The position numbers and the translations under genes are program-made. Positions 1 through 64,000 of a stretch of 64,000 nucleotides of DNA are shown piece by piece; the first letter of the stretch is position 1; the number at the start of each line of letters is the position of its first letter. The DNA is from Thalassotalea fonticola. GTDB lineage: Bacteria > Pseudomonadota > Gammaproteobacteria > Enterobacterales > Alteromonadaceae. The notes beneath the pieces are model-generated. The model ran no database searches. It had not been told where the DNA came from and saw only the letters and a program-made list of their open reading frames with translations. The stretch lies in assembly GCF_032911225.1 (NCBI RefSeq), contig NZ_CP136600.1:3348001-3412000 (forward strand), in the 5' to 3' direction.

Positions 1-515
1 TTCCCTTTTACCAAAAACTCCCCGTTAGATAATGTCACGTTTGCAATACCTGCTGAGCCGTGACCACCAACCCCTACAACACCACCAGACTCATATACAC
101 TACTGATAATGGAATGGATTTTTATATTATCTGCAACGTCAAACATTACACCGTAACCACCACCAATGAATACGCCCCAATAGTCGTTAGGGATAATTTG
201 AGAAGGTGTAAATGAACTGTTCGCTTTTTCTAAGAAACCTTCATGTTTGATGGTGTAGCTACTTATGCCTAGAGGGTCCATCATAAACTCGACTTTTCCA
301 CCTTCAGGCGATACAAAGTCAACTTCAAAGCCGTGACTAACAAAAATGTGATAAGGGGGCGCGAACTCCCATAAATTATTTCTTGCGTCATGCTTTTCAG
401 GATCTCCCATATCTACCATATTCGATACTATGATTAGAACTTTCTTGGTAGGTTCTGCTACAGCATTTGTGGTAAGCAAAGCAGCCGTTATTAAAATAGT
501 GATGAAAAATTTCAT
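1..515 (-). CDS. DJ-1/PfpI family protein, exported, 3' end outside window
   Basis: Type 1 glutamine-amidotransferase-like (DJ-1/PfpI/Hsp31) protein, C terminus cut by the window edge. It begins with a signal peptide (MKFFITILITAALLTTNAVA), so it is probably periplasmic. VLIIVSN and the VFIGGGYG turn match the Hsp31-like fold. The nucleophile elbow, normally AVCHGPA, reads VGVGGHGSAG, so the catalytic Cys is replaced by Gly, while the following His-Gly and the GEFLVKG strand are kept. Family members act as proteases, deglycases or chaperones; loss of Cys argues against the usual catalysis. It is the leftmost visible cassette of the integron array and its own attC lies outside the window. Confidence 0.8.
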   Translation of the reverse strand, partial: MKFFITILITAALLTTNAVAEPTKKVLIIVSNMVDMGDPEKHDARNNLWEFAPPYHIFVSHGFEVDFVSPEGGKVEFMMDPLGISSYTIKHEGFLEKANSSFTPSQIIPNDYWGVFIGGGYGVMFDVADNIKIHSIISSVYESGGVVGVGGHGSAGIANVTLSNGEFLVKG

Positions 516-597
516 TGTCTTCCTTCGTAAATAATTAAAATCATTATTTAGACGATACAAATGAATAAAAGGTTTAAATGCGGAATCAGCTTAGGCA

Positions 598-698
598 CCT
601 AACGCCTTACTACAAGGCAAATAATATTGGCATGTGTTTTTGCGTCTTTTGCAAAAACCATGGCGATGTTATTTGTCCTATTAAGTAACTTGTTAGGC
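598..698. repeat. attC site 1
   Basis: Outer cores CCTAAC and GTTAGGC. The interior belongs to the less common subtype with a TTTTGCG/GCAAAA arm. It belongs to the four-TM protein cassette to its right and supplies that gene's stop codon. Confidence 0.9.
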
Positions 699-1139
699 AT
701 TTTTTACACTTAATTGTGACCAAGACTGAAAAGTACCAACGGCATATAACGTACCAATTATTAAACAAATCCCCGAACTGATAAGCCAAAACGTTAAACT
801 ATTTTCGGGAAATATTGGCATTATGGCCATAAATGCTACACCTCGAAGTAAATAAATAAGAGAAATAACAACCAAGCCTAATCGAAGAAACGGAAGCCGA
901 AATATAACTTTTGAGCCAGAAAGGGCATAAAGTGACCACACAGACAGAATCAAAACAATAATTGATGTAACAACAGTTGGGTACCAATGTCCATCCTCGG
1001 CCATTCTTGCCATTTGTTCACCAGCACCAAAAAAACGATACCAGTCACCACCGAAAATGATACATCCCAAATGAGCTATAGCAGCAAGAGCACTACAAAT
1101 CGAACCGATGATTAAATATTTATTATTGCATGAGTGCAC
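693..1139 (-). CDS. Four-TM integral membrane protein of unknown function
   Basis: A 148-residue protein with about four hydrophobic segments (residues about 8-28, 56-74, 83-107 and 118-137), so an inner-membrane protein. I recognise no named domain. The start is GTG, preceded by AGGGA at a spacing of six. The stop codon is made by the GTTAGGC core of its attC. It is a single-gene cassette with matching ends (GTTAGGC at both), with no visible promoter of its own. Confidence 0.75.
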   Translation of the reverse strand: MHSCNNKYLIIGSICSALAAIAHLGCIIFGGDWYRFFGAGEQMARMAEDGHWYPTVVTSIIVLILSVWSLYALSGSKVIFRLPFLRLGLVVISLIYLLRGVAFMAIMPIFPENSLTFWLISSGICLIIGTLYAVGTFQSWSQLSVKNA

Positions 1140-1154
1140 GGTACTTCCCTGAAT

Positions 1155-1256
1155 GCCTAACGCCCCAATAAGGGGATTATATTAGTTTGCTAAAATGTGA
1201 AACGAAGCGGAACTGAGCAAACTGTTAGCAGTCCCGTCTTCATTGGCTTGTTAGGC
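1155..1256. repeat. attC site 2
   Basis: GCCTAAC...GTTAGGC, major subtype with the AGTTTGCTAAAATGTG arm. It overlaps the 3' end of the methyltransferase gene by six bases. Confidence 0.92.
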
Positions 1257-1835
1257 ATTTTTACCACATGCCATCAAAACAGACATTTTTCCTTTTGAAC
1301 TTTCCATTATGAATGGGCTGGTCACTTGGATATCTATAAATTGATTTGATTCAAATGCCTGTCTCACTCTTGCTTCAGATAACCCCATACTGGAAGAATC
1401 ATCTTCTGCAAGCCAATCCCATTGAATAAATGTTCCCCCGACCTTTAAGACTGATTTTAGCAAAGTTAAAGTTTCCTCATAAGATGGAAGAAAACCACAG
1501 ACTGAAGATGCCACAACGAGATCAAATTTATCATGAAACCTTGAATGCTTTTTAATGATACCTTCAGATAGATAATCGGAAATAGTTGCAACATTTTTCA
1601 ATGATTTTTTATCTAGGCACTTAATCATTTCTGAAGAAGGGTCTATAGCTACAATATTTTTAACCTCAGGGCTGATAAGTTGCGTAAGTGCACCAGTCCC
1701 ACAACCAAAATCGAGAACAGTTAAAGCATCAAGGTTTACTTTCTTTACTAGTTCAGCAAAAGCCTTATTAGCATATACTTCAACAGAAGGATCAATATCC
1801 CAACCTTCTGCATACTCATCCCATTCGTTACTCAA
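1251..1835 (-). CDS. Class I SAM-dependent methyltransferase
   Basis: Small Rossmann-fold methyltransferase of about 194 residues. Motif I, VLDFGCGTG, lies near residues 40-48, followed by the acidic post-I strand IVAIDPSSEMI and a motif IV-like segment FDLVVASSVCGFL. The substrate cannot be told from sequence; its closest look is the methyltransferase 11/12 family. I chose a TTG start at 1835 because GGAG sits six bases upstream; an alternative TTG at 1847 has no such site. Single-gene integron cassette. Confidence 0.85.
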   Translation of the reverse strand: MSNEWDEYAEGWDIDPSVEVYANKAFAELVKKVNLDALTVLDFGCGTGALTQLISPEVKNIVAIDPSSEMIKCLDKKSLKNVATISDYLSEGIIKKHSRFHDKFDLVVASSVCGFLPSYEETLTLLKSVLKVGGTFIQWDWLAEDDSSSMGLSEARVRQAFESNQFIDIQVTSPFIMESSKGKMSVLMACGKNA

Positions 1836-1859
1836 AATGCACTCCAAGTTTGATTACAT

Positions 1860-1961
1860 GGCTAACGCCTTAATAAGAGGCTAATGATACTGGCATGTGG
1901 TTTAGCGTTTTTTGCTAAAGCCATGACAGTGTTATTTGTCCTATTGAGTAACTTGTTATGT
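1860..1961. repeat. attC site 3
   Basis: GGCTAAC...GTTATGT. Minor subtype with a GCGTTTTTTGC arm, like sites 1, 19a, 21 and 34. It is attached to the DUF3185 cassette. Confidence 0.9.
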
Positions 1962-1984
1962 GTTTATACACAACAAGCTCACTT

Positions 1985-2176
1985 TTACTTTAACCTTGTG
2001 ATACCAATTAAAACAGAAATAACACCACCTACCATTCCTGCCCAAGCTTCAATGGGTGTATCGCCGTTTAATGCGCGACTAAGTTGAGAGCTAGCTGAAT
2101 CATAAATGTTGTAACCCCACATAACTAAAACAACACCTACAATGATAAGTACGATCCCAATAATTTTATTAATCAT
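1985..2176 (-). CDS. DUF3185 family small membrane protein
   Basis: A 63-residue protein with two hydrophobic helices (about 5-22 and 46-60) separated by a loop YDSASSQLSRALNGD. This layout matches DUF3185 proteins, a two-helix bacterial inner-membrane family of unknown function. ATG start with GGAGTAAT just upstream. Single-gene cassette bounded by GTTATGT/ACATAAC cores. Confidence 0.75.
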   Translation of the reverse strand: MINKIIGIVLIIVGVVLVMWGYNIYDSASSQLSRALNGDTPIEAWAGMVGGVISVLIGITRLK

Positions 2177-2232
2177 TATTACTCCAAATATTTATAAGAT
2201 TACAGTTTATTCAACCTGGTGATTACGAAAAC

Positions 2233-2288
2233 ACATAACGCCCTAATAACAGCCAACGGTTAATTGTCCTTTTGAATTACTTTTTAGG
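2233..2288. repeat. attC site 4, shortened and degenerate
   Basis: Starts ACATAACGCCC and ends TTTTAGGTT, so the right core GTTAGGT is mutated to TTTTAGG. The central arm is short (56 bp in total). It is probably impaired or inactive for recombination. Confidence 0.6.
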
Positions 2289-2591
2289 TTATTGTTTACG
2301 AAAAGTCGCATTACAATCAATACATTTTTTTGGTTTTATCGCAAATCCTCTTCGCGTAAAGGCTGGTGTAATGATGGAGTTGCAATTTGGGCACCTGTAA
2401 TACCGGTAGCCCCAAATATTATAAAGAATAGCCGCAATGATAGGACCCGCCCATGGGTTAATAAACGAAACATCTAACCAATAAACAGGAAAGATAGTTA
2501 GCGCAATTAATGCCGCTGTGCGCATAGTTTTAAAGAACTTAGTTTCAATTATTTTGAATTCTTCAGATACGTCGACTTGTTCTAATTTCAT
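2289..2591 (-). CDS. Membrane protein with C-terminal zinc ribbon
   Basis: About 100 residues. One or two TM segments (roughly residues 22-58, around FPVYWLDVSFINPW) are followed by a C-terminal zinc-ribbon-like module with two CxxC pairs, CPNCNSI and CIDCNATF, 18 residues apart. Function unknown; it may be a metal-binding membrane protein. The ATG at 2591 is chosen because upstream in-frame codons lie inside the neighbouring attC. Cassette gene. Confidence 0.7.
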   Translation of the reverse strand: MKLEQVDVSEEFKIIETKFFKTMRTAALIALTIFPVYWLDVSFINPWAGPIIAAILYNIWGYRYYRCPNCNSIITPAFTRRGFAIKPKKCIDCNATFRKQ

Positions 2592-2599
2592 ACCTATTA

Positions 2600-2667
2600 A
2601 CCTAACGCCTGAATAATAGGCAAAAACCATGACGATGTTATTTGTTCTATTGAGTAACTTGTTATGT
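2600..2667. repeat. attC site 5, shortened
   Basis: ACCTAAC...GTTATGT with only 68 bp. The right half (ACCATGACGATGTTATTTG) is of the minor subtype, with most of the left arm deleted. Confidence 0.75.
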
Positions 2668-2669
2668 TT

Positions 2670-2849
2670 TTAGTCACAACAACTACCGCCACTTGAGCGT
2701 CCGCCTAATAAATAGAAAGCTTTACCTCTTCTATATCCTCGCAACACACCAAACCCAATAAAAAAGAGGATCACACCTATGGCAGGGATGTTTATAAAAA
2801 ATAAAAATAAGCTCAACACAACTAATATAACACCAATAAATACTTGCAC
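2670..2849 (-). CDS. 59-residue membrane protein (GTG start)
   Basis: Short cassette gene beginning at GTG, with AGGA eight bases upstream. The product has two adjacent hydrophobic stretches (VFIGVILVVLSLFLFFI and AIGVILFFIGFGVL), a basic segment RGYRRGK and a polar tail GGRSSGGSCCD ending in vicinal cysteines. I recognise no family. The gene fills the cassette between two attC sites, which supports its being real despite its length. Confidence 0.6.
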   Translation of the reverse strand: MQVFIGVILVVLSLFLFFINIPAIGVILFFIGFGVLRGYRRGKAFYLLGGRSSGGSCCD

Positions 2850-2871
2850 TAATTTTTCCTGATTAATTTGA

Positions 2872-2931
2872 GCCTAGCAATAATAAAAAGCCCTGACACT
2901 TTAACGGGTCCGATGCAGCTACTTGTTATGT
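2872..2931. repeat. attC site 6, degenerate
   Basis: The right end ACTTGTTATGT is typical. The left core is unclear (GCCTAGC is the best candidate) and does not pair with the partner expected from the neighbouring cassette. Confidence 0.45.
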
Positions 2932-2937
2932 ATATGT

Positions 2938-3306
2938 TTAGATGTAACAGTGAAAGTTGAGCTTGTTGCCATCTAGATCCCTGAAATAACCAACATAAAA
3001 GTTACTCCCTTTCAGATATGGCCCACCTTCAGTGGTAGCGCCAAGTTCTAATGCTTTAGCGTGTAATTTATCTACGGCTTCTTTACTTGATGCAGACAAA
3101 GCCACCATTACACCATTCCCCACAGTGGCATTGCTTTCATCGAATGGTTTAGTCACGGTAAATAAAGGTTTTCCTTCACCAAAACTCCACGCAGTCAATC
3201 GTTCAGCATCAAATGCTTTAGAAGCACCCATTTCTTTGAAAATAATATCGTAAAATGAAGCAGCCCTTACTAAATCATTTGTTCCAATGGTGATATAACC
3301 TATCAT
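2938..3306 (-). CDS. VOC (glyoxalase-like) family protein
   Basis: 122-residue vicinal-oxygen-chelate protein. It opens GYITIGTNDLVRAASFYD and ends with FRDLDGNKLNFHCY, the conserved C-terminal strand with a metal-ligand-like position. The two beta-alpha-beta-beta-beta modules typical of glyoxalase/bleomycin-resistance proteins fit its length. Specific substrate unknown. ATG with AGGAAGG upstream. Cassette bounded by GTTATGT and ACATAAC. Confidence 0.85.
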   Translation of the reverse strand: MIGYITIGTNDLVRAASFYDIIFKEMGASKAFDAERLTAWSFGEGKPLFTVTKPFDESNATVGNGVMVALSASSKEAVDKLHAKALELGATTEGGPYLKGSNFYVGYFRDLDGNKLNFHCYI

Positions 3307-3336
3307 ATCCTTCCTCTTCGCTGATGCTCACTGAGC

Positions 3337-3434
3337 ACATAACGCCTCACTAAGAGACAAATAATTGTTGGCTAAAGTGGTGAGGCACGAACAAAAGCCA
3401 ACTGTTTTTTATCCGATTGAATGCCTTGTTATAT
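3337..3434. repeat. attC site 7
   Basis: ACATAAC...GTTATAT, major subtype (GTTGGCTAAAGT / AGCCAACTGTT arms). Confidence 0.92.
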
Positions 3435-3442
3435 ACCTTTTA

Positions 3443-3745
3443 TTACAAAGTAAAGTATAGAAAAAAACCAACACAGAATATTGCTAAATAGGTAAATGTA
3501 CGGCCTATTTTCTGTGCGTCTTCACTTTCTTTAATTCGTTTTCTTTTCGGTGCTTTCTGTCCTATGGCCCATGTTCCAACACCAATAGGAACAACTAAAT
3601 AGAGAAAACCAATTATTGGATTACCAAATGAAATTTCATTAAATAGCTTACCGCATTCATCATAACAAGAATTAGAAATCACTCTTGCTAACGCATATTG
3701 CGGAAAAAATAATATTAGAAGTACGATTCCTTTTATCTTCACCAT
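3443..3745 (-). CDS. Small membrane protein, two or three TM segments
   Basis: About 100 residues. An N-terminal hydrophobic stretch (signal or TM), a cysteine pair SNSCYDECGK in what is probably an outside loop, a second TM (IIGFLYLVVPIGVGTWAIG), a basic cytosolic segment KAPKRKRIKE and a C-terminal TM. Family not recognised. The start is placed at 3745 (ATG, with a GTG codon directly after it) because the upstream frame is attC. Cassette gene. Confidence 0.65.
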   Translation of the reverse strand: MVKIKGIVLLILFFPQYALARVISNSCYDECGKLFNEISFGNPIIGFLYLVVPIGVGTWAIGQKAPKRKRIKESEDAQKIGRTFTYLAIFCVGFFLYFTL

Positions 3746-3757
3746 ACCCTCATAGGT

Positions 3758-3855
3758 ATATAACGCCCGAATAATGGGCAAATAATTGTTGGTTAAAATA
3801 TTGAGGAACGAAAACAGCCAACTGTTTGTTGTCCTTGTTTAATTTCTTGTTATAT
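3758..3855. repeat. attC site 8
   Basis: ATATAAC...GTTATAT, major subtype. It overlaps the end of the nitrilase-family gene. Confidence 0.92.
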
Positions 3856-4590
3856 TTCAAATACGTGCCCAGACCATTTGTCATTTAGTTTTTCGGCTAC
3901 AACAAGAGCATTTTCATTCTCAGAGGCACTAGCAAGTAATCCTGTATTTGACCAAATTGCACTTTTACCGGTAGGAACCCAATTACCAGTTGGTTGATTA
4001 TGATTAGCCATTGCAACAAGAATATTATATTTCTTAGCATAATCAGCCATTACTGCAGTATCAGCATCATAGCCACCTGCTGTAATTAATACTCCAGCAA
4101 CATAGACAGACGCACCTAATTCAGAGCAAGTATGTACATGGTTTGTATTATTGGTATCAGCACAGATCGCATTCGCAATTTTCGTGTTACCAATAGTTAT
4201 TAACTTATGATTAGTTCCATAATTAAAGTATACCTCTTCACCTGAATGCAGGTGCATTTTTTCATAAGTATCAACTGCGCCTAATTCGGAAATTACAATA
4301 AGTCCGATTTTTGGTAAACCATTCGACTGCAAGGGAGCACCAACACCAATTTTGATATTATATTTAATTGCTGAGGCAATTAATGGTTTTAGTCTTTTAT
4401 CATCACTTGAGAAAGCTAAATGTGCTGCTATTTCAGGCTCATAGCCTGTAAGCGATAGTTCAGGGAATACGACATAGGAAACCCCAAGTTCACTTGCCTT
4501 TTTTACAGCCTTTAAATGGGTACTGATATTCTCGTCAACATCTCCCTTTACCGATGCTACTTGAGCTACAGCAATTTTTAAATTTGGCAC
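3850..4590 (-). CDS. Carbon-nitrogen hydrolase (nitrilase superfamily)
   Basis: About 246 residues with the whole nitrilase-superfamily core. The Glu-Lys-Cys triad is visible: Glu in FPELSLTGYE (about 45), Lys in YEKMHLHSGEE (about 112) and Cys in AICADTNN (about 144). It should hydrolyse an amide or nitrile C-N bond in the cytosol; the substrate is unknown. A GTG start at 4590 is preferred because AAGGAAG lies about seven bases upstream; an in-frame TTG precedes it directly. Cassette gene. Confidence 0.88.
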   Translation of the reverse strand: MPNLKIAVAQVASVKGDVDENISTHLKAVKKASELGVSYVVFPELSLTGYEPEIAAHLAFSSDDKRLKPLIASAIKYNIKIGVGAPLQSNGLPKIGLIVISELGAVDTYEKMHLHSGEEVYFNYGTNHKLITIGNTKIANAICADTNNTNHVHTCSELGASVYVAGVLITAGGYDADTAVMADYAKKYNILVAMANHNQPTGNWVPTGKSAIWSNTGLLASASENENALVVAEKLNDKWSGHVFEI

Positions 4591-4603
4591 CAAACTTCCT
4601 TTG

Positions 4604-4704
4604 AAATAACGCTTTGCTAATAGGCAAATAATTGTTGGCTAAAATGTGTAGCGAAGCGAAACCGAGCAAATGGTTAGCAGTCCCGCTTTAAATTCTTGTT
4701 AGGC
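4604..4704. repeat. attC site 9
   Basis: AAATAAC...GTTAGGC, major subtype with a GTAGCGAAGCGAAACCGAGC loop. Confidence 0.9.
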
Positions 4705-4705
4705 A

Positions 4706-5059
4706 TTACAGCTCATTTTTGCCATCAAAATGAATAATTTTAAGTTCTCTTGGTTCAATATCATCAACACAACCTAAATTAATTCTGTATTTTCCTGGAT
4801 CATAAGAAGTATCATGGAATGGATAAATACCACATGTTTTACAAAAGTGGTGGTTTACATCATGATCTCCCCAGTGATAAGTGCCAAGGTTTTCCTCGCC
4901 ACTTAATAAAGTAAACTCACTAGCTTCATAACTTTGTTTAGACATAATTGCATTTTTTCTTATGCAAATAGAGCAATTACATTGTAATGCTTCTTCTATT
5001 GTTTCGCTCTCAAATTCAAATTGAACAGCTTTGCAATGACAACTACCTTTATACTTCAT
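4706..5059 (-). CDS. GFA family zinc-binding protein
   Basis: 117-residue protein of the GFA (glutathione-dependent formaldehyde-activating enzyme-like) family. Zinc ligands are visible in order: GSCHCKAVQFEF, QCNCSIC and FCKTCGIYPF. Family members with known function bind glutathione adducts, but most are uncharacterised, so a role in detoxification is inference. ATG start with AAGGAATA upstream. Single-gene cassette with GTTAGGC ends. Confidence 0.88.
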   Translation of the reverse strand: MKYKGSCHCKAVQFEFESETIEEALQCNCSICIRKNAIMSKQSYEASEFTLLSGEENLGTYHWGDHDVNHHFCKTCGIYPFHDTSYDPGKYRINLGCVDDIEPRELKIIHFDGKNEL

Positions 5060-5134
5060 CTTTATTCCTTGTAGAGAAAACCGACACAGCTGTATATAAA
5101 AACAGTTATTAAGTAAAGACCGAATTTAAGTAAT

Positions 5135-5226
5135 GCCTAAAGCCCTAATAAGCGAAAAATAATGGTTGGCTGTAATCGCAGAGCGATGGCCAACCATTAT
5201 TTTTCAGTTGGATTAACTTGTTAGGC
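5135..5226. repeat. attC site 10, third subtype
   Basis: The left core is mutated (GCCTAAA); the right core is GTTAGGC. The central arm is GGTTGGCTGTAATCGC...GCGATGGCCAACC, a more perfect hairpin shared only with site 29. Confidence 0.85.
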
Positions 5227-5979
5227 ATTTTTGCCAAACAACCACATGATTGAGGCTTCAAGTAAATCTCCACCATGCACTAAGTTATGCCCCTCTGAGC
5301 CAAACTCAAACCTATAGTCATAGCCTTTGAAGTTTAAAGCTGACTCCATCTGTTTGTTAGCGAGCGCCCAATTTCCATACTTGGTATTCAAGTCGTTAGA
5401 ACCACTTTGAAAAAACATTCTAATGGGTTTGGGGTATTCATTTCTTATTAGATATGGAAATTTACCTCCTCCTCTAATATCAACAAAGCTACCACAGTGG
5501 CTTAGTACATTACCGAATAAGTCTGGACGAAACCATGCAATTGACCAAGCACATATTCCACCTGAGCTGAAGCCCACAGTTGCTCGCTCTTTTGGATCTT
5601 GCGATATGTTTAGGCCATCCAATGCCTCAGGTAGCAGCTCATTGATGAGAAAGCGAGTATATTGATCATTAACTGAATCATACTCGAAGCTACGTAGTGT
5701 GTCTGAATGATGTTCTGGTTTTGTTGGCTCTTTGATAATACCAGGATTAATAAAAACACAAACCGTGGGAGGGATTTTATTAGAAGCTATGAGTTTATCA
5801 ATTACTTGGGGGGCCCTCATAGGTTTAGCTTCGTCAATATAGTAGTACCCGTCTTGAAAAACCATCAAATTAGCAGGGGTATCTCCTTTGTAGCGTTCAG
5901 GAATGTAAACCCAGTAATCTCTATGTGTTCCTTCATAAATCTTACTATGAAAGGTCCTTTTTGTTAATTTACTTACCAT
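5221..5979 (-). CDS. Alpha/beta-hydrolase esterase (Fes/esterase D-like)
   Basis: 252-residue alpha/beta hydrolase resembling the enterochelin-esterase/esterase D group. The nucleophile elbow GFSSGG (Ser near residue 148) follows a DPKERATV strand. A C-terminal EGHNLVHGG supplies the probable catalytic His, and FFQSGSNDLN the acid loop. There is no signal peptide, so it is cytosolic. Single-gene cassette that ends on the GTTAGGC core. Confidence 0.82.
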   Translation of the reverse strand: MVSKLTKRTFHSKIYEGTHRDYWVYIPERYKGDTPANLMVFQDGYYYIDEAKPMRAPQVIDKLIASNKIPPTVCVFINPGIIKEPTKPEHHSDTLRSFEYDSVNDQYTRFLINELLPEALDGLNISQDPKERATVGFSSGGICAWSIAWFRPDLFGNVLSHCGSFVDIRGGGKFPYLIRNEYPKPIRMFFQSGSNDLNTKYGNWALANKQMESALNFKGYDYRFEFGSEGHNLVHGGDLLEASIMWLFGKNA

Positions 5980-6001
5980 ACTTAGTAGACTACTCCTTAA
6001 T

Positions 6002-6101
6002 GCCTAACGCCCTCGTTAATGAGCAAAATTTAGTTGGCTAAAATTGTTGATGAACGAAAACAGCAAACTGTTTTTTGTCCAGCTTGAATGACTTGTTAGC
6101 A
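6002..6101. repeat. attC site 11
   Basis: GCCTAAC...GTTAGCA, major subtype with the TTGTTGATGAACGAAAACAGC loop. Confidence 0.92.
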
Positions 6102-6106
6102 ATACT

Positions 6107-6331
6107 TTACACGAACTGTTTTACAGTTAATGACTTGAGGTAATTGAATAGACGGCTCTTAACTTGTGGCGTTAAACCCAAACTAATTAAGAACGTTGAA
6201 AAAATAGAAATGAACATAATACTTTTGATTATTTTAGCGCCCGTAAGTAACGCTACTATTATTAATAGAGCAACATACCCTAAGCCAATCATGCCTAGAA
6301 AAAGGCACATTCCTTTAATGTCGTTATTCAT
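6107..6331 (-). CDS. Two-TM membrane protein, 74 residues
   Basis: Two hydrophobic helices (about residues 8-30 and 35-53) with a short basic C-terminal tail (VKSRLFNYLKSLTVKQF). No family recognised. ATG preceded by GGGAACAC. The coding strand is set by cassette orientation and by the stop next to the attC; an opposite-strand frame over the same DNA is regarded as a shadow. Confidence 0.6.
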   Translation of the reverse strand: MNNDIKGMCLFLGMIGLGYVALLIIVALLTGAKIIKSIMFISIFSTFLISLGLTPQVKSRLFNYLKSLTVKQFV

Positions 6332-6409
6332 AGTGTTCCCTTAACTTAATTATAAAATCACTTTAATTCTAACCTAAACGCGTGAAAATGCACTCATAAT
6401 CGAGAGTGT

Positions 6410-6508
6410 TGCTAACGCCCTGTTAAGGGGCAAATTGTAGTTGGCTAAGATGTGAAGCGGAGCGGAACCAGCCAACTTTATTTGCCCCGCTTGAACAGCT
6501 TGTTAGTA
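6410..6508. repeat. attC site 12
   Basis: TGCTAAC...GTTAGTA, major subtype (GTTGGCTAAGATGTGAAGCGGAGCGG). Confidence 0.92.
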
Positions 6509-6511
6509 TTA

Positions 6512-6946
6512 TTACTTAGCAGATAACGCTGACTTTCTAGCTAATACTTTTATTTCACCAGTTAATTCATCATCGAATGAAAATGAATAAACTCTCCATC
6601 CTTGTTTAACTTTGAAAAATTGAAATTCATAACGAATAGGTTGTCTGTCATATGTCACTAAATAAGTAACATGAACGAAATCATCTCCGACTGCATATGT
6701 ATCAATTTTGCCGATATTATTAATTTCTCCAACCAGTCCTTTAAGAGATGAAAGTTGATTTTTTACATTTATTATTTGATCTGGGATAGATGAAACATAT
6801 TTATTTGATTTGTATATTGAATCAACAGCCTCATTAATTTTTCCATTTTTATACAGTTCGAAAAACTCATCTATTTCTGATTGATAGTCGGATGCGAATG
6901 TATTTAAAGAAAGTAAGGTTGTGATTAATAATATTGATAACTTCAT
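6512..6946 (-). CDS. Secreted hypothetical protein
   Basis: 144 residues with a clear signal peptide cleaved after NTFA. The mature part has a helical N-terminal half and a C-terminal beta-rich half ending FQFFKVKQGWRVYSFSFDDE, which resembles NTF2-like or DUF4019-like periplasmic proteins in layout only. I cannot name the family. ATG start. Single-gene cassette. Confidence 0.65.
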   Translation of the reverse strand: MKLSILLITTLLSLNTFASDYQSEIDEFFELYKNGKINEAVDSIYKSNKYVSSIPDQIINVKNQLSSLKGLVGEINNIGKIDTYAVGDDFVHVTYLVTYDRQPIRYEFQFFKVKQGWRVYSFSFDDELTGEIKVLARKSALSAK

Positions 6947-6966
6947 GTTAAGTAAAACTCCATTAA

Positions 6967-7071
6967 TGCTAACGCCCAGCTAAGGGGCTGTTAATTGTTG
7001 GCTAAACTTTAGCGAGGAACGAGCGACAAGCCAACTGTTTTGTCTCCCGTTACTTAATGCGCTTGTTAGGA
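6967..7071. repeat. attC site 13
   Basis: TGCTAAC...GTTAGGA, major subtype, 105 bp. Confidence 0.92.
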
Positions 7072-7077
7072 AATACC

Positions 7078-7434
7078 TTACGCAAAAGCTTCAACTTGAT
7101 TGATTAGCGACTCTACAGATAAATCAATACCTGTAAGATTTTGACTACTGAGGTTAACACCAACCATTCGCTTTTTCTCGGTTAGTATAGGCGCTAAAAC
7201 ATCTTTAAAAAATAACCAAGAAATCTCTCTCGGCGAGTACTCCCCCAGCAAATCAGGATTTAGTTTTTTGAGCCTCATCACTCTAGATTTAGAAGACCAA
7301 AGAGGAAAAGATACTTTACCGCCATCGACATCAAATTCTAAAGCATCACCATCTCCAGTTTTTGCGAACCACAGTATTTTGCTTTCTGAGACTTCTTCGT
7401 AGAATTTATTTGCCCGGGAGCTTCCACTACTCAT
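7078..7434 (-). CDS. DUF2750 domain protein
   Basis: 118-residue cytosolic protein matching DUF2750 in length and pattern: an N-terminal helix, a strand WFAKTGDGDALEF, a FPLWSSKSRV segment and a C-terminal helix with SLINQVEAF. Function unknown in the family. ATG with AGGAATAC upstream. The cassette has matching GTTAGGA/TCCTAAC ends, so it is a complete cassette by itself. Confidence 0.75.
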   Translation of the reverse strand: MSSGSSRANKFYEEVSESKILWFAKTGDGDALEFDVDGGKVSFPLWSSKSRVMRLKKLNPDLLGEYSPREISWLFFKDVLAPILTEKKRMVGVNLSSQNLTGIDLSVESLINQVEAFA

Positions 7435-7441
7435 TTGGTAT

Positions 7442-7462
7442 TCCTAACGCCTCACTCTATAT
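7442..7462. repeat. attC site 14, left-half remnant
   Basis: Only TCCTAACGCCTCACT is recognisable. The hairpin arm and the right GTTRRRY core are gone, so the GNAT gene on its right has lost its own attC. Confidence 0.6.
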
Positions 7463-7924
7463 AGGTTTAATCATGTGAACGGTTTCAGGCTGAAAACCTA
7501 AATTTTGATAGAAACCTTTTGCATTTTTATTATTTGCAAAAACCTCTAGATGCAATAACCTGCACCCTAAATCTTTAGCCCAGTTTTCCGCAAACTCAAT
7601 TAAAACTTTACCTACCCCTAACCCTTGTGATTTTGGTGATACGGCAAGAAGCGGTATAGTTCCGCAAGTTTCACCTGAAATGCTATCTTTATGTGTGCGC
7701 ACATGAATAAAACCCAACGGAACATTATTGGTTTCAGCGATCAATGTGGTATTTGGTTGCGATGTTTCAGCAAGCATTTTAGAAATATAATCGTCTTGCA
7801 TTTTTTGAATGACTTCATCCGCGTGCCACTCTAGCAGTGCGACTTCTGCTAGGTTAGGTGAAAGCCCCAAAATAAACGGTTGATCACTTTCATTTGCTAC
7901 TCTAATTATTACTTTATTCTTCAT
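7457..7924 (-). CDS. GNAT family N-acetyltransferase
   Basis: 155-residue GCN5-related acetyltransferase. The acetyl-CoA pyrophosphate-binding motif A is LAVSPKSQGLGVGKVLIEF (near residues 94-112); motif B is NNKNAKGFYQNLGFQ. The substrate is not predictable; many cassette GNATs modify antibiotics, peptides or proteins. ATG with AAGAAAATT upstream. Its attC is almost entirely deleted, so it can now only move together with the DUF2750 gene. Confidence 0.88.
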   Translation of the reverse strand: MKNKVIIRVANESDQPFILGLSPNLAEVALLEWHADEVIQKMQDDYISKMLAETSQPNTTLIAETNNVPLGFIHVRTHKDSISGETCGTIPLLAVSPKSQGLGVGKVLIEFAENWAKDLGCRLLHLEVFANNKNAKGFYQNLGFQPETVHMIKPI

Positions 7925-7961
7925 ATAATTTTCTTGAATATTACTCTAAAACCCGAATTGC

Positions 7962-8061
7962 ATATAACGCCGCATTAAGCGGACAAAAGTAGTTGGCTAA
8001 AATGTGCGACGCAGGAGCAACAGCCAACTGTTATTTGTCCTGCTTGAGTGGCTTGTTAGGT
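7962..8061. repeat. attC site 15
   Basis: ATATAAC...GTTAGGT, major subtype with a GCGACGCAGGAGCAAC loop. Confidence 0.92.
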
Positions 8062-8063
8062 AT

Positions 8064-8450
8064 TTATTGCACCATTTCTAAAGGTGACTTTTTATAAAAT
8101 TTAAACTCTATCAAATTACTTGCTGGATCCTTAATAATAAATTTACCGGACTCACTACTATCATCGTTTATTTTTTCACTAGGTGAAAGAACAAAAGGAA
8201 TACTCTCAACTTCTATCTTTTTAGCAATAGACAACCATTCTGATTTATCTAAAATAACACCAAAATGATCTATGGATTGAGCTTTCATATTTTCTGTTTC
8301 TTGATGAAGTGTTAGCTGATGCCCAAAAAAGATAATATCTATCCATTTTCCGGTATCCCTGCCTTTTCTACAATTAAGTAAATTGACATAAAACTCTTCA
8401 GCTAAACGTAATTTTGGAACAACAAAAGACAAATGAAATGGATTACTCAA
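8064..8450 (-). CDS. VOC family protein (TTG start)
   Basis: 128-residue vicinal-oxygen-chelate protein: FHLSFVVPKLRLAEEFYVNLL at the start, DHFGVIL in the middle and FIIKDPASNLIEFKFYK at the end, with metal-ligand-type His, His and Glu positions. It resembles small dioxygenase-like VOC proteins. The start is TTG at 8450, with AGGAG seven bases upstream. The frame is open a further 140 bases upstream through attC 16, but that part is not gene-like. Confidence 0.8.
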   Translation of the reverse strand: MSNPFHLSFVVPKLRLAEEFYVNLLNCRKGRDTGKWIDIIFFGHQLTLHQETENMKAQSIDHFGVILDKSEWLSIAKKIEVESIPFVLSPSEKINDDSSESGKFIIKDPASNLIEFKFYKKSPLEMVQ

Positions 8451-8473
8451 CTTGGCACTCCTATATGAAAAAT

Positions 8474-8574
8474 ACCTAACGCCCAAATAACAGGCTAAAA
8501 ACTGTTTGCTAAAATTAGCGAGGCACGAGCAAAAAAGCAAACTGTTCTTAGTCCTGTTGATTTGCTTGTTAGGC
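8474..8574. repeat. attC site 16
   Basis: ACCTAAC...GTTAGGC, major subtype, with loop TTAGCGAGGCACGAGC. Confidence 0.92.
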
Positions 8575-8612
8575 GATATATTCCTCAACCTCACTAATTG
8601 TAGTAAGAGCTA

Positions 8613-9233
8613 TCAATAAGCAAAAGAAAACTTAGCCCAAGTAGATTTATCTGTATCTACTGCTTTTTCGGGAAATGAGAATGCCGTAGAGCGCTTTTCA
8701 TGATAAATGCCGCTTACGCTAATCATGATATTCCAAGTTTCACCAACAAATTTCTTCCGCAACACTTGCATTTCTCTATGTGATCCTTTCAAGAATTTTG
8801 GACGCCTTCCATCTTCGGAATCTTCGGTGCCCGCATAAGGTACCCAAAACCCACTCCAATCCTTTAGATTCCAGCGGTCAGGCTCACTCCACTTTTTCCC
8901 TTTGAATAATCTTTCGCTCAATTGAGCTGAGGCATGGAGTCTATGGAGGTGACCAGTTTCAGCGTTTTCTATATAGATATCAATAACTGCATAATCTTCT
9001 GATTTGCCTTTAGCACACACGTATAATGAGTATTTATCATGCATGAGATAAACGGAAGTTTGTGCTGGCAGTTCGAATTTTGTTGCTGATTGCCATTCCT
9101 CTTTGTCACAACGACCATCGAATAGCGGAGCTTTGTTGGTAGAATTTATTGCGATGACTTCGGAAGCGTTGGCTTCAGAAGTTACGAATGATAGAGAGGC
9201 GCACAATAACAACAGTTTTGACATGTTTTTCAT
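8613..9233 (-). CDS. Secreted protein with CBM9/DOMON-like domain
   Basis: About 206 residues with a signal peptide ending SEANA. The mature part has the pattern of a CBM9-like sugar- or ligand-binding beta sandwich (APLFDGRCDKEEWQSAT, then VYLMHDKYSLYVCAKGK, and a late WNIMISVSGIYHEKR). Probably periplasmic or secreted; ligand unknown. Start at 9233 because AGAGGA lies five bases upstream and the signal peptide begins there. Single-gene cassette. Confidence 0.7.
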   Translation of the reverse strand: MKNMSKLLLLCASLSFVTSEANASEVIAINSTNKAPLFDGRCDKEEWQSATKFELPAQTSVYLMHDKYSLYVCAKGKSEDYAVIDIYIENAETGHLHRLHASAQLSERLFKGKKWSEPDRWNLKDWSGFWVPYAGTEDSEDGRRPKFLKGSHREMQVLRKKFVGETWNIMISVSGIYHEKRSTAFSFPEKAVDTDKSTWAKFSFAY

Positions 9234-9380
9234 GGGATTCCTCTTGGTGTTTCGTGTTTTGGTTCTTATTACAGTACACATAAATTAAAGTTCGCTCTTT
9301 TGATGTAAAATGGAGAGCTTAAGCCAACCGAAACTAAAACACATGAAGTTCAAATGAATTTTAGCTGACTTCTTGCTGAC

Positions 9381-9481
9381 TCCTAACGCCCTGTTAAGGG
9401 GCAATAATATAGTTGGCTAAAATATTGAGCGGAGCGAAAACAGCCAACTGTATTTTGTCCCGCTTGAACAGCTTGTTAGGT
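9381..9481. repeat. attC site 17
   Basis: TCCTAAC...GTTAGGT, major subtype. Confidence 0.92.
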
Positions 9482-9493
9482 GATTGACTCATA

Positions 9494-9874
9494 TTACTTC
9501 TTTTTAAATTGGTTTGGGCGTACCAAAATCCAACTTGCTAGAACTAGGCCGCCAAAGCCTGTGTACAATACAATGAATACCCATTCAGGTGCGCTATAGT
9601 AAAGTAGACTCTGAATCCAGTATTGAATAAATGAACCCGAATAAATCTCAGAGCCAACCTCTTCTCGGAGCGACATTTCCCAAATGGTTAGGGGGCAAAT
9701 TACACTAAACCAAGACTGCACGACCACAATTCCGGTAGCCACCAAATGTAATATCCGAAAAGCAGGATTTCTAACCCAACGCCACTTTAGATAATATCCC
9801 AAGTAAGTTGCCACAAGGCCAAAAACCACGAAGAACACGAATAATACATGCGTGACTAGAATTATATCTGCCAT
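9494..9874 (-). CDS. DUF2784 family membrane protein
   Basis: About 126 residues. Matches DUF2784: it begins MADIILVTHVLFVFFVVFG, has a central WFSVICPLTIWE motif and three to four TM helices, and ends in a basic tail. Function unknown. I chose ATG 9874 since family members start here; a GTG at 9910 lies inside the attC core. Single-gene cassette. Confidence 0.8.
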   Translation of the reverse strand: MADIILVTHVLFVFFVVFGLVATYLGYYLKWRWVRNPAFRILHLVATGIVVVQSWFSVICPLTIWEMSLREEVGSEIYSGSFIQYWIQSLLYYSAPEWVFIVLYTGFGGLVLASWILVRPNQFKKK

Positions 9875-9908
9875 GAATGTTAGTAGTGATTCTCTGGGCA
9901 AACCTTTC

Positions 9909-10010
9909 ACCTAACGCCCACCTAAGGGGCTGATAATAGTTTGCTAAAATTGTGTAGCGAAGCGAAACCGAGCAAACTGTTAGCAGTCCCGCTTGAAATT
10001 CTTGTTATGT
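9909..10010. repeat. attC site 18
   Basis: ACCTAAC...GTTATGT, major subtype with GTAGCGAAGCGAAACCGAGC, very like site 9. Confidence 0.92.
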
Positions 10011-10020
10011 GTATGAAAAC

Positions 10021-10389
10021 CTAATCTTTATTTAGGCCCAGATCTATATACGCAATAATATAGCCATACTCCTTGTCACTTAGCTTTTTGTTACTATGTA
10101 ATTCTTTAGCATAATCAAAAGTCCAAGAGTTACCGTTTGGTGATAAAGATATGCTTAAATCTATGTTTAGTAGGGATTCATCGACAACTTTATGACCCTT
10201 TTTTACCGCCTTTCTAGCACAATAACTCAAAATATACTCAACCGCATATTTATCGACTGAAGGCTCCCAAGTATATTCAGTTTCACATGCTGTTTTGTGC
10301 TCACCATTGGAAGTTATATATTCCAACTCACCTTTAGTTGCACAAGAAACTAAAAGCATCATCACGAAAAATGAAAAGAATAACCGCAA
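10021..10389 (-). CDS. Lipoprotein of unknown function
   Basis: 122 residues. Signal peptide with lipobox LLVSC (Cys near residue 16), so lipid-anchored. The mature region contains two more cysteines (TACETEY and LSYCARK) that could pair. Start TTG with GGGAG about eight bases upstream. No family recognised. Single-gene cassette. Confidence 0.65.
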   Translation of the reverse strand: MRLFFSFFVMMLLVSCATKGELEYITSNGEHKTACETEYTWEPSVDKYAVEYILSYCARKAVKKGHKVVDESLLNIDLSISLSPNGNSWTFDYAKELHSNKKLSDKEYGYIIAYIDLGLNKD

Positions 10390-10411
10390 TTTAGCATCTC
10401 CCTAGTGATAC

Positions 10412-10514
10412 ACATAACGCCTCAATATAAGGCTAATTATGCTGGCATTGTTTTTGCGTTTTTTTTGCAAAAAGCATGACAGCGTTATTTGTTCTATTAA
10501 TTCTCTTGTTAAGG
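10412..10514. repeat. attC site 19a, left part of composite attC
   Basis: ACATAAC on the left, then the minor-subtype arm TTTTTGCGTTTTTTTTGC and CTCTTGTTAAGGG. Its right core continues directly into the interior of a second attC with no gene between them. Confidence 0.8.
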
Positions 10515-10590
10515 GACAAATTGTAGTTGGCTAAAATGTGAAGTGGAACCAGCCAACTGTTATTTGTCCCGCTTGAACAGCTTGTTATAT
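10508..10590. repeat. attC site 19b, right part of composite attC
   Basis: Major-subtype attC lacking its left core. It starts inside the arm (GTTAAGGGACAAATTG) and ends CTTGTTATAT. It belongs to the DUF3297 cassette. Confidence 0.8.
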
Positions 10591-10592
10591 GC

Positions 10593-10841
10593 TTAACTAT
10601 AAAAAGCTTCAACCGTTCCTTTAAGCTTAATTAGCATTGGCTGCCCTCGACGATCCAATGCTTTAGGAGACGGGATTTTTACCCAACCTTCACTAATACA
10701 ATATTCTTCAACATCAGTACGTTCTTTTCCGTTCAATCGAATACCAACATTGTGTTCGAAAATTTCTGCCACATGATGTGGACTACGAGGGTTTCCAGAA
10801 AGACGATCAGGTAAAGCAGGAAGAGATTTAGTATCGTTCAT
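10593..10841 (-). CDS. DUF3297 family protein
   Basis: 82-residue protein that matches DUF3297 along its whole length: LPALPDRLSGNPRSPHHV, FEHNVGIRLNGKERTDVEEY and RGQPMLIKLKGTVEAFY. Small basic cytosolic protein of unknown function, usually a core-genome gene, here on an integron cassette. ATG start. Confidence 0.88.
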   Translation of the reverse strand: MNDTKSLPALPDRLSGNPRSPHHVAEIFEHNVGIRLNGKERTDVEEYCISEGWVKIPSPKALDRRGQPMLIKLKGTVEAFYS

Positions 10842-10923
10842 ATTTTTGACTCAAATTTATATAAAAGTACGCCATTGTAGATAATATATATTTGGCGCTC
10901 AATAGCTTACTACTTGCCTAAGC

Positions 10924-11024
10924 ATATAACGCCCATTTAAGGAGCTGATAAGAGTTTGCTAAAATTGTGTAGCGAGCGAAATAGAGCAAACTGTTAGCCG
11001 TCCCGCTTTAAATTCTTGTTAGGT
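10924..11024. repeat. attC site 20
   Basis: ATATAAC...GTTAGGT, major subtype. Confidence 0.92.
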
Positions 11025-12104
11025 TTCCTCTAGTGTTTTTCTGTCTAAATACTTTTCAGGAGTTAACAAGAAGGTAGAAAATACATTCACAGCTTGTTCA
11101 AGTTGCTCTTTAACTCGATTAGGAAATACTTGGTCAATTGTATCCAACCGATCAAATTTAGAATGTAAAATAATGCCCCAACGACTTTCAGTTTTTCGAT
11201 CACAAGCGCCTTGAGATGACGAGTCGAAGCAATCCCAAAAAGCAGGATGCGTTGTTTGTGATAATCCATCTAATCCATACAGTCCATTAATTGAAAAATT
11301 TGTAGACTCTAAAAATGCAATTGGTATTCCAGCACAAGAAAAGGGGAAATGATCTGACCAAGGACCTGTTTCACCTTTTGGGTACTCCTTAGATTTTGGG
11401 TGCTCAAGGAATTGAATACTATTATTAAGTGAATCTGATGTTTTAATAATAGCTTTACGTAAAATAGGAGACCCATTATAAAGAGAAGTAGATTTACCAC
11501 ATGGATATGGCGTTGAAAGCGCGCTGTGAACATACATTTTATCGCCTCCAGCAATCATATCAAAATTAATCATGCCAGCTATATTTTGCAATGCTGTAGG
11601 GGTTAACTGTTTAACATAATGTTGTGAGCCTGATATCCCTATTTCTTCTGCTCCAAATGCAATAAAACGTATATTAAAATGTTTAGATGGCCTTTTAGAA
11701 ATAATCTGGGCAATCTCCAGCATAGCGGCAACACCTGTCCCATTATCTATTGCTCCATAAGAACCATCGCCTTTAGAGTCGTAATGAGCACCAAGAATGA
11801 TAGTTGGTAAATCATTACTATCTAATTCGGCAATTATATTATTTGACTTGAAATGTTGTTCTTTGTTTTTAAATTCAAAAGGTTGAACCTTAACTTTGAA
11901 GCCTAGTTCGCTAAGTGTTTTAGTTATAAATTCAGAGGTAATCTTTTCTTCTAAGGATCCTGAAGTTCGAACCCCAATGCCATCATTAGCAGATACCAAT
12001 TGCTGCAAATATGAATAAGCATCTTTTTCATTAGCGAAAACTGAGGTGGTACAGCAACATAGGAGTATTATATTTACTATTTGTGAGATTCGAGTTCGAA
12101 ACAC
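11019..12104 (-). CDS. M28 family zinc aminopeptidase, exported
   Basis: 361-residue M28 peptidase with N-terminal signal peptide (cleavage near SVFA). Metal ligands are visible in order: His-Asp in LGAHYDSKG, Asp in GAIDNGTG, Glu-Glu in FGAEEIG, Asp in INFDMIAGG and a late His in WSDHFPFS. It should be a co-catalytic two-zinc aminopeptidase or related amidohydrolase in the periplasm. Start GTG with AAAGGA upstream. It is the longest cassette gene seen here; the stop falls in the attC core. Confidence 0.88.
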   Translation of the reverse strand: MFRTRISQIVNIILLCCCTTSVFANEKDAYSYLQQLVSANDGIGVRTSGSLEEKITSEFITKTLSELGFKVKVQPFEFKNKEQHFKSNNIIAELDSNDLPTIILGAHYDSKGDGSYGAIDNGTGVAAMLEIAQIISKRPSKHFNIRFIAFGAEEIGISGSQHYVKQLTPTALQNIAGMINFDMIAGGDKMYVHSALSTPYPCGKSTSLYNGSPILRKAIIKTSDSLNNSIQFLEHPKSKEYPKGETGPWSDHFPFSCAGIPIAFLESTNFSINGLYGLDGLSQTTHPAFWDCFDSSSQGACDRKTESRWGIILHSKFDRLDTIDQVFPNRVKEQLEQAVNVFSTFLLTPEKYLDRKTLEET

Positions 12105-12158
12105 TTTTTAATCCTTTCTTAAAGAGTATTGGCACAATCTTCGATTGATAGCTTTAAA

Positions 12159-12259
12159 ACCTAACGCCTTACTAAGAGGCTAATGATGCTGGAACTGATT
12201 TTGCGTTTTTTGCAAAAGCTGTGACAGCGTTATTTGTCCTATTGAGTAACTTGTTAGCC
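12159..12259. repeat. attC site 21
   Basis: ACCTAAC...GTTAGCC, minor subtype (GATTTTGCGTTTTTTGCAAAAGC arm). Confidence 0.92.
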
Positions 12260-12264
12260 GTTTA

Positions 12265-12564
12265 TTAACTATTTAAAAGAAACTTCCTAAGATCTCGTTC
12301 TTGCCGCATCACATGTAAAATATAAACTTTATCCTTATCCACTTTATAGAAAACCCGACAAGGATTTACAACAATTTCTCTGTAATTGAAATTTTGTAAT
12401 TCTAAGGGGATTCTTCCTGATTCTGGATGAGTCTCAAGACGATTTACTTTATCGAAAACTTTTTGGACTAGATTTTTAGCCGCCAATAAATTACTTAATG
12501 CAATGTATTCTGCAACTTCATCTAAATCATTGAGGGCTGGAGCTGTCCATATTACTTCAGCCAT
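12265..12564 (-). CDS. ParE/RelE family toxin
   Basis: 99-residue type II toxin: WTAPALNDLDEVAEYIA, an NYREIVVNPCRVFYKVD strand pair and a YILHVMRQERDLRKFL tail, typical of ParE/RelE plasmid-stabilisation toxins. ParE members poison gyrase and RelE members cleave mRNA; the sequence favours ParE but does not settle it. The ATG overlaps the end of the antitoxin gene by 13 bases, so translation is coupled. Last gene of a two-gene cassette. Confidence 0.88.
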   Translation of the reverse strand: MAEVIWTAPALNDLDEVAEYIALSNLLAAKNLVQKVFDKVNRLETHPESGRIPLELQNFNYREIVVNPCRVFYKVDKDKVYILHVMRQERDLRKFLLNS

Positions 12565-12809
12565 TTATTCATTTTCTCTTTAGCTTCCACATTAGAAAAA
12601 ATATTACCCTTTCGAATTGCCTGCTCACCTCGAGCAACAGCTTCAAGTATAGCCATTCTTTGTTGCATGAATTCATAGTCATCAACATCAACAAGATATG
12701 CTGAAGGCTGTCCATGCTCTGTAATTAAAACAGGTTCTTTGGAAGTGTGAAGATCTGCCAATATTTTAGTAGCTTGTCGCTTTAGCGTTGTAACCAACTC
12801 TACTCTCAT
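12552..12809 (-). CDS. Phd/YefM family antitoxin
   Basis: 85-residue antitoxin. The N-terminal Phd/YefM DNA-binding fold (VTTLKRQATKILADLHTSKEPVLITEHG, then PSAYLVDVDDYEFMQ) is followed by a C-terminal helix that would neutralise the toxin. Start ATG 12809, with AGGA upstream (spacing about seven). Gene order antitoxin-toxin with overlap is the usual autoregulated layout. TA cassettes in integrons are known to stabilise the array. Confidence 0.88.
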   Translation of the reverse strand: MRVELVTTLKRQATKILADLHTSKEPVLITEHGQPSAYLVDVDDYEFMQQRMAILEAVARGEQAIRKGNIFSNVEAKEKMNKWLK

Positions 12810-12838
12810 AGTACTTCCTATATTTTGCAAGAATTAAT

Positions 12839-12856
12839 GTATCACTATAGTATCAC
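12839..12856 (-). promoter_or_regulatory. Putative TA promoter/operator
   Basis: The sequence GTATCACTATAGTATCAC carries a direct repeat of TATCAC around a palindromic ACTATAGT, 30 bases upstream of the antitoxin start. This is the expected place for Phd-type autoregulation. TA cassettes usually carry their own promoter. Confidence 0.45.
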
Positions 12857-12881
12857 ATTATATTGAGGTTACAACATATAC

Positions 12882-12983
12882 GGCTAACGCCCACATAACG
12901 GGTTTAAAAATTTTTTGGCTATAAAAACGAGCGCAGCGAGAGAAGCCAAACTTTTTAAATCCCTGTTGATGCGCTTGTTATAT
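12882..12983. repeat. attC site 22, divergent interior
   Basis: GGCTAAC...GTTATAT. The arm TTTTTTGGCTATAAAAACGAGCGCAGCGAGAGAAGCC differs from the other sites, suggesting a foreign origin. Confidence 0.9.
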
Positions 12984-12987
12984 GCAT

Positions 12988-13503
12988 TTATTTCACATTA
13001 TTACGAATAAAACTACTTAATTCAGATATAGACCGAATTATATATATAGACTTACTAGTCGATATTTCTTCTAATTTTTGTAAAAAATCATCATTCCAAA
13101 ACTTTGGACAAAGCTTCAACATTTTATAACTTTGTAAAGTTCCTTTAAAAACTGAACTACCATCCGGCCAACCTTCAGGCTTAACAAATACACTTTGTAG
13201 AAGTCGCTTGGCCACTAGCCAATAACTGACAATATAAGGTAAATCTATATAGATCAAAGTATCTGCCACATCTATTCGTTTATTAAATGATTCAATTCGA
13301 TCGAAGCCATCAATAATCCAACTATCAGAGGATAGTATATTTCCATGTACCTTATCGTAAGTCTGCCGATCTACAAGATCGCCATTTTTTTTATATAAAA
13401 TTGAATCTAATTGATGCAACTCAATACCTGTCACTGATGCTAAATTTTTACTTAACGTGGACTTACCACTACCAGGCTTACCAAAAACTGCTATTTTTTT
13501 CAT
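12988..13503 (-). CDS. P-loop kinase, topology-modulation (FlaR)-like
   Basis: 171-residue nucleotide kinase-like protein. Walker A FGKPGSGKST sits at residues about 7-16, with a DSWIIDGF strand and IDVADTLIYIDLP, as in adenylate-kinase-like DNA topology modulation (FlaR) proteins. Substrate unknown. ATG 13503 with GGAGGTAGT directly upstream; the longer frame upstream runs through a terminator hairpin and is not coding. Preceded by a structured leader with its own promoter. Confidence 0.8.
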   Translation of the reverse strand: MKKIAVFGKPGSGKSTLSKNLASVTGIELHQLDSILYKKNGDLVDRQTYDKVHGNILSSDSWIIDGFDRIESFNKRIDVADTLIYIDLPYIVSYWLVAKRLLQSVFVKPEGWPDGSSVFKGTLQSYKMLKLCPKFWNDDFLQKLEEISTSKSIYIIRSISELSSFIRNNVK

Positions 13504-13546
13504 ACTACCTCCATTCACTGTGACTAATCCCTTGAGGCAGATATAG

Positions 13547-13571
13547 AAAACCCGCCTCTTGGGCGGGTTTG
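13547..13571 (-). terminator. Intrinsic terminator upstream of kinase gene
   Basis: Inverted repeat AAACCCGCC-TCTT-GGCGGGTTT; read on the minus strand it is followed by TTTTC. It lies 45 bases before the kinase start codon, so it must end or attenuate a transcript starting upstream in the same cassette. Confidence 0.7.
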
Positions 13572-13660
13572 ACAAATGTAAAGCGCATCAAAAGCCCACC
13601 ATTCCTATGGAATGATAATAATTCGGGCTATTGTGCGAGTAACGTATATATTCATACGTT
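13572..13660 (-). ncRNA. Putative structured leader or small RNA in cassette
   Basis: Between a promoter and a terminator, without an ORF. It holds a nested hairpin: AGCCC (13593-13597) pairs with GGGCT (13625-13629) around CATTCC-TAT-GGAATG (13600-13614), followed on the minus strand by TTTT. A second dyad AACGTAT/ATACGTT spans 13641-13660. It could be a small RNA gene or an attenuator for the kinase. This is inference; no homology is claimed. Confidence 0.4.
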
Positions 13661-13661
13661 C

Positions 13662-13690
13662 ATACTGATAGATCGTAATATATGTGTCAA
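13662..13690 (-). promoter_or_regulatory. Putative sigma-70 promoter in cassette
   Basis: On the minus strand, TTGACA (13690-13685) and CAGTAT (13667-13662) are 17 bases apart. The -35 is perfect and the -10 weak. It points at the hairpin leader and kinase gene. Confidence 0.45.
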
Positions 13691-13722
13691 CTGAAAATAG
13701 ATGTAAAAGTGTACACTAAGGC

Positions 13723-13823
13723 ATATAACGCCTCATTAAGAGGCAAATTTAACTTGGTTAAAATTCCGGAACGCAGTGACAAAAACCAAGTTGAATTTGT
13801 CCTGCTTAAATGACTTGTTAGAC
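13723..13823. repeat. attC site 23
   Basis: ATATAAC...GTTAGAC, major subtype variant with ACTTGGTTAAAATTCCGGAACGC; its GGAACGCAGTGACAAAA part is shared with site 31. Confidence 0.92.
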
Positions 13824-13838
13824 AACAAGCCCCGTAAT

Positions 13839-14084
13839 CTATTTAAAACTTACAACCTTAAAGTGTGGGTTATCTACAAGAGCTTCTATTTTAGAAACTG
13901 AATCCAATACAAACAAACTCTCTGTATTATTAATTTTAATCTTTACACACTCTTCTCGACTTTTATTACGTTTGACTTCAAGAGCGACACCCTCGAATTC
14001 ATCACCTGAATTGAGAGTTAGTCTGATTAAATAATTATACATACACGCTATTTCTACATAATCATGTTGTTCACAAGAAATCAT
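13839..14084 (-). CDS. rof: Rho-binding antiterminator (Rof/YaeO-like)
   Basis: 81-residue protein matching Rof (YaeO) along its length: MISCEQHDYVEIACMYNY, then LTLNSGDEFEGVALEVKRN and ECVKIKI, an Sm-like small beta barrel. Rof binds the Rho primary RNA site and inhibits Rho-dependent termination in the cytosol. Normally a chromosomal single gene; here it is cargo on an integron cassette. ATG start. The next cassette's attC is damaged, so this gene and the following esterase gene may now move as one unit. Confidence 0.85.
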   Translation of the reverse strand: MISCEQHDYVEIACMYNYLIRLTLNSGDEFEGVALEVKRNKSREECVKIKINNTESLFVLDSVSKIEALVDNPHFKVVSFK

Positions 14085-14107
14085 GAAAGTTCACCATTTA
14101 GAGTGTT

Positions 14108-14180
14108 GCCTAACGCCCTGCTAAAGGGCTGATAATAGTTGGCTAAAATGTGCGAGGAACGAAGCGCAGCCAACTGTTAT
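14108..14180. repeat. attC site 24, right end deleted
   Basis: GCCTAACGCCCTGCT... through GCCAACTGTTAT, nearly identical to site 30, but it stops before the GTTRRRY core and runs straight into the esterase coding sequence. Confidence 0.8.
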
Positions 14181-15034
14181 TTATCCTCTTTTGACTTTGG
14201 CTGCAAGCTTTTTAACCATTTCAAACTGTGTGCCGCCACCAGAGGAGACGAATCGCTATGTCCATAGGACTCAACAACAATGCGCTTTATTGAAGCTAAT
14301 CCCTTATATTTTTTATTTCTTAGTTGGCTAACAAAATCTTCGACAAATGGCCCTGACTCTTTCTCTAATTCACCATAAGAAATAAAGACATTAATCGCAG
14401 ACTGTTTACTTTTTAAAGCGGCATGTTCTTGAGCAAAGAGTGTAGGAACTTTCTCGTCCAATGGACTACCGAGAATGTAATTTTTAAATGTGTCGGGTTG
14501 TACCATTAGTGCGTAAACACCAAATACTCCACCAGCGGAAAAACCGAAATAGGTTCGATTGTTCGGTTCGGTTCGGTAATTGCTTTCTACAAACTTAAAA
14601 ACATCTTTGCGAATAAAAGCCAGGTGATTATCAGCTTGGCCAAATTTTATTTTGGGATGTCTTGGATTAATGGTCTTCTTAAATGTGTAATCCATATAAC
14701 GACTGACATGAACCCCATATTGTTGCTTTAAATCCTCTGAAATGTCTTTCTGCCAGGAGATGCCTACTAAAATTACATCTTCCATAATCATATATGAGGC
14801 AGATGATAATAATTCGATATGCTCGACGGCATCAGTAAAGTAAACGACCGGGTAGTTTTTGTCCTTATTTTCCGCGTAATTATCGGGTAGTTTTATTAGT
14901 AGTTCGTATTGTTTATTCGATATCGTATCTTTAATCGGAATAACTTGTGTTCCAGGCATTTGGTATAATTTTTGCTCACTTGCTCCAACATTGATGAAAG
15001 GTAACAAAAACAAAAAAACTAAAATCTTTTTCAT
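14177..15034 (-). CDS. Exported alpha/beta-hydrolase esterase
   Basis: 285-residue Fes/BesA-like serine esterase with a signal peptide (MKKILVFLFLLPFINVGAS). The nucleophile elbow is GFSAGG (near residue 164), a late YGHSDSSP gives the catalytic His, and FISYGELE the acid loop. It is probably periplasmic and may act on siderophore-type or other esters. The C terminus reads into the remnant of its own attC, so the end of the protein may be altered (PKSKEDK). Confidence 0.82.
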   Translation of the reverse strand: MKKILVFLFLLPFINVGASEQKLYQMPGTQVIPIKDTISNKQYELLIKLPDNYAENKDKNYPVVYFTDAVEHIELLSSASYMIMEDVILVGISWQKDISEDLKQQYGVHVSRYMDYTFKKTINPRHPKIKFGQADNHLAFIRKDVFKFVESNYRTEPNNRTYFGFSAGGVFGVYALMVQPDTFKNYILGSPLDEKVPTLFAQEHAALKSKQSAINVFISYGELEKESGPFVEDFVSQLRNKKYKGLASIKRIVVESYGHSDSSPLVAAHSLKWLKSLQPKSKEDK

Positions 15035-15191
15035 ATCGAATCACTCACTTGTAAATTGCAAAATTGCATGACAGGTCCTTGTTATAAATCAACAAGGGTT
15101 TGAATGTATAGGATTAGAATGCAAAATACCTGACGTCCTTATGACTTTTAGATGATTTTACCCTGACGGCGATAAACAGCATATTAAGTGC

Positions 15192-15291
15192 ATATAACGC
15201 TTTGCTAAGCGGCAATAAAATAGCTGGCTAAAATTAGCGAGGTACGAGCAAAAGCCAGCTGTTTTTTGTCCGTTTGAGCAACTTGTTATAA
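15192..15291. repeat. attC site 25
   Basis: ATATAAC...GTTATAA, major subtype with GCTGGCTAAAATTAGCGAGG. Confidence 0.92.
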
Positions 15292-15297
15292 ACAAAA

Positions 15298-16023
15298 TTA
15301 TTCCATTGTATAAACAACATAAACCGTTGCAGTAACACTCATTTCACCTATTTCAAAAATTCCAGGTGGAGGAGGTGGGACTCTACGTCGTTGCTCTGCA
15401 ACAGCATACGACTGACCATAAATTCTTTGTTCAGGTCTTAGGCTGTAAGAATTATCGTCTCTTGTTTTAAACTCTGAGATTGAGTGTACATCTTTGACTT
15501 TTTTATTCTGAAGCTCTGCAAGGTTTTCAGCTTTAACTCTTGCGTCTTTCAAAGCAAGCATAAGAGCTTTTTTCTTTAGTTCATTCTCATTTGATACTTC
15601 AACAGTGGATGATATTTTTGAAGTAATCCCAACATTAACTAAAATATCATTTAGTTGTGGATATTTTTTTAGATCTTTCAGGACGATATCTACATTACGA
15701 TTTACGCTTGTTCCTTTATCTATTTTTTTCCTATCTTCATATTCAAAAGCAGGATTTATTTGCAAAGGTGTAGCTGTTATATCACCTTTTTCAACATTTA
15801 ATTTTTTTACTGCTTCAAATAGTTTTAGCGACTTCTGATCTACTTCTGATTTTGCGACTTCCGCATCAAGATTAACTGCTCTTAAAGAAACTGAGACTTT
15901 TATTTGATCTGGAAAAACACCAAACTCAGATGTACCTTCTACGTAAATATGAGGTTCATTAGGGATAACTGAGGCAAGAGAAGTACAAGATATGAGAGAT
16001 AATACCAACAAAATTTTTTTCAT
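15298..16023 (-). CDS. SIMPL (DUF541) family periplasmic protein
   Basis: 241-residue SIMPL/DUF541 protein with a signal peptide ending SLA. The domain runs from HIYVEGTSEFGVFPDQIKV to the C-terminal MSVTATVYVVY strand, with the characteristic repeated helix KKKALMLALKDARVKAENLA. E. coli YggE is the known relative, linked to oxidative stress. A polyproline stretch RRRVPPPPPG occurs near the end. Start ATG 16023, with AAAGGATT upstream. Single-gene cassette. Confidence 0.88.
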   Translation of the reverse strand: MKKILLVLSLISCTSLASVIPNEPHIYVEGTSEFGVFPDQIKVSVSLRAVNLDAEVAKSEVDQKSLKLFEAVKKLNVEKGDITATPLQINPAFEYEDRKKIDKGTSVNRNVDIVLKDLKKYPQLNDILVNVGITSKISSTVEVSNENELKKKALMLALKDARVKAENLAELQNKKVKDVHSISEFKTRDDNSYSLRPEQRIYGQSYAVAEQRRRVPPPPPGIFEIGEMSVTATVYVVYTME

Positions 16024-16059
16024 AAATAATCCTTTAATAACACCCAAACTTTGATTTGC

Positions 16060-16160
16060 TTATAACGTCTCACTAAGAGGCTTTTTATAGTTGGTTATAA
16101 TGTAAAGCGAAGCGGAAACGAACCAACTATGAAAAGTCCTGCTTGATTGCCTTGTTATGT
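16060..16160. repeat. attC site 26
   Basis: TTATAAC...GTTATGT, major subtype variant (AGTTGGTTATAATGTAAAGCG). Confidence 0.9.
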
Positions 16161-16162
16161 GC

Positions 16163-16474
16163 TTATAGCCTTTGTAATTCTTTTGGTTCATAGCTAGTTA
16201 CTTCAACTTCACTTAGCTGTTTGCGTATATAAAACTCTACGGCTATAAATGCAAAAGGAACAATAGATGCTAAGAATACAAGCAACCAGACAATTACAGA
16301 CCAATTTCGTTTATGCGAAGCATGGAGGGATAAGATTAAATATGCAATGAATAAAGCACCATGCAAAGAGCCTAAATAAAACACATAATCTCGACTAATT
16401 ATACCAAGCGTGATACTCAATATAAGTAAATATGAAATTCCCTCGAACAGACTAGCTAACCTAAATACTTTCAA
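16163..16474 (-). CDS. DUF3817 family membrane protein
   Basis: 103 residues with three TM helices. It matches DUF3817 with FRLASLFEGISYLLIL, a YLGSLHGALFIAYL helix and HKRNWS before the third TM. Function unknown. Start TTG with AGAGAG upstream. The tail VTSYEPKELQRL is cytosolic. Single-gene cassette. Confidence 0.8.
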   Translation of the reverse strand: MKVFRLASLFEGISYLLILSITLGIISRDYVFYLGSLHGALFIAYLILSLHASHKRNWSVIVWLLVFLASIVPFAFIAVEFYIRKQLSEVEVTSYEPKELQRL

Positions 16475-16529
16475 CTTTACTCTCTCTAATAATTAAATTG
16501 TACATTCAGAACCTTACATGTTCAGGTGT

Positions 16530-16627
16530 ACATAACGCCCTAATAATGGGCAAAAAATTGTTTGCTAAAATGTTGAGGAACGAAAACAGCAAACTGTTTT
16601 TTGTCCTTATTAATTAGCTTGTTATGT
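16530..16627. repeat. attC site 27
   Basis: ACATAAC...GTTATGT; almost the same sequence as site 33. Confidence 0.92.
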
Positions 16628-16628
16628 G

Positions 16629-16934
16629 CTACAACTCCATAGCACGCTTTATAATACTTCGTTTAGATTTACATACAAGCCACAGGTTAGTTCTTAACTC
16701 AAAACCTAACTTGGCATCTTGTTCAGAGGCACCAGTAAAAGTTAATGAATCGTTGAAACTACCCATGCCACCATAAGCACCAAGAGAGTGAGAAATACTC
16801 TTCTGAGGTTTTCCCTTGTAAAGTAACTCCAATGACTTTCGGAAATAATTAGCCCAATGTTCTTCATTGTAAGCTCGAAGTAATTCGATGAGTTTCTCTA
16901 ACTTATTTTGATAATCAGAATAATCAGTTTTCAT
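16629..16934 (-). CDS. Hypothetical cassette protein, 101 residues
   Basis: Soluble, helical N terminus (YQNKLEKLIELLRAYNEEHWANYFRK), then a glycine-rich SLGAYGGMGSFNDSLTF motif and a helical C terminus LGFELRTNLWLVCKSKRSI. The G-GMGSFND pattern is seen in small proteins of unknown function I cannot name with certainty. ATG start. Single-gene cassette. Confidence 0.65.
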   Translation of the reverse strand: MKTDYSDYQNKLEKLIELLRAYNEEHWANYFRKSLELLYKGKPQKSISHSLGAYGGMGSFNDSLTFTGASEQDAKLGFELRTNLWLVCKSKRSIIKRAMEL

Positions 16935-16949
16935 CTAAACTCTAGTGGC

Positions 16950-17049
16950 ACATAACGCCCTGTTAATGGGCAAAATATAGTTGGCTAAAGTAATCGACGA
17001 AGGAGCAAAAGCCAACTGTATTTTGTCCTTGTTAAACAGCTTGTTATGT
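16950..17049. repeat. attC site 28
   Basis: ACATAAC...GTTATGT, major subtype; overlaps the next gene's stop. Confidence 0.92.
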
Positions 17050-17433
17050 ATATATTTTACCTAAGCCTGATATTATATCTTCACAAATAATGTCATATAT
17101 TTCGTCATAAAACATTATTTGAAAATGCTTACACTTAGATAAATGAATAGGTGAAAATGATTTAAGCCAAGCAGAGTCGACTATTTCATTTATAGCTGCA
17201 TTTGATTCACCAGTAGCAACAATATTCCCATGAACTTCATCTGTGGCCATTGCATATGCTTGAACACCAATTAATTTAATATGCTTAATTTGGGGCTCTA
17301 CATAATCGTCATCCGGATTAAAATACTCAAAGCCTTCAGGGATTACACCTGATGTTTTCCAAATAACATTTTGTGGTTCAGGGCCTCTTCCATCATGATA
17401 GAAAGATGACTCTAATATTGGATTTATACTCAT
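17044..17433 (-). CDS. Hypothetical cassette protein, 129 residues
   Basis: Acidic soluble protein without signal or TM segments. Visible segments are WKTSGVIPEGFEYFNPDDD, a central EVHGNIVATGES and a C-terminal helix FYDEIYDIICEDIISGLG. Layout (small, acidic, cytosolic) recalls immunity proteins, but that is not evidence enough to name it. ATG start. Single-gene cassette. Confidence 0.65.
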   Translation of the reverse strand: MSINPILESSFYHDGRGPEPQNVIWKTSGVIPEGFEYFNPDDDYVEPQIKHIKLIGVQAYAMATDEVHGNIVATGESNAAINEIVDSAWLKSFSPIHLSKCKHFQIMFYDEIYDIICEDIISGLGKIYT

Positions 17434-17445
17434 ACTTCCCTATAT

Positions 17446-17537
17446 ACATAACGCCTTGCTAAGCTGGAAATAATGGTTGGCTATAATCGCGAAGCGATGG
17501 CCAACTGTTATTTTTCCGTTTAAGCAACTTGTTATAT
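17446..17537. repeat. attC site 29, third subtype
   Basis: ACATAAC...GTTATAT with the GGTTGGCTATAATCGC...GCGATGGCCAAC arm also found in site 10. Confidence 0.92.
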
Positions 17538-18125
17538 TTATTTACAGTAATTTTCTATAACTTGATAATCGTTAACTTCGACTTTTGAGTATGTCTCAGG
17601 ACTGTTTTCTACAATTTCGAAAAGCTTCACTCCGCAGGTTTCTTTACCATTAGGTAATTCTACATAATCATAAATAGCTTCATAATTTGAGTTAGCCATA
17701 GGTGTAAAGGCTACAGCTTTACGACACCAAGAATATAAAGCCCCACCAGAATCCGTTTGACCTGGAGCGAAACCACTTATACCGACGCCATTAAATTGAA
17801 AGAAGAATTTATTCTCGGCAGGAATATAAATTTCATTTTGATGCGAATCGGTAATATCGTTGTTATATGCTGGCATATCAATACGATTTAAACTACGTAA
17901 AAGATTTACTTTAAAACCTAGAGTTGCAATCTGAGATAATCCTTCATCACGTGAACCTGTAGGTATACACTCTCGTGGGCTGCCTTCATCAACAAAATTA
18001 TTGTTACTTGGAATAGTAACCAAGCGTAACTTTGCATTAGCTGTATTTGGAATTTGCTGTAAATATTGATTATTCGCACAACCAGTTAAAGTAATAATAG
18101 CTAAACTCAATAAACTTTTTTTCAC
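17538..18125 (-). CDS. Lipoprotein of unknown function (GTG start)
   Basis: 195 residues. Starts at GTG 18125 (MKKSLLSLAIITLTGCANN), a clear lipoprotein signal with lipobox LTGC. The mature part is rich in aromatic strands (NKFFFQFNGVGISGF) and contains cysteines in SPRECIP, YSWCRK, ETCGV and the C-terminal ENYCK. Family not recognised. The reading frame is open upstream through attC 30, but that is not coding. Single-gene cassette. Confidence 0.65.
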   Translation of the reverse strand: MKKSLLSLAIITLTGCANNQYLQQIPNTANAKLRLVTIPSNNNFVDEGSPRECIPTGSRDEGLSQIATLGFKVNLLRSLNRIDMPAYNNDITDSHQNEIYIPAENKFFFQFNGVGISGFAPGQTDSGGALYSWCRKAVAFTPMANSNYEAIYDYVELPNGKETCGVKLFEIVENSPETYSKVEVNDYQVIENYCK

Positions 18126-18155
18126 CTTGAAAAATTCTCCATAATTAGAATATAA

Positions 18156-18255
18156 ATATAACGCCCTGCTAAGGGGCTGATAATAGTTGGCTAAAATGTG
18201 CGAGGAACGAAGCGCAGCCAACTATTAGCAGTCCGTTTTGAGCAGCTTGTTAGTA
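18156..18255. repeat. attC site 30
   Basis: ATATAAC...GTTAGTA; interior nearly identical to the intact part of site 24. Confidence 0.92.
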
Positions 18256-18603
18256 TTACTTATACTCAAGGTCTTTAAATTTCTTAGTATTTTTAAAGCT
18301 TATTATAAAGGTTGGAATACCCCAAACCGCTAATAATTTACCAGAATGTTCAGGTACAAAAAAAGCTACTGTTGCAATACAAAACCCTATTAAGAACGCT
18401 ATGAGCATGAATTTTTGGAAACCTTCGACTTTTGCTCTGTAAAACTTAAACACAGGATCTAAGTAAAATGATACAACAAAAATTAAAGAAGCAATTACCC
18501 CTATCTCCCAATATCCCTTACCAAGAGTAACAACGGACAATAAAAGTAAACCGAATGGATAATTCGCTAACCTTGAATTTACACGTTTAGAGTTTGAATT
18601 AAT
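18256..18603 (-). CDS. Four-TM membrane protein, probable ATT start
   Basis: About 115 residues with four hydrophobic segments (FGLLLLSVVTLG, GVIASLIFVVSFYL, MLIAFLIGFCIATVAFFV and LAVWGIPTFIISF). No family recognised. No ATG, GTG or TTG is placed well; the best start is ATT at 18603, nine bases after AGGAG, giving INSNSKRVNSRLANYPF. Single-gene cassette. Confidence 0.55.
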   Translation of the reverse strand: MNSNSKRVNSRLANYPFGLLLLSVVTLGKGYWEIGVIASLIFVVSFYLDPVFKFYRAKVEGFQKFMLIAFLIGFCIATVAFFVPEHSGKLLAVWGIPTFIISFKNTKKFKDLEYK

Positions 18604-18621
18604 AGCTGAACTCTCCTGTAA

Positions 18622-18721
18622 TACTAACGCCCCACTAAGAGGCAAATATTGCTTGGCTAAAATCTGGAACGCAGTGACAAAAGCCAAGCTTTATTTGTCC
18701 TGCTTGAGTGCCTTGTTATGT
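18622..18721. repeat. attC site 31
   Basis: TACTAAC...GTTATGT; loop CTGGAACGCAGTGACAAAAGCC shared with site 23. Confidence 0.92.
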
Positions 18722-19050
18722 GTGTTTTTAACTAACCACCAGTTATATATAACAGATATTTTTAAAGGTACTACTAGAGCCAAAATTGTATAAAAAACAA
18801 TACCATAAATTTTTGAAACTGTTGCATCTTTATCCTGGGATAGTTCCATATAGGAAGATAATGATTCAGCTAGTTTTTCTTTAGGTAAAGTCATTAATTC
18901 GGCTTGACTCAACTCTATAAAGTGATGATTTTCAATATTCCCAATTGCTGCCAAGTGGTAATAGATCGCTGCAAGCTTAATTCCATTAGCTAAGGCTAAG
19001 GCTGAACAAACTGATATTAATATAAAAACTATACGTTGAGTTTTAGTCAT
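18691..19050 (-). CDS. Two-TM protein, tail encoded by attC
   Basis: 119 residues: an N-terminal TM (IVFILISVCSALALANGIKLA), a polar helical middle (SQAELMTLPKEKLAESLSSYMELSQ) and a second TM (YGIVFYTILALVVPLKISV). ATG 19050. The C-terminal residues (THNKALKQDK) are encoded by the right half of its own attC, so the gene ends 30 bases inside the recombination site. No family recognised. Confidence 0.65.
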   Translation of the reverse strand: MTKTQRIVFILISVCSALALANGIKLAAIYYHLAAIGNIENHHFIELSQAELMTLPKEKLAESLSSYMELSQDKDATVSKIYGIVFYTILALVVPLKISVIYNWWLVKNTHNKALKQDK

Positions 19051-19062
19051 AACCTTAGATAC

Positions 19063-19160
19063 ACATAACGCCCTGTTAATGGGCAAAATTTAGTTGGCTA
19101 AAATGTTGAGGAACGAAAACAGCCAACTATGTTTTGTCCCTCTTGAACAGCTTGTTATAC
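19063..19160. repeat. attC site 32
   Basis: ACATAAC...GTTATAC, major subtype. Confidence 0.92.
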
Positions 19161-19169
19161 GTATTTACG

Positions 19170-19463
19170 CTACTCGCTGTTTTTATTATTTTTCAATTTA
19201 GGCTTCGGTCGCCACAATACGGGTTTTTTAATAAATTGAGGCTTACGCCATTTAATCAGTGAAATGGCTAATTCAACAAGCCACAAAATAAACCAAAGTA
19301 TGACTTCTAAGAATAAAACGACTAGTAAAGCACCCAAATCAATCAAGGAAAGTGTTTCACCTGCAGCGACAAAAAATCCTGCAATAAATTCAACAAAGGC
19401 AGATATTAAAGCGAATACTGCTTCTGCTATTGCAGTAACTATTGAAAACAATCCTTCGAGCAA
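19170..19463 (-). CDS. Small hydrophobic membrane protein
   Basis: 97 residues. Two long hydrophobic stretches (residues about 1-35 and 40-70, VVLFLEVILWFILWLVELAISL) followed by a strongly basic tail KKPVLWRPKPKLKNNKN. No family recognised. TTG start, with AGGA about nine bases upstream. Cassette gene in the same orientation as all others. Confidence 0.6.
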   Translation of the reverse strand: MLEGLFSIVTAIAEAVFALISAFVEFIAGFFVAAGETLSLIDLGALLVVLFLEVILWFILWLVELAISLIKWRKPQFIKKPVLWRPKPKLKNNKNSE

Positions 19464-19482
19464 TGCACATTATCCTTGATAC

Positions 19483-19580
19483 GTATAACGCCCTAATAAT
19501 GGGCAAAAAATAGTTTGCTAAAATGTTGAGGAACGAAAACAGCAAACTGTTTTTTGTCCTTATTAATTAGCTTGTTATAT
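19483..19580. repeat. attC site 33
   Basis: GTATAAC...GTTATAT; near-identical to site 27. Confidence 0.92.
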
Positions 19581-20342
19581 TTCACTTGGCTCTACTGCCT
19601 TGATACTAAAATTAGGGGTAATCGCTTTTGTAGCAGGTCTTGACCTATTTTCAGACGGAAAGCGCCAAATGTTAAAGTCTTTATTGGGATATGTATCATA
19701 AACCAGTTGATCCCAACTAAGCATATTTGCCATTTTAATGAATGTGGCTTCTTTTGCTACAGATAAACTTAACTTAGGGTTTAGGAATTTCATGTAACCT
19801 GAGTTTACTGCACCAGTTAAGATATCTACGACTTGTAAACCAAGGTGCTCTTTTGAATCATTCATTGTTACTTCTTGAATGGTTCTATCTGAGCCAAGTT
19901 TTGCCAACATATTGTTAGCAACTATACCAATAACTTCATCGTTCTTTTTATACTTGTCACACTTTTGATCTATCAAAACGATAAGTTTTGATTTTACTTG
20001 TTTTGCAGTGTTTTTTAATAAGTAGGTGTAAGTTTGATAAAATGCTTTTTCTCTATCTGATTTCCAGTTGTTGTAAATAGATTTTTCAACAACGATAGAG
20101 TGAAAACAACACGAACTTCTCAGAACCATTGAGAGGAGATCTACACAGATATTTGCTTGCCCAGCACTATTCTTAATTTTTGACCACTTTAGTTCGCCAA
20201 CAATCCCATGTTTTTTCTTTAAATCAAGAACGTATTTATTGAACTCGTCAACCTTAGATTTTGGGACACAGAGCAAACCAATAGAGTAACAGCGGTCACT
20301 TCCTGTCGTTCCACTTTCGTCTCCGTATACTAGATAGTCCAA
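19575..20342 (-). CDS. DUF3800 domain protein
   Basis: 255 residues with the DUF3800 hallmarks: YLVYGDESGTTGSDRCYSIGLL at the N terminus, a LIVLIDQKCDK strand and a QVVDILTGAVNSG helix with conserved Asp. The family has a predicted RNase H-like fold with acidic metal site; its role is unproven. Start is TTG 20342, with CGGAGG five to six bases upstream; the upstream open frame crosses attC 34. Single-gene cassette. Confidence 0.85.
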   Translation of the reverse strand: MDYLVYGDESGTTGSDRCYSIGLLCVPKSKVDEFNKYVLDLKKKHGIVGELKWSKIKNSAGQANICVDLLSMVLRSSCCFHSIVVEKSIYNNWKSDREKAFYQTYTYLLKNTAKQVKSKLIVLIDQKCDKYKKNDEVIGIVANNMLAKLGSDRTIQEVTMNDSKEHLGLQVVDILTGAVNSGYMKFLNPKLSLSVAKEATFIKMANMLSWDQLVYDTYPNKDFNIWRFPSENRSRPATKAITPNFSIKAVEPSEI

Positions 20343-20366
20343 GTGAGCCTCCGTACTCTCTGTGAA

Positions 20367-20467
20367 ATATAACGCCTTACTAAGAGGCAAATAATATTGG
20401 CATTGCTTTTGCGCTTTTTGCAAAAACCATGACGATGTTATTTGTCCTTTTGAGTAACTTGTTAGGC
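20367..20467. repeat. attC site 34
   Basis: ATATAAC...GTTAGGC, minor subtype (CTTTTGCGCTTTTTGCAAAAACC). Confidence 0.92.
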
Positions 20468-20911
20468 ATACTTTTCACTTTCTTTCCAATTATACAGTGC
20501 TTCATCATTGAGATACTTACCTTTAAGTTCGTACCATTTCGAAAGTGTTAAAATCCATTGTTTATGTCTAATTGAAGCTGAATTAGCTTCAATCTTTAAC
20601 TCATTATCACCTGTTTTTTCAGCTTCATATAGAGCATCTAACCGATATGAGTCCCAAAACTCTTTTCTATCTCTGCGGTTTGAAAAGTAAAAGTCGATAG
20701 CTCCTCTAATTGAAATTAAAACTCCAATCGACTTCCCATCTTCGAAAAGTTCGTTAATCGTTTTTTCGAACAAATCAACAAGGTTATCTAGATCAAAAAC
20801 ATCATTTGAATCAAACCCAGGTAAATTTACGACCAACATAAAAGCAATATCACTTTTATGTGCTGGAATTAGTGAAGAAAACCAAGAATTAAAATGATTA
20901 AGTGGACTCAT
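20462..20911 (-). CDS. Hypothetical cytosolic cassette protein
   Basis: 149 residues, helical. The N-terminal half has FMLVVNLPGFDSNDVFDLDNL; the C-terminal half is charged (RRDRKEFWDSYRLDALYEAEKTG), ending LSKWYELKGKYLNDEALYNW. No family recognised. ATG with GGAGAATT upstream. Second cassette from attI. Confidence 0.65.
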   Translation of the reverse strand: MSPLNHFNSWFSSLIPAHKSDIAFMLVVNLPGFDSNDVFDLDNLVDLFEKTINELFEDGKSIGVLISIRGAIDFYFSNRRDRKEFWDSYRLDALYEAEKTGDNELKIEANSASIRHKQWILTLSKWYELKGKYLNDEALYNWKESEKYA

Positions 20912-20925
20912 AATTCTCCATGTAT

Positions 20926-21023
20926 GCCTAACGCCCCAATAAGAGGCTAAAAATTGTTTGCTAAAATGTTGAGGAACGAAAACAGCAAACTGTTTTTAGT
21001 CCTTCTTGATTGGCTTGTTAACT
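20926..21023. repeat. attC site 35, of the attI-proximal cassette
   Basis: GCCTAAC...GTTAACT. The right arm TTGTTAACTTGCCA is the exact reverse complement of TGGCAAGTTAAC at 21436-21447, which marks where this cassette joins attI. Confidence 0.92.
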
Positions 21024-21427
21024 TGCCATTTAAACTTTTCTGATACTGGTCCAATAAAGCACATAGCTATTAACGCACCCTGCATCATCTGGACAGACCA
21101 CTCTAAATCGGTTACCCAATTAAGTTCATAGCCCCAACCCTTAGTATGCAATAAGGGGCCCGAAATACTAAAGATAAGAAAGCCCCATTTTCCGATATTA
21201 TTGTGAATTGCCAATAAAGCTAAAGATATAAAAGCCAATGCTTTACGAATATCATATACATACAATAATATATCGTCAGATAGTAACCAATGAGGCATAG
21301 GTTGCATCATCCAGTAGTTTACTACTTGGTAAGGTATTATTGATTCATCATTATTGAAATACCAAACTGATATTAAATAAGCTGTAAAAACAGCAATAAA
21401 CAATCTAAAAACGGAATTAATACTCAT
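20996..21427 (-). CDS. Membrane protein, first cassette after attI
   Basis: 143 residues with four probable TM segments (LFIAVFTAYLISVWYF, ALAFISLALLAIH, WGFLIFSISGPLL and MMQGALIAMCFIGPV). No family recognised. ATG start. Its last nine codons are encoded by its attC. As the cassette nearest attI it is, by the usual integron logic, the most recent insertion and the one closest to any cassette promoter. Confidence 0.65.
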   Translation of the reverse strand: MSINSVFRLFIAVFTAYLISVWYFNNDESIIPYQVVNYWMMQPMPHWLLSDDILLYVYDIRKALAFISLALLAIHNNIGKWGFLIFSISGPLLHTKGWGYELNWVTDLEWSVQMMQGALIAMCFIGPVSEKFKWQVNKPIKKD

Positions 21428-21435
21428 AGCTTCCC

Positions 21436-21500
21436 TGGCAAGTTAACAGCTTAATAGAAGGATATTACCTACATTTACCAGTGCAGTTAACCCATTCTAA
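21436..21500. other. Putative attI region
   Basis: The first cassette begins at the GTTAAC core at 21442-21447 (minus strand GTTAACTTGCCAGGG). Upstream on the minus strand is a second core-like GGGTTAACTGCACTGG (about 21478-21493), in direct orientation, as expected for attI accessory sites. The assignment comes from cassette-end pairing, not homology. Confidence 0.5.
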
Positions 21501-21640
21501 ATTTTAAAAATATATTTTACTTTATCGTTATTTCAATATTTATCAAACAGTTAATTTTACATGTTCATTAATTACATTTTTATACCTACGTTTCTATGTT
21601 GAAATGGAGGTGTTGTGCTTTTTGTCACATTAAATAAATT

Positions 21641-22192
21641 TTAATTAATTATTTTTGCCGGGTTTCCAACAACAGATACATCTTCTGGTATGTCTTTGGT
21701 TACAACACTACCAGCGCCAATAATACTTCGCGCGCCAATTGTTACTCCTGGTAAAATTATGGCGCCACCGCCAATCCACACATCGTCACCTATATTTATC
21801 TGTTTTGCTGATTCAAAAAATTTGCGACGTTCATTCGCATCTTTGGGGTGTATAGAAGTATAAATTTGTACCGCAGGGCCAATAAATACATTGTTGCCTA
21901 TGGTTACTTTGGCAGCGTCTAGTACTACGCAATTAAAATTAAAAAATACTTGTTTGCCAAGTTCTATGTTGCTGCCGTAGTCACAATAAAAAGGCGGCTC
22001 TATCCACACTTGTACTTTTTTCTTAAAGAGTGCTTTTAGTAATTCTCGGCGCTGCTTTGTATCTTGCGGAGCAGAGTCATTAAACTGTTTTAGAGTAGTT
22101 TTGCATTCTTCTCGTTCTGCGCTTAATTGTCGATCAAGTGGGTTGTATTGTTCGCCGGCGAGCATTTTTTGTTTTTCAGATTTGAAGGTCAT
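21641..22192 (-). CDS. Sugar O-acetyltransferase (Maa/LacA-like)
   Basis: 183-residue left-handed-beta-helix acetyltransferase of the maltose/galactoside O-acetyltransferase group. The N-terminal Maa domain is visible (KSEKQKMLAGEQYNPLDRQL), followed by hexapeptide repeats and the signature IGDDVWIGGGAIILPGVTIG. The catalytic His is in YTSIHPKD. It transfers acetyl from acetyl-CoA to a sugar hydroxyl in the cytosol. It sits between attI and intI, and I find no attC on its left, so it does not look like a cassette. Confidence 0.9.
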   Translation of the reverse strand: MTFKSEKQKMLAGEQYNPLDRQLSAEREECKTTLKQFNDSAPQDTKQRRELLKALFKKKVQVWIEPPFYCDYGSNIELGKQVFFNFNCVVLDAAKVTIGNNVFIGPAVQIYTSIHPKDANERRKFFESAKQINIGDDVWIGGGAIILPGVTIGARSIIGAGSVVTKDIPEDVSVVGNPAKIIN

Positions 22193-22260
22193 GTCTAGTT
22201 ATCTACAAATTAAATTTATCGACTATACTGATAGTGATTAATTGAAAAGGAATTCAAATT
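22193..22260. promoter_or_regulatory. Divergent promoter region of intI and acetyltransferase
   Basis: 68 bp, AT-rich. For intI, TATACT (about 22224-22229) is a possible -10, and AAAAGGAA gives the ribosome site nine bases before ATG. No CTGT-N8-ACAG LexA box is visible, unlike many integron integrase promoters. Confidence 0.4.
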
Positions 22261-23225
22261 ATGAAATCAGAGTTTTTATTGCATATCAAACAATACATGT
22301 GGACCCGCAGATATGCAAAGCGCACTATAGAATCTTATCTATATTGGATAAAAGCATTTATAAATTATAACAACAAAAAACATCCCAAGTTTCTACATAA
22401 TAACGATGTTGAATTATTCCTTTCATTTTTAGCAAATGAAATGTATGTAGCCCCTCGTACGCAGGCCCTAGCATTAAATTCTTTAGTCTTTTTATATCGA
22501 GATGTGCTGTTAAAGCCTTTAACTTTACAATTACGATTTAATAAAAGCAGCGCGCCCACTAAGTTGCCAGTTGTGCTTACCAAAGAAGAGGTTAAAATAT
22601 TTTTTGCTCATTTACCCGCTAAGTGGGTTTTACCATGCCAGCTTTTGTATGGGAGTGGTTTACGGTTAATGGAAGTTATTAGGTTACGTATACAAGATAT
22701 TGATTTTGACTATGTATCCTTGCAAGTATGGCAAGGAAAGGGCGGCAAGAATCGTCGAGTAACATTGGCTAAAGAGCTGCTTGAACCACTAGAAGAACAA
22801 GTATCATTCGCTAAACAGTTCGTAACCCAAGATTTAAAGAATAATGACTATGCCGGGGTTTGGTTGCCTTATGCGTTAGCTAAAAAGTATCCAAAGGCGC
22901 CTAAGCAGCTGGGTTGGCACTTTCTATTTCCGTCAACTCGGTTAAGCCATGATCCTGAAAATGGGTTATTAAGAAGACATCATATAGATCATACCGGCTT
23001 ACAAAAAGCCGTTAAAAATACAGCAATAAAAGCTAAATTAAAAAACGGGTAACATGTCATACATTACGTCATTCTTTTGCTACCCACTTATTGCAACGTG
23101 GCGCCGATATCAGAACGGTGCAAGAGCAGCTTGGCCATAGTGATGTTAGAACAACACAAATATATACTCATGTAATTGAAAGAGGAGCAAGTGGCGTTCT
23201 CAGCCCGTTGTCAGATCTTCTTTGA
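22261..23225 (+). pseudogene. intI: Integron integrase IntI, -1 frameshift
   Basis: Tyrosine recombinase of integrons, which inserts and excises cassettes at attI/attC. The first frame (263 codons) has the SAM-like DNA-binding domain, catalytic Arg135 in GSGLRLMEV, Lys about 160 in WQGKGGKN and the IntI-specific insert (KKYPKAPKQLGWHFLFPS, RRHHIDH). It ends at TAA 23050. The -1 frame from 23046 continues [25 protein letters not shown] and IYTHV with the remaining His, Arg, His and Tyr. The break lies in TTA AAA AAC GGG TAA; one more A would restore [12 protein letters not shown]. The combined length (about 321 residues) is normal. Confidence 0.9.
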
Positions 23226-23322
23226 GTAGCTGCAACCAAAGCCGGCTTCATAATGAAATATTTGAACTATAATTTTTTATCAACGTTAAAAACGTCTTAA
23301 CTTTATTACTTGGAGACATTTC

Positions 23323-24231
23323 ATGAGTGTGTTAACTCGCTTTATATTGTTATTAAGTTTGTTATATCCAAGTGCGCTGTTAGCCGCTGACGTTCCTGAA
23401 GATATCCATGACAATGATTTTTTATGGTTAAATCTGCATCTCTATCACGGTCAAGATCAACGTGGTGGTCCGTTTAAGTTTAACGACCAATATATGGAAA
23501 TTGAATTTGGCGGACGCTCCGGTTTATTTGATTTATATGGCTATGTTGACTTTAAAGATGCATTTAATAATTCCGACAGTGATGCACACGATGGTTCAAA
23601 TATGTTTGCCGATATAGAGCCGAGAATGTCGCTCGATTATTTATTTGATAAAGATCTGTCGGTTGGCATTATTAAAGAATGGTACATCGCTATGGATATT
23701 TATTATGGCGATAATGAATGTGCACAAACCTGTGTGGTAGATGTAGTCGATGAAGTGCCAGTAACCACCGCAAGTAGTGGTTTGAAAATTGTTTGGCTTG
23801 GTGTAGGTACCGACATGGATCTGCCTTGGCTGGGTAAAACTGGGGTTAATTTGTATGCCCGGTTAATTAGAGAAAATTATGGTGCCAGTAATGAAGATGA
23901 GTGGGATGGTTATGCCTTTCATATGAACTGGTTTAAAGCATTTTACAGTTTTAGTAATGATGGTTTTCTCGCCTTTCAGGGCTATTTTGATTATGAATTT
24001 GGCAGTGACTTAGATGAAGGCAACAGTTTTGAGCAAGAATATCGTACCGACACCTCTTTACAAACCTATTTGGGTGTTTGGTATCACTTGCCTAGCTCCC
24101 ATTTTAAAATGGGCTATGGCTTGAAACTCTATGATGATATGACTCAGTGGAAAGATGGCACTATTTTAGGCGGTAAGGAGGTAGATACCAGTGGTGCAGG
24201 GCATTACTTTAATTTAACTTATTCATTCTAA
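23323..24231 (+). CDS. Tsx/OmpK-like outer-membrane channel
   Basis: 302 residues with a signal peptide cleaved at LLAAD. It matches nucleoside-specific channel-forming Tsx/OmpK proteins: FLWLNLHLYHGQDQRGGPF near the N terminus, alternating aromatic beta strands, and a C-terminal strand ending YFNLTYSF with terminal Phe, the outer-membrane insertion signal. It would import nucleosides across the outer membrane. ATG with TTGGAG upstream. Convergent with glmU, with a terminator between them. Confidence 0.85.
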   Translation: MSVLTRFILLLSLLYPSALLAADVPEDIHDNDFLWLNLHLYHGQDQRGGPFKFNDQYMEIEFGGRSGLFDLYGYVDFKDAFNNSDSDAHDGSNMFADIEPRMSLDYLFDKDLSVGIIKEWYIAMDIYYGDNECAQTCVVDVVDEVPVTTASSGLKIVWLGVGTDMDLPWLGKTGVNLYARLIRENYGASNEDEWDGYAFHMNWFKAFYSFSNDGFLAFQGYFDYEFGSDLDEGNSFEQEYRTDTSLQTYLGVWYHLPSSHFKMGYGLKLYDDMTQWKDGTILGGKEVDTSGAGHYFNLTYSF

Positions 24232-24256
24232 ACTTTCTCTACGACAGAGATGAAAT

Positions 24257-24280
24257 CGCCGGCATTTGCCGGCGTTATTA
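24257..24280. terminator. Terminator between tsx-like gene and glmU
   Basis: Perfect stem CGCCGGCA-TT-TGCCGGCG followed by TTATTAT on the plus strand. It can serve the tsx-like gene, and possibly both convergent genes. Confidence 0.75.
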
Positions 24281-24331
24281 TACAAATTGAGAGAATTTAT
24301 TGAGCAATAGATTATCGGACTTGCTCTTACA

Positions 24332-25690
24332 TTACTTTTTAGTTGGTCTTGCCCAACCGTTAATGTTGCGCTGTTTCGCTCTTGAAACTGCTAAGGTTTC
24401 ATCTTCAACATCTTTTGCAATAGTAGAGCCAGCGCCGGTTGTTGCCATTTTTCCAATGGTAACTGGTGCAACCAATGAGGCATTAGAGCCAATGAATGCA
24501 CCATCACCAATGATGGTTTTTGATTTATTTACGCCATCGTAGTTACAGGTGATTGTACCGGCGCCAATGTTCACTTTTTTACCAATTTCAGCATCGCCTA
24601 AATAGGTTAAATGGCCGGCTTTGGCACCCTCATCCATTATGGTGTTTTTCATTTCAACAAAGTTACCAACATGTGAATTGGTTTTCATTACTGTGCCTGG
24701 GCGTATTCTGGCAAATGGTCCGGCAGAGCACAGCTCTCCAATTGTGGCGTTTTCAATAATGCTGTTTGGTTTAATTTCAGCACCTTCGCCAATTTGGCTA
24801 TTAATGATGATGCAGTTTGCACCAACTTTAACATTGTCAGCTAAACTCACATTGCCTTCAAAAATACAGTTCACGTCAATTTGTACTTCATTGCCAACCG
24901 TTAAGTTGCCACGAATATCTATGCGCGATGGATCGCGTAAGCTCGCGCCAGCAATCATTAGTTCTTCGGCTTTGCGTAACTGATACGCTCGTTCAAGGTT
25001 AGCTAGCTGCACTCTATTATTAGCGCCTTCAACTTCAACCTCAGTGTCTGGGTGTGCGGTATGAATGGTTTGGCCATCGCTATGGGCCATAGCAATTATA
25101 TCGGTAAGGTAGTATTCACCTTGGGCATTATCACTTGAAAGGTTAGACAACCAACGTTTTAAGTCGCCACCATTGGCTAATAATATGCCGGTATTACACT
25201 CAGTAATTGCCAATTGCTCAGCTGTTGCATCTTTTTGCTCAACAATACCAACAACATCATCGCCTAAGCGAACAATTCGGCCATAACCTGTAGGATTGGC
25301 TAAATGCACCGTTAATAACGCCATACTGTTTTCTTGCTTGGCTTGAATGAGTTTTTCAATAGTTGAAACTTTGGTCAGTGGCACATCACCATAAAGCACT
25401 AACACATCTTCATCATCTGTTAAAAATGGACTTGCCATATCTACTGCATGGCCAGTACCGAGTTGTTCGGCTTGCTCAACAAATGTTAAGTCATCGCCTT
25501 GAATACGTGCTTTGAGAACATCACCACCGAAACCATAAACTAAATAAATATTATCTGCATCTACGGCACGAGCCGAATCGATAACGTGCTCAACCATAGA
25601 TTGATGAGCAACTGGGTGTAAAACTTTTGGCAAGTTAGAGCGCATGCGGGTGCCTTTACCCGCGGCTAAAATAACCACTGAAAGTGACAT
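24332..25690 (-). CDS. glmU: Bifunctional GlmU
   Basis: 452-residue bifunctional enzyme making UDP-GlcNAc: C-terminal glucosamine-1-phosphate acetyltransferase and N-terminal uridyltransferase. N-terminal motif [19 protein letters not shown] (residues 8-26) with YGDVPL; C-terminal hexapeptide beta helix with [20 protein letters not shown] and YLGDAEIG, and catalytic His in AGHLTYLG. Full length. In most gammaproteobacteria it lies right after atpC; here about 19.6 kb separate them. Confidence 0.97.
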
Positions 25691-25745
25691 AGAAGATCCA
25701 TTTTTATTGTAAAGATGTTGATAATTGCGCCTATTTTAGCGTTAA

Positions 25746-26642
25746 TTACGCTTTATTTCTAACTAATTTACCGATAAAAGTGCAGCGTAGTATTGTTATC
25801 ATCAGCATTACTATTAAACTAATAAAACCTGTACTGCCACTGTGATGATGGTGATGGTCATCGTAATAGTATTCATCATAATAAATATCGTATTCATCAC
25901 TCTCAAGTGGCAGCGCATACAAAGCATCACTATCGTCAGAACTAAAAGTGGCCACTAAACCAGAATATCCCACTTCGTATAAATCTATTAACACATCATA
26001 ATTATCGCTGTAATAACCTTCATAAAGGGTGGTGATTACCTCATATTCATCATTAATATTTTCTCCCTCTATAGTAAACACATCGGTGCTGTAGTAATGA
26101 GTCCAAGGGCCGCCATCTATACTTAAATATAATTCGGCATATACATCGGCTCGTTCATTAGCAATGCTGCTGATCACATCGGCATCAAACACAATACCAA
26201 ACGTTTGGTAATAACCATCTTCATCAAAGTCATCGTATAAATAACTTTGTGCGTCATAAATAAGGAATTCATGACTATAGTAGCTGCTTACCGTTGCCAT
26301 AGTTGTTGATTTACTGGCAAGCTTGTTTTCATCTACGTTCGTTGAATTGAGCCTTTGCGTACGAGTCATGCTGCTTGCCTTACCAATGTCCTGGTCACTA
26401 AATATTTGCTCGCGGCTTTGTTCAATAAAATTCAATTTATCTTGTTCATTAAAGGCTTGTTGCTTTTGACCATACGAAACAGTTTTCAAGACTGGGGTGG
26501 TTTGTTCTTGCGCATGAACTTTGTTGATGCCAAACAACACCATTAATATTTGAATTGCTAATAAAAAAAGTAAGACCGCTAAGGTAGATAATAGAAATTT
26601 ATCTACAAAGTTAAATTTTTCAGGAATGTTAAATTTCGCCAT
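25746..26642 (-). CDS. Choice-of-anchor H family protein
   Basis: 298 residues. An N-terminal TM/signal segment (LLSTLAVLLFLLAIQILMV) ends near VHAQE. The conserved domain has DEDGYYQTFGIVFDADV, VYAELYLSIDGGPWTHYYST and YDVLIDLYEVGYSG, then ALPLES. The C terminus is DDHHHHHSGSTGFISL, then a hydrophobic helix and basic end, a GlyGly-CTERM-like sorting tail. Start at 26642 (GGTGA upstream) rather than the in-frame GTG at 26666. It shares a divergent promoter region with the PepSY operon and carries TTCAG repeats on its own side. Confidence 0.7.
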   Translation of the reverse strand: MAKFNIPEKFNFVDKFLLSTLAVLLFLLAIQILMVLFGINKVHAQEQTTPVLKTVSYGQKQQAFNEQDKLNFIEQSREQIFSDQDIGKASSMTRTQRLNSTNVDENKLASKSTTMATVSSYYSHEFLIYDAQSYLYDDFDEDGYYQTFGIVFDADVISSIANERADVYAELYLSIDGGPWTHYYSTDVFTIEGENINDEYEVITTLYEGYYSDNYDVLIDLYEVGYSGLVATFSSDDSDALYALPLESDEYDIYYDEYYYDDHHHHHSGSTGFISLIVMLMITILRCTFIGKLVRNKA

Positions 26643-26694
26643 AATAGTCACCAACTTGTTTTTCACTTTGTTGGCTTATTAAAGCGCACATTAA

Positions 26695-26710
26695 CTGAAC
26701 ATTAGCTGAA
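26695..26710 (-). promoter_or_regulatory. TTCAG direct repeat, leftward pair
   Basis: On the minus strand, GTTCAGCTAAT-GTTCAGTTAA: two TTCAG units 11 bp apart, pointing at the choice-of-anchor H gene. Probable box for the adjacent PhoP-like regulator (inference). Confidence 0.5.
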
Positions 26711-26729
26711 CAAGGTTTTTATTTTTTTG

Positions 26730-26745
26730 TTCAGCCTATATTCAG
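26730..26745 (+). promoter_or_regulatory. TTCAG direct repeat, rightward pair
   Basis: GTTCAGCCTAT-ATTCAGCTAA, two TTCAG units 11 bp apart, pointing at the PepSY-regulator-kinase operon. This suggests autoregulation. Confidence 0.5.
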
Positions 26746-26887
26746 CTAACTCAAATTATCCTTATGGCGTTAAAAAGACAAAATCGAATTAACATTTTGG
26801 TTGTTTTAAATCTTGGTTTATTTAATTGATTCATTCTTTTACACTGGTATTACTTTCTAAATTGCGATTATTGTTTAAGGTTAGCGA

Positions 26888-27190
26888 ATGAAAATTATTG
26901 TATTTTGCATTTTGTGTATTGGGGTATTAGCTTCGCCGCTCACTAAGGCCAAGTTAAACAACCCTTTGCCTAAAGCACAATACGTTCAACACATACCTTA
27001 CAAAAGTGCGGCCCTAAAAGTTGCGAATAAACAACAAGCGGCAAAGTTAGTAAAATCCCGTATGGGCGGTAAAGTGCTTAGTGTAAAAGCGGTGAAGGGC
27101 CAACAGGCCTATAAAGTTAAATTACTTAAAGATGATGGCCGTATAGTTTCGGTATTTGTTAATGCAAAAACTGGAAAAATAAAGGGATGA
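26888..27190 (+). CDS. Secreted PepSY domain protein
   Basis: 100 residues with a signal peptide ending LTKAK. One PepSY domain: KQQAAKLVKSRMGGKVLSV, then YKVKLLKDDGRIVSVFVNAKTGKI, the usual strand-turn-strand end. Small PepSY proteins are often encoded beside two-component systems and may modulate the sensor. The response-regulator gene starts three bases after its stop, so it is the first gene of the operon. Confidence 0.85.
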   Translation: MKIIVFCILCIGVLASPLTKAKLNNPLPKAQYVQHIPYKSAALKVANKQQAAKLVKSRMGGKVLSVKAVKGQQAYKVKLLKDDGRIVSVFVNAKTGKIKG

Positions 27191-27193
27191 TCA

Positions 27194-27877
27194 ATGCGCT
27201 TACTTTTAGTTGAAGACGACTTACAACTGCAAAGCCAACTACAGAACCATTTACAACTCGCCAACTTTTCAGTTGATGTGGCATCAGATGGTGAAATAGG
27301 TTTATTTCAAGGCACCGAGTATCCGTACGACGCGGCAATAATTGATGTCGGTTTACCAAAAATTGATGGCATTAGTTTAATAAAATCACTGCGTGAGCAA
27401 GATATTAAGTTCCCTATATTAATATTAACCGCCCGCGATCATTGGCAAGATAAAGTTACCGGCCTTGATGCAGGTGCTGATGACTACTTAGCAAAACCGT
27501 TTCAATTAGAAGAATTACAAGCAAGATTAAATGCCTTAATAAGGCGTAGTGCAGGGCAGGCAAGTCCTGTTATTAGTAATGGTCCGCTCACCATTAACAC
27601 CAAAAGTATGCAGGTTGAAGTAAACCAACAAGTCATTAGTTTAAGCAGCTCAGAATACCGTTTACTCGAATACTTAATGCTGCACTCGGGCGAAGTAAAG
27701 TCAAAAGCAGAGCTTACCGAGCACATTTATAACGAAGACTTTGATCTTGATTCGAATGTTATTGAGGTGTTTGTGCGCCGCTTGCGCAAAAAGCTCGATC
27801 CTAACAGTGAATACGACTTTATTGAAACACTGCGTGGCCAGGGTTATAAGCTTAAACCTTGGCAAAACAAGGCCTAA
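27194..27877 (+). CDS. OmpR-family response regulator, PhoP-like
   Basis: 227 residues. The receiver domain has MRLLLVEDDLQL, phospho-acceptor Asp51 in AAIIDVGLPKIDG, a LTAR switch Thr and Lys in DDYLAKPF. The C-terminal winged helix ends DSNVIEVFVRRLRKKL and TLRGQGYKL. Its best fit is the PhoP/QseB group. Middle gene of pepSY-RR-HK; likely binds the TTCAG direct repeats (inference). Confidence 0.9.
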   Translation: MRLLLVEDDLQLQSQLQNHLQLANFSVDVASDGEIGLFQGTEYPYDAAIIDVGLPKIDGISLIKSLREQDIKFPILILTARDHWQDKVTGLDAGADDYLAKPFQLEELQARLNALIRRSAGQASPVISNGPLTINTKSMQVEVNQQVISLSSSEYRLLEYLMLHSGEVKSKAELTEHIYNEDFDLDSNVIEVFVRRLRKKLDPNSEYDFIETLRGQGYKLKPWQNKA

Positions 27878-27880
27878 CCT

Positions 27881-29236
27881 GTGGCTTTAATTTCTCACCT
27901 AAAAGCGTGGTTTAATTCATTACAGGCGCGGGTAATGGTATCGGCACTGTTAATGATTTTAATCATAGTGCCCAGCCTGGCTATTATTTTAAATAATGCC
28001 TTTAGCGAACAAGTGCAAAGCTCAATTGAAAATGAATTAAATGCCAGCAGCTATGCAATTTTGGCACTCGCAGAAGTTGATAAGCAACAATTGCAAATGC
28101 CAGAACAATTATTAAATAATCAATTTAATGCCATTGGCTCTGGTTTATACGCATTAATTACCCAACAAGTAGACAATAACCAGCACACTCTTTGGTCGTC
28201 GTCTTCGTTCTTAGGCTTAACTGCCCCTGAAAATTTCCCAATACCTGCCATCGGCGACAGCCGTTTTAGTACGCAAACTATCGATGCTAAAAAACACTTA
28301 GTGTACAGCTTCACCGTCAGCTTTATACAGCAGCAACAAACCTTTACCGTAACTTTGCACATAATGAAAGACCAGTCTGACTTTATTCAGATGGTTGCTA
28401 AGTTCCAGCAAACATTGTGGTCCTGGCTAGGGTTTATCATGGCTGTGTTAGTTATATTGCAATTTGTGTGGTTAAAATTCACCTTAAAGCCGTTAGCTAA
28501 ATTACAAAAAGAGCTTAAACAGATAGAACAAGGAAATAAACAGCAGATTGAACAACATTATCCGTTAGAGCTTGCCCGAGTTTCCAAGCAACTCAATACC
28601 TTGCTAACTGCACAAAAGAATCAACGTAAACGCTATCGTAATGCGCTGTCTGACCTTGCTCACAGCCTAAAAAACCCACTAGCTGTAATGCAAAGCCAAG
28701 GGAATTTAACCACCAGTTCTTTGCAACAACTGTCATTAATGAATAAAACCATTGAACATCAATTAAAGCGAGCGCAAAGTGGCGGGGAAACTGCTTGGCA
28801 TGTAGGTATAAAAATAGCACCCATAGCAGAAAAGCTGGTAAGCAGCCTGCATAAAATTTACCGACAAAAGCAACTAGTCATTAACGTCAATATTGATGAA
28901 CGGGCGACATTTAATGGTGAAGAAAGTGACTTGTATGAAATTTTAGGCAATTTACTCGACAACGCCAGCAAGGCCGCCCAAAAAATAATAAATTTAAATG
29001 TCACGCAAAGTGAATCACAACTCACGTTCACCATTAGTGATGACGGTAAAGGGGTAAGTGAAGCGCTTAGAGAAAATATTTTGCAGCGTGGGATCCGCGC
29101 CGATACTTATCAACAAGGCCATGGTATTGGCCTGGCAATTGTGCGTGACCTAGTCGACAGCTATCATGGCGAATTATCTATTGGCAAAAGCCCTGACCTA
29201 GGCGGCGCTTTGTTTACTATCGCCTTTAAACGCTAA
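27881..29236 (+). CDS. PhoQ-like sensor histidine kinase
   Basis: 451 residues starting at GTG, three bases after the regulator stop. N-terminal TM about 18-38, periplasmic sensor about 39-170, second TM about 180-200 and HAMP. The H box is DLAHSLKNPLAV (phospho-His near residue 264), like the PhoQ variant with Lys after the His-Ser-Leu. The ATP domain has LLDNASKAA (N box), DDGKG (G1) and GHGIGLAIV (G2). It phosphorylates the upstream regulator. Confidence 0.9.
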   Translation: MALISHLKAWFNSLQARVMVSALLMILIIVPSLAIILNNAFSEQVQSSIENELNASSYAILALAEVDKQQLQMPEQLLNNQFNAIGSGLYALITQQVDNNQHTLWSSSSFLGLTAPENFPIPAIGDSRFSTQTIDAKKHLVYSFTVSFIQQQQTFTVTLHIMKDQSDFIQMVAKFQQTLWSWLGFIMAVLVILQFVWLKFTLKPLAKLQKELKQIEQGNKQQIEQHYPLELARVSKQLNTLLTAQKNQRKRYRNALSDLAHSLKNPLAVMQSQGNLTTSSLQQLSLMNKTIEHQLKRAQSGGETAWHVGIKIAPIAEKLVSSLHKIYRQKQLVINVNIDERATFNGEESDLYEILGNLLDNASKAAQKIINLNVTQSESQLTFTISDDGKGVSEALRENILQRGIRADTYQQGHGIGLAIVRDLVDSYHGELSIGKSPDLGGALFTIAFKR

Positions 29237-29326
29237 CCTGCGTTATCAATAATCAGCTACCAATTCATCAACCATTTCCTTCCTGAATTTATTTCAGGAT
29301 CTATCTACCTCGTTTCTAAGTTACCA

Positions 29327-29352
29327 TTCAGCTTATGTTCAGTTTCATTCAG
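29327..29352 (+). promoter_or_regulatory. Triple TTCAG repeat upstream of DUF3300 gene
   Basis: TTCAG at 29327, 29338 and 29348 (spacings 11 and 10), followed by TATATT at 29374-29379 as a possible -10. It matches the repeats in front of the PhoPQ-like operon. Confidence 0.5.
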
Positions 29353-29411
29353 TTAAAGTGGTCACACAATAACTATATTTGTCACCTTTAAACGTGGCTT
29401 AGGATGGAAAA

Positions 29412-30938
29412 ATGAAAAGTTTAACGTTAATTTTTGCATTAGCCTGTTTGCTTAACTTGCCGGTTGGCTATGCTGAATCGGCACCTGAAAGCCCCCCTGA
29501 ACCGATCGAATATAGCCAAGCCGAACTTGAGCAAATGTTAGCCCCAATAGCGCTTTATCCAGACAGTGTCCTAACACATATATTAATTGCGGCAACTTAC
29601 CCATTAGAGGTTATTGAGGCGGAACGTTGGGTTACTAAAAATCCCGATTTATCAAACAATAAACTTATGGATAAAGGTGAACAAATGGAGTGGGATCCAA
29701 GTGTGGTTGCGTTACTCCCATTTGCCAACATACTAACCAAAATGAGCGATGAACTGACTTGGACACGCCAGTTAGGTGATGCTTTTTTATCTAACGAAGA
29801 GCAAGTTCTTGCAAGCATTCAATCACTAAGACAAAAAGCCGACAGTGCCGGTACGTTAGCGCAAATGGAAAATGTTGACGTTGCCCGAGAAGATAATAAT
29901 ATTGCCATCACTCCCGCTGATCCGCAAATTGTTTATGTACCCTATTATGATGCCCGAGTAGTTTACGGACCTTGGTATTGGCATAGTTATCCGCCGGTTT
30001 ATTGGGCGCATTACCCGTCATATTACTCACCTCATTATTATGCTGCGTATCCTGCGCCATTTTATTGGCATAGCGCGGTGCATATTTCAGTAGGTTGGTT
30101 TTTCGGCGGATTTCATTGGGGTAACCATCATGTAGTGGTTAATCATCATCCGCACTCTTATTACTATCGCCACCATAACAACCATCATCATGGTCATGTC
30201 AGCCATTACAGTGGTGGTAAAAAACACTATAGTTCAGGTAAAAAACATTACAGTTCGGGTAAACCGCATACAGCCAAGCAAAGCTCTAAGGGTTATCAAC
30301 GCTGGCAACATCAACCCAGCCATAGAAAGAGTATTGCTTATAAAAATGAGCGGGTAGCAAAACATTATAAAAGTAGTAAACCCAGTGTTAGCCAAGCCAG
30401 TAAATCTAGAAAGCAAGATAGAAAGTTACTGGCATTAAATAAATATAATGGCTCACAAAACACCAGTAGCAATAAGAATTATAAGGTGAAAAAAGGCAAT
30501 AATATAACCAGTAGCCAACATCAAAAAGTTAAACAGCAGTTGGGTAAAACCAGTGTGCGCAGTAAAACCTATAAAAGTAACAATACTGTCGCGGCAACTA
30601 ACAGCAACAATCGCAAAAGCAGTGCTAACAACCTAGGTATAAAGAGATCCAAACCAAGTAAATCAAGTACGGTTAAAGCAAATACGAACAAGGTTTATAA
30701 AGAGCAAAGTAGAAAACCGTCTTTAAATGCTAGCGCAAAACAACATAAGCAGCTATCTAACAAAAACACCTATAAAGCGCCTAGTTCAAATTATAAACAA
30801 AAAGCTAATAAACCGAGTTACAGCAAGCCAAGTTACAAATCGTCAAAACAACGTTCAGCGCCAAAGCAAAGGACAGCACCAAGCAGAAATTCGAGTCCTA
30901 AGTCATCTCGTAAAAGCTCTTCTAGGCCTAAGCATTAA
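29412..30938 (+). CDS. DUF3300 domain exported protein with basic low-complexity tail
   Basis: 508 residues. Signal peptide ending VGYA. DUF3300 core: LEQMLAPIALYPDSVLTHIL, ERWVTKNPDLS and ADPQIVYVPYYDARVVYGPW, ending in a Tyr/His-rich WYWHSYPPVYW zone. From residue about 270 the protein turns into a repetitive Lys/Ser/Tyr-rich tail (two copies of GKKHYSS) that may bind the envelope or nucleic acid. Function unknown. Downstream of TTCAG repeats, so likely in the same regulon as the kinase pair. Confidence 0.85.
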   Translation: MKSLTLIFALACLLNLPVGYAESAPESPPEPIEYSQAELEQMLAPIALYPDSVLTHILIAATYPLEVIEAERWVTKNPDLSNNKLMDKGEQMEWDPSVVALLPFANILTKMSDELTWTRQLGDAFLSNEEQVLASIQSLRQKADSAGTLAQMENVDVAREDNNIAITPADPQIVYVPYYDARVVYGPWYWHSYPPVYWAHYPSYYSPHYYAAYPAPFYWHSAVHISVGWFFGGFHWGNHHVVVNHHPHSYYYRHHNNHHHGHVSHYSGGKKHYSSGKKHYSSGKPHTAKQSSKGYQRWQHQPSHRKSIAYKNERVAKHYKSSKPSVSQASKSRKQDRKLLALNKYNGSQNTSSNKNYKVKKGNNITSSQHQKVKQQLGKTSVRSKTYKSNNTVAATNSNNRKSSANNLGIKRSKPSKSSTVKANTNKVYKEQSRKPSLNASAKQHKQLSNKNTYKAPSSNYKQKANKPSYSKPSYKSSKQRSAPKQRTAPSRNSSPKSSRKSSSRPKH

Positions 30939-30968
30939 TTGACAGCTCGACAAAGCCTTCTTTGAAGG

Positions 30969-31044
30969 TTGGCATTCCTTCGTCCTTGAAGTGAGCCAAC
31001 TTTATAACATCCATGTTAAGTTGGCATTCCTTCGTCCTTGAAGT
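30969..31044. repeat. Two 24-bp direct repeats
   Basis: The same 24-base unit beginning TTGGCATTCCTTCGTCC occurs at 30969-30992 and 31021-31044, with GCCAAC between that can pair with GTTGGC. Unknown element downstream of the DUF3300 gene. Confidence 0.7.
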
Positions 31045-31072
31045 AAAAAAAATGCCACCTATAGAGGTGGCA
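31045..31072 (-). terminator. Terminator of small lipoprotein gene
   Basis: ATGCCACCT-ATA-GAGGTGGCAT; on the minus strand it is followed by eight T residues. It ends leftward transcription from the lipoprotein gene. Confidence 0.75.
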
Positions 31073-31226
31073 TAAAAAATAGCATTTCAGGGAGGAAAAC
31101 TATGAAAGTTAACTGTGTTTAATCATAAACCTTTGGTAAATAAATACCGTTAACCAAATGTAAAACATTATTATAATTTGTTGTATCTATACCAGTTAAA
31201 ACTAAACAGGAGATCTGCGCCAGTGA

Positions 31227-31430
31227 TTATAAAGACTGGTTAGTTTTCTGTGTTTGAATTGCCTCATTAATTTTTCTTATATCAGCTCTGCACTTCTCAG
31301 TTTCTTTTTTTGTCCCCGAATCACAGGTAGATTTTGTCTTATTGCTAGCACCTTCAAATTCATACTCAACGCCATAATAGACACAAGATGACAATAGAAA
31401 GACACAGACCAAACAGCAGATAATTCTCAT
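31227..31430 (-). CDS. Small lipoprotein
   Basis: 67 residues. Lipoprotein signal with lipobox LLSSC (Cys16), then a short mature part with YYGVEYEFEGASNKTKSTC and a helical Lys/Glu-rich C terminus. Two further cysteines (STC and EKC) may pair. Family not recognised. ATG with GGAGAAC upstream. A strong terminator follows it. Confidence 0.65.
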   Translation of the reverse strand: MRIICCLVCVFLLSSCVYYGVEYEFEGASNKTKSTCDSGTKKETEKCRADIRKINEAIQTQKTNQSL

Positions 31431-31526
31431 AATGTTCTCCGGAACATAAATTTGTAAATCGTTTCGACCAGAAGTCGTACTCAGGCAGATTTAAACTATT
31501 AATTTGTCGACGACTCGAGAGAAAAC

Positions 31527-31559
31527 TATCAGACGTTTTTTTGATAAAAGCGTCTGATA
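31527..31559 (-). terminator. Terminator of serine hydrolase gene
   Basis: TATCAGACG and CGTCTGATA form a nine-base stem around a T-rich loop, followed by GTTTTC on the minus strand, just after the hydrolase stop codon. Confidence 0.6.
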
Positions 31560-31577
31560 TTTTGACCATACCTACCG

Positions 31578-32729
31578 TTAATAAAGCTCGTTAGCGATCA
31601 CCTTTTTAATCAAACTGTCCATAGTGCGCTCACAAACAGGGGCTGTGCTACAGTTCATAAACGCGGTTATACTTAGGCCTTTTTCTTTGATATAGATATT
31701 TTGAGTGTGGTAACCATAGTCGAGCCCAGCATGATAATAAGCTGTGTTGTCGCCAATAGGATCTACATTAATGCCAAGGCCATAAACACCATTACTATGA
31801 TTAGGTAGAGTGCCAACAAAGTCATTTCTTATACTATCATTGATAAAGCTCTGCTCGGCAGCAACACTTTTCATAAATAATGCCATATCTTCAACACTTG
31901 ACACCACCGGCGAACTTGCTTCACTAATATTTTCCAGGTACGACTTAGTCTCGTAGGTTGTGTCGTGGTCATCAAATTGGTGATAGCCAGAAATAAAATC
32001 ACCTTGATCTTTTTCTATACCAATATAATAAGTTGCATCCATGCCAAGAGGAACCAAGATGCGCTCTCTTAATGCGATTGAATGATGCATGCCTAGTACT
32101 TGGTCCATTATTAAACCAGCCAAAAGGTAACCTGTGTTTGAATATTTACTGCTATCACCCGGTTTGAAATGAGCGGGTTGATTCAATGCAAAAACTAAGA
32201 AATCAATGTCGGTTTTAACTTTGTCCGGATCGCTAATCAACAGATCAAGATAGCCCTCATTCTCAGTGTAATTATAAATCCCACTGGTGTGATTTAACAA
32301 TTGTCGTAAAGTCATTGCAGCGCTATTAGGAATTTGATTAAGAATATCATCCGACAACCAGGTATCAATCGTATCATCCAGGTCTAGCAAGTTATCATCT
32401 GCCAGCATCGCAGCCAGTAACCCTATCATGGGTTTGCCAGCACTTGCCGTTGGCATGGTGTGATATATCTGCATCGGATTTTGTGTAGCTATATTTTCAA
32501 CCCCGGCACTGCCGAGAAATCTTTTTTCCGGACTTTCGACTAACAGTATGATGCCAGGAATGGTATCGGAAACTGTTTCATCAATAATTTGTTGATAATC
32601 CATTGTTATTACTTCTTGTACTTCAGATATTTGTGGTTTCTTATCACCTGAACTACCGCCACAAGCGGTTAACAATAGCGCGATAGAAGTGCAGAGTAAT
32701 TTTGATTTAAAGTTGTAGTTCGAAGTCAT
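31578..32729 (-). CDS. Serine hydrolase lipoprotein (class C beta-lactamase fold)
   Basis: 383 residues. Lipobox LLTAC (Cys23) followed by GGSSGDKK. Beta-lactamase/DD-peptidase fold with SxxK (TASAGKPM, Ser near 96), YxN (YSNTGYL, near 196) and a late YYHAGLDYGYH in the place of the KTG box. Probably a cell-wall or ester hydrolase; beta-lactamase activity is not implied. ATG with AAGGAATAAAC upstream. An RstA-box-like site lies 77-90 bases upstream. Confidence 0.85.
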   Translation of the reverse strand: MTSNYNFKSKLLCTSIALLLTACGGSSGDKKPQISEVQEVITMDYQQIIDETVSDTIPGIILLVESPEKRFLGSAGVENIATQNPMQIYHTMPTASAGKPMIGLLAAMLADDNLLDLDDTIDTWLSDDILNQIPNSAAMTLRQLLNHTSGIYNYTENEGYLDLLISDPDKVKTDIDFLVFALNQPAHFKPGDSSKYSNTGYLLAGLIMDQVLGMHHSIALRERILVPLGMDATYYIGIEKDQGDFISGYHQFDDHDTTYETKSYLENISEASSPVVSSVEDMALFMKSVAAEQSFINDSIRNDFVGTLPNHSNGVYGLGINVDPIGDNTAYYHAGLDYGYHTQNIYIKEKGLSITAFMNCSTAPVCERTMDSLIKKVIANELY

Positions 32730-32805
32730 GTTTATTCCTTAAGTGTTCTTGATGAACACACTATAAGAAATAATATTGTTGGAATGCGTAACAAGATCCA
32801 TCGTC

Positions 32806-32819
32806 TGTAACAAAGTGTA
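32806..32819 (-). promoter_or_regulatory. RstA-box-like site upstream of serine hydrolase gene
   Basis: The minus strand reads TACACTTTGTTACA, one mismatch from the E. coli RstA box TACATNTNGTTACA. The surrounding 43 bases (32788-32830) are strongly similar to the region upstream of mipA. Confidence 0.65.
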
Positions 32820-32868
32820 TCAACTGGTGTTACAACAATTGATACACTTTTTATTACTAGCAGTATTT

Positions 32869-34143
32869 TTATCGGTTAAAGGTCAAACAGAATTCGGCAC
32901 CGCCCAGTTCAACAGAGTCGGTAATAGAGAAGGTGGCATCGTGTAACTGGGCTATCCTTGAAACAATGGCCAGACCCATGCCGTAACCAGGGTTTTTATG
33001 AGTCTGTTCACCGCGCATAAACGGTTTCAATAATTCGCTGCGCTTTTCTTTTGGGATGCCAGGACCATCATCGCTAATAATAAATTGTAGTTTTGAACCT
33101 CTTTTTGCAATCCTTAACTTAATATTACTACAGGCATATTGTTGGGCATTATTTAGCAGATTATTAATTAACATGCTCAGGTAATTAACATCGCCGTTAA
33201 TCATCGCAACGCTATCTGCTTGCCAGTTAATAACCTTGTCATCGTCAGTTACCGATTGAACGCACTGGCTGACCAATTCATTAAGGTCGACACTTTGTTG
33301 TTCGACGGCAATCATCGATTGTTCTATCCGCGCATAATTAAGTAATACGTTGACTAAACGTTCCATTTCATCAATGTCACGACATAGATGATGTTGGTAT
33401 TTTTCTCTTTTTTGCGGGTTTTCAGTTTCCTGCAAAACCTCAATACCAAAGCGTAACCTTGCCAAAGGTGTCCGTAAGTCATGGGAAACAGCATCACTAA
33501 GCAGCTTATTGTCACTGACTAGGGTTTCAATCCGCAGGGCCATTCGGTTAAATTCATTTTCAATATCGGCGATATAAGATGTTGAGTTGATATTAATTCG
33601 TTGCTGTAGCTGGCCCTCGCCAAATGCTTTAGTCGTTCGCCGCAACTGCCTCAGTTGCTTGATCAATGGATAAAGCCAAATTAATACCACCATTAAAATG
33701 CCAATATAGAAAACACTGGTTAACAGTAGCTGAAATGAACTATTAATATTCTTCTTAACAACAGGCGGGATTATAAAAGTCAGTACTTTTTGCTGTGAAG
33801 ACAAAATAAAATGCATTGATCGGTTGTCGTCTGTTTCTAATACCAGTGGCTCTCCGGCATAAAAGGATTGTTGTAACGAGTCTGGTAAAAAGAAATCGTC
33901 TAATTGCACTAGGGCAACTGAAAACTCATCTTGTTGCCGCCAATTGGCGATGAATTGTTGAGGTTCTTGTTGCTTGTCTAGGGTTGCAGCCAGCGAGTTG
34001 CCCAGTTGACGATAAGGAGATAATTCATCCGATTCATTGATGGACTGAGTCTGATATTGGTTAAATAAATTGTCCAGAGCCCCGCCTATGCCTATCACTG
34101 CAATTAATATCACCAATAACAGCGACAAGGTTAGTTTTGGCAT
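32869..34143 (-). CDS. RstB-like sensor histidine kinase
   Basis: 424 residues. TM1 about 5-23, periplasmic loop, TM2 about 137-157, then HAMP with FGEGQLQQRI. H box SDAVSHDLRTPLARLRFGI, N box LLNNAQQYA, G1 DDGPGIP, G2 GYGMGLAIV. Closest in style to RstB. It begins just three bases after the response-regulator stop, so it is the last gene of the mipA-DUF3019-RR-HK operon. Confidence 0.9.
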   Translation of the reverse strand: MPKLTLSLLLVILIAVIGIGGALDNLFNQYQTQSINESDELSPYRQLGNSLAATLDKQQEPQQFIANWRQQDEFSVALVQLDDFFLPDSLQQSFYAGEPLVLETDDNRSMHFILSSQQKVLTFIIPPVVKKNINSSFQLLLTSVFYIGILMVVLIWLYPLIKQLRQLRRTTKAFGEGQLQQRININSTSYIADIENEFNRMALRIETLVSDNKLLSDAVSHDLRTPLARLRFGIEVLQETENPQKREKYQHHLCRDIDEMERLVNVLLNYARIEQSMIAVEQQSVDLNELVSQCVQSVTDDDKVINWQADSVAMINGDVNYLSMLINNLLNNAQQYACSNIKLRIAKRGSKLQFIISDDGPGIPKEKRSELLKPFMRGEQTHKNPGYGMGLAIVSRIAQLHDATFSITDSVELGGAEFCLTFNR

Positions 34144-34146
34144 AAG

Positions 34147-34896
34147 TTAGCCCCAGGCATTTTTAACAAATAAATAACCTTTACCCCACACTGTTTTAAT
34201 TCGATACGGATTGCTGGCATCATCGCCAAGTTTTTTGCGAATTCTTGATACCAAAATATCGATTGAACGATCAAAACCATCATATTCAATTCCTCTACGC
34301 TGGATCACCAAGTCTTTACGACTCACGACTTTATCTGCCGCCTGGGCTAGTTGCCAAAGTACATCAAATTCATTCGAAGAAATTGCCACTTTAGTGCCTG
34401 CCAGAGTAGTAGTTCGGGAATTGGCATCGATGGATAATTTACCTAAGTTTATTTTATTTTGATTAGTTTCAGACGCAACTGCCGGCGAAGAAATTCGACG
34501 AAAAAGCGCTTTGATCCTTGATAATAATACTCTTGGCTTAACTGGCTTAACCACATAGTCATCTGCGCCTAATTCTAATCCCAGCACCTCGTCAGTTTCA
34601 TGATCTCGTGCCGTCATCATTAAAATAGGTCCAAGATAAAAGGGTCGAATAGCCTGGCATACTTCAAAGCCATCTTTTACTGGCAACATAATGTCTAATA
34701 TCACCAGATCAGGCTGATCCGATTCAATTAACTCAATAGCAACGTCTCCTCGGTTAGCCAAAGTCACCAAGTATCCCTGCTCGCCCAGATAGTCGCCAAA
34801 CCATTCGGCTAGCGACATATCGTCTTCTACCAACATAATATGCTTAGCCCCGTCAGTGCCTTGCAAAAGGGTTTCGGTCAAAGTGGTTTCTGTCAA
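34147..34896 (-). CDS. RstA-like response regulator
   Basis: 249 residues with about 17 extra N-terminal residues before IMLVEDDMSLAEWFGDYL. Phospho-acceptor Asp in LVILDIMLPVKDG, Lys in DDYVVKPVKPRVLL, and an OmpR winged helix ending RSIDILVSRIRKKLGDD and TVWGKGYLFV. RstA-type assignment is supported by RstA boxes upstream of its own operon. The start overlaps the DUF3019 stop by four bases. Confidence 0.9.
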   Translation of the reverse strand: MTETTLTETLLQGTDGAKHIMLVEDDMSLAEWFGDYLGEQGYLVTLANRGDVAIELIESDQPDLVILDIMLPVKDGFEVCQAIRPFYLGPILMMTARDHETDEVLGLELGADDYVVKPVKPRVLLSRIKALFRRISSPAVASETNQNKINLGKLSIDANSRTTTLAGTKVAISSNEFDVLWQLAQAADKVVSRKDLVIQRRGIEYDGFDRSIDILVSRIRKKLGDDASNPYRIKTVWGKGYLFVKNAWG

Positions 34897-35342
34897 AATA
34901 ATCTCCAGGTTGATTTCGCCCGTTTAGATGATTTGTATACCCAGGCCACAGGTATTCGTGCACGAGCTAAATCTGTTTCTGATTGCTGTTTACGTAAGGC
35001 AAAGTCATTGCTTAAAGTTGATTGGAAATCAAAATTGAGTTCACCTTTAGCCTGTTGCTGCCAGCACTTAATTGTTTTAATTGTTGTTATATTTACCAAG
35101 CAGTAATCGCCAACTTTTGGGTGTCGCCAGCTAAAGGTCACCTCAAGATAGCATTTTTGTCCTTTACGTAAGGCAATACAGCGCTTGGGGGTTACTTTCA
35201 ATTGCGCTAACTGTGCTTTGTTGTCTTGAGTTCCATCGGCATTAGCCGAGACAGAGGTAAAACAGCAGGCAATACACAGAAAAACAGCTAGTTTTAGGTA
35301 TGGTATCAGGCTATAGATTTTATTTGTATTTAGAGTCAGCAT
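34893..35342 (-). CDS. DUF3019 family exported protein
   Basis: 149 residues with a signal sequence (LAVFLCIACCFTSVSANA). DUF3019 signature LKVTPKRCIALRKGQKCYLEVTFSW, followed by YCLVNI and IKCWQQ; four cysteines in the mature part are likely two disulfides. Usually encoded between mipA and a two-component system, as here. ATG 35342 chosen because AGGGGAA lies eight bases upstream; the ORF can be extended to 35366. Overlaps the regulator start by four bases. Confidence 0.85.
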   Translation of the reverse strand: MLTLNTNKIYSLIPYLKLAVFLCIACCFTSVSANADGTQDNKAQLAQLKVTPKRCIALRKGQKCYLEVTFSWRHPKVGDYCLVNITTIKTIKCWQQQAKGELNFDFQSTLSNDFALRKQQSETDLARARIPVAWVYKSSKRAKSTWRLF

Positions 35343-35355
35343 CTTTATGTTCCCC

Positions 35356-36213
35356 TTAAAATACATAACTAAGACTGGTACGAAATGATGTCGCTACTGA
35401 GTCCAATTTTGAAAATTTAGGACTATCGGTAATTTCATCGGATCTTGTCACGGCTCGGGCAGTCGCCCTGAATACCCAGTCTTCAGTAATAGGGTAAGTA
35501 ACCCCGATTTCAGTACTAAAATTCACACTAGCATCTGCTTCATAATCATCTAAACTAGTCGTGGCTGCTGTCTCTGCTGATACTCCTACATAGTAGTCAT
35601 TTAGCTTGGCTGAGACATATTCTGCGCCGATAATGCCGTGAAAATTCCAGTTTCGATATTGCCAGCTTCTGCCGATTAGTGCTGAAGCAGTGGTACCGTC
35701 ATGATCACCAGATGCATCCTGATTGAGCGAAAATTGCACGATATTATTACCCCAATATCCAGACAGTCGACCGCCGACCATAAATTCACTTTTATCATCA
35801 GAATAGCGACCGTTAGATTCGAAGCTACTTTCCGCCCAATCAGTGGTCGCCATTAAGTCGAATGACCAATGATCATTGTTAAAGGCGTTATAACCAAAAA
35901 CTATTCCATGGCCACTTTCACTATAGTTTTCAATAAATAAATTATTCCAAGCATAGTTACCATTAATAATCAGATCCGTAGAACTATTGCTACTTTTTCC
36001 GCCACTATCTCTAAAAGTCGCTTCATCGCGCACTATATGCATTAAACCAATTTCGAAGTAGTTTTCTGTGCTAACTACTGCCTGAGTATTGTTTCTGAGG
36101 TTTTGACTAATATCGTTAGCAAAGCTGGTACTAGAAAAACTAGCACCAGCAAAAATCATCGCAGCCAAAGGCATGCATGGGATAAGTGATTTGTTTATTT
36201 TTAAATTATTCAT
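35356..36213 (-). CDS. MipA/OmpV family outer-membrane protein
   Basis: 285 residues. Signal peptide ending TSFAND, then a beta-barrel pattern: YFEIGLMHIVRDEATFRDSGGKSS, WSFDLMATTD, YWGNNIVQF, ending SFRTSLSYVF with terminal Phe. MipA/OmpV proteins are outer-membrane proteins, some scaffolding murein enzymes. First gene of a four-gene operon with DUF3019 and RstAB-like genes. An exact RstA box lies about 80 bases upstream. Confidence 0.85.
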   Translation of the reverse strand: MNNLKINKSLIPCMPLAAMIFAGASFSSTSFANDISQNLRNNTQAVVSTENYFEIGLMHIVRDEATFRDSGGKSSNSSTDLIINGNYAWNNLFIENYSESGHGIVFGYNAFNNDHWSFDLMATTDWAESSFESNGRYSDDKSEFMVGGRLSGYWGNNIVQFSLNQDASGDHDGTTASALIGRSWQYRNWNFHGIIGAEYVSAKLNDYYVGVSAETAATTSLDDYEADASVNFSTEIGVTYPITEDWVFRATARAVTRSDEITDSPKFSKLDSVATSFRTSLSYVF

Positions 36214-36619
36214 CGGTTTTTACTTGTCATGTTAAAGTCCATTTCATTATGCCGGCGTACAAAATAAATTGACGTAACAAGGTCCATCATCTGTAACAAA
36301 ATGTAACAACTGATGTAAATTGCAATTGCAGCAGATATATTTATTACTTTGTTGCAGTAAATATGCAATCAATAGCCAACCAAACCCTATAAAGCCGTTA
36401 CAACTGTATGTTTTATCAATTAAAATACTAATTATAAAAAGGCGGTTATTGAATCCTATTTGGCTGAAATTATCAAGCCTAAGACAGCTCAAAACAGACC
36501 AACAGATAAACCCTAATAGTCGATGTTTTTTTGGTAATTACAGTCAGAAAAAAGTGTAGTTTTGCAATAAAAGAATGTGCGGTTTAGACATTCAAACTCG
36601 CATTAATAGTTGTAGGTTT
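36214..36619. other. Gene-free interval upstream of mipA-like gene
   Basis: About 400 bases between the mipA-like start and the sulfatase stop. It holds the mipA promoter region with the RstA box near 36.3 kb. I see nothing else: the short frames here lack starts, signals and homology. Confidence 0.6.
36292..36305 (-). promoter_or_regulatory. RstA box upstream of mipA operon
   Basis: The minus strand reads TACATTTTGTTACA, an exact match to the published E. coli RstA box TACATNTNGTTACA. A further GTTAC lies one turn downstream. Confidence 0.75.
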
Positions 36620-38272
36620 TTAGAGCTGACTTTGAGATAGTAGGGTGAAGTACAATGACTCCATTTTAGCAGATGTTATTTGTCTGTTATCTTCGCTTTT
36701 ACTCAATCTATCCCAAATATACCAAGGCATTTCATAAAAGCGTTTCCCTGATACATCAATGGTTTTGCCATTTTCAATAAATAATGAAATGTTGGTTTTG
36801 TTGTCCAATGTATATTTAATCTCTTTGCCAAAAATTGACGGTAAATGATCGCCGGTAATAAAAATAATTGAGTTTGGATCAAGCTCAATCAGCGCCTTAA
36901 TATATTCAGCGATGGCTTTAGTTCGATAATAAAACTGATTTGATATTCTTTTTACTCTTTCGTCTGCATGAATAACATTACTGATGTCAGGCCTTTTGTT
37001 TAAGTCCCGAGCAAATGGCATATGGCCGTACATTCCTAATACATAATTAAAAATGGGTTGGTCTGTTTTGCTTAAAGTAGCCCTGAGATTATTCAAATTA
37101 TAATCAAACAGTTCACCGTCAAATATTGGCCCCTCACCATTTAGCCGCATAAAGCCTATTTGCTCTTCAATAAACGTTACCTTGCTAAAGTCCAAACTTT
37201 TATATGCTTGCTTGGAATTGAAAAAGGATGGGCTGGCAGCAATCGTTGCTAACGTTTGATAGTTATGTTGATTTAAGTGGTTAACAAAGCTGCTGGTGAT
37301 ATTGCCTTGCATGACATTAAATTCGATTTGATTTACTTTTGATAATGCCTTCACTCCGGTTAACAGTTCAAATTCAGCCTGCGCTGTGCCTCCACCGTAA
37401 ATAGGAGAAGTAACGAACGAGAAACTCTTTTGATTGTTGAGATATTGGTTTAGCTCCTGCGCTAATATTGGCTGAGTAAATTCTATGTTTTGTATCAATC
37501 GCGGATCGAAAAAGCTTTCAAGCGCGATGATATGAATGTTTTTAGCTTGTTTAAGGTCGCCAGGAAATAATGTTTTGTGGATATCAATTTGACTCTCACT
37601 GGCTTTAAATTGGTTAAGTTGTTTATTATTACTATTTTCATTATTGGCATAATAAATAAAGCTTGAGAACTTACCATTTTCTCTGATGGTATCTTCTTGT
37701 GACCACACAGAATAATTAAATATTTGTTTATGGTAATGAATAAATGCGCTGGATGTTAATGCAAAGAAGGCTGAAGCTATTATTAATAAGCGCACTGTAA
37801 TCGATAGATTATATTCACTTTTTTGTAAATTTTTTGATGCGCTGTAGGCTAATACCACTATCGAAGCAGGTATAAGTAAGAAAATAAACACTGTGCCTAC
37901 TGCCATTTCTAATTCAAATTCAAATATCGAAATCATATTCTGAAAATCAGATGGCAGAGGCATGCGCATTAAATAGTTGTAAAACAGATCAAACATTAAA
38001 TACAAAACTAAGAAAGGCACTAGAGGAAAAAAATAGCGTACAAAACGACTGTTAATTTTTGGAAAAAACAAGGTCAACGAACACATTATGATAAAAGGTA
38101 CTTCTATCCAATAAAATTGTTCGGTGAAAAAACGACCAGAACTGCCAAGCTCAGACCATAAGTAGGAATAATCCATGTAAACAATTATAGAGAGGTAGGC
38201 TAAAACTAAAAATATGGTGGTACGGCTAAAAGCTCTCACTTTGTTATTATTAAGTCTTAAACTTGCGAACAT
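36620..38272 (-). CDS. LTA-synthase-like membrane sulfatase
   Basis: 550 residues. Four to five TM helices in the first about 190 residues, then a periplasmic alkaline-phosphatase/sulfatase domain: IIALESFFD (metal Glu), YGGGTAQAEFELLTG (nucleophile Thr), MYGHMPFARD and FITGDHLPS (metal Asp-His). This is the lipoteichoic-acid-synthase/OpgB-like layout; in Gram-negatives such enzymes move phosphoglycerol or phosphoethanolamine onto glycans or lipids. The exact substrate is unknown. Confidence 0.85.
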   Translation of the reverse strand: MFASLRLNNNKVRAFSRTTIFLVLAYLSIIVYMDYSYLWSELGSSGRFFTEQFYWIEVPFIIMCSLTLFFPKINSRFVRYFFPLVPFLVLYLMFDLFYNYLMRMPLPSDFQNMISIFEFELEMAVGTVFIFLLIPASIVVLAYSASKNLQKSEYNLSITVRLLIIASAFFALTSSAFIHYHKQIFNYSVWSQEDTIRENGKFSSFIYYANNENSNNKQLNQFKASESQIDIHKTLFPGDLKQAKNIHIIALESFFDPRLIQNIEFTQPILAQELNQYLNNQKSFSFVTSPIYGGGTAQAEFELLTGVKALSKVNQIEFNVMQGNITSSFVNHLNQHNYQTLATIAASPSFFNSKQAYKSLDFSKVTFIEEQIGFMRLNGEGPIFDGELFDYNLNNLRATLSKTDQPIFNYVLGMYGHMPFARDLNKRPDISNVIHADERVKRISNQFYYRTKAIAEYIKALIELDPNSIIFITGDHLPSIFGKEIKYTLDNKTNISLFIENGKTIDVSGKRFYEMPWYIWDRLSKSEDNRQITSAKMESLYFTLLSQSQL

Positions 38273-38410
38273 ATTTTTCTAATATCTTGGTTATTATTGT
38301 TTTAGTTTGTAAAATTAAATCAGCCATTTATTTAAAACTCCGAGGACAATATCAGCACAAATCAGGCTTCCTTGCCCAAATTGTGCATTTTACCAAGTTG
38401 ATTATTAGTA

Positions 38411-40474
38411 TTAACTTTCAGTTGTTGATAATAACCGCTTGGTTAACATTGGTAACAACAATATTAACATCCATGGCGTTATGCTACCACCACCGCCACC
38501 ACCAAAACTAGGTCGGCTAGACTTGAACGCAGGTTTTGTCTTATCTACACGATTATTACGTACTGGCGCTTGAGCCCGTTTTTGTCTTGCTGCTTGCTCT
38601 TTTGCAACACGCTGCTTGTTGTTGCGGTCAATATTTTGCGCGGCAAATTGCTCTTCTCGCATTACTAACATAGAGGTGTAGTTTGTCACTAAACCATACT
38701 CTATCGCTAAGTCGGTAATTGCTTGCTCAATATCAGAGTCTTGACCAAAGTAATCCATTTTATCTTGTAAGTTTTCAATCGTTGCAAAGGCCCATAAGCG
38801 TTCAATTTCAGGATTTAACGTGCTTTCTTGAGCTAAATTAAAGCGAGTACTATAACGCTTATCTTGGCCTGACACTTTCCCGTTAATGATTAATTCAACG
38901 TCTTGGTTTTCATTGCCATAGTAGTGACCAAACACAATAAGCTGTTGGCCGCGGTATAAAGTATTTATTTGCTTGGGTGTTACATCCTTTACTTTTACAC
39001 CTTTAATTTTCACATCAATATCATGAAATGCTTGAAAACCCAGTTTTGCTGTAGCCTGCATTAACTGCCCAACTATGTCATCGCTGTTTGAAACATTAAT
39101 AGCAAAACCATTTGATACCTTCACCATTCCTTCTAGTAGAGGTCGGTTCGCACTGTTACCCATTACAAAGGTAAACAGTCTTACATCATGCTCACTTAAT
39201 AAGTTAATGAATGCCTTTTTTTCTGTTGTGCCAACATTAGTAACACCATCAGTCACCAAAATAATGGCACTACTACGGTCATCATCTAAACTTTTAATAG
39301 CCAATTTCATCCCGTGATACATATTCGTACTGTTGCCCGGTACTTCAGCAGCTAGTTGATTAGCCCAATGTATAATATTTTCCTTTGTTGCATTAACATA
39401 GCCATTAGTAATTTCTTCAGCGCGGCTGTTAAAAATAACAATTTTAAAACGATCATTACTATTCATTTTATCTAAGCTTTTAGTAACACCGTCTACCATA
39501 CTTTGATATTTAGCACTCATAGAGCCTGAATAATCGAGCACAAAAATCCAATCCCTACCTTCTGTAATTGGTGCTAAATCTTCAGCCGGCGTTACGGTCA
39601 TCATAAAGGTACCGCGCTCTTTGCCTGGCTCTTTATAGGTCACCAGATCAACCGTTCCAGGTAAACCGTCTTGCAAGCGCCAATACACGACAATATCTTG
39701 CTCTAATGAAAACGCAGCCGGTGTGGTCAATTGACTCGTTTGAGTTGCAGCACCTTCTTCTGCTATGTGCTGACCACGCTTTGAATCAAAGTTAACGCTC
39801 CATTCGTTCGCTGATGTTTGTTGAATAAGCGCTTGCGGATGTTTAGGCAAACGAAATTCATCAATAGGGTAACTTGAACGAAATGTTAGGTTAAAACTAA
39901 AATGCTCTTGCACTTTATTTTGATAATTCCAAAATGACAGTTTTTGTTCGTCAACACCACCATCTTCAAGCGGGTATACATACCGTCCTATAGAAGTTTC
40001 AACGTGTGCGGCTTGTATATAAGTAAGCTTTATTCGCACATCTTGCCCGGCACGAACCGGATATACTTTTGAGTCAAAAGTTCGATAATCATCTTGCTCA
40101 GTGAGCGCGACTTCTCTACCGGCTTGTTTCTCTTGTTGGTATAGTTGGCGAGCTTGCTCTTTTTCAACCACTTCACCAATCACTGGTTGCCCATCTATCC
40201 AATAGGCAAATTCGCCAACCGCAGCTTTATCTGGTACTGGAAATGAATAAGTCGCTTCAAGATCGATAGCGTGCGGGTTAAAGAATACTTGCTCAATACT
40301 CGTTACCGCATAGCCATCTTCAATAACGACATTAACATGATGTTGTTTTATTTCTAACGGTGGTAATGAACCGTCCTTAGGGGTAAGCAAGCCACTGGCA
40401 AAGCTTACATGACTGCAAGCAATAGCCCCTAAACATAAGGTGTTAATCATTATTTTAGTGATAAAGTTGTTCAT
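38411..40474 (-). CDS. VIT and VWA domain protein with GlyGly-CTERM tail
   Basis: 687 residues: signal peptide (to SFAS), VIT domain (about 35-160, with QVFFNPHAIDLEATYSFPVP), and VWA domain from about 308 with MIDAS DYSGSMS (314-320) and LVTDGVTNVG. The C terminus is a Lys/Arg-rich linker, SFGGGGGGS, a hydrophobic helix and a basic end, i.e. a GlyGly-CTERM signal for rhombosortase and export to the surface. It resembles marine inter-alpha-trypsin-inhibitor-like proteins. No rhombosortase gene is seen here. Confidence 0.88.
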   Translation of the reverse strand: MNNFITKIMINTLCLGAIACSHVSFASGLLTPKDGSLPPLEIKQHHVNVVIEDGYAVTSIEQVFFNPHAIDLEATYSFPVPDKAAVGEFAYWIDGQPVIGEVVEKEQARQLYQQEKQAGREVALTEQDDYRTFDSKVYPVRAGQDVRIKLTYIQAAHVETSIGRYVYPLEDGGVDEQKLSFWNYQNKVQEHFSFNLTFRSSYPIDEFRLPKHPQALIQQTSANEWSVNFDSKRGQHIAEEGAATQTSQLTTPAAFSLEQDIVVYWRLQDGLPGTVDLVTYKEPGKERGTFMMTVTPAEDLAPITEGRDWIFVLDYSGSMSAKYQSMVDGVTKSLDKMNSNDRFKIVIFNSRAEEITNGYVNATKENIIHWANQLAAEVPGNSTNMYHGMKLAIKSLDDDRSSAIILVTDGVTNVGTTEKKAFINLLSEHDVRLFTFVMGNSANRPLLEGMVKVSNGFAINVSNSDDIVGQLMQATAKLGFQAFHDIDVKIKGVKVKDVTPKQINTLYRGQQLIVFGHYYGNENQDVELIINGKVSGQDKRYSTRFNLAQESTLNPEIERLWAFATIENLQDKMDYFGQDSDIEQAITDLAIEYGLVTNYTSMLVMREEQFAAQNIDRNNKQRVAKEQAARQKRAQAPVRNNRVDKTKPAFKSSRPSFGGGGGGSITPWMLILLLPMLTKRLLSTTES

Positions 40475-40596
40475 ATGTTTTCCTTATTTTATAACGATAA
40501 CAATTTGTTATCGGTTTGATTTGGAAATTGAACATTGAAACAACAGACACATATAGGCAACCAAAACACTAAAAGTTTAAAACCTGCAGCGGTTTA

Positions 40597-40613
40597 GTAT
40601 CGTATATCGATAC
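40597..40613. promoter_or_regulatory. Dyad GTAT-N9-ATAC downstream of XRE gene
   Basis: GTATCGTATATCGATAC, a near-perfect palindrome in the promoter region of the VIT/VWA gene. Possible operator of the adjacent XRE regulator. Confidence 0.35.
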
Positions 40614-40663
40614 CTTTGGTTAATTAATTGTTAACTAAAGGTGGGGTTATAGCTGGTATGATT

Positions 40664-41419
40664 TTAGTCGCTACTTTGATATGGCTTATTTTTAAGTAGA
40701 TGCTGCGATAAGCCAAAACGCCAACTGCGTATGGCAAGAACAACGGTGATGCCATTACGATCATCTAAAGGTAAGCTCGAGTCTTCATGATTTAGTACTT
40801 CAAACTCTTGCGCAATACGTTTAAGTTTACGTTGAAATTCACTATTACTGGCGCTTGATAACATTCCATTTAACACTAATAAACATTCATCATCTTGGCT
40901 AAATCTGGAATTGAAAAATTCTTGCCCGATGTATTGCTGGAAAAATGCTTGAATAGGGCCATTATCTCGCCAGCCAAAATTTGCGCCTACCAATAGCTTT
41001 ATTCTATTTCCGGGTAATAACTCAATAATCTTTAGTTTATCTAAACGTGCTAGCTTTTGAATACAATAGGTTTCTTCGAGCTGGTAATACTCAACAATTT
41101 CCATCATTGTCCATTTATTAAGGACACAAACAGTGATTAATAATAACCCGAGATCTTTAGTAATTTCTTGTTCTTGTTCAACCGTTAATTGTTGTAGGTT
41201 GGTTTGCTGTTCAGACATTGCTCGCACTAAATCAGATATTTCCATATCCATCATTTGGCAAATTTGATCAAGTCTATTTAAAGAAATATTCTCTTCTGAA
41301 AACAATCGCTTAATACTTGCTTGAGCCAAACCTAAATGTTTTGCTACATCAGCATAAGTATAGCCATGCGCCTTTAAGGCTTTTTTCAAAGCAATTAATA
41401 GTGAACTTGTTTGTGCCAT
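40664..41419 (-). CDS. XRE family transcriptional regulator
   Basis: 251 residues. N-terminal Cro/C1-type HTH: LKKALKAHGYTYADVAKHLG, LAQASIKRLFSEENISL, LDQICQMMDMEISDL (residues about 8-66). The remaining about 185 residues form a helical effector-like domain without a recognised name (MMEIVEYYQLEETYCIQKLARL, then RRKLKRIAQEFEVLNHED). It is divergent from the aas-like gene, which it may control. ATG start. Confidence 0.85.
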   Translation of the reverse strand: MAQTSSLLIALKKALKAHGYTYADVAKHLGLAQASIKRLFSEENISLNRLDQICQMMDMEISDLVRAMSEQQTNLQQLTVEQEQEITKDLGLLLITVCVLNKWTMMEIVEYYQLEETYCIQKLARLDKLKIIELLPGNRIKLLVGANFGWRDNGPIQAFFQQYIGQEFFNSRFSQDDECLLVLNGMLSSASNSEFQRKLKRIAQEFEVLNHEDSSLPLDDRNGITVVLAIRSWRFGLSQHLLKNKPYQSSD

Positions 41420-41456
41420 AGGTTACTCTAGTTATTGTTGATTATTTAGCCTCAAG

Positions 41457-41473
41457 GTATTAAATATTTATAC
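41457..41473. promoter_or_regulatory. Dyad GTAT-N9-ATAC in XRE/aas divergent region
   Basis: GTATTAAATATTTATAC, same GTAT-N9-ATAC arms as the site at 40.6 kb. Lies between the divergent XRE and aas-like genes. Confidence 0.35.
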
Positions 41474-41579
41474 CATAAGACTAATATAACGCAACAAACC
41501 GATTGATGGTAGCAACTAAAAACAAATAGCAGCATTATAGCTGCTCAGAACAAGCAATCATTAAAAACAAAGGGAATGT

Positions 41580-44500
41580 ATGAAACAGTTATTCAGCTTT
41601 AAAGGCTTTTTTGCCTATATCGCCATGGTATTTATTAACGCGTTTGTTGATTTAGGCCATAAAATCATTGTCCAAAATACCGTATTCAAAATGTACGACG
41701 GTGATATTCAAATTGTTCTAACTGCAGTGTTAAATGCACTTATCTTATTACCATTTATTTTTTTGTTTTCCCCTTCAGGCTTTCTTGCCGATAAGCACCC
41801 AAAACCTACAGTGATGCGTAATAGTGCGATTGTTGCCATTGTTGCTACCTTGCTAATTACCATGTGCTACTACATGGGCTGGTTTTTAGGGGCATTTTTT
41901 TTAACGCTATTAATGGGCATTCAATCAGCAATTTACTCTCCCGCTAAATATGGTTATTTAAAAGAATTAATTGGTGTTGAAAACCTAGCGCAAGGTAATG
42001 CCATGGTGCAAGCTGTCACTATTGTTTCTATTTTAATGGGTACCTTCGTATTTTCAGCACTATTTGAATTTATGCTTAGTGGTATTGAATTAACTTCGAC
42101 CGCGGTGATTTTAAAGGGCGTGGTTGTATTAGGGTGGATATTAGTTGCTTTGTCTATTATCGAGTGGTGGTTCTCTTGTCAGTTAAAAGATACCAAACCG
42201 GTCGACAACTCAATGAAATTTGATCTAAAAAAATACGCTAAAGGTCAGTATTTAGGCGGCAACCTTAAAAAGATTTTCAATAACCGTGTAATTTGGTTAT
42301 CAATAGTTGGCTTGTCAATGTTCTGGTCTGTATCACAAGTGATGTTGGCAACATTTCCAGCATTTGCTAAAGAGGTATTAGCTGAAAACAATACCTTAAT
42401 TATTCAAGGCATTTTGGCTTGTACTGGCATAGGCATCGTCATTGGGTCGTTATGGGCGGCTAAAATATCTAGAAATCATATTGAACTTGGGTTAGTACCA
42501 ATTTCAGCTATCAGTTTTGCACTGTTATTAGGTAGTGTTGCAGGTTTAGATTCTCGCCTAGCTATGGCAGGCGCATTTCTTGGTTTAGGTATAACAGGTG
42601 GTTTGTTTATCGTCCCGCTTAATTCTTTAATTCAGTATAGCGCCAAAGAAAACGAGCTGGGTACAATTTTAGCCGGTAATAATTGGGTACAAAACGTTGC
42701 TATGCTCAGCTTTTTATTAGGGACCATTGCGCTAGTATCGCTGGGTTTTAGTAGTATAGATATTTTCTATTTATTGATGGCATTAGCGTTAATAGGCGCA
42801 ACTTATACTGTTTATCAATTACCGCATTCAATGATCCGCATTGTTGCCTCATTTATTATGAAACGACGCTATAAACTGCAAGTGCTTGGTTTTGACCATT
42901 TACCAGCAGAAGGCGGCATGTTGTTACTAGGAAATCATATTAGCTGGATTGATGGCTTAATAGTACAAATGGCATGCCCAAGAAAAGTTCGCTTTGTTAT
43001 GTTACGAAGCATTTATAATCGCTGGTACCTCAAACCTATTGTTAAGTTCTTTGGTTGTATTCCAATTAGTGAAGGTAACAGCAAAGAATCATTAGCCGCA
43101 GTAAACCAAGCGTTAAAAGATGGTGATGTTGTATGTTTATTCCCTGAAGGTGCTATTAGCAGAACTGGTGCTATGGGGGTATTTAGAACAGGCTATGAGC
43201 GCGTTGTAGACGGTGTTGAGGGCGTGATAATTCCATTTTACTTGCATGGTTTGTGGGGCAGTCGTGTGTCTCGGGCTAATAGTCGTAAATTGCGTGAAAA
43301 CACCAAACAAGGGTTTCGTCGTGATGTTACCGTTGCTTTTGGTGAGCCATTAGATATGCAAACCCCAGCAGGCGAGCTTAAGCAAAAAGTATTTGAGTTG
43401 TCATTTGAAGCATGGGAGCAGCAAACCAATAATGCAGATCCTTTACCGTTAGCGTGGATCAAATCAGCAAAACAAAATTTATCTGCACTTGCTGTTAAAG
43501 ATACTAGCGGTAGTGCGTATTCAAACCGTAAATTGCTAGCGGCAACCGTGACGTTTGCTACAACAATTAAGAAGCTGGATAAAAGTCAAAATATAGGTTT
43601 AATGTTGCCAGCGAGTAGCGCCGCAATTATTGCTAATAATGCGGTATTATTAAATGGTCAAACGGCGGTTAATTTAAATTACTCAACCAGTGTTAATGCC
43701 GTTTGCTCGGGTCTCAAAAATGCCAATGTTAAAACGGTGATAAGTTCAAAAAAATTCCTGCAAAAATTGCAATCTAAAGGCATAAATACTGACACTATGT
43801 TAGCTGGCATTAATGTTATATTTATGGAAGATTTGAAAGAGAAAGTGTCTAAAACCCGCTATATGTTTGCACAAGTTGCCAGTCATTTATTACCTGCTAA
43901 TGTGTTTTATAAAGTGTTTGGTACTACCGTCAGCGTTAATGATGCCGCTAGTATTCTATTCTCAAGTGGCAGTGAAGGTACGCCAAAAGGCATAGTGTTA
44001 AGTCATAAAAACTTTATGGCTAATATTAAACAAATTAGTGATGTATTAAGAACCAATGATGACGATGTTGTCATGGGATCACTACCGCCATTTCATTCGT
44101 TTGGTTTAACTGTAACTACATTATTGCCATTAATTGAAGGTGTGCCGGTAATATGTCACCCAGATCCAACCGATGCGATAAACATAGCAAAGGCCATCGC
44201 AAAAAATAAGGTAACTCTGCTTTGTGCAACCGCAACATTCTTACGTTTATATACTCTTAATCGTAAAATTAACCCGCTAATGTTAGATAGCTTACGGTTG
44301 GTTGTTGCCGGTGCTGAAAAGCTGCCAAATGATACCCGCCAGGCATTTAAAGATAAGTTTAACAAAGTTATTTATGAAGGCTATGGGGCAACAGAAACCA
44401 CACCGGTTGCCAGTGTAAATATTCCTGATCAACTTGACCCAAACGATTTAAAAGTTCAATCAGGCAGTAAATCAGGCTCTGTTGGTATGCCAGTACCCGG

Positions 44501-45050
44501 TTGTTCATTTAGAATTGTAGATCCGGTGAGTATGCAAGTACTGGCAACAGGTGAACAAGGGTTGATCTTGATTTCTGGTAGCCAAGTAATGTTAGGTTAT
44601 TTAAATGATGAAGAAAAAACCAAACAGGCAATTGTCGAGCTTGATAACCGCCGCTGGTATAAAACAGGTGACAAGGGTTACCTTGATAAAGATGGGTTTT
44701 TAACCATAGTTGATCGCTATTCTCGGTTTGCCAAAATCGGCGGTGAAATGGTGAGTTTACAAACCATTGAACAAGAAGTGATAAACGCGACGATGAAAGT
44801 TGGTATTGTTGATGATAACGACACAGAGTTACTTGCTGTTAGCTTACCTGATGACAAAAAAGGCGAGAAAATTATTTTATTAACAACTGCAGATTTAACG
44901 TTAGAGCAAATAAGGCAAGCATTATTAGATAACAGCTGTAATCCATTAATGATCCCGTCTCAAATTTATAAAATAGATACTATACCTAAACTTGGTAGTG
45001 GTAAAACTGACTTTAGTGAAGCGAAGAAGTTAGCGATAAGCTTCGCTTAA
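41580..45050 (+). CDS. aas: MFS-acyltransferase-acyl-ACP synthetase fusion (Aas-like)
   Basis: 1156-residue three-part protein. Residues about 1-410 are an MFS transporter like LplT (lysophospholipid flippase). About 430-620 are a PlsC-type acyltransferase with NHISWIDG (HX4D) and FPEGAIS. About 640-1150 are an AMP-binding ligase with ILFSSGSEGTPKGIVLSH, YGATETTP, YKTGDKG and SGKTD. Together these import lysophospholipid, activate a fatty acid and re-acylate the lipid at the inner membrane. ATG with AAAGGGAAT upstream. Confidence 0.92.
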   Translation: MKQLFSFKGFFAYIAMVFINAFVDLGHKIIVQNTVFKMYDGDIQIVLTAVLNALILLPFIFLFSPSGFLADKHPKPTVMRNSAIVAIVATLLITMCYYMGWFLGAFFLTLLMGIQSAIYSPAKYGYLKELIGVENLAQGNAMVQAVTIVSILMGTFVFSALFEFMLSGIELTSTAVILKGVVVLGWILVALSIIEWWFSCQLKDTKPVDNSMKFDLKKYAKGQYLGGNLKKIFNNRVIWLSIVGLSMFWSVSQVMLATFPAFAKEVLAENNTLIIQGILACTGIGIVIGSLWAAKISRNHIELGLVPISAISFALLLGSVAGLDSRLAMAGAFLGLGITGGLFIVPLNSLIQYSAKENELGTILAGNNWVQNVAMLSFLLGTIALVSLGFSSIDIFYLLMALALIGATYTVYQLPHSMIRIVASFIMKRRYKLQVLGFDHLPAEGGMLLLGNHISWIDGLIVQMACPRKVRFVMLRSIYNRWYLKPIVKFFGCIPISEGNSKESLAAVNQALKDGDVVCLFPEGAISRTGAMGVFRTGYERVVDGVEGVIIPFYLHGLWGSRVSRANSRKLRENTKQGFRRDVTVAFGEPLDMQTPAGELKQKVFELSFEAWEQQTNNADPLPLAWIKSAKQNLSALAVKDTSGSAYSNRKLLAATVTFATTIKKLDKSQNIGLMLPASSAAIIANNAVLLNGQTAVNLNYSTSVNAVCSGLKNANVKTVISSKKFLQKLQSKGINTDTMLAGINVIFMEDLKEKVSKTRYMFAQVASHLLPANVFYKVFGTTVSVNDAASILFSSGSEGTPKGIVLSHKNFMANIKQISDVLRTNDDDVVMGSLPPFHSFGLTVTTLLPLIEGVPVICHPDPTDAINIAKAIAKNKVTLLCATATFLRLYTLNRKINPLMLDSLRLVVAGAEKLPNDTRQAFKDKFNKVIYEGYGATETTPVASVNIPDQLDPNDLKVQSGSKSGSVGMPVPGCSFRIVDPVSMQVLATGEQGLILISGSQVMLGYLNDEEKTKQAIVELDNRRWYKTGDKGYLDKDGFLTIVDRYSRFAKIGGEMVSLQTIEQEVINATMKVGIVDDNDTELLAVSLPDDKKGEKIILLTTADLTLEQIRQALLDNSCNPLMIPSQIYKIDTIPKLGSGKTDFSEAKKLAISFA

Positions 45051-45080
45051 TTAACTATATTAACGAATATTGATTACTAA

Positions 45081-45194
45081 CACCGTCATCCCACCGTGCT
45101 TTTGGGTGGGATCTTCTAGATTCATAAAGAGACTTTAACGAAGCCACCTTGTACTGGAGGACGTTCCGCACAACAACATTGCGGAATGACAGTG
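45081..45194. repeat. MITE-like or REP-like palindromic element
   Basis: 114 bp beginning CACCGTCATCCC and ending GGAATGACAGTG, i.e. imperfect terminal inverted repeats. No ORF. A related ACTGTCATTCC motif occurs near 59.49 kb. Confidence 0.55.
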
Positions 45195-45224
45195 TATATT
45201 TTCTGACTTTGTATCAGCCAATAA

Positions 45225-45248
45225 AAAAGGCACCCTAAGGTGCCTTTT
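45225..45248 (-). terminator. Terminator of atp operon
   Basis: AAAAGGCACC-CTAA-GGTGCCTTTT, a ten-base stem 30 bases after the atpC stop. Reading on the minus strand it ends in TTTTTTAT. Confidence 0.85.
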
Positions 45249-45278
45249 GCAGAAATATTGGTTGCTTAGTGCGACCGT

Positions 45279-45704
45279 CTATCTCTTATGTTTACTTGCT
45301 TCCTGGATAACACGTAATTGCGCTACCGCTCTGGCTAGCTCAGCAGCAACTTCAGCATAGTCAACATCGCCTGAGGCGTTGCTGATATGATCTTCTGCAC
45401 GTTGCTTGGCATCTAAAGCAGCTTGCTCATCCAAGTCATCGCCACGTACAGCCACATCGGCTAATACAGTAACGCTGTTTGGTTGAACTTCCAACATACC
45501 GCCTGAAAGGTAAATAACCTCTTCAGCGCCATGTTGTTTAACAATACGCGCCATACCCGGTTTTAACGCAGTTAGTAATGGTGCATGACCAGGCATAATA
45601 CCCAGTTCACCTTCACTACCTGAAATTTGCAATGATTCGATGCGACCCGAGAATAAACTCTCTTCTGCACTTACTACATCCAAATGTGTCGTCATGGCTG
45701 CCAT
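45279..45704 (-). CDS. atpC: ATP synthase F1 epsilon subunit
   Basis: 141 residues. N-terminal beta-sandwich [33 protein letters not shown] and [20 protein letters not shown], followed by the C-terminal helical hairpin. Regulatory and stalk subunit of F1, coupling rotation to catalysis. Last gene of the atp operon, 29 bases after atpD. Confidence 0.97.
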
Positions 45705-45733
45705 ATTAGTCTCCTGTACCTTATAAGGCCAAA

Positions 45734-47134
<1,401 letters not shown>

Positions 47135-47202
47135 CTATTAATTAAACTTTGCCTACATGGATGTAGGTACTTAGGCTCCGTCTGGAACCTAAGAGCCTGT
47201 GC

Positions 47203-48063
47203 CTATACCGCAGCTGCGCCAGCTACAATTTCACCCAATTCTTGGGTAATACTTGCTTGACGTGCTTTGTTGTATATCAATTGTAAATCATCAATTAAGT
47301 CACCAGCATTATCGGTTGCTGCTTTCATAGCAACCATACGTGCGGCTTGTTCACTGGCTAGGTTTTCAACCACGCCTTGATATACTTGAGATTCCACATA
47401 ACGAACCAATAACTTATCAAGCAATGCTTGTGCGTCTGGTTCGTAAATGTAATCCCAACGATGCGAGATAGCGTCATCATCTGACTTAGGCAAAGGTAAC
47501 AATTGATCGATTGTTGGCTGCTGGGTCATAGTATTAACAAACTTGTTACAAACTACAAACAGCTTATCGATTTCACCGTTATCATAGGCATCTAACATAA
47601 CCTTCACAGAACCGATTAAATCGGTAATAGAAGGCGTGTCGCCTAAACCTGATTTTTGCGCGACTATATTTGAGCCAACAGTACCAAAGAATGCAGAGGC
47701 TTTAGAGCCCACTACAGCTAAGTCTACTTCAGCTCCTTGTTCTTGCCATTTGGCAGAATCTTTTAATACAGATTTGAACAAGTTAATATTTAAGCCACCA
47801 CAAAGACCACGGTCGGTAGAAATAACGATATAGCCTACACGCTTAACTTCACGCTCTTCCAAATAAGGATGGCGATATTCAAGTTGGCCGCGTGCAATGT
47901 GACCGATCACGTTTCTAATGTTTTCAGCGTATGGGCGTGAAGCTGCCATCAATTCTTGCGCTCTGCGCATCTTTGAAGCAGCAACCATTTCCATAGCGCT
48001 GGTGATCTTCTGTGTATTTTTAACACTTCCGATCTTAGTTTTTATTTCTTTACCACCGGCCAT
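47203..48063 (-). CDS. atpG: ATP synthase F1 gamma subunit
   Basis: 286 residues. Central shaft subunit. N-terminal [29 protein letters not shown] coiled helix, [12 protein letters not shown], and the C-terminal helix [18 protein letters not shown]. Starts 25 bases after atpA. Confidence 0.98.
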
Positions 48064-48087
48064 GACTATTCACTCCGAAACTATTAA

Positions 48088-49629
48088 TTACCAGGTTTGA
48101 GTTGCTTTGAATGTTTCAAGCAATTTAGATAAACCCGCTTCGATATCTTTATCGTAGTTACCAGTTTCGTTAATGGTAGCCATAAGCTCAGCATGCTCAT
48201 TGTTTGCATAAGTTAACAAGGCAGCTTCAAAGTCTACAACTTTGTTGATTGCGATGTCATTTAAGAAACCTTTCTCAGCTGCAAATAATGAAACACCAGT
48301 TTCAGCCACTGACATAGGGCTGTACTGCTTTTGCTTCATTAATTCAGTAACGCGTTGACCGTGCTCTAATTGTGCACGAGTTGCGTCATCTAAATCAGAT
48401 GCGAATTGAGCGAAAGCCGCTAATTCAGCATATTGAGCTAATGCTAAACGGATACCACCACCAAGTTTCTTGATGATCTTAGTTTGTGCCGCACCACCAA
48501 CACGAGATACCGAGATACCAGCGTTAACAGCTGGACGGATACCTGAGTTGAATAGGTTTGATTCTAAGAAAATCTGACCATCAGTGATAGAGATTACGTT
48601 TGTTGGAACGAATGCAGATACGTCACCAGCTTGTGTTTCAATAATCGGTAATGCTGTTAATGAACCAGTTTGGCCTTTAACTTCACCGTTAGTGAATTTT
48701 TCAACATAAGCTTCGTTTACGCGAGCAGCGCGCTCAAGTAGACGAGAGTGAAGATAGAAAACGTCACCTGGGTAGGCTTCACGTCCTGGAGGACGACGTA
48801 ATAGCAATGAGATTTGACGGTAAGCAACAGCTTGCTTAGATAAATCATCATATACGATTAGTGCATCTTCACCGCGGTCACGGAAGTATTCACCCATAGT
48901 ACAACCAGAGTATGGTGCTAAGTATTGTAATGCTGCAGCTTCAGAAGCTGATGCTACTACAACAATAGTATTTGATAACGCGCCGTGCTCTTCTAGAGAA
49001 CGTACAACGTTAGCAACAGTTGACGCTTTTTGGCCAATTGCTACGTAAATACTCTTAATACCAGTATTCTTTTGGTTAATAATTGCGTCTAGTGCGATCG
49101 CAGATTTACCAATTTGACGGTCACCAATGATAAGCTCACGTTGACCACGACCAATTGGAATCATTGAGTCAATTGACTTAATACCAGTTTGTACTGGTTG
49201 GTCAACTGACTTACGTTCGATAACACCTGGTGCTTGTACTTCAACAGGAGAGAAACCATCGTTGTCGATAGGTCCTTTTCCGTCGATAGGCTCACCAAGA
49301 GTGTTCACTACACGACCTAAAAGGCCGCGACCTACTGGTACTTCTAAAATACGTCCAGTAGATTTAACTTTTAAGCCTTCGTAAAGGTCCTGGTAAGGAC
49401 CCATTACTACCGCACCTACCGAATCACGGTCTAGGTTTAACGCGATAGCGTAACGGCTGCCAGGAAGTTCGATCATCTCACCTTGCATTACATCAGCAAG
49501 GCCATTGATGCGAATGATACCATCTGTTACAGAAACGATAGTACCTTCGTTACGAGCTTCACTAACAACGTCAAATTGATCAATACGATTTTTGATCAAT
49601 TCAGCGATTTCAGTGGAATTCAGTTGCAT
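48088..49629 (-). CDS. atpA: ATP synthase F1 alpha subunit
   Basis: 513 residues. Walker [14 protein letters not shown] (about 169-181), regulatory motifs [21 protein letters not shown] and the arginine finger region [10 protein letters not shown]. Non-catalytic nucleotide-binding subunit of F1. Standard length for gammaproteobacteria. Confidence 0.98.
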
Positions 49630-49643
49630 GCTCTGTTCCCCAA

Positions 49644-50177
49644 TTAGGATTGTAATGTAGTTGCTAAACGGTTCAGTTTACCACGAACTGAGCCATCGAT
49701 AACCATATCACCAGCCTTGATAACAAGACCAGATACTACGGTAGCATCTACTGTACAATTTAGCTTAACTTTACGTGCCAAACGCTTTTCAAGCGCGGCG
49801 CTTAATGTTTTAACTTCAGCTGCTTTCAATTTTTGAGCAGAAGTTACATCTACAGAAACTTCTTGTTCGTAATCTGCTTTTAATTCAACAAATTGGACAA
49901 GAATTTCTGGTAACGCCAACAAACGTTGATTTTCAGCCAACAACTTAATAAAGTTTTGGCCTTTGTCGTTTAATTGCTCACCACAAACACTGATGAATAA
50001 GTTTTTCACTTCTTCAACGCCTTTGTCACCATTAAGGTAACCGGCTACTGTGTCGTTTTGTGCTACTTCAGCGGCAAACACTAGCATTTCTAACCAAGTG
50101 TCTACTGCTTTAGCTTCAACGGCAAAATCGAACGCTGCTTTAGCATAAGGACGAGCAACGGTAGTCAATTCAGACAT
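49644..50177 (-). CDS. atpH: ATP synthase F1 delta subunit
   Basis: 177 residues, helical N-terminal domain [20 protein letters not shown]-terminal signature [22 protein letters not shown]. Peripheral-stalk subunit joining F1 to the b dimer. Fifteen bases before atpA. Confidence 0.97.
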
Positions 50178-50190
50178 AGCTCATTTCCCC

Positions 50191-50661
50191 TTAAAGTTCA
50201 GCGACTAGTTTATCTAAGATGTCGCTATGTGCAGCGGCATCAATAGAGCGTTCAAGAATTTTCTCTGCACCAGCAACGGCAAGAACAGCAACTTGTTTGC
50301 GTAATTCTTCACGTGCACGGTGACGCTCTGATTCAATTTCTGCGTGTCCTGAAGCGATAATTTTATCACGTTCAGCAATTGCTTTGCCGGCAGCTTCTTC
50401 AATCATTTGAGTTTCGCGCTTTTTAGCACCTTCAACGATTTCAGCAGCTTGAGCTTTAGCTTCTTTTAATTGTGCTTTTGCATTGTCTTGAGCAAGCTCT
50501 AGATCTTTTGCAGCACGTTCAGAAGCAGCAAGTCCGTCAGCAATAGTTTTTTGACGGTCTTCGATGGCACCCATAATTGGTGGCCATACGAACTTCATGC
50601 AGAATATTACGAATACGACAAATGCGATTAATTCACCAACAAGAGTAATATTAATATTCAT
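50191..50661 (-). CDS. atpF: ATP synthase Fo b subunit
   Basis: 156 residues. One N-terminal TM (about 5-25, [22 protein letters not shown]), then a long charged coiled coil ([20 protein letters not shown]). Dimer forms the peripheral stalk. AGGAGGTACAC precedes the ATG. Confidence 0.97.
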
Positions 50662-50707
50662 TTGTGTACCTCCTTTAAGTTATTCAAGTTTAATAAAAAA
50701 TGTCTTA

Positions 50708-50935
<228 letters not shown>

Positions 50936-51071
50936 TTATTATTTAGTTAGTTAAGTTAAAAATTAAAGTATTTAATAAAATTAAATTTTGTACATTTGGG
51001 CTTCCTGCCCTAAACCATTATGGTTACTTCCTGTGTTACTAGTTCTTGCTAAGTAATTATCTTAGTAGGAA

Positions 51072-51866
<795 letters not shown>

Positions 51867-51875
51867 CTATCCTAA

Positions 51876-52271
51876 TTATTGTTGATTAAAGTTAAATTTA
51901 TTAACAACACCTGCCAAAAACGGCGCAAGCATTGTTAAGGAATATGTTGTAAAAAATGCTATCGGCGTCAAATCGAGAAATTTAAAACACAAAACAAATA
52001 AAATTGCCGTTAGTATCATTTTTAATTTTACGCCTTTGTAAAACGAGTCTACGACTTGTTGTGAGGCGCTGGCTCCAGCAAATTTAAATGCTTTAAGAGC
52101 AAATACAAAATTAGGGATAATACTTACTGCACCACCAGCTAATGCTGACTGGGCTAAAGTAAATCCCCAATTAAAATAAATAGTTATAAAACTTAGTAGC
52201 GTTACTATCAGCTGCATTAGCAGTTGAATATTGGCAACCTTTTTACCCGGTTTCGTTAAAATATTTGTCAC
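51876..52271 (-). CDS. atpI: ATP synthase assembly protein I
   Basis: 131 residues, four TM helices, first gene of the atp operon. ALAGGAVSIIPNFVFALKAF with KAF is typical of AtpI, a helper for c-ring assembly and possibly Mg2+ supply. GTCACCGG... region upstream carries no clear promoter I would name. Confidence 0.9.
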   Translation of the reverse strand: MTNILTKPGKKVANIQLLMQLIVTLLSFITIYFNWGFTLAQSALAGGAVSIIPNFVFALKAFKFAGASASQQVVDSFYKGVKLKMILTAILFVLCFKFLDLTPIAFFTTYSLTMLAPFLAGVVNKFNFNQQ

Positions 52272-52520
52272 CGGTGACTCCTAAGAAACACTGTCATAAA
52301 ACGTATTTTTTAAGCGAATGTTTTTTTTATAGTCAAACGCGTGCGCAAGTATACTGATTTACAGCGCTTTTGCAACTTTTAAGCCAATAACAATACACTA
52401 ATTCAGCAAATTTATTATTAGACATTTGGCTAAAAATGTCTGTAGTTGTGAATTATTTCATTAAAGCAAACTTTGGTAGTAACAAAGCACAACTTAATAA
52501 CAAAAATCAGAAAAGAGTAA

Positions 52521-53411
52521 CTATTGTATTTTTGCCAAAATACCTTCTAACTCATCAAGTGAAGCGAAAGAAATTTCCATTTTGCCTTTGCCTTTTTTGT
52601 TGTGCTTGATTTGTACTGGTGAGCCGATGCGCAGAGCTAAATTATCTTCAAGTTTTAAAGTATCAGGGTCTTTTACCTCAGGCTGTTTATCAACAATGGG
52701 TTGTTGGACCTTTTTGACTAACTTTTCCGTTTCACGAACGGTCAGCTCTTTGGCGGCAACGGTGCGAGCAGTAGTCGTTTGCAGATCACCTTGTAAGCTT
52801 AATAGGGCGCGAGCGTGGCCCATTTCAATATCGCCATTTTCGAGGAAGGTTTTTACGTCATCATTTAAACTATTTAAACGTAATAGGTTGGTTACTGTAG
52901 TACGCGATTTACCAACAGCAGTAGCAACTTCTTGATGGGTGAGTTCAAATTCACTTAATAAGCGCTCTAATGCGATGGCTTCTTCCATCGCATTAAGATC
53001 TTCACGCTGAATGTTTTCAATTAACGCAATAGCGACAGCTGATTCATCAGGCACATCTTTAATTAAACACGGGATAATGTCTAATTCAGCTAGCTGTGAT
53101 GCACGCCAGCGACGTTCACCTGCAATAATTTCATATTTATCTTTACCAACAGGACGGACAACTACAGGTTGGATAATACCTTGCGCTTTTATCGAATTAG
53201 CAAGCTCTTCAAGAGCACCTTCAGACATATCTTTGCGTGGTTGATACTTACCAGGCTGTAACTGTTCAATAGGTAACTTTTGCAATTCACTTGGAATAAC
53301 CGCTACATTATTTTCAGTTATATCTTGTTCAGATCTATCTGTTTTTCTAGGTGCTGAGGTTAATAGGGCATCTAAGCCTCTACCTAAGCCGCGACGTTTC
53401 GACGTGCTCAT
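52521..53411 (-). CDS. parB: Chromosome partition protein ParB
   Basis: 296 residues. N-terminal KRRGLGRGLDALL, ParB/Srx CTP-binding domain with KYQPRKDM, GIIQPVVVRP and EIIAGERRWRAS, HTH with LTHQEVATAVGKSRTTVTNLLRL. Binds parS and spreads along DNA near the origin. 15 bases after parA. I found no canonical parS (TGTTTCACGTGAAACA) by eye in the window. Confidence 0.97.
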   Translation of the reverse strand: MSTSKRRGLGRGLDALLTSAPRKTDRSEQDITENNVAVIPSELQKLPIEQLQPGKYQPRKDMSEGALEELANSIKAQGIIQPVVVRPVGKDKYEIIAGERRWRASQLAELDIIPCLIKDVPDESAVAIALIENIQREDLNAMEEAIALERLLSEFELTHQEVATAVGKSRTTVTNLLRLNSLNDDVKTFLENGDIEMGHARALLSLQGDLQTTTARTVAAKELTVRETEKLVKKVQQPIVDKQPEVKDPDTLKLEDNLALRIGSPVQIKHNKKGKGKMEISFASLDELEGILAKIQ

Positions 53412-53426
53412 GAATATCCTTGCTTA

Positions 53427-54212
53427 TTATTCGCTAACCGCTGCCGGTTGTGCTTGTTTTTTTAATACTTCACCAGCCAAAGCTAAGTATGCTTTTGCAC
53501 CGGTTGCTGATTTATCATAATACATTGCTGGAGTACCAAAACTTGGTGCTTCTGCTAAACGTACATTGCGAGGGATAACCGTTCGATAAACTTTATCACC
53601 AAAATGACGTTTTAATTGCTCAGATACATCATTGGCTAAACGATTACGAGGATCGTACATGGTGCGGAGAATTCCTTCAATATGTAGATCTTTATTCACT
53701 ACTGAAGAAAGCTTTGAAATTGTATCCATTAATGCGGTTAAGCCTTCAAGAGCGTAATACTCACATTGCATAGGAACTAATACAGAATCTGCAGCAGCCA
53801 TAGCATTAACGGTGAGCATATTTAGAGAAGGGGGACAATCAATAATGATAAAGTCATAATTTTCTTTAAATGGTGCTAAAGCATTTTTTAAGCGTTGCTC
53901 ACGAGCATACACTTCCATTAATTTTATTTCAGCAGCAGTAACATCAGTATTTGCTGCAATTAAATCATAATGACCTGTGGTTTCACTGCAGATAACTTCT
54001 GGCAGGGGTAATTCATCAATTAGCAACTCATAGCTCGTTGCGTGTACGTCGTATTTATCAATACCACTACCCATAGTTGCATTACCTTGTGGATCAAGAT
54101 CTATAAGTAATACTTTACGTTTGGTAGCTGCCAATGAAGCGGCCAAGTTAACCGACGTTGTCGTTTTGCCTACACCACCTTTTTGGTTGGCAACTGCTAT
54201 AATTTTTCCCAC
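53427..54212 (-). CDS. parA: Chromosome partition ATPase ParA/Soj
   Basis: 261 residues. Deviant Walker A ANQKGGVGKTTTSVNLAASL (about 8-27), Walker A' DLDPQGNATMG and Walker B FIIIDCPPSLNML. ATP-dependent DNA-binding partner of ParB for origin segregation. Follows rsmG in the usual order. Confidence 0.97.
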   Translation of the reverse strand: MGKIIAVANQKGGVGKTTTSVNLAASLAATKRKVLLIDLDPQGNATMGSGIDKYDVHATSYELLIDELPLPEVICSETTGHYDLIAANTDVTAAEIKLMEVYAREQRLKNALAPFKENYDFIIIDCPPSLNMLTVNAMAAADSVLVPMQCEYYALEGLTALMDTISKLSSVVNKDLHIEGILRTMYDPRNRLANDVSEQLKRHFGDKVYRTVIPRNVRLAEAPSFGTPAMYYDKSATGAKAYLALAGEVLKKQAQPAAVSE

Positions 54213-54306
54213 AATGTCCCCGCGCCAATAATTTTTTTAAGTTCAGCTGTTATTTTTGTCTGGCTGATTTGCTAATTTAGCAAACAATTCACAGATTAGC
54301 TGTTAA

Positions 54307-54945
54307 TTATTTAATTTTCTTTAATTCAATTAAATGTCGTTGCCCTTCAAGCTCTGGCACATTTAGTGTAAAACTTTCAACCAGCTCAAAGCCAGCAGGC
54401 ATGGAATTTAATTCTTCAGTTGGATACAAGCCTTTTAACGCATAAAATCGACCACTTTCATCAACTAAATGCTGACACCAAGTGATCATATCCTCTAATG
54501 AGGCAAAAGCACGACTTAATACCCCGTCAAATGGTATATCCGGAATATATTTTTCCACTCGAGATTGTACAGGCGTTACATTTTCCAGCTTTAATTGATA
54601 AACAACTTGCTTTAAAAATGTCACTCGTTTGCCTAAACTGTCTAATAATACAAATTTTTTGTTTGGGTACAAAATAGCTAATGGAATTCCCGGCAAACCA
54701 GGGCCAGTTCCAACATCGATAAAACTATTACCATTTAGGTGAGGGCCATTTACTAACGAATCTAAAATATGCTTTACCAACATTTCGCTTGGTTCACGAA
54801 CGGAAGTTAAATTGTAGGCTTTATTCCATTTATGCAGTAACTCAACATAACCAACAAGCTTATTAATTTGATCTGTACTTAAATTTAAATCTGTTTTGTT
54901 TACTAATGCGTTAAGTTCAGACGTAAGTTGGGCTGTTAAATCCAT
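54307..54945 (-). CDS. rsmG: 16S rRNA m7G527 methyltransferase RsmG
   Basis: 212 residues. SAM site [20 protein letters not shown], then [15 protein letters not shown] and [12 protein letters not shown]. Methylates G527 of 16S rRNA; loss gives low-level streptomycin resistance. Follows mnmG by 46 bases, as in E. coli (gidB). Confidence 0.97.
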
Positions 54946-54991
54946 GGATGTGATTGACCGTTAGTTGTTTAATGATAAAAGGCAAATCGAC

Positions 54992-56881
54992 TTAAGCCGA
55001 TCTGCGTAAAAGTCCGTGTTTCTTCAAGTATACCAACAATAAAGAGATTGCCGCAGGTGTTATACCTGAAATACGCGAGGCTTTGCCTAATGTTTCCGGG
55101 CGAGAGTCTGTTAGCTTGGCCACAACTTCGTTTGATAATCCTGAAATTTTTGAAAAGTCAAAATCACCAGGGATCAGAGTATTTTCATGACGTTTCTTTT
55201 TATTGATCTCATCTAACTGACGATCAATATAACCTTGATACTTAGTTTGAATTTCAACTTGCTCAAATGCTTGTTTATCAGTAATCCCAGGGCCAAATTC
55301 ACTAATAGACATTAATTCTTCATAACGAGTTTCAGGACGACGTAACAATTCTTCCAAGTTAGCTTCTTTGCTTAATGGATTTTTAAGCATAGGGTTTAAT
55401 TTATCTACCGCTGGATGATCTTTTTGTACCCATAAAGCGCGTAAACGTTGACGTTCCTGCTCGACATTTTCCATTTTTTCACAAAAACGTGCCCAACGCG
55501 CATCACCAACTAAGCCTAGGTCACGACCTTGCTCTGTTAAGCGAATATCGGCATTGTCTTCGCGTAGTAATAAACGATATTCAGCACGTGAAGTAAACAT
55601 ACGGTAAGGTTCTTTGGTACCTAACGTAGATAAATCATCAATCAAAACGCCCATGTATGCCTGTTCACGACCAGGAGTCCAAGATTCTTTATCTTGACTG
55701 CGACGAGCTGCATTTAAGCCGGCAACTAAACCTTGTGCACCAGCTTCTTCATAACCAGTAGTTCCGTTAATTTGACCAGCAAAAAATAGATTTTCAATAT
55801 GCTTGGTTTCTAAGGTTTGTTTTAAGTCGCGAGGATCAAAGAAATCATATTCGATTGCGTAACCCGGACGTGTAATATGTGCGTTTTCAAAGCCTCTAAT
55901 TGAGCGAACTAATTCCATTTGCACATCAAACGGTAAACTTGTGGAAATACCATTTGGATAAATTTCATGGGTTGTTAAACCTTCAGGCTCAACAAAAATT
56001 TGATGCGAGTCTTTATCACTGAAACGCATAATTTTATCTTCAATTGATGGGCAATAGCGTGGGCCAATTCCTTCAATTACACCGGTATACATTGGTGAAC
56101 GATCTAAGCCACTACGAATAATGTCATGCGTATTAGTATTAGTATGGGTAATGTAGCAAGGGATCTGCTGCGGGTGATGTTCAGTTTTTCCCATAAACGA
56201 GAATGTTGGCACTGGTGCATCGCCTGCTTGTTCTTGCATCACAGAAAAATCAAGACTGCGGGCATCTAAACGAGGTGGGGTTCCGGTTTTTAAACGATCG
56301 ATCCTAAATGGCATATCTCGTAAACGATCAGCTAAATTAACTGATGCAGGATCGCCTGCGCGACCACCTTGATAACTGTTTAAGCCAATATGTATCTGAC
56401 CTGCAAGGAAAGTACCTACGGTTAATACAACAGTTTTACCAGTAAACTTTAATCCCATTTGCGTAGAAACACCGGCTACACGATCACCATCCATGATCAA
56501 GTCATCACATGCTTGTTGGAATATTGTTAAATTTTCTTGGTTTTCCAAATAGTTACGTACATAAGACTTGTATAATAAACGATCCGCTTGTGCTCTTGTT
56601 GCACGAACAGCCGGCCCCTTTGAAGAGTTAAGTGTACGAAATTGGATCCCGGCATGATCAGTTGCTTCAGCCATTAAACCACCTAGCGCATCAATCTCTT
56701 TTACCAGGTGACCTTTACCGATTCCACCTATTGCTGGATTACACGACATGGCACCCAAAGTGTCAATATTATGAGTAAGCAATAATGTTTTGCAACCCAT
56801 ACGAGCTGCCGCTAAAGATGCTTCTGTGCCTGCGTGTCCGCCCCCAACAACAATTACGTCAAAGGATTCTTGATACAACAT
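54992..56881 (-). CDS. mnmG: tRNA uridine-5-carboxymethylaminomethyl synthase subunit MnmG
   Basis: 629 residues. FAD-binding [19 protein letters not shown] (about 11-29), [17 protein letters not shown] and SCNPAIGG loop, [11 protein letters not shown]-terminal MnmE-binding helices. Forms a complex with MnmE to modify wobble U34 of tRNAs. Located immediately beside the oriC region. Confidence 0.98.
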
Positions 56882-57281
56882 GCTTGAGCACCTCTAAAAA
56901 TTTATGAATGAAAAATATAAGATGTGTATTCTACCGTTATTTTTAGCTGAGGGATACGATCAAAGTGTTAAAAAGATCTAAGGTTTGATCGTTAAATAAT
57001 ATATAAAGATCTATTATTAGATCTTATTACTATTACTATTAAGGATCCTTATTTCTGTTGATAAGTAGTATTTTCATATATACAACATATGTTTAGGTAA
57101 GATCGGATCCTGTGATCAAAGCTTGATCAACTACCGTATAAGCTTTGATCAAAACATCTATTTATCCACAAGCACTTTTACTTAAATTTAATGTACACTG
57201 AATAATAATAGAAAATTAATATGTTTTACCCAGAGTTATCCACATTTGTATTTTAATGTGATCTAATATGTGAATAACTCT
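56882..57281. other. oriC: Putative replication origin oriC
   Basis: 400 bp without a gene between mnmG and mioC, the E. coli oriC position. I count 13 GATC (Dam) sites. Three DnaA boxes: TTATCCACA at 57162-57170 and 57236-57244, and TTATTCACA (reverse) at 57269-57277. An AT-rich part near 57.0 kb with GATCTATTATTAG and GATCTTATTACTATT resembles the 13-mer unwinding element. Confidence 0.88.
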
Positions 57282-57725
57282 TTATAACTGATCAATTATT
57301 GATCGTACCCAATTGGCAGAAGCTTCTTCTGGATCATCAATATCGATCATATCTATGGTAAATATATTAGCTAGCTGTTTTGCACTTTTATCTAACATTA
57401 TGTTTTGTATGCTTTTTCCTGCAGAACAAAACGTGTCATAGCTGCTGTCGCCGACAGCGATCACGAAGAAAGGTAGATCGTTAAAGTCTTGATCGTCAGC
57501 TTTTAGATCGTGGATAAAATTTTCGATGTTTTCAGGGAAATCCCCTGCACCATGAGTTGAAGTACAAAACAGCCAAGTCTGATCTTTTTTATTTATTTCA
57601 GAATAATTGGGCTGAAAGTGTATTTTTGTGCTGTGACCATGCTCTTTTAGTACTTCTTCAGCTGCTTCTGCAACGTACTCTGTACCACCTAACATACTGC
57701 CAACTATGATTTGAAATGAGGACAT
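57282..57725 (-). CDS. mioC: Flavodoxin MioC
   Basis: 147 residues. FMN-binding flavodoxin: IIVGSMLGGTEYVAEAAEEVL at the start, CTSTHGAGDFPENIENF and VIAVGDSSYDTFCSAGK. MioC supports biotin synthase in vitro; in E. coli its transcription passes through oriC, as would be the case here. Confidence 0.93.
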   Translation of the reverse strand: MSSFQIIVGSMLGGTEYVAEAAEEVLKEHGHSTKIHFQPNYSEINKKDQTWLFCTSTHGAGDFPENIENFIHDLKADDQDFNDLPFFVIAVGDSSYDTFCSAGKSIQNIMLDKSAKQLANIFTIDMIDIDDPEEASANWVRSIIDQL

Positions 57726-57780
57726 TGATACTCCCTATTTGGATAAAATATTGTGATTTTATATAGCGGAAGTATATAGG

Positions 57781-57820
57781 AAAACAGAAACGAGAGGCGA
57801 GAAACTAGAAACGAAAATCG
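57781..57820. repeat. GAAACGAG-rich short repeat
   Basis: GAAACGAGAGGCGAGAAAC and TAGAAACGAAA. The same motif returns near 59.42 kb and, inverted, near 57.95 and 59.6 kb, on both sides of mnmE. Confidence 0.5.
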
Positions 57821-57920
57821 TGGATAAATTCCAGTTCATGCTTAGAATTGCAAGTATTGTGGTAGGAGTAATGATGAAAAAATATTTTAATAGAATATAT
57901 TTAGCCTTCTGCAAATAGAA

Positions 57921-57950
57921 AAGCCTAACAATATCAATTGTCAGGCTCTT
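57921..57950 (-). terminator. Terminator of mnmE
   Basis: AGCCTAACAAT and ATTGTCAGGCT (one mismatch) form a stem; on the minus strand it is followed by TTTTC. It lies 27 bases after the mnmE stop. Confidence 0.65.
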
Positions 57951-57976
57951 CGTTTCTAGCACTCTCGTATCTTTCT

Positions 57977-59362
57977 TTATTTACCTATACAAAACGAAGA
58001 AAATATCTGGCCTAACAGGTCATCAGAAGTAAACTCACCGGTGATTTCATTGAGTTCTTGTTGGCATATGCGTAATTCTTCGGCTAAAATTTCGCCAGCA
58101 ACATATGACTCAAGTTGATCTAAGCCACTAATTAAATGTTGGTGAGCATTATTTAATGCGACTAAATGACGTCGACGTGCCATAAAACCACCTTCAATAT
58201 TACCTTCATAACCCATACATTCTTTTAAGTGATCTTTTAATGTCGTAACACCAGATTCAGTTTTTGCCGACAAAGAAACCGTTGGCGTGCCGTGATCTAT
58301 CGTTAAACCGGTTGCTATACCACTGACATCGGCTTTATTTTTAACTATAGTTACTCCCATATTCGCAGGTAGCTTTTCAAAAAACTCAGGCCAGAAGGCT
58401 TTTGGGTTGTCGCCTGTTTCTTTACATGAGTCGATCATTAATAAGACTCTATCGGCTTGTGCAATTTCTTTCCAGGCACGCTCAATGCCGATTTGTTCCA
58501 CTTTATCTGGACTTTCTCGTAAACCAGCAGTATCAATAATATGTAATGGCATGCCATCAATATGGATCTGTTCGCTTAATACATCACGAGTAGTACCTTC
58601 AATGTCAGTAACTATGGCGGAATCTTTTCCACTTAAAGCATTCAGCAAGCTTGATTTACCTGCATTTGGACGCCCTGCAATCACCACACGCATACCTTCT
58701 CTGATAATGGCGCCTTGTTGAGCTTTAGCCATCACATCGTCAACCTGGGTGATTAACGATTTTAAATCGGTATTAATTTTAGTATCGGCAAGAAAATCAA
58801 TTTCTTCTTCAGGAAAGTCGATAGCAGCTTCTACGTACATACGTAAATGGATCACATCATCTACTAATTGATGTACAAGCTTGGAAAAATCACCTTGTAG
58901 GGAGTGTAAGGCGCAGCGAGCAGCTTGTTCAGAGCTTGAATTGATTAAATCGGCGATCGCCTCGGCTTGGGTTAAGTCAAGCTTATCATTCATAAATGCT
59001 TGCTCTGAAAACTCTCCTGGACGGGCCATACGAACAGCTTTTAAGCTTAATATATGTTTTAGCAACATATCCAAAATAACCGGTCCACCATGGCCCTGTA
59101 ATTCTAATATATCTTCGCCAGTGAACGAGTTAGGACCTTTAAAGTAAAGTGCGATGCCTTGATCTATAACTTGTTTATTTTGATCATAAAATGGTAAATA
59201 TTCTGCTTTTCTGATTTCTGGTACTTTACCTAATAAATGCTCGGCAACCATTTTGGCTAGGGGTCCTGAAACACGAATTATGCCCACACCACCTCTACCT
59301 GGTGCTGTCGCTTGTGCAGCTATGGTTTCAGTGTTGTGGCTTAGAGAGCTTGTGTTTGGCAT
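57977..59362 (-). CDS. mnmE: tRNA modification GTPase MnmE
   Basis: 461 residues. N-terminal tetrahydrofolate-binding domain ([21 protein letters not shown]), G domain with [14 protein letters not shown] (about 221-234), DTAGLRE, NKAD, and C-terminal FCIGK with the family's conserved Cys. Acts with MnmG on tRNA U34. Flanked by GAAACGAG-type repeats. Confidence 0.98.
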
Positions 59363-59414
59363 TGGTTAATTCGCTAATTCGTTTAAATTGGATAATTGGT
59401 TGTATTATAAACAT

Positions 59415-59453
59415 AAAAGAAACGAGAGACTAGAAACGAGGGACGAAGAGCCG
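59415..59453. repeat. GAAACGAG-rich short repeat
   Basis: GAAACGAGAGACTAGAAACG followed by AGGGACGAAGAGC, related to the repeat near 57.8 kb. The ACTGTCATTCC start of a second repeat family follows near 59493. Confidence 0.5.
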
Positions 59454-59621
59454 AAAATTAACAGATATTAAATATGTTATTAGATAAAATATACTGTCAT
59501 TCCATCACTCGCACTAGCGAGGGGGAACCTTGTGGGTAAATTATTAACATATTTACTCTTTAATTCGTTTCAACATCCAGCTTCCAGACATGCTCTTCGT
59601 TTCTCGCCTCTTAAAAGTAAA

Positions 59622-59645
59622 AAGGGTAGCTAACCAGCTACCCTT
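59622..59645 (-). terminator. Terminator of the rpmH-yidC cluster
   Basis: AAGGGTAGCT-AACC-AGCTACCCTT, ten-base stem 24 bases after the yidC stop, with TTTTTAC following on the minus strand. Confidence 0.8.
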
Positions 59646-59668
59646 GTTTATTCATTTTAGAAGTTATA

Positions 59669-61327
59669 TTACTTCTTCGCTAACAGTGCTTTTTCTTCGG
59701 CTTTATCTATACCTCTGAAAATAATCAGCATTTGAACAATAGTAATTACGTTTGAAATAAACCAGTAAAGTACTAATCCTGATGGGAACCATAAGAAGAA
59801 GAAGGTGAAAAACACTGGCATCCACTGCATCATTTTTTGCTGCATAGGATCTTGGCTCATCGCTGGTTGTAATTTTTGCATTAACAACATCGATGCACCC
59901 ATTAAAATAGGCAAGATAAAGTAAGGGTCTTTTGATGATAAATCAGTGATCCATAGTCCAAACTCTGCATGACGTAATTCAACACTTTCCATAAACACCC
60001 AGTAAAGTGCTAAGAAAATTGGCATTTGTAGAATTAGCGGTAAACAACCACCAGCAGGGTTTACTTTCTCTTTCTTATAAAGCTCCATCATAGCTTGTGA
60101 CATTTTTTGTCTGTCATCGCCATGGCGTTCTTTTAATGCAGCCATTTTTGGTTGAATTTTACGCATTTTCGCCATTGACGTATATTGCGTTTTAGTAAGT
60201 GGGTACATTAATGTTTTCACTACAATAGTGATACAAATAATTGCTAAACCCCAGTTTACCACGATATCTTGAATGAAAATTAGTAACCAGAATAATGGTT
60301 GGCTGATCATCCAAAGGAAACCGTAATCAACTGTTAAGTCTAAACCTTCAGAGATTTTTTCTAACTTGTCTTGGTCTTTAGGGCCTACATAGAAAGTAGA
60401 TGTGGCAGTTTCAGAACTACCTGGAGCAATATTAATTAATGGTTCTTTAAAACCGATAACAGCTTGACCATTGTTGTCTAAATAACGGCTATATAGTTGA
60501 TTGTTTGTTTCATTACTTGGTACCCAGGCGGTAACAAAGTAATGCTGAAGCATAGCTACCCAGCCAGCTTTAGTTGATTCTTTTAAATTTGCGTCTTCAA
60601 TATCACCAAAGTCATACTTTTCATAACGAGTTTCGCTCGTAGAGTATGCAGCACCTCGGTAGGTTGGCATCATCATATTAGAGTCTTCATCAACATTGGT
60701 TGATTGCTTTAACTGACCGTATAACTGAACAGAAGCTGCGGCTGACGAGTTGTTGATAATTTTATAATTAACAGCTACGTCATATTTACCTTTAGTTAAA
60801 GTAAAACTCTTTACATAGGTGATGTCATTTTCAGAAAATGTTAATTCAACAACTAAGCTGTCATTGCTTTCATTTAAAGCATAACTTTGCGCAGCAGTTG
60901 AGTAAATTGGACGACCTGCAGGATTAGCATCAGGACCTTGACTACCGATTAAGCCACTTTGAGCAACAAAGGTATAACCTTGAGTGGTTAATATTGGCAT
61001 TGGGATGCCACTGCCTTGTTCAGTTTCAAAGGCTAATAAATTAGCTGCAATAATGTCGCCACCTTGTGTATTAACTTTAAGTTCTAATACATCTGAAGTA
61101 ATGGTAATTATGCCACCTTTAGTTTCAGCTTGCGGTACTGACGTTTGTTCGCCAGTTGCAGCAGGAATAAACTCGCCAGATTCAGCTGAGTTACTAGAAG
61201 GTACAGAAGTAGTTTCACTAACTTCTACCGGTGTTTGAATAGGGGCATTATCCATTTGCCATTGGTTGAATAGTAAATAACTAACAACTAACAATGCTAC
61301 AAATAGCAAACCGCGTTGTGATTCCAT
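59669..61327 (-). CDS. yidC: Membrane protein insertase YidC
   Basis: 552 residues. N-terminal TM (LLFVALLVVSYLLFNQW), large periplasmic domain to about 340, then five-TM core with the MTKTQYTSMAKMRKIQPKM-type loop (PLTKTQYTSMAKMRKIQP), PAGGCLPLILQMPIFLALYW and a late LQPAMSQDPMQQKMM. Inserts membrane proteins alone or with SecYEG. Start seven bases downstream of yidD's stop. Confidence 0.98.
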   Translation of the reverse strand: MESQRGLLFVALLVVSYLLFNQWQMDNAPIQTPVEVSETTSVPSSNSAESGEFIPAATGEQTSVPQAETKGGIITITSDVLELKVNTQGGDIIAANLLAFETEQGSGIPMPILTTQGYTFVAQSGLIGSQGPDANPAGRPIYSTAAQSYALNESNDSLVVELTFSENDITYVKSFTLTKGKYDVAVNYKIINNSSAAASVQLYGQLKQSTNVDEDSNMMMPTYRGAAYSTSETRYEKYDFGDIEDANLKESTKAGWVAMLQHYFVTAWVPSNETNNQLYSRYLDNNGQAVIGFKEPLINIAPGSSETATSTFYVGPKDQDKLEKISEGLDLTVDYGFLWMISQPLFWLLIFIQDIVVNWGLAIICITIVVKTLMYPLTKTQYTSMAKMRKIQPKMAALKERHGDDRQKMSQAMMELYKKEKVNPAGGCLPLILQMPIFLALYWVFMESVELRHAEFGLWITDLSSKDPYFILPILMGASMLLMQKLQPAMSQDPMQQKMMQWMPVFFTFFFLWFPSGLVLYWFISNVITIVQMLIIFRGIDKAEEKALLAKK

Positions 61328-61333
61328 AATGTG

Positions 61334-61582
61334 CTAATTCTCTTGTTTTGATTTTGGTACGGGATCTTCTCCACCCGCATGCAGTGGGTGACATCTTAAT
61401 ATACGTTTGCCTGCTAACCAACCACCTTTTAACACGCCAAAGCGATTAATTGCTTCAATAGCATAAGTAGAGCAGGTTGGATCGAATCGACAATTATTGC
61501 CTAAGAGCGGGCTAAGCCAACGTTTATAAGCAATTATGGGAGCAATAATTAACTTTTGTGCCGTTGAATTATTTTTCGCCAT
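61334..61582 (-). CDS. yidD: Membrane protein insertion efficiency factor YidD
   Basis: 82 residues. [32 protein letters not shown] and [18 protein letters not shown], matching YidD throughout, including three conserved Cys. Amphipathic protein helping insertion. Overlaps the end of rnpA by 34 bases in another frame. Confidence 0.95.
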
Positions 61583-61905
61583 ATTTTTTCCAGTTGTTGA
61601 TTTATCGCATCGTTATCGAGTTTATCAATGCCAGACTTTACCATAACAACCAGATCGACTGCAGGTAATTTATGTTGATTTAATCGAAAACTTTCTCTGG
61701 TAAGTCGTTTTACACGATTTCTTTGCACAGCTAATTTAACTCGCTTCTTGGCAATAGCCATGCCTAAGCGATTATTATTGTCTGAATTTGAAGTAATTAA
61801 GATGGTGAAATGGTTAGAACCATAACGAGTGGGGTTGTCGAAGACTTGTTTAAAATGACCGGGAGTCAACAAACGTGACTCCCGATTAAATTCGTAGTTA
61901 CCCAT
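61549..61905 (-). CDS. rnpA: Ribonuclease P protein component
   Basis: 118 residues. Core motif [22 protein letters not shown] (the RNR box) and [19 protein letters not shown] near the start. Protein cofactor of RNase P for tRNA 5' processing. 32 bases after rpmH. Confidence 0.95.
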
Positions 61906-61937
61906 ATGGGTTACTTATCCTTATTTTACAATAAGAA

Positions 61938-62072
61938 TTAAGCGGTAAGCTTAGCACGACCTTTTGCACGACGACGTGCAATTACTGCACGACCGTTTTT
62001 AGTTGCCATGCGAGCACGGAAACCGTGGTTACGTTTACGCTTTAAGTTACTAGGTTGAAATGTTCTTTTCAT
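61938..62072 (-). CDS. rpmH: 50S ribosomal protein L34
   Basis: 44 residues: [20 protein letters not shown], then [20 protein letters not shown], complete L34. The frame is open further upstream to 62165 but the true start is the ATG at 62072 (family length). First gene of the leftward rpmH-rnpA-yidD-yidC unit, divergent from dnaA. Confidence 0.97.
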
Positions 62073-62165
62073 TACGCTAATCCGTCTGTTTTGTTTGCTT
62101 TGCGAAAACAAACGTTTTCGAGCAGGGTGATAAAATTTGAGGCCGAATTCTAAGTTTAATTGCAA

Positions 62166-62693
62166 CTAAAGTCAACGATAATTATAAATTAATAATAGAA
62201 AAGATCCTTTTCGCATTAATAGGGATCTTTTTGATCACAAATTACGATCGTTAATTATGATCTTTATCCTCTATGGCCAGTGTTTTTATGGTTAAAACAA
62301 TAATGTCCACAGTTTTATAACAATAGAAAGTTTTAGCTTTAATAACTTTATATTTGGCAAGGAGTATTATAGTTTATTATATCGCTTAATTAATAGTAGT
62401 GATTACAATTTAATCTATTTATTATAACGTTTAATATCAACAAGTTATCTTTAATATCTATTTTTAGTAAAAGTTTTTTTTCATTTAATGCTTTTGCCGT
62501 ATTGCACTTGTGGATAAGTAGGGAGATAATGACTTTAATCTAACAATTATTATTATAACTTAGATCGTTTCGACCATTATTTATTTAGCACTCAATTAGT
62601 CATTAAATTTATTGTTTTTCAATATTTTTATATAACTGATTCTTTTCTAGTTAGTGCCATCAGAGTTAAGCGATTTATTACAGGAGTTTTTGA
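62166..62693. promoter_or_regulatory. rpmH-dnaA divergent regulatory region
   Basis: About 530 AT-rich bases without a gene. Six GATC sites at about 62200-62270, an inverted repeat AAAAGATCC/GGATCTTTT (about 62198-62231), and one DnaA box TTATCCACA on the minus strand (62509-62517), a likely site for DnaA autoregulation. Confidence 0.7.
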
Positions 62694-64000
62694 GTGGAAC
62701 ATTCACTCTGGAAAAGTTGCTTATCTGTTCTTGAAGAAGAACTACCTGCCCAGCAATTTAGTATGTGGATAAGACCACTACAATGTGTTGTTGACAGCAA
62801 CAGCATGACTTTATATGCACCAAACCGATTTGTCCTTGATTGGGTTCGTGAAAAGTACATGACCCGAATTACTCAGTTGGTTGCTATAGAAGAATCAAAC
62901 CCACCAGAATTACGGTTCGATGTTGGTAATAAACCCGCCCAAGTTCAAAGTGTTGCTGCCGAGGTTGCCAATAAATTTGCAGCCAGCCACAACCAAAATT
63001 ACGCACAAGCAAGTGCTAGTGCCGAAGTTGTTCCAAATATTCCTAAAACTACCAATGTAAGAGATAAGTATACTTTCGATAATTTCGTAGAAGGTAAATC
63101 TAATCAGCTGGCCCGTGCCGCAGCTTCACAAGTTGCCGATAATCCTGGTCAAGCATATAACCCGTTGTTTATTTATGGCGGCACTGGTTTAGGAAAAACC
63201 CACTTATTACATGCTGTTGGTAACGGAATTCTGTTAAAAAATCCAAAAGCCAAAATTGCTTACATGCATTCTGAACGTTTTGTACAAGATATGGTTAAAG
63301 CATTGCAAAACAATGAAATTGAAAAATTTAAGCAATACTATCGCGGTGTCGATGCCTTACTAATTGATGATATTCAATTTTTTGCTAATAAAGAACGAAC
63401 GCAAGAAGAGTTTTTCCATACCTTTAATGCCTTATTAGAAGGTAATCAGCAAATAATATTAACTAGTGATAGATATCCAAAAGAAATCACTGGTGTTGAA
63501 GATAGATTAAAATCCCGTTTTGGTTGGGGCTTAACTTTAGCAATTGAACCGCCAGAGCTTGAAACAAGGGTGGCAATATTAAAACGCAAAGCGCAAGAGA
63601 GTAATACTAATTTGGCAGATGAAGTTGCATTCTTCATAGCCAAACGTTTACGTTCTAATGTTCGCGAATTGGAAGGAGCATTAAATAGAGTTATCGCTAA
63701 TGCTAATTTTACCGGCCGCCCAATTACTATTGATTTTGTTCGTGAAGCATTACGTGATTTACTAGCCTTACAAGATAAACTTGTGACGATAGACAATATA
63801 CAAAGGACTGTTGCTGAGTATTACAAAATTAAAGTTGCAGATATTTTATCAAAACGTCGCAATCGATCCGTTGCCAGACCAAGACAAATTGCAATGGCAT
63901 TAGCAAAAGAATTAACTAATCACAGTTTACCTGAGATTGGTGATGCGTTTGGTGGTCGTGATCACACTACGGTCCTACACGCATGTCGTAAAGTTAAATC
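62694..64000 (+). CDS. dnaA: Chromosomal replication initiator DnaA, 3' end outside window
   Basis: About 435 codons seen. Start GTG 62694 with AGGAG seven bases upstream. Domain I ([22 protein letters not shown]), linker, AAA+ domain with Walker [16 protein letters not shown] (about 161-175) and Walker [10 protein letters not shown], and domain IV with the DnaA-box-binding signature [15 protein letters not shown]. Binds the DnaA boxes at oriC to open DNA. Only the last about 20-25 residues are missing. Confidence 0.98.

Follow-up and report, generated by a model that had tools for sequence, protein, structure and literature searches.

An integrase gene in two frames beside a cassette array

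The window analyzed here, bases 3348001-3412000 (64,000 nucleotides) of the single-contig 4.9 Mb genome of Thalassotalea fonticola, carries an integron integrase gene (intI) at 22261-23225 on the plus strand that is laid out in two reading frames, the switch falling on the motif A AAA AAC. An attC array lies beside the gene on the opposite strand, making this a sedentary chromosomal integron. Its features, in window coordinates, are the following.

597-21020, minus strand: cassette array with 30 attC-like sites in the window, found with a pattern made from the array's own repeats
21441-21640, minus strand: probable attI region; homology with the closest relative ends at 21429, and the shared core on the minus strand is AAGCTGTTA
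21641-22192, minus strand: maltose O-acetyltransferase-like gene separating intI from the array (PRK10092, 204.4 bits, below the cut-off of 314)
22190-22260, plus strand: intI leader with a -10-like TATACT and an AAGGA Shine-Dalgarno sequence, the same in the closest relative; the promoter was read by eye
22261-23052, plus strand: zero-frame piece of intI, 263 aa (PF13495, PF00589, TIGR02249, 2a3v_A)
23040-23046, plus strand: in-frame A AAA AAC heptamer at the frame change, read from the sequence and absent from the closest relative
23046-23225, plus strand: -1-frame tail of intI, 59 aa plus TGA, with HxLRH, the second His and Tyr (TIGR02249, 2a3v_A)

Read in the frame of ATG 22261, positions 23038-23052 are TTA AAA AAC GGG TAA, and the zero frame ends at the TAA of 23050-23052, just short of the catalytic C-terminus, as the initial annotation had it with the correct positions. 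The A run at the junction counts six residues (23040-23045). Because the first stop upstream in the -1 frame is TAA 23034, the -1 switch must fall within 23037-23052, which contains the A run; the tail frame terminates at TGA 23223-23225. The annotation had further proposed that a -1 step on A AAA AAC restores the integrase C-terminus, and profile searches agree: against TIGR02249, the zero-frame piece scores 325.9 bits over positions 1-256 of 315, passing the 265-bit cut-off by itself, and the tail scores 115.2 bits over positions 259-315. On the solved Vibrio integron integrase 2a3v_A, the two pieces correspond to chain residues 1-260 and 264-319. Judged by sequence comparison, both matches are far beyond chance and, as expected of sedentary chromosomal integron integrases (TIGR02249; 2a3v, IntI4 in PDB), the pieces follow in order across nearly the whole profile, the difference here being a single change of frame ahead of the catalytic C-terminus.

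In the zero-frame piece lie the N-terminal SAM-like domain, the residues Arg135 and Lys160, and the greater part of the catalytic domain; the tail alone has His 23058, Arg 23067, His 23136 and Tyr 23163. We take these residues to be the catalytic ones, and they are divided between two reading frames, Arg and Lys lying in frame 0 and the two His, the other Arg and Tyr in the -1 frame. An independent start for the tail was set aside, since it would presumably yield a 59-aa piece lacking the DNA-binding domain. We also ruled out a further integron integrase that could act in trans: in a search of the whole genome, the zero-frame piece was the sole stretch above the TIGR02249 cut-off, while the intI tail and two weakly matching stretches in other genes all fell below it.

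The array extends beyond the window, where 11 further attC-like sites reach out to -10576, giving about 41 sites in 31.6 kb (-10576 to 21020). The same pattern yields 4 scattered matches in the flank to the left of the array and none on either strand of a 40-kb control stretch (24001-64000). Of the 44 matches that it finds in the 100 kb compared from the closest relative, T. nanhaiensis, 40 form one array adjoining intI. While homology between the two genomes is continuous from 21429 through intI, from -10.1 kb to 21.4 kb their arrays have only two segments longer than 300 nt in common, so that cassettes have been turned over since the two lineages split. None of the seven cassette proteins scanned against NCBIfam, nor the acetyltransferase, reached the cut-off of any family, resistance families included. 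Two attC sites, at 16532-16625 and 19485-19578, are 99% identical over 94 nt and may reflect a recent copy or exchange.

The layout of the boundary departs from that of other sedentary chromosomal integrons in that the acetyltransferase-like gene separates intI from the array; the probable attI is consequently some 0.8 kb from intI. Its crossover G/TTA would lie near 21447/21446, a placement taken only from where homology with T. nanhaiensis ends. The acetyltransferase-like gene also adjoins intI in T. nanhaiensis and in a second relative, G002 (75 loci checked, our own included, many with short flanks). No LexA-type site (CTGY-N8-RCAG) was found in 21430-22300, and there is accordingly no evident SOS control of the kind known from other integrons.

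Relatives of the split gene and selection on its two pieces

A comparison of intI in related strains, suggested by the initial annotation, covered 15 genomes of the genus, our own included. An uninterrupted full-length integron integrase is present in 12 of the 14 others; one genome (G008) has a broken copy and one (G003) none. Two of the 12 copies are distant from ours, at 51% (G001) and 38% (G011) identity, and perhaps belong to other integron lineages. T. nanhaiensis (G004), with 90.8% identity over the zero-frame piece and 98.3% over the tail, reads TTA GAA AAA CGG at the junction, in a single frame and without a slippery heptamer; G002 reads ATA AAA AAG CGT, again in a single frame. Across 70 distinct relatives, 68 keep one frame through the site and 66 are stop-free within 50 codons on either side (the exceptions being L035, L036, L052 and L078); the set comprises loci whose tail match exceeds 70 bits, with our own loci and duplicates dropped, and these are mostly best matches, so both counts overstate the frequency of intact intI. 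Of 295 genomes from the wider family, at least 215 contain a match that passes the integron-integrase cut-off. As far as sequence comparison reaches, the split is private to one genome, and intI, interrupted here while its orthologues are whole, shares this trait with intI pseudogenes.

The linker before HxLRH carries a Lys in all 66 intact relatives and an A run of 6-7 in nine of them; it may be a recurrent spot for indels.

Selection on the gene appears unchanged. Against T. nanhaiensis, dN/dS is 0.063 for the zero-frame piece and 0.029 for the tail, indicating strong purifying selection. When changes were polarized by G002 (roughly, as the synonymous distance to it is saturated), the nonsynonymous to synonymous counts in the zero-frame piece were 15:36 on our branch and 12:29 on that of T. 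nanhaiensis (Fisher p = 1.0), and those in the tail 0:4 and 1:10. Neither dN/dS nor these branch counts thus gave any sign of relaxed selection in either piece. Under a simple model in which a share of our branch is unconstrained, the probability of so small a number of nonsynonymous changes falls to 0.04 for a share of 10% and to 0.005 for 15%, making an unconstrained share above some 10% unlikely. Strong purifying selection on both pieces implies that the break is very young, that it is tolerated or the gene is still used, or that it is an error.

A probable recent inactivating frameshift and its alternatives

Our best reading, to which we give a probability of roughly three in four, is that a single-base frame change, in the linker A run ahead of HxLRH, has recently knocked out a sedentary chromosomal integron integrase. 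The invariant Lys codon in an A-rich linker tends to give rise to A runs where genomes are AT-rich and so forms a natural weak spot. The zero-frame product would keep the DNA-binding part together with Arg and Lys and, having lost His, Arg, His and Tyr, should not recombine. With no other match in the genome above the integron-integrase cut-off, the cassette array is probably static. We infer a loss of integrase activity, predicted from sequence, and a mutation rather than a sequencing error as its probable cause. The idea of a dead integrase and a frozen array, raised in the initial annotation, fits this reading, but the loss must then be very recent, as selection is not relaxed. Its suggestion that one A was lost from a run of seven holds as to place, the frame change lying at an A run, but T. 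nanhaiensis has a G-interrupted GAA AAA here, so that a long ancestral run can only be supposed. The preserved tail and the unchanged dN/dS would equally fit an assembly misread of an intact gene or a product still made by slippage, and that the break coincides exactly with the slippery heptamer used by IS1 is a point against plain inactivation.

Loss of intI is an ordinary fate for such genes, and frameshifted intI genes are already well documented. In culture, frameshifts in intI1 arise under selection, the active integrase being costly (Starikova et al. 2012, PMC3510236), and in a 2008 survey (Nemergut et al., PMC2426708) nearly one third of intI genes, but only 4% of those among vibrios, are pseudogenes. 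The gene described here resembles those cases (PMC2426708, PMC3510236) in its single frameshift, its predicted inactive product and the intact orthologues in relatives. It differs from them in that selection is not visibly relaxed and in that the break is late, just before HxLRH, whereas in the culture mutants (PMC3510236) the early part of the gene was hit. Taken as an ordinary lesion, the break would represent one well-placed and very young integrase loss next to a large cassette array, and would help to date when arrays freeze.

That the A run was misread in sequencing or assembly, and that intI is really intact, we regard as unlikely. The frame change does fall in a homopolymer, both pieces lack relaxed selection, and no second genome of the species appeared among the best 120 of 4752 protein matches, none of which was more than 91% identical. 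Against this, we compared 942 kb of our genome with 940 kb of T. nanhaiensis, in which 730 ORFs were called mechanically and 215 had a homologue (best match with at least 60% identity and at least 70% coverage). Over these 215 genes (80,613 aa, 239,960 bases), intI alone was frame-changed and none of the 214 others was, even though 391 A/T runs of at least 6, 91 of them of at least 7, occur in our genome's matched coding sequence (counting intI). The reverse comparison found 0 of 214 of our ORFs frame-changed in T. nanhaiensis, and a smaller first run had given 1/148 and, in reverse, 0/147. The near absence of frame changes indicates that the assembly is accurate in homopolymers here, which makes an error less likely; broken intI genes, moreover, are common. 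The initial annotation had preferred mutation or homopolymer error to programmed slippage. That preference stands, there being no Shine-Dalgarno-like element, no downstream fold that outdoes shuffles, and neither split nor heptamer in the nearest relatives, with error as the weaker of its two halves.

We consider it distinctly improbable that the integrase is leaky, that is, that occasional -1 ribosomal (or polymerase) slippage on A AAA AAC yields small amounts of complete IntI that would suffice for cassettes to be shuffled now and then, much as IS1 holds its transposase at a low level. A canonical in-frame heptamer sits right at the switch, and the tail beyond it is intact and conserved. Yet the heptamer is weak evidence, because a shift of frame within a run of A's almost automatically produces one. 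Both heptamer and split are missing from the closest relatives; conversely, an in-frame A AAA AAC occurs at the same linker in two intact relatives (L082, L087) and 15 further in-frame copies lie in matched genes of our own genome, which points to ordinary Lys/Asn coding. A run of six A's is also short for polymerase slippage.

The initial annotation had seen neither a Shine-Dalgarno-like nor a stem-loop stimulator, and a closer search largely agrees. Hairpins closed by G-C pairs and starting 7-10 nt past the motif, at a permitted distance, can be drawn when their ends are forced to pair, the best at -0.19 kcal/nt over 97 nt, a value that has no shuffle background. By contrast, the folds of 23040-23110, 23047-23117 and 23047-23147 were worse than average (z of +0.71, +1.00 and +1.20): of 200 shuffles, 148, 169 and 182, respectively, folded at least as well. 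None of the Shine-Dalgarno-like motifs given in PMC4066793 lies within 30 nt upstream. Of the hallmarks of programmed -1 frameshifting, the gene thus has the in-frame slippery heptamer and lacks conservation and an upstream Shine-Dalgarno-like stimulator.

PMC4066793 describes A_AAA_AAC as a low-efficiency motif in E. coli, a weakness that counts against a leaky integrase, though one that gives >0.10% frameshifting without stimulators; IS1 uses such a signal, and the proven insertion sequence case with A_AAA_AAC has no established stimulator. The IS1 transposase shares with our gene the heptamer, the -1 direction, the want of a clear stimulator and a longer product, but its arrangement is conserved and proven (PMC4066793), whereas ours is private to one genome. 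It seems very unlikely that a chance frame change created such an IS1-like leaky gene, in which rare -1 slippage keeps recombination very low but non-zero and spares the host the cost of full integrase. If slippage did restore some product, it would constitute a new way to throttle integron recombination. The available portions of the literature on integron integrases with ribosomal frameshifting or slippage contain no report of a frameshift-restored integron integrase, and those on Thalassotalea and integrons nothing on a broken or slippage-restored one. Conserved programmed frameshifting of integron integrases, which has only the presence of the heptamer in its favor, was rejected as exceedingly improbable, since 68 of the 70 relatives read through the site in one frame and relatives share neither the split nor, in the closest, the heptamer.

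Two other damaged integron integrases were seen in the genus. The copy in G008 (L052) has a TAG just before the conserved linker Lys; it also reads HTMRN instead of HTLRH, and its N-terminus is disrupted. In G005, a second copy (L056/L068) is split into three frames.
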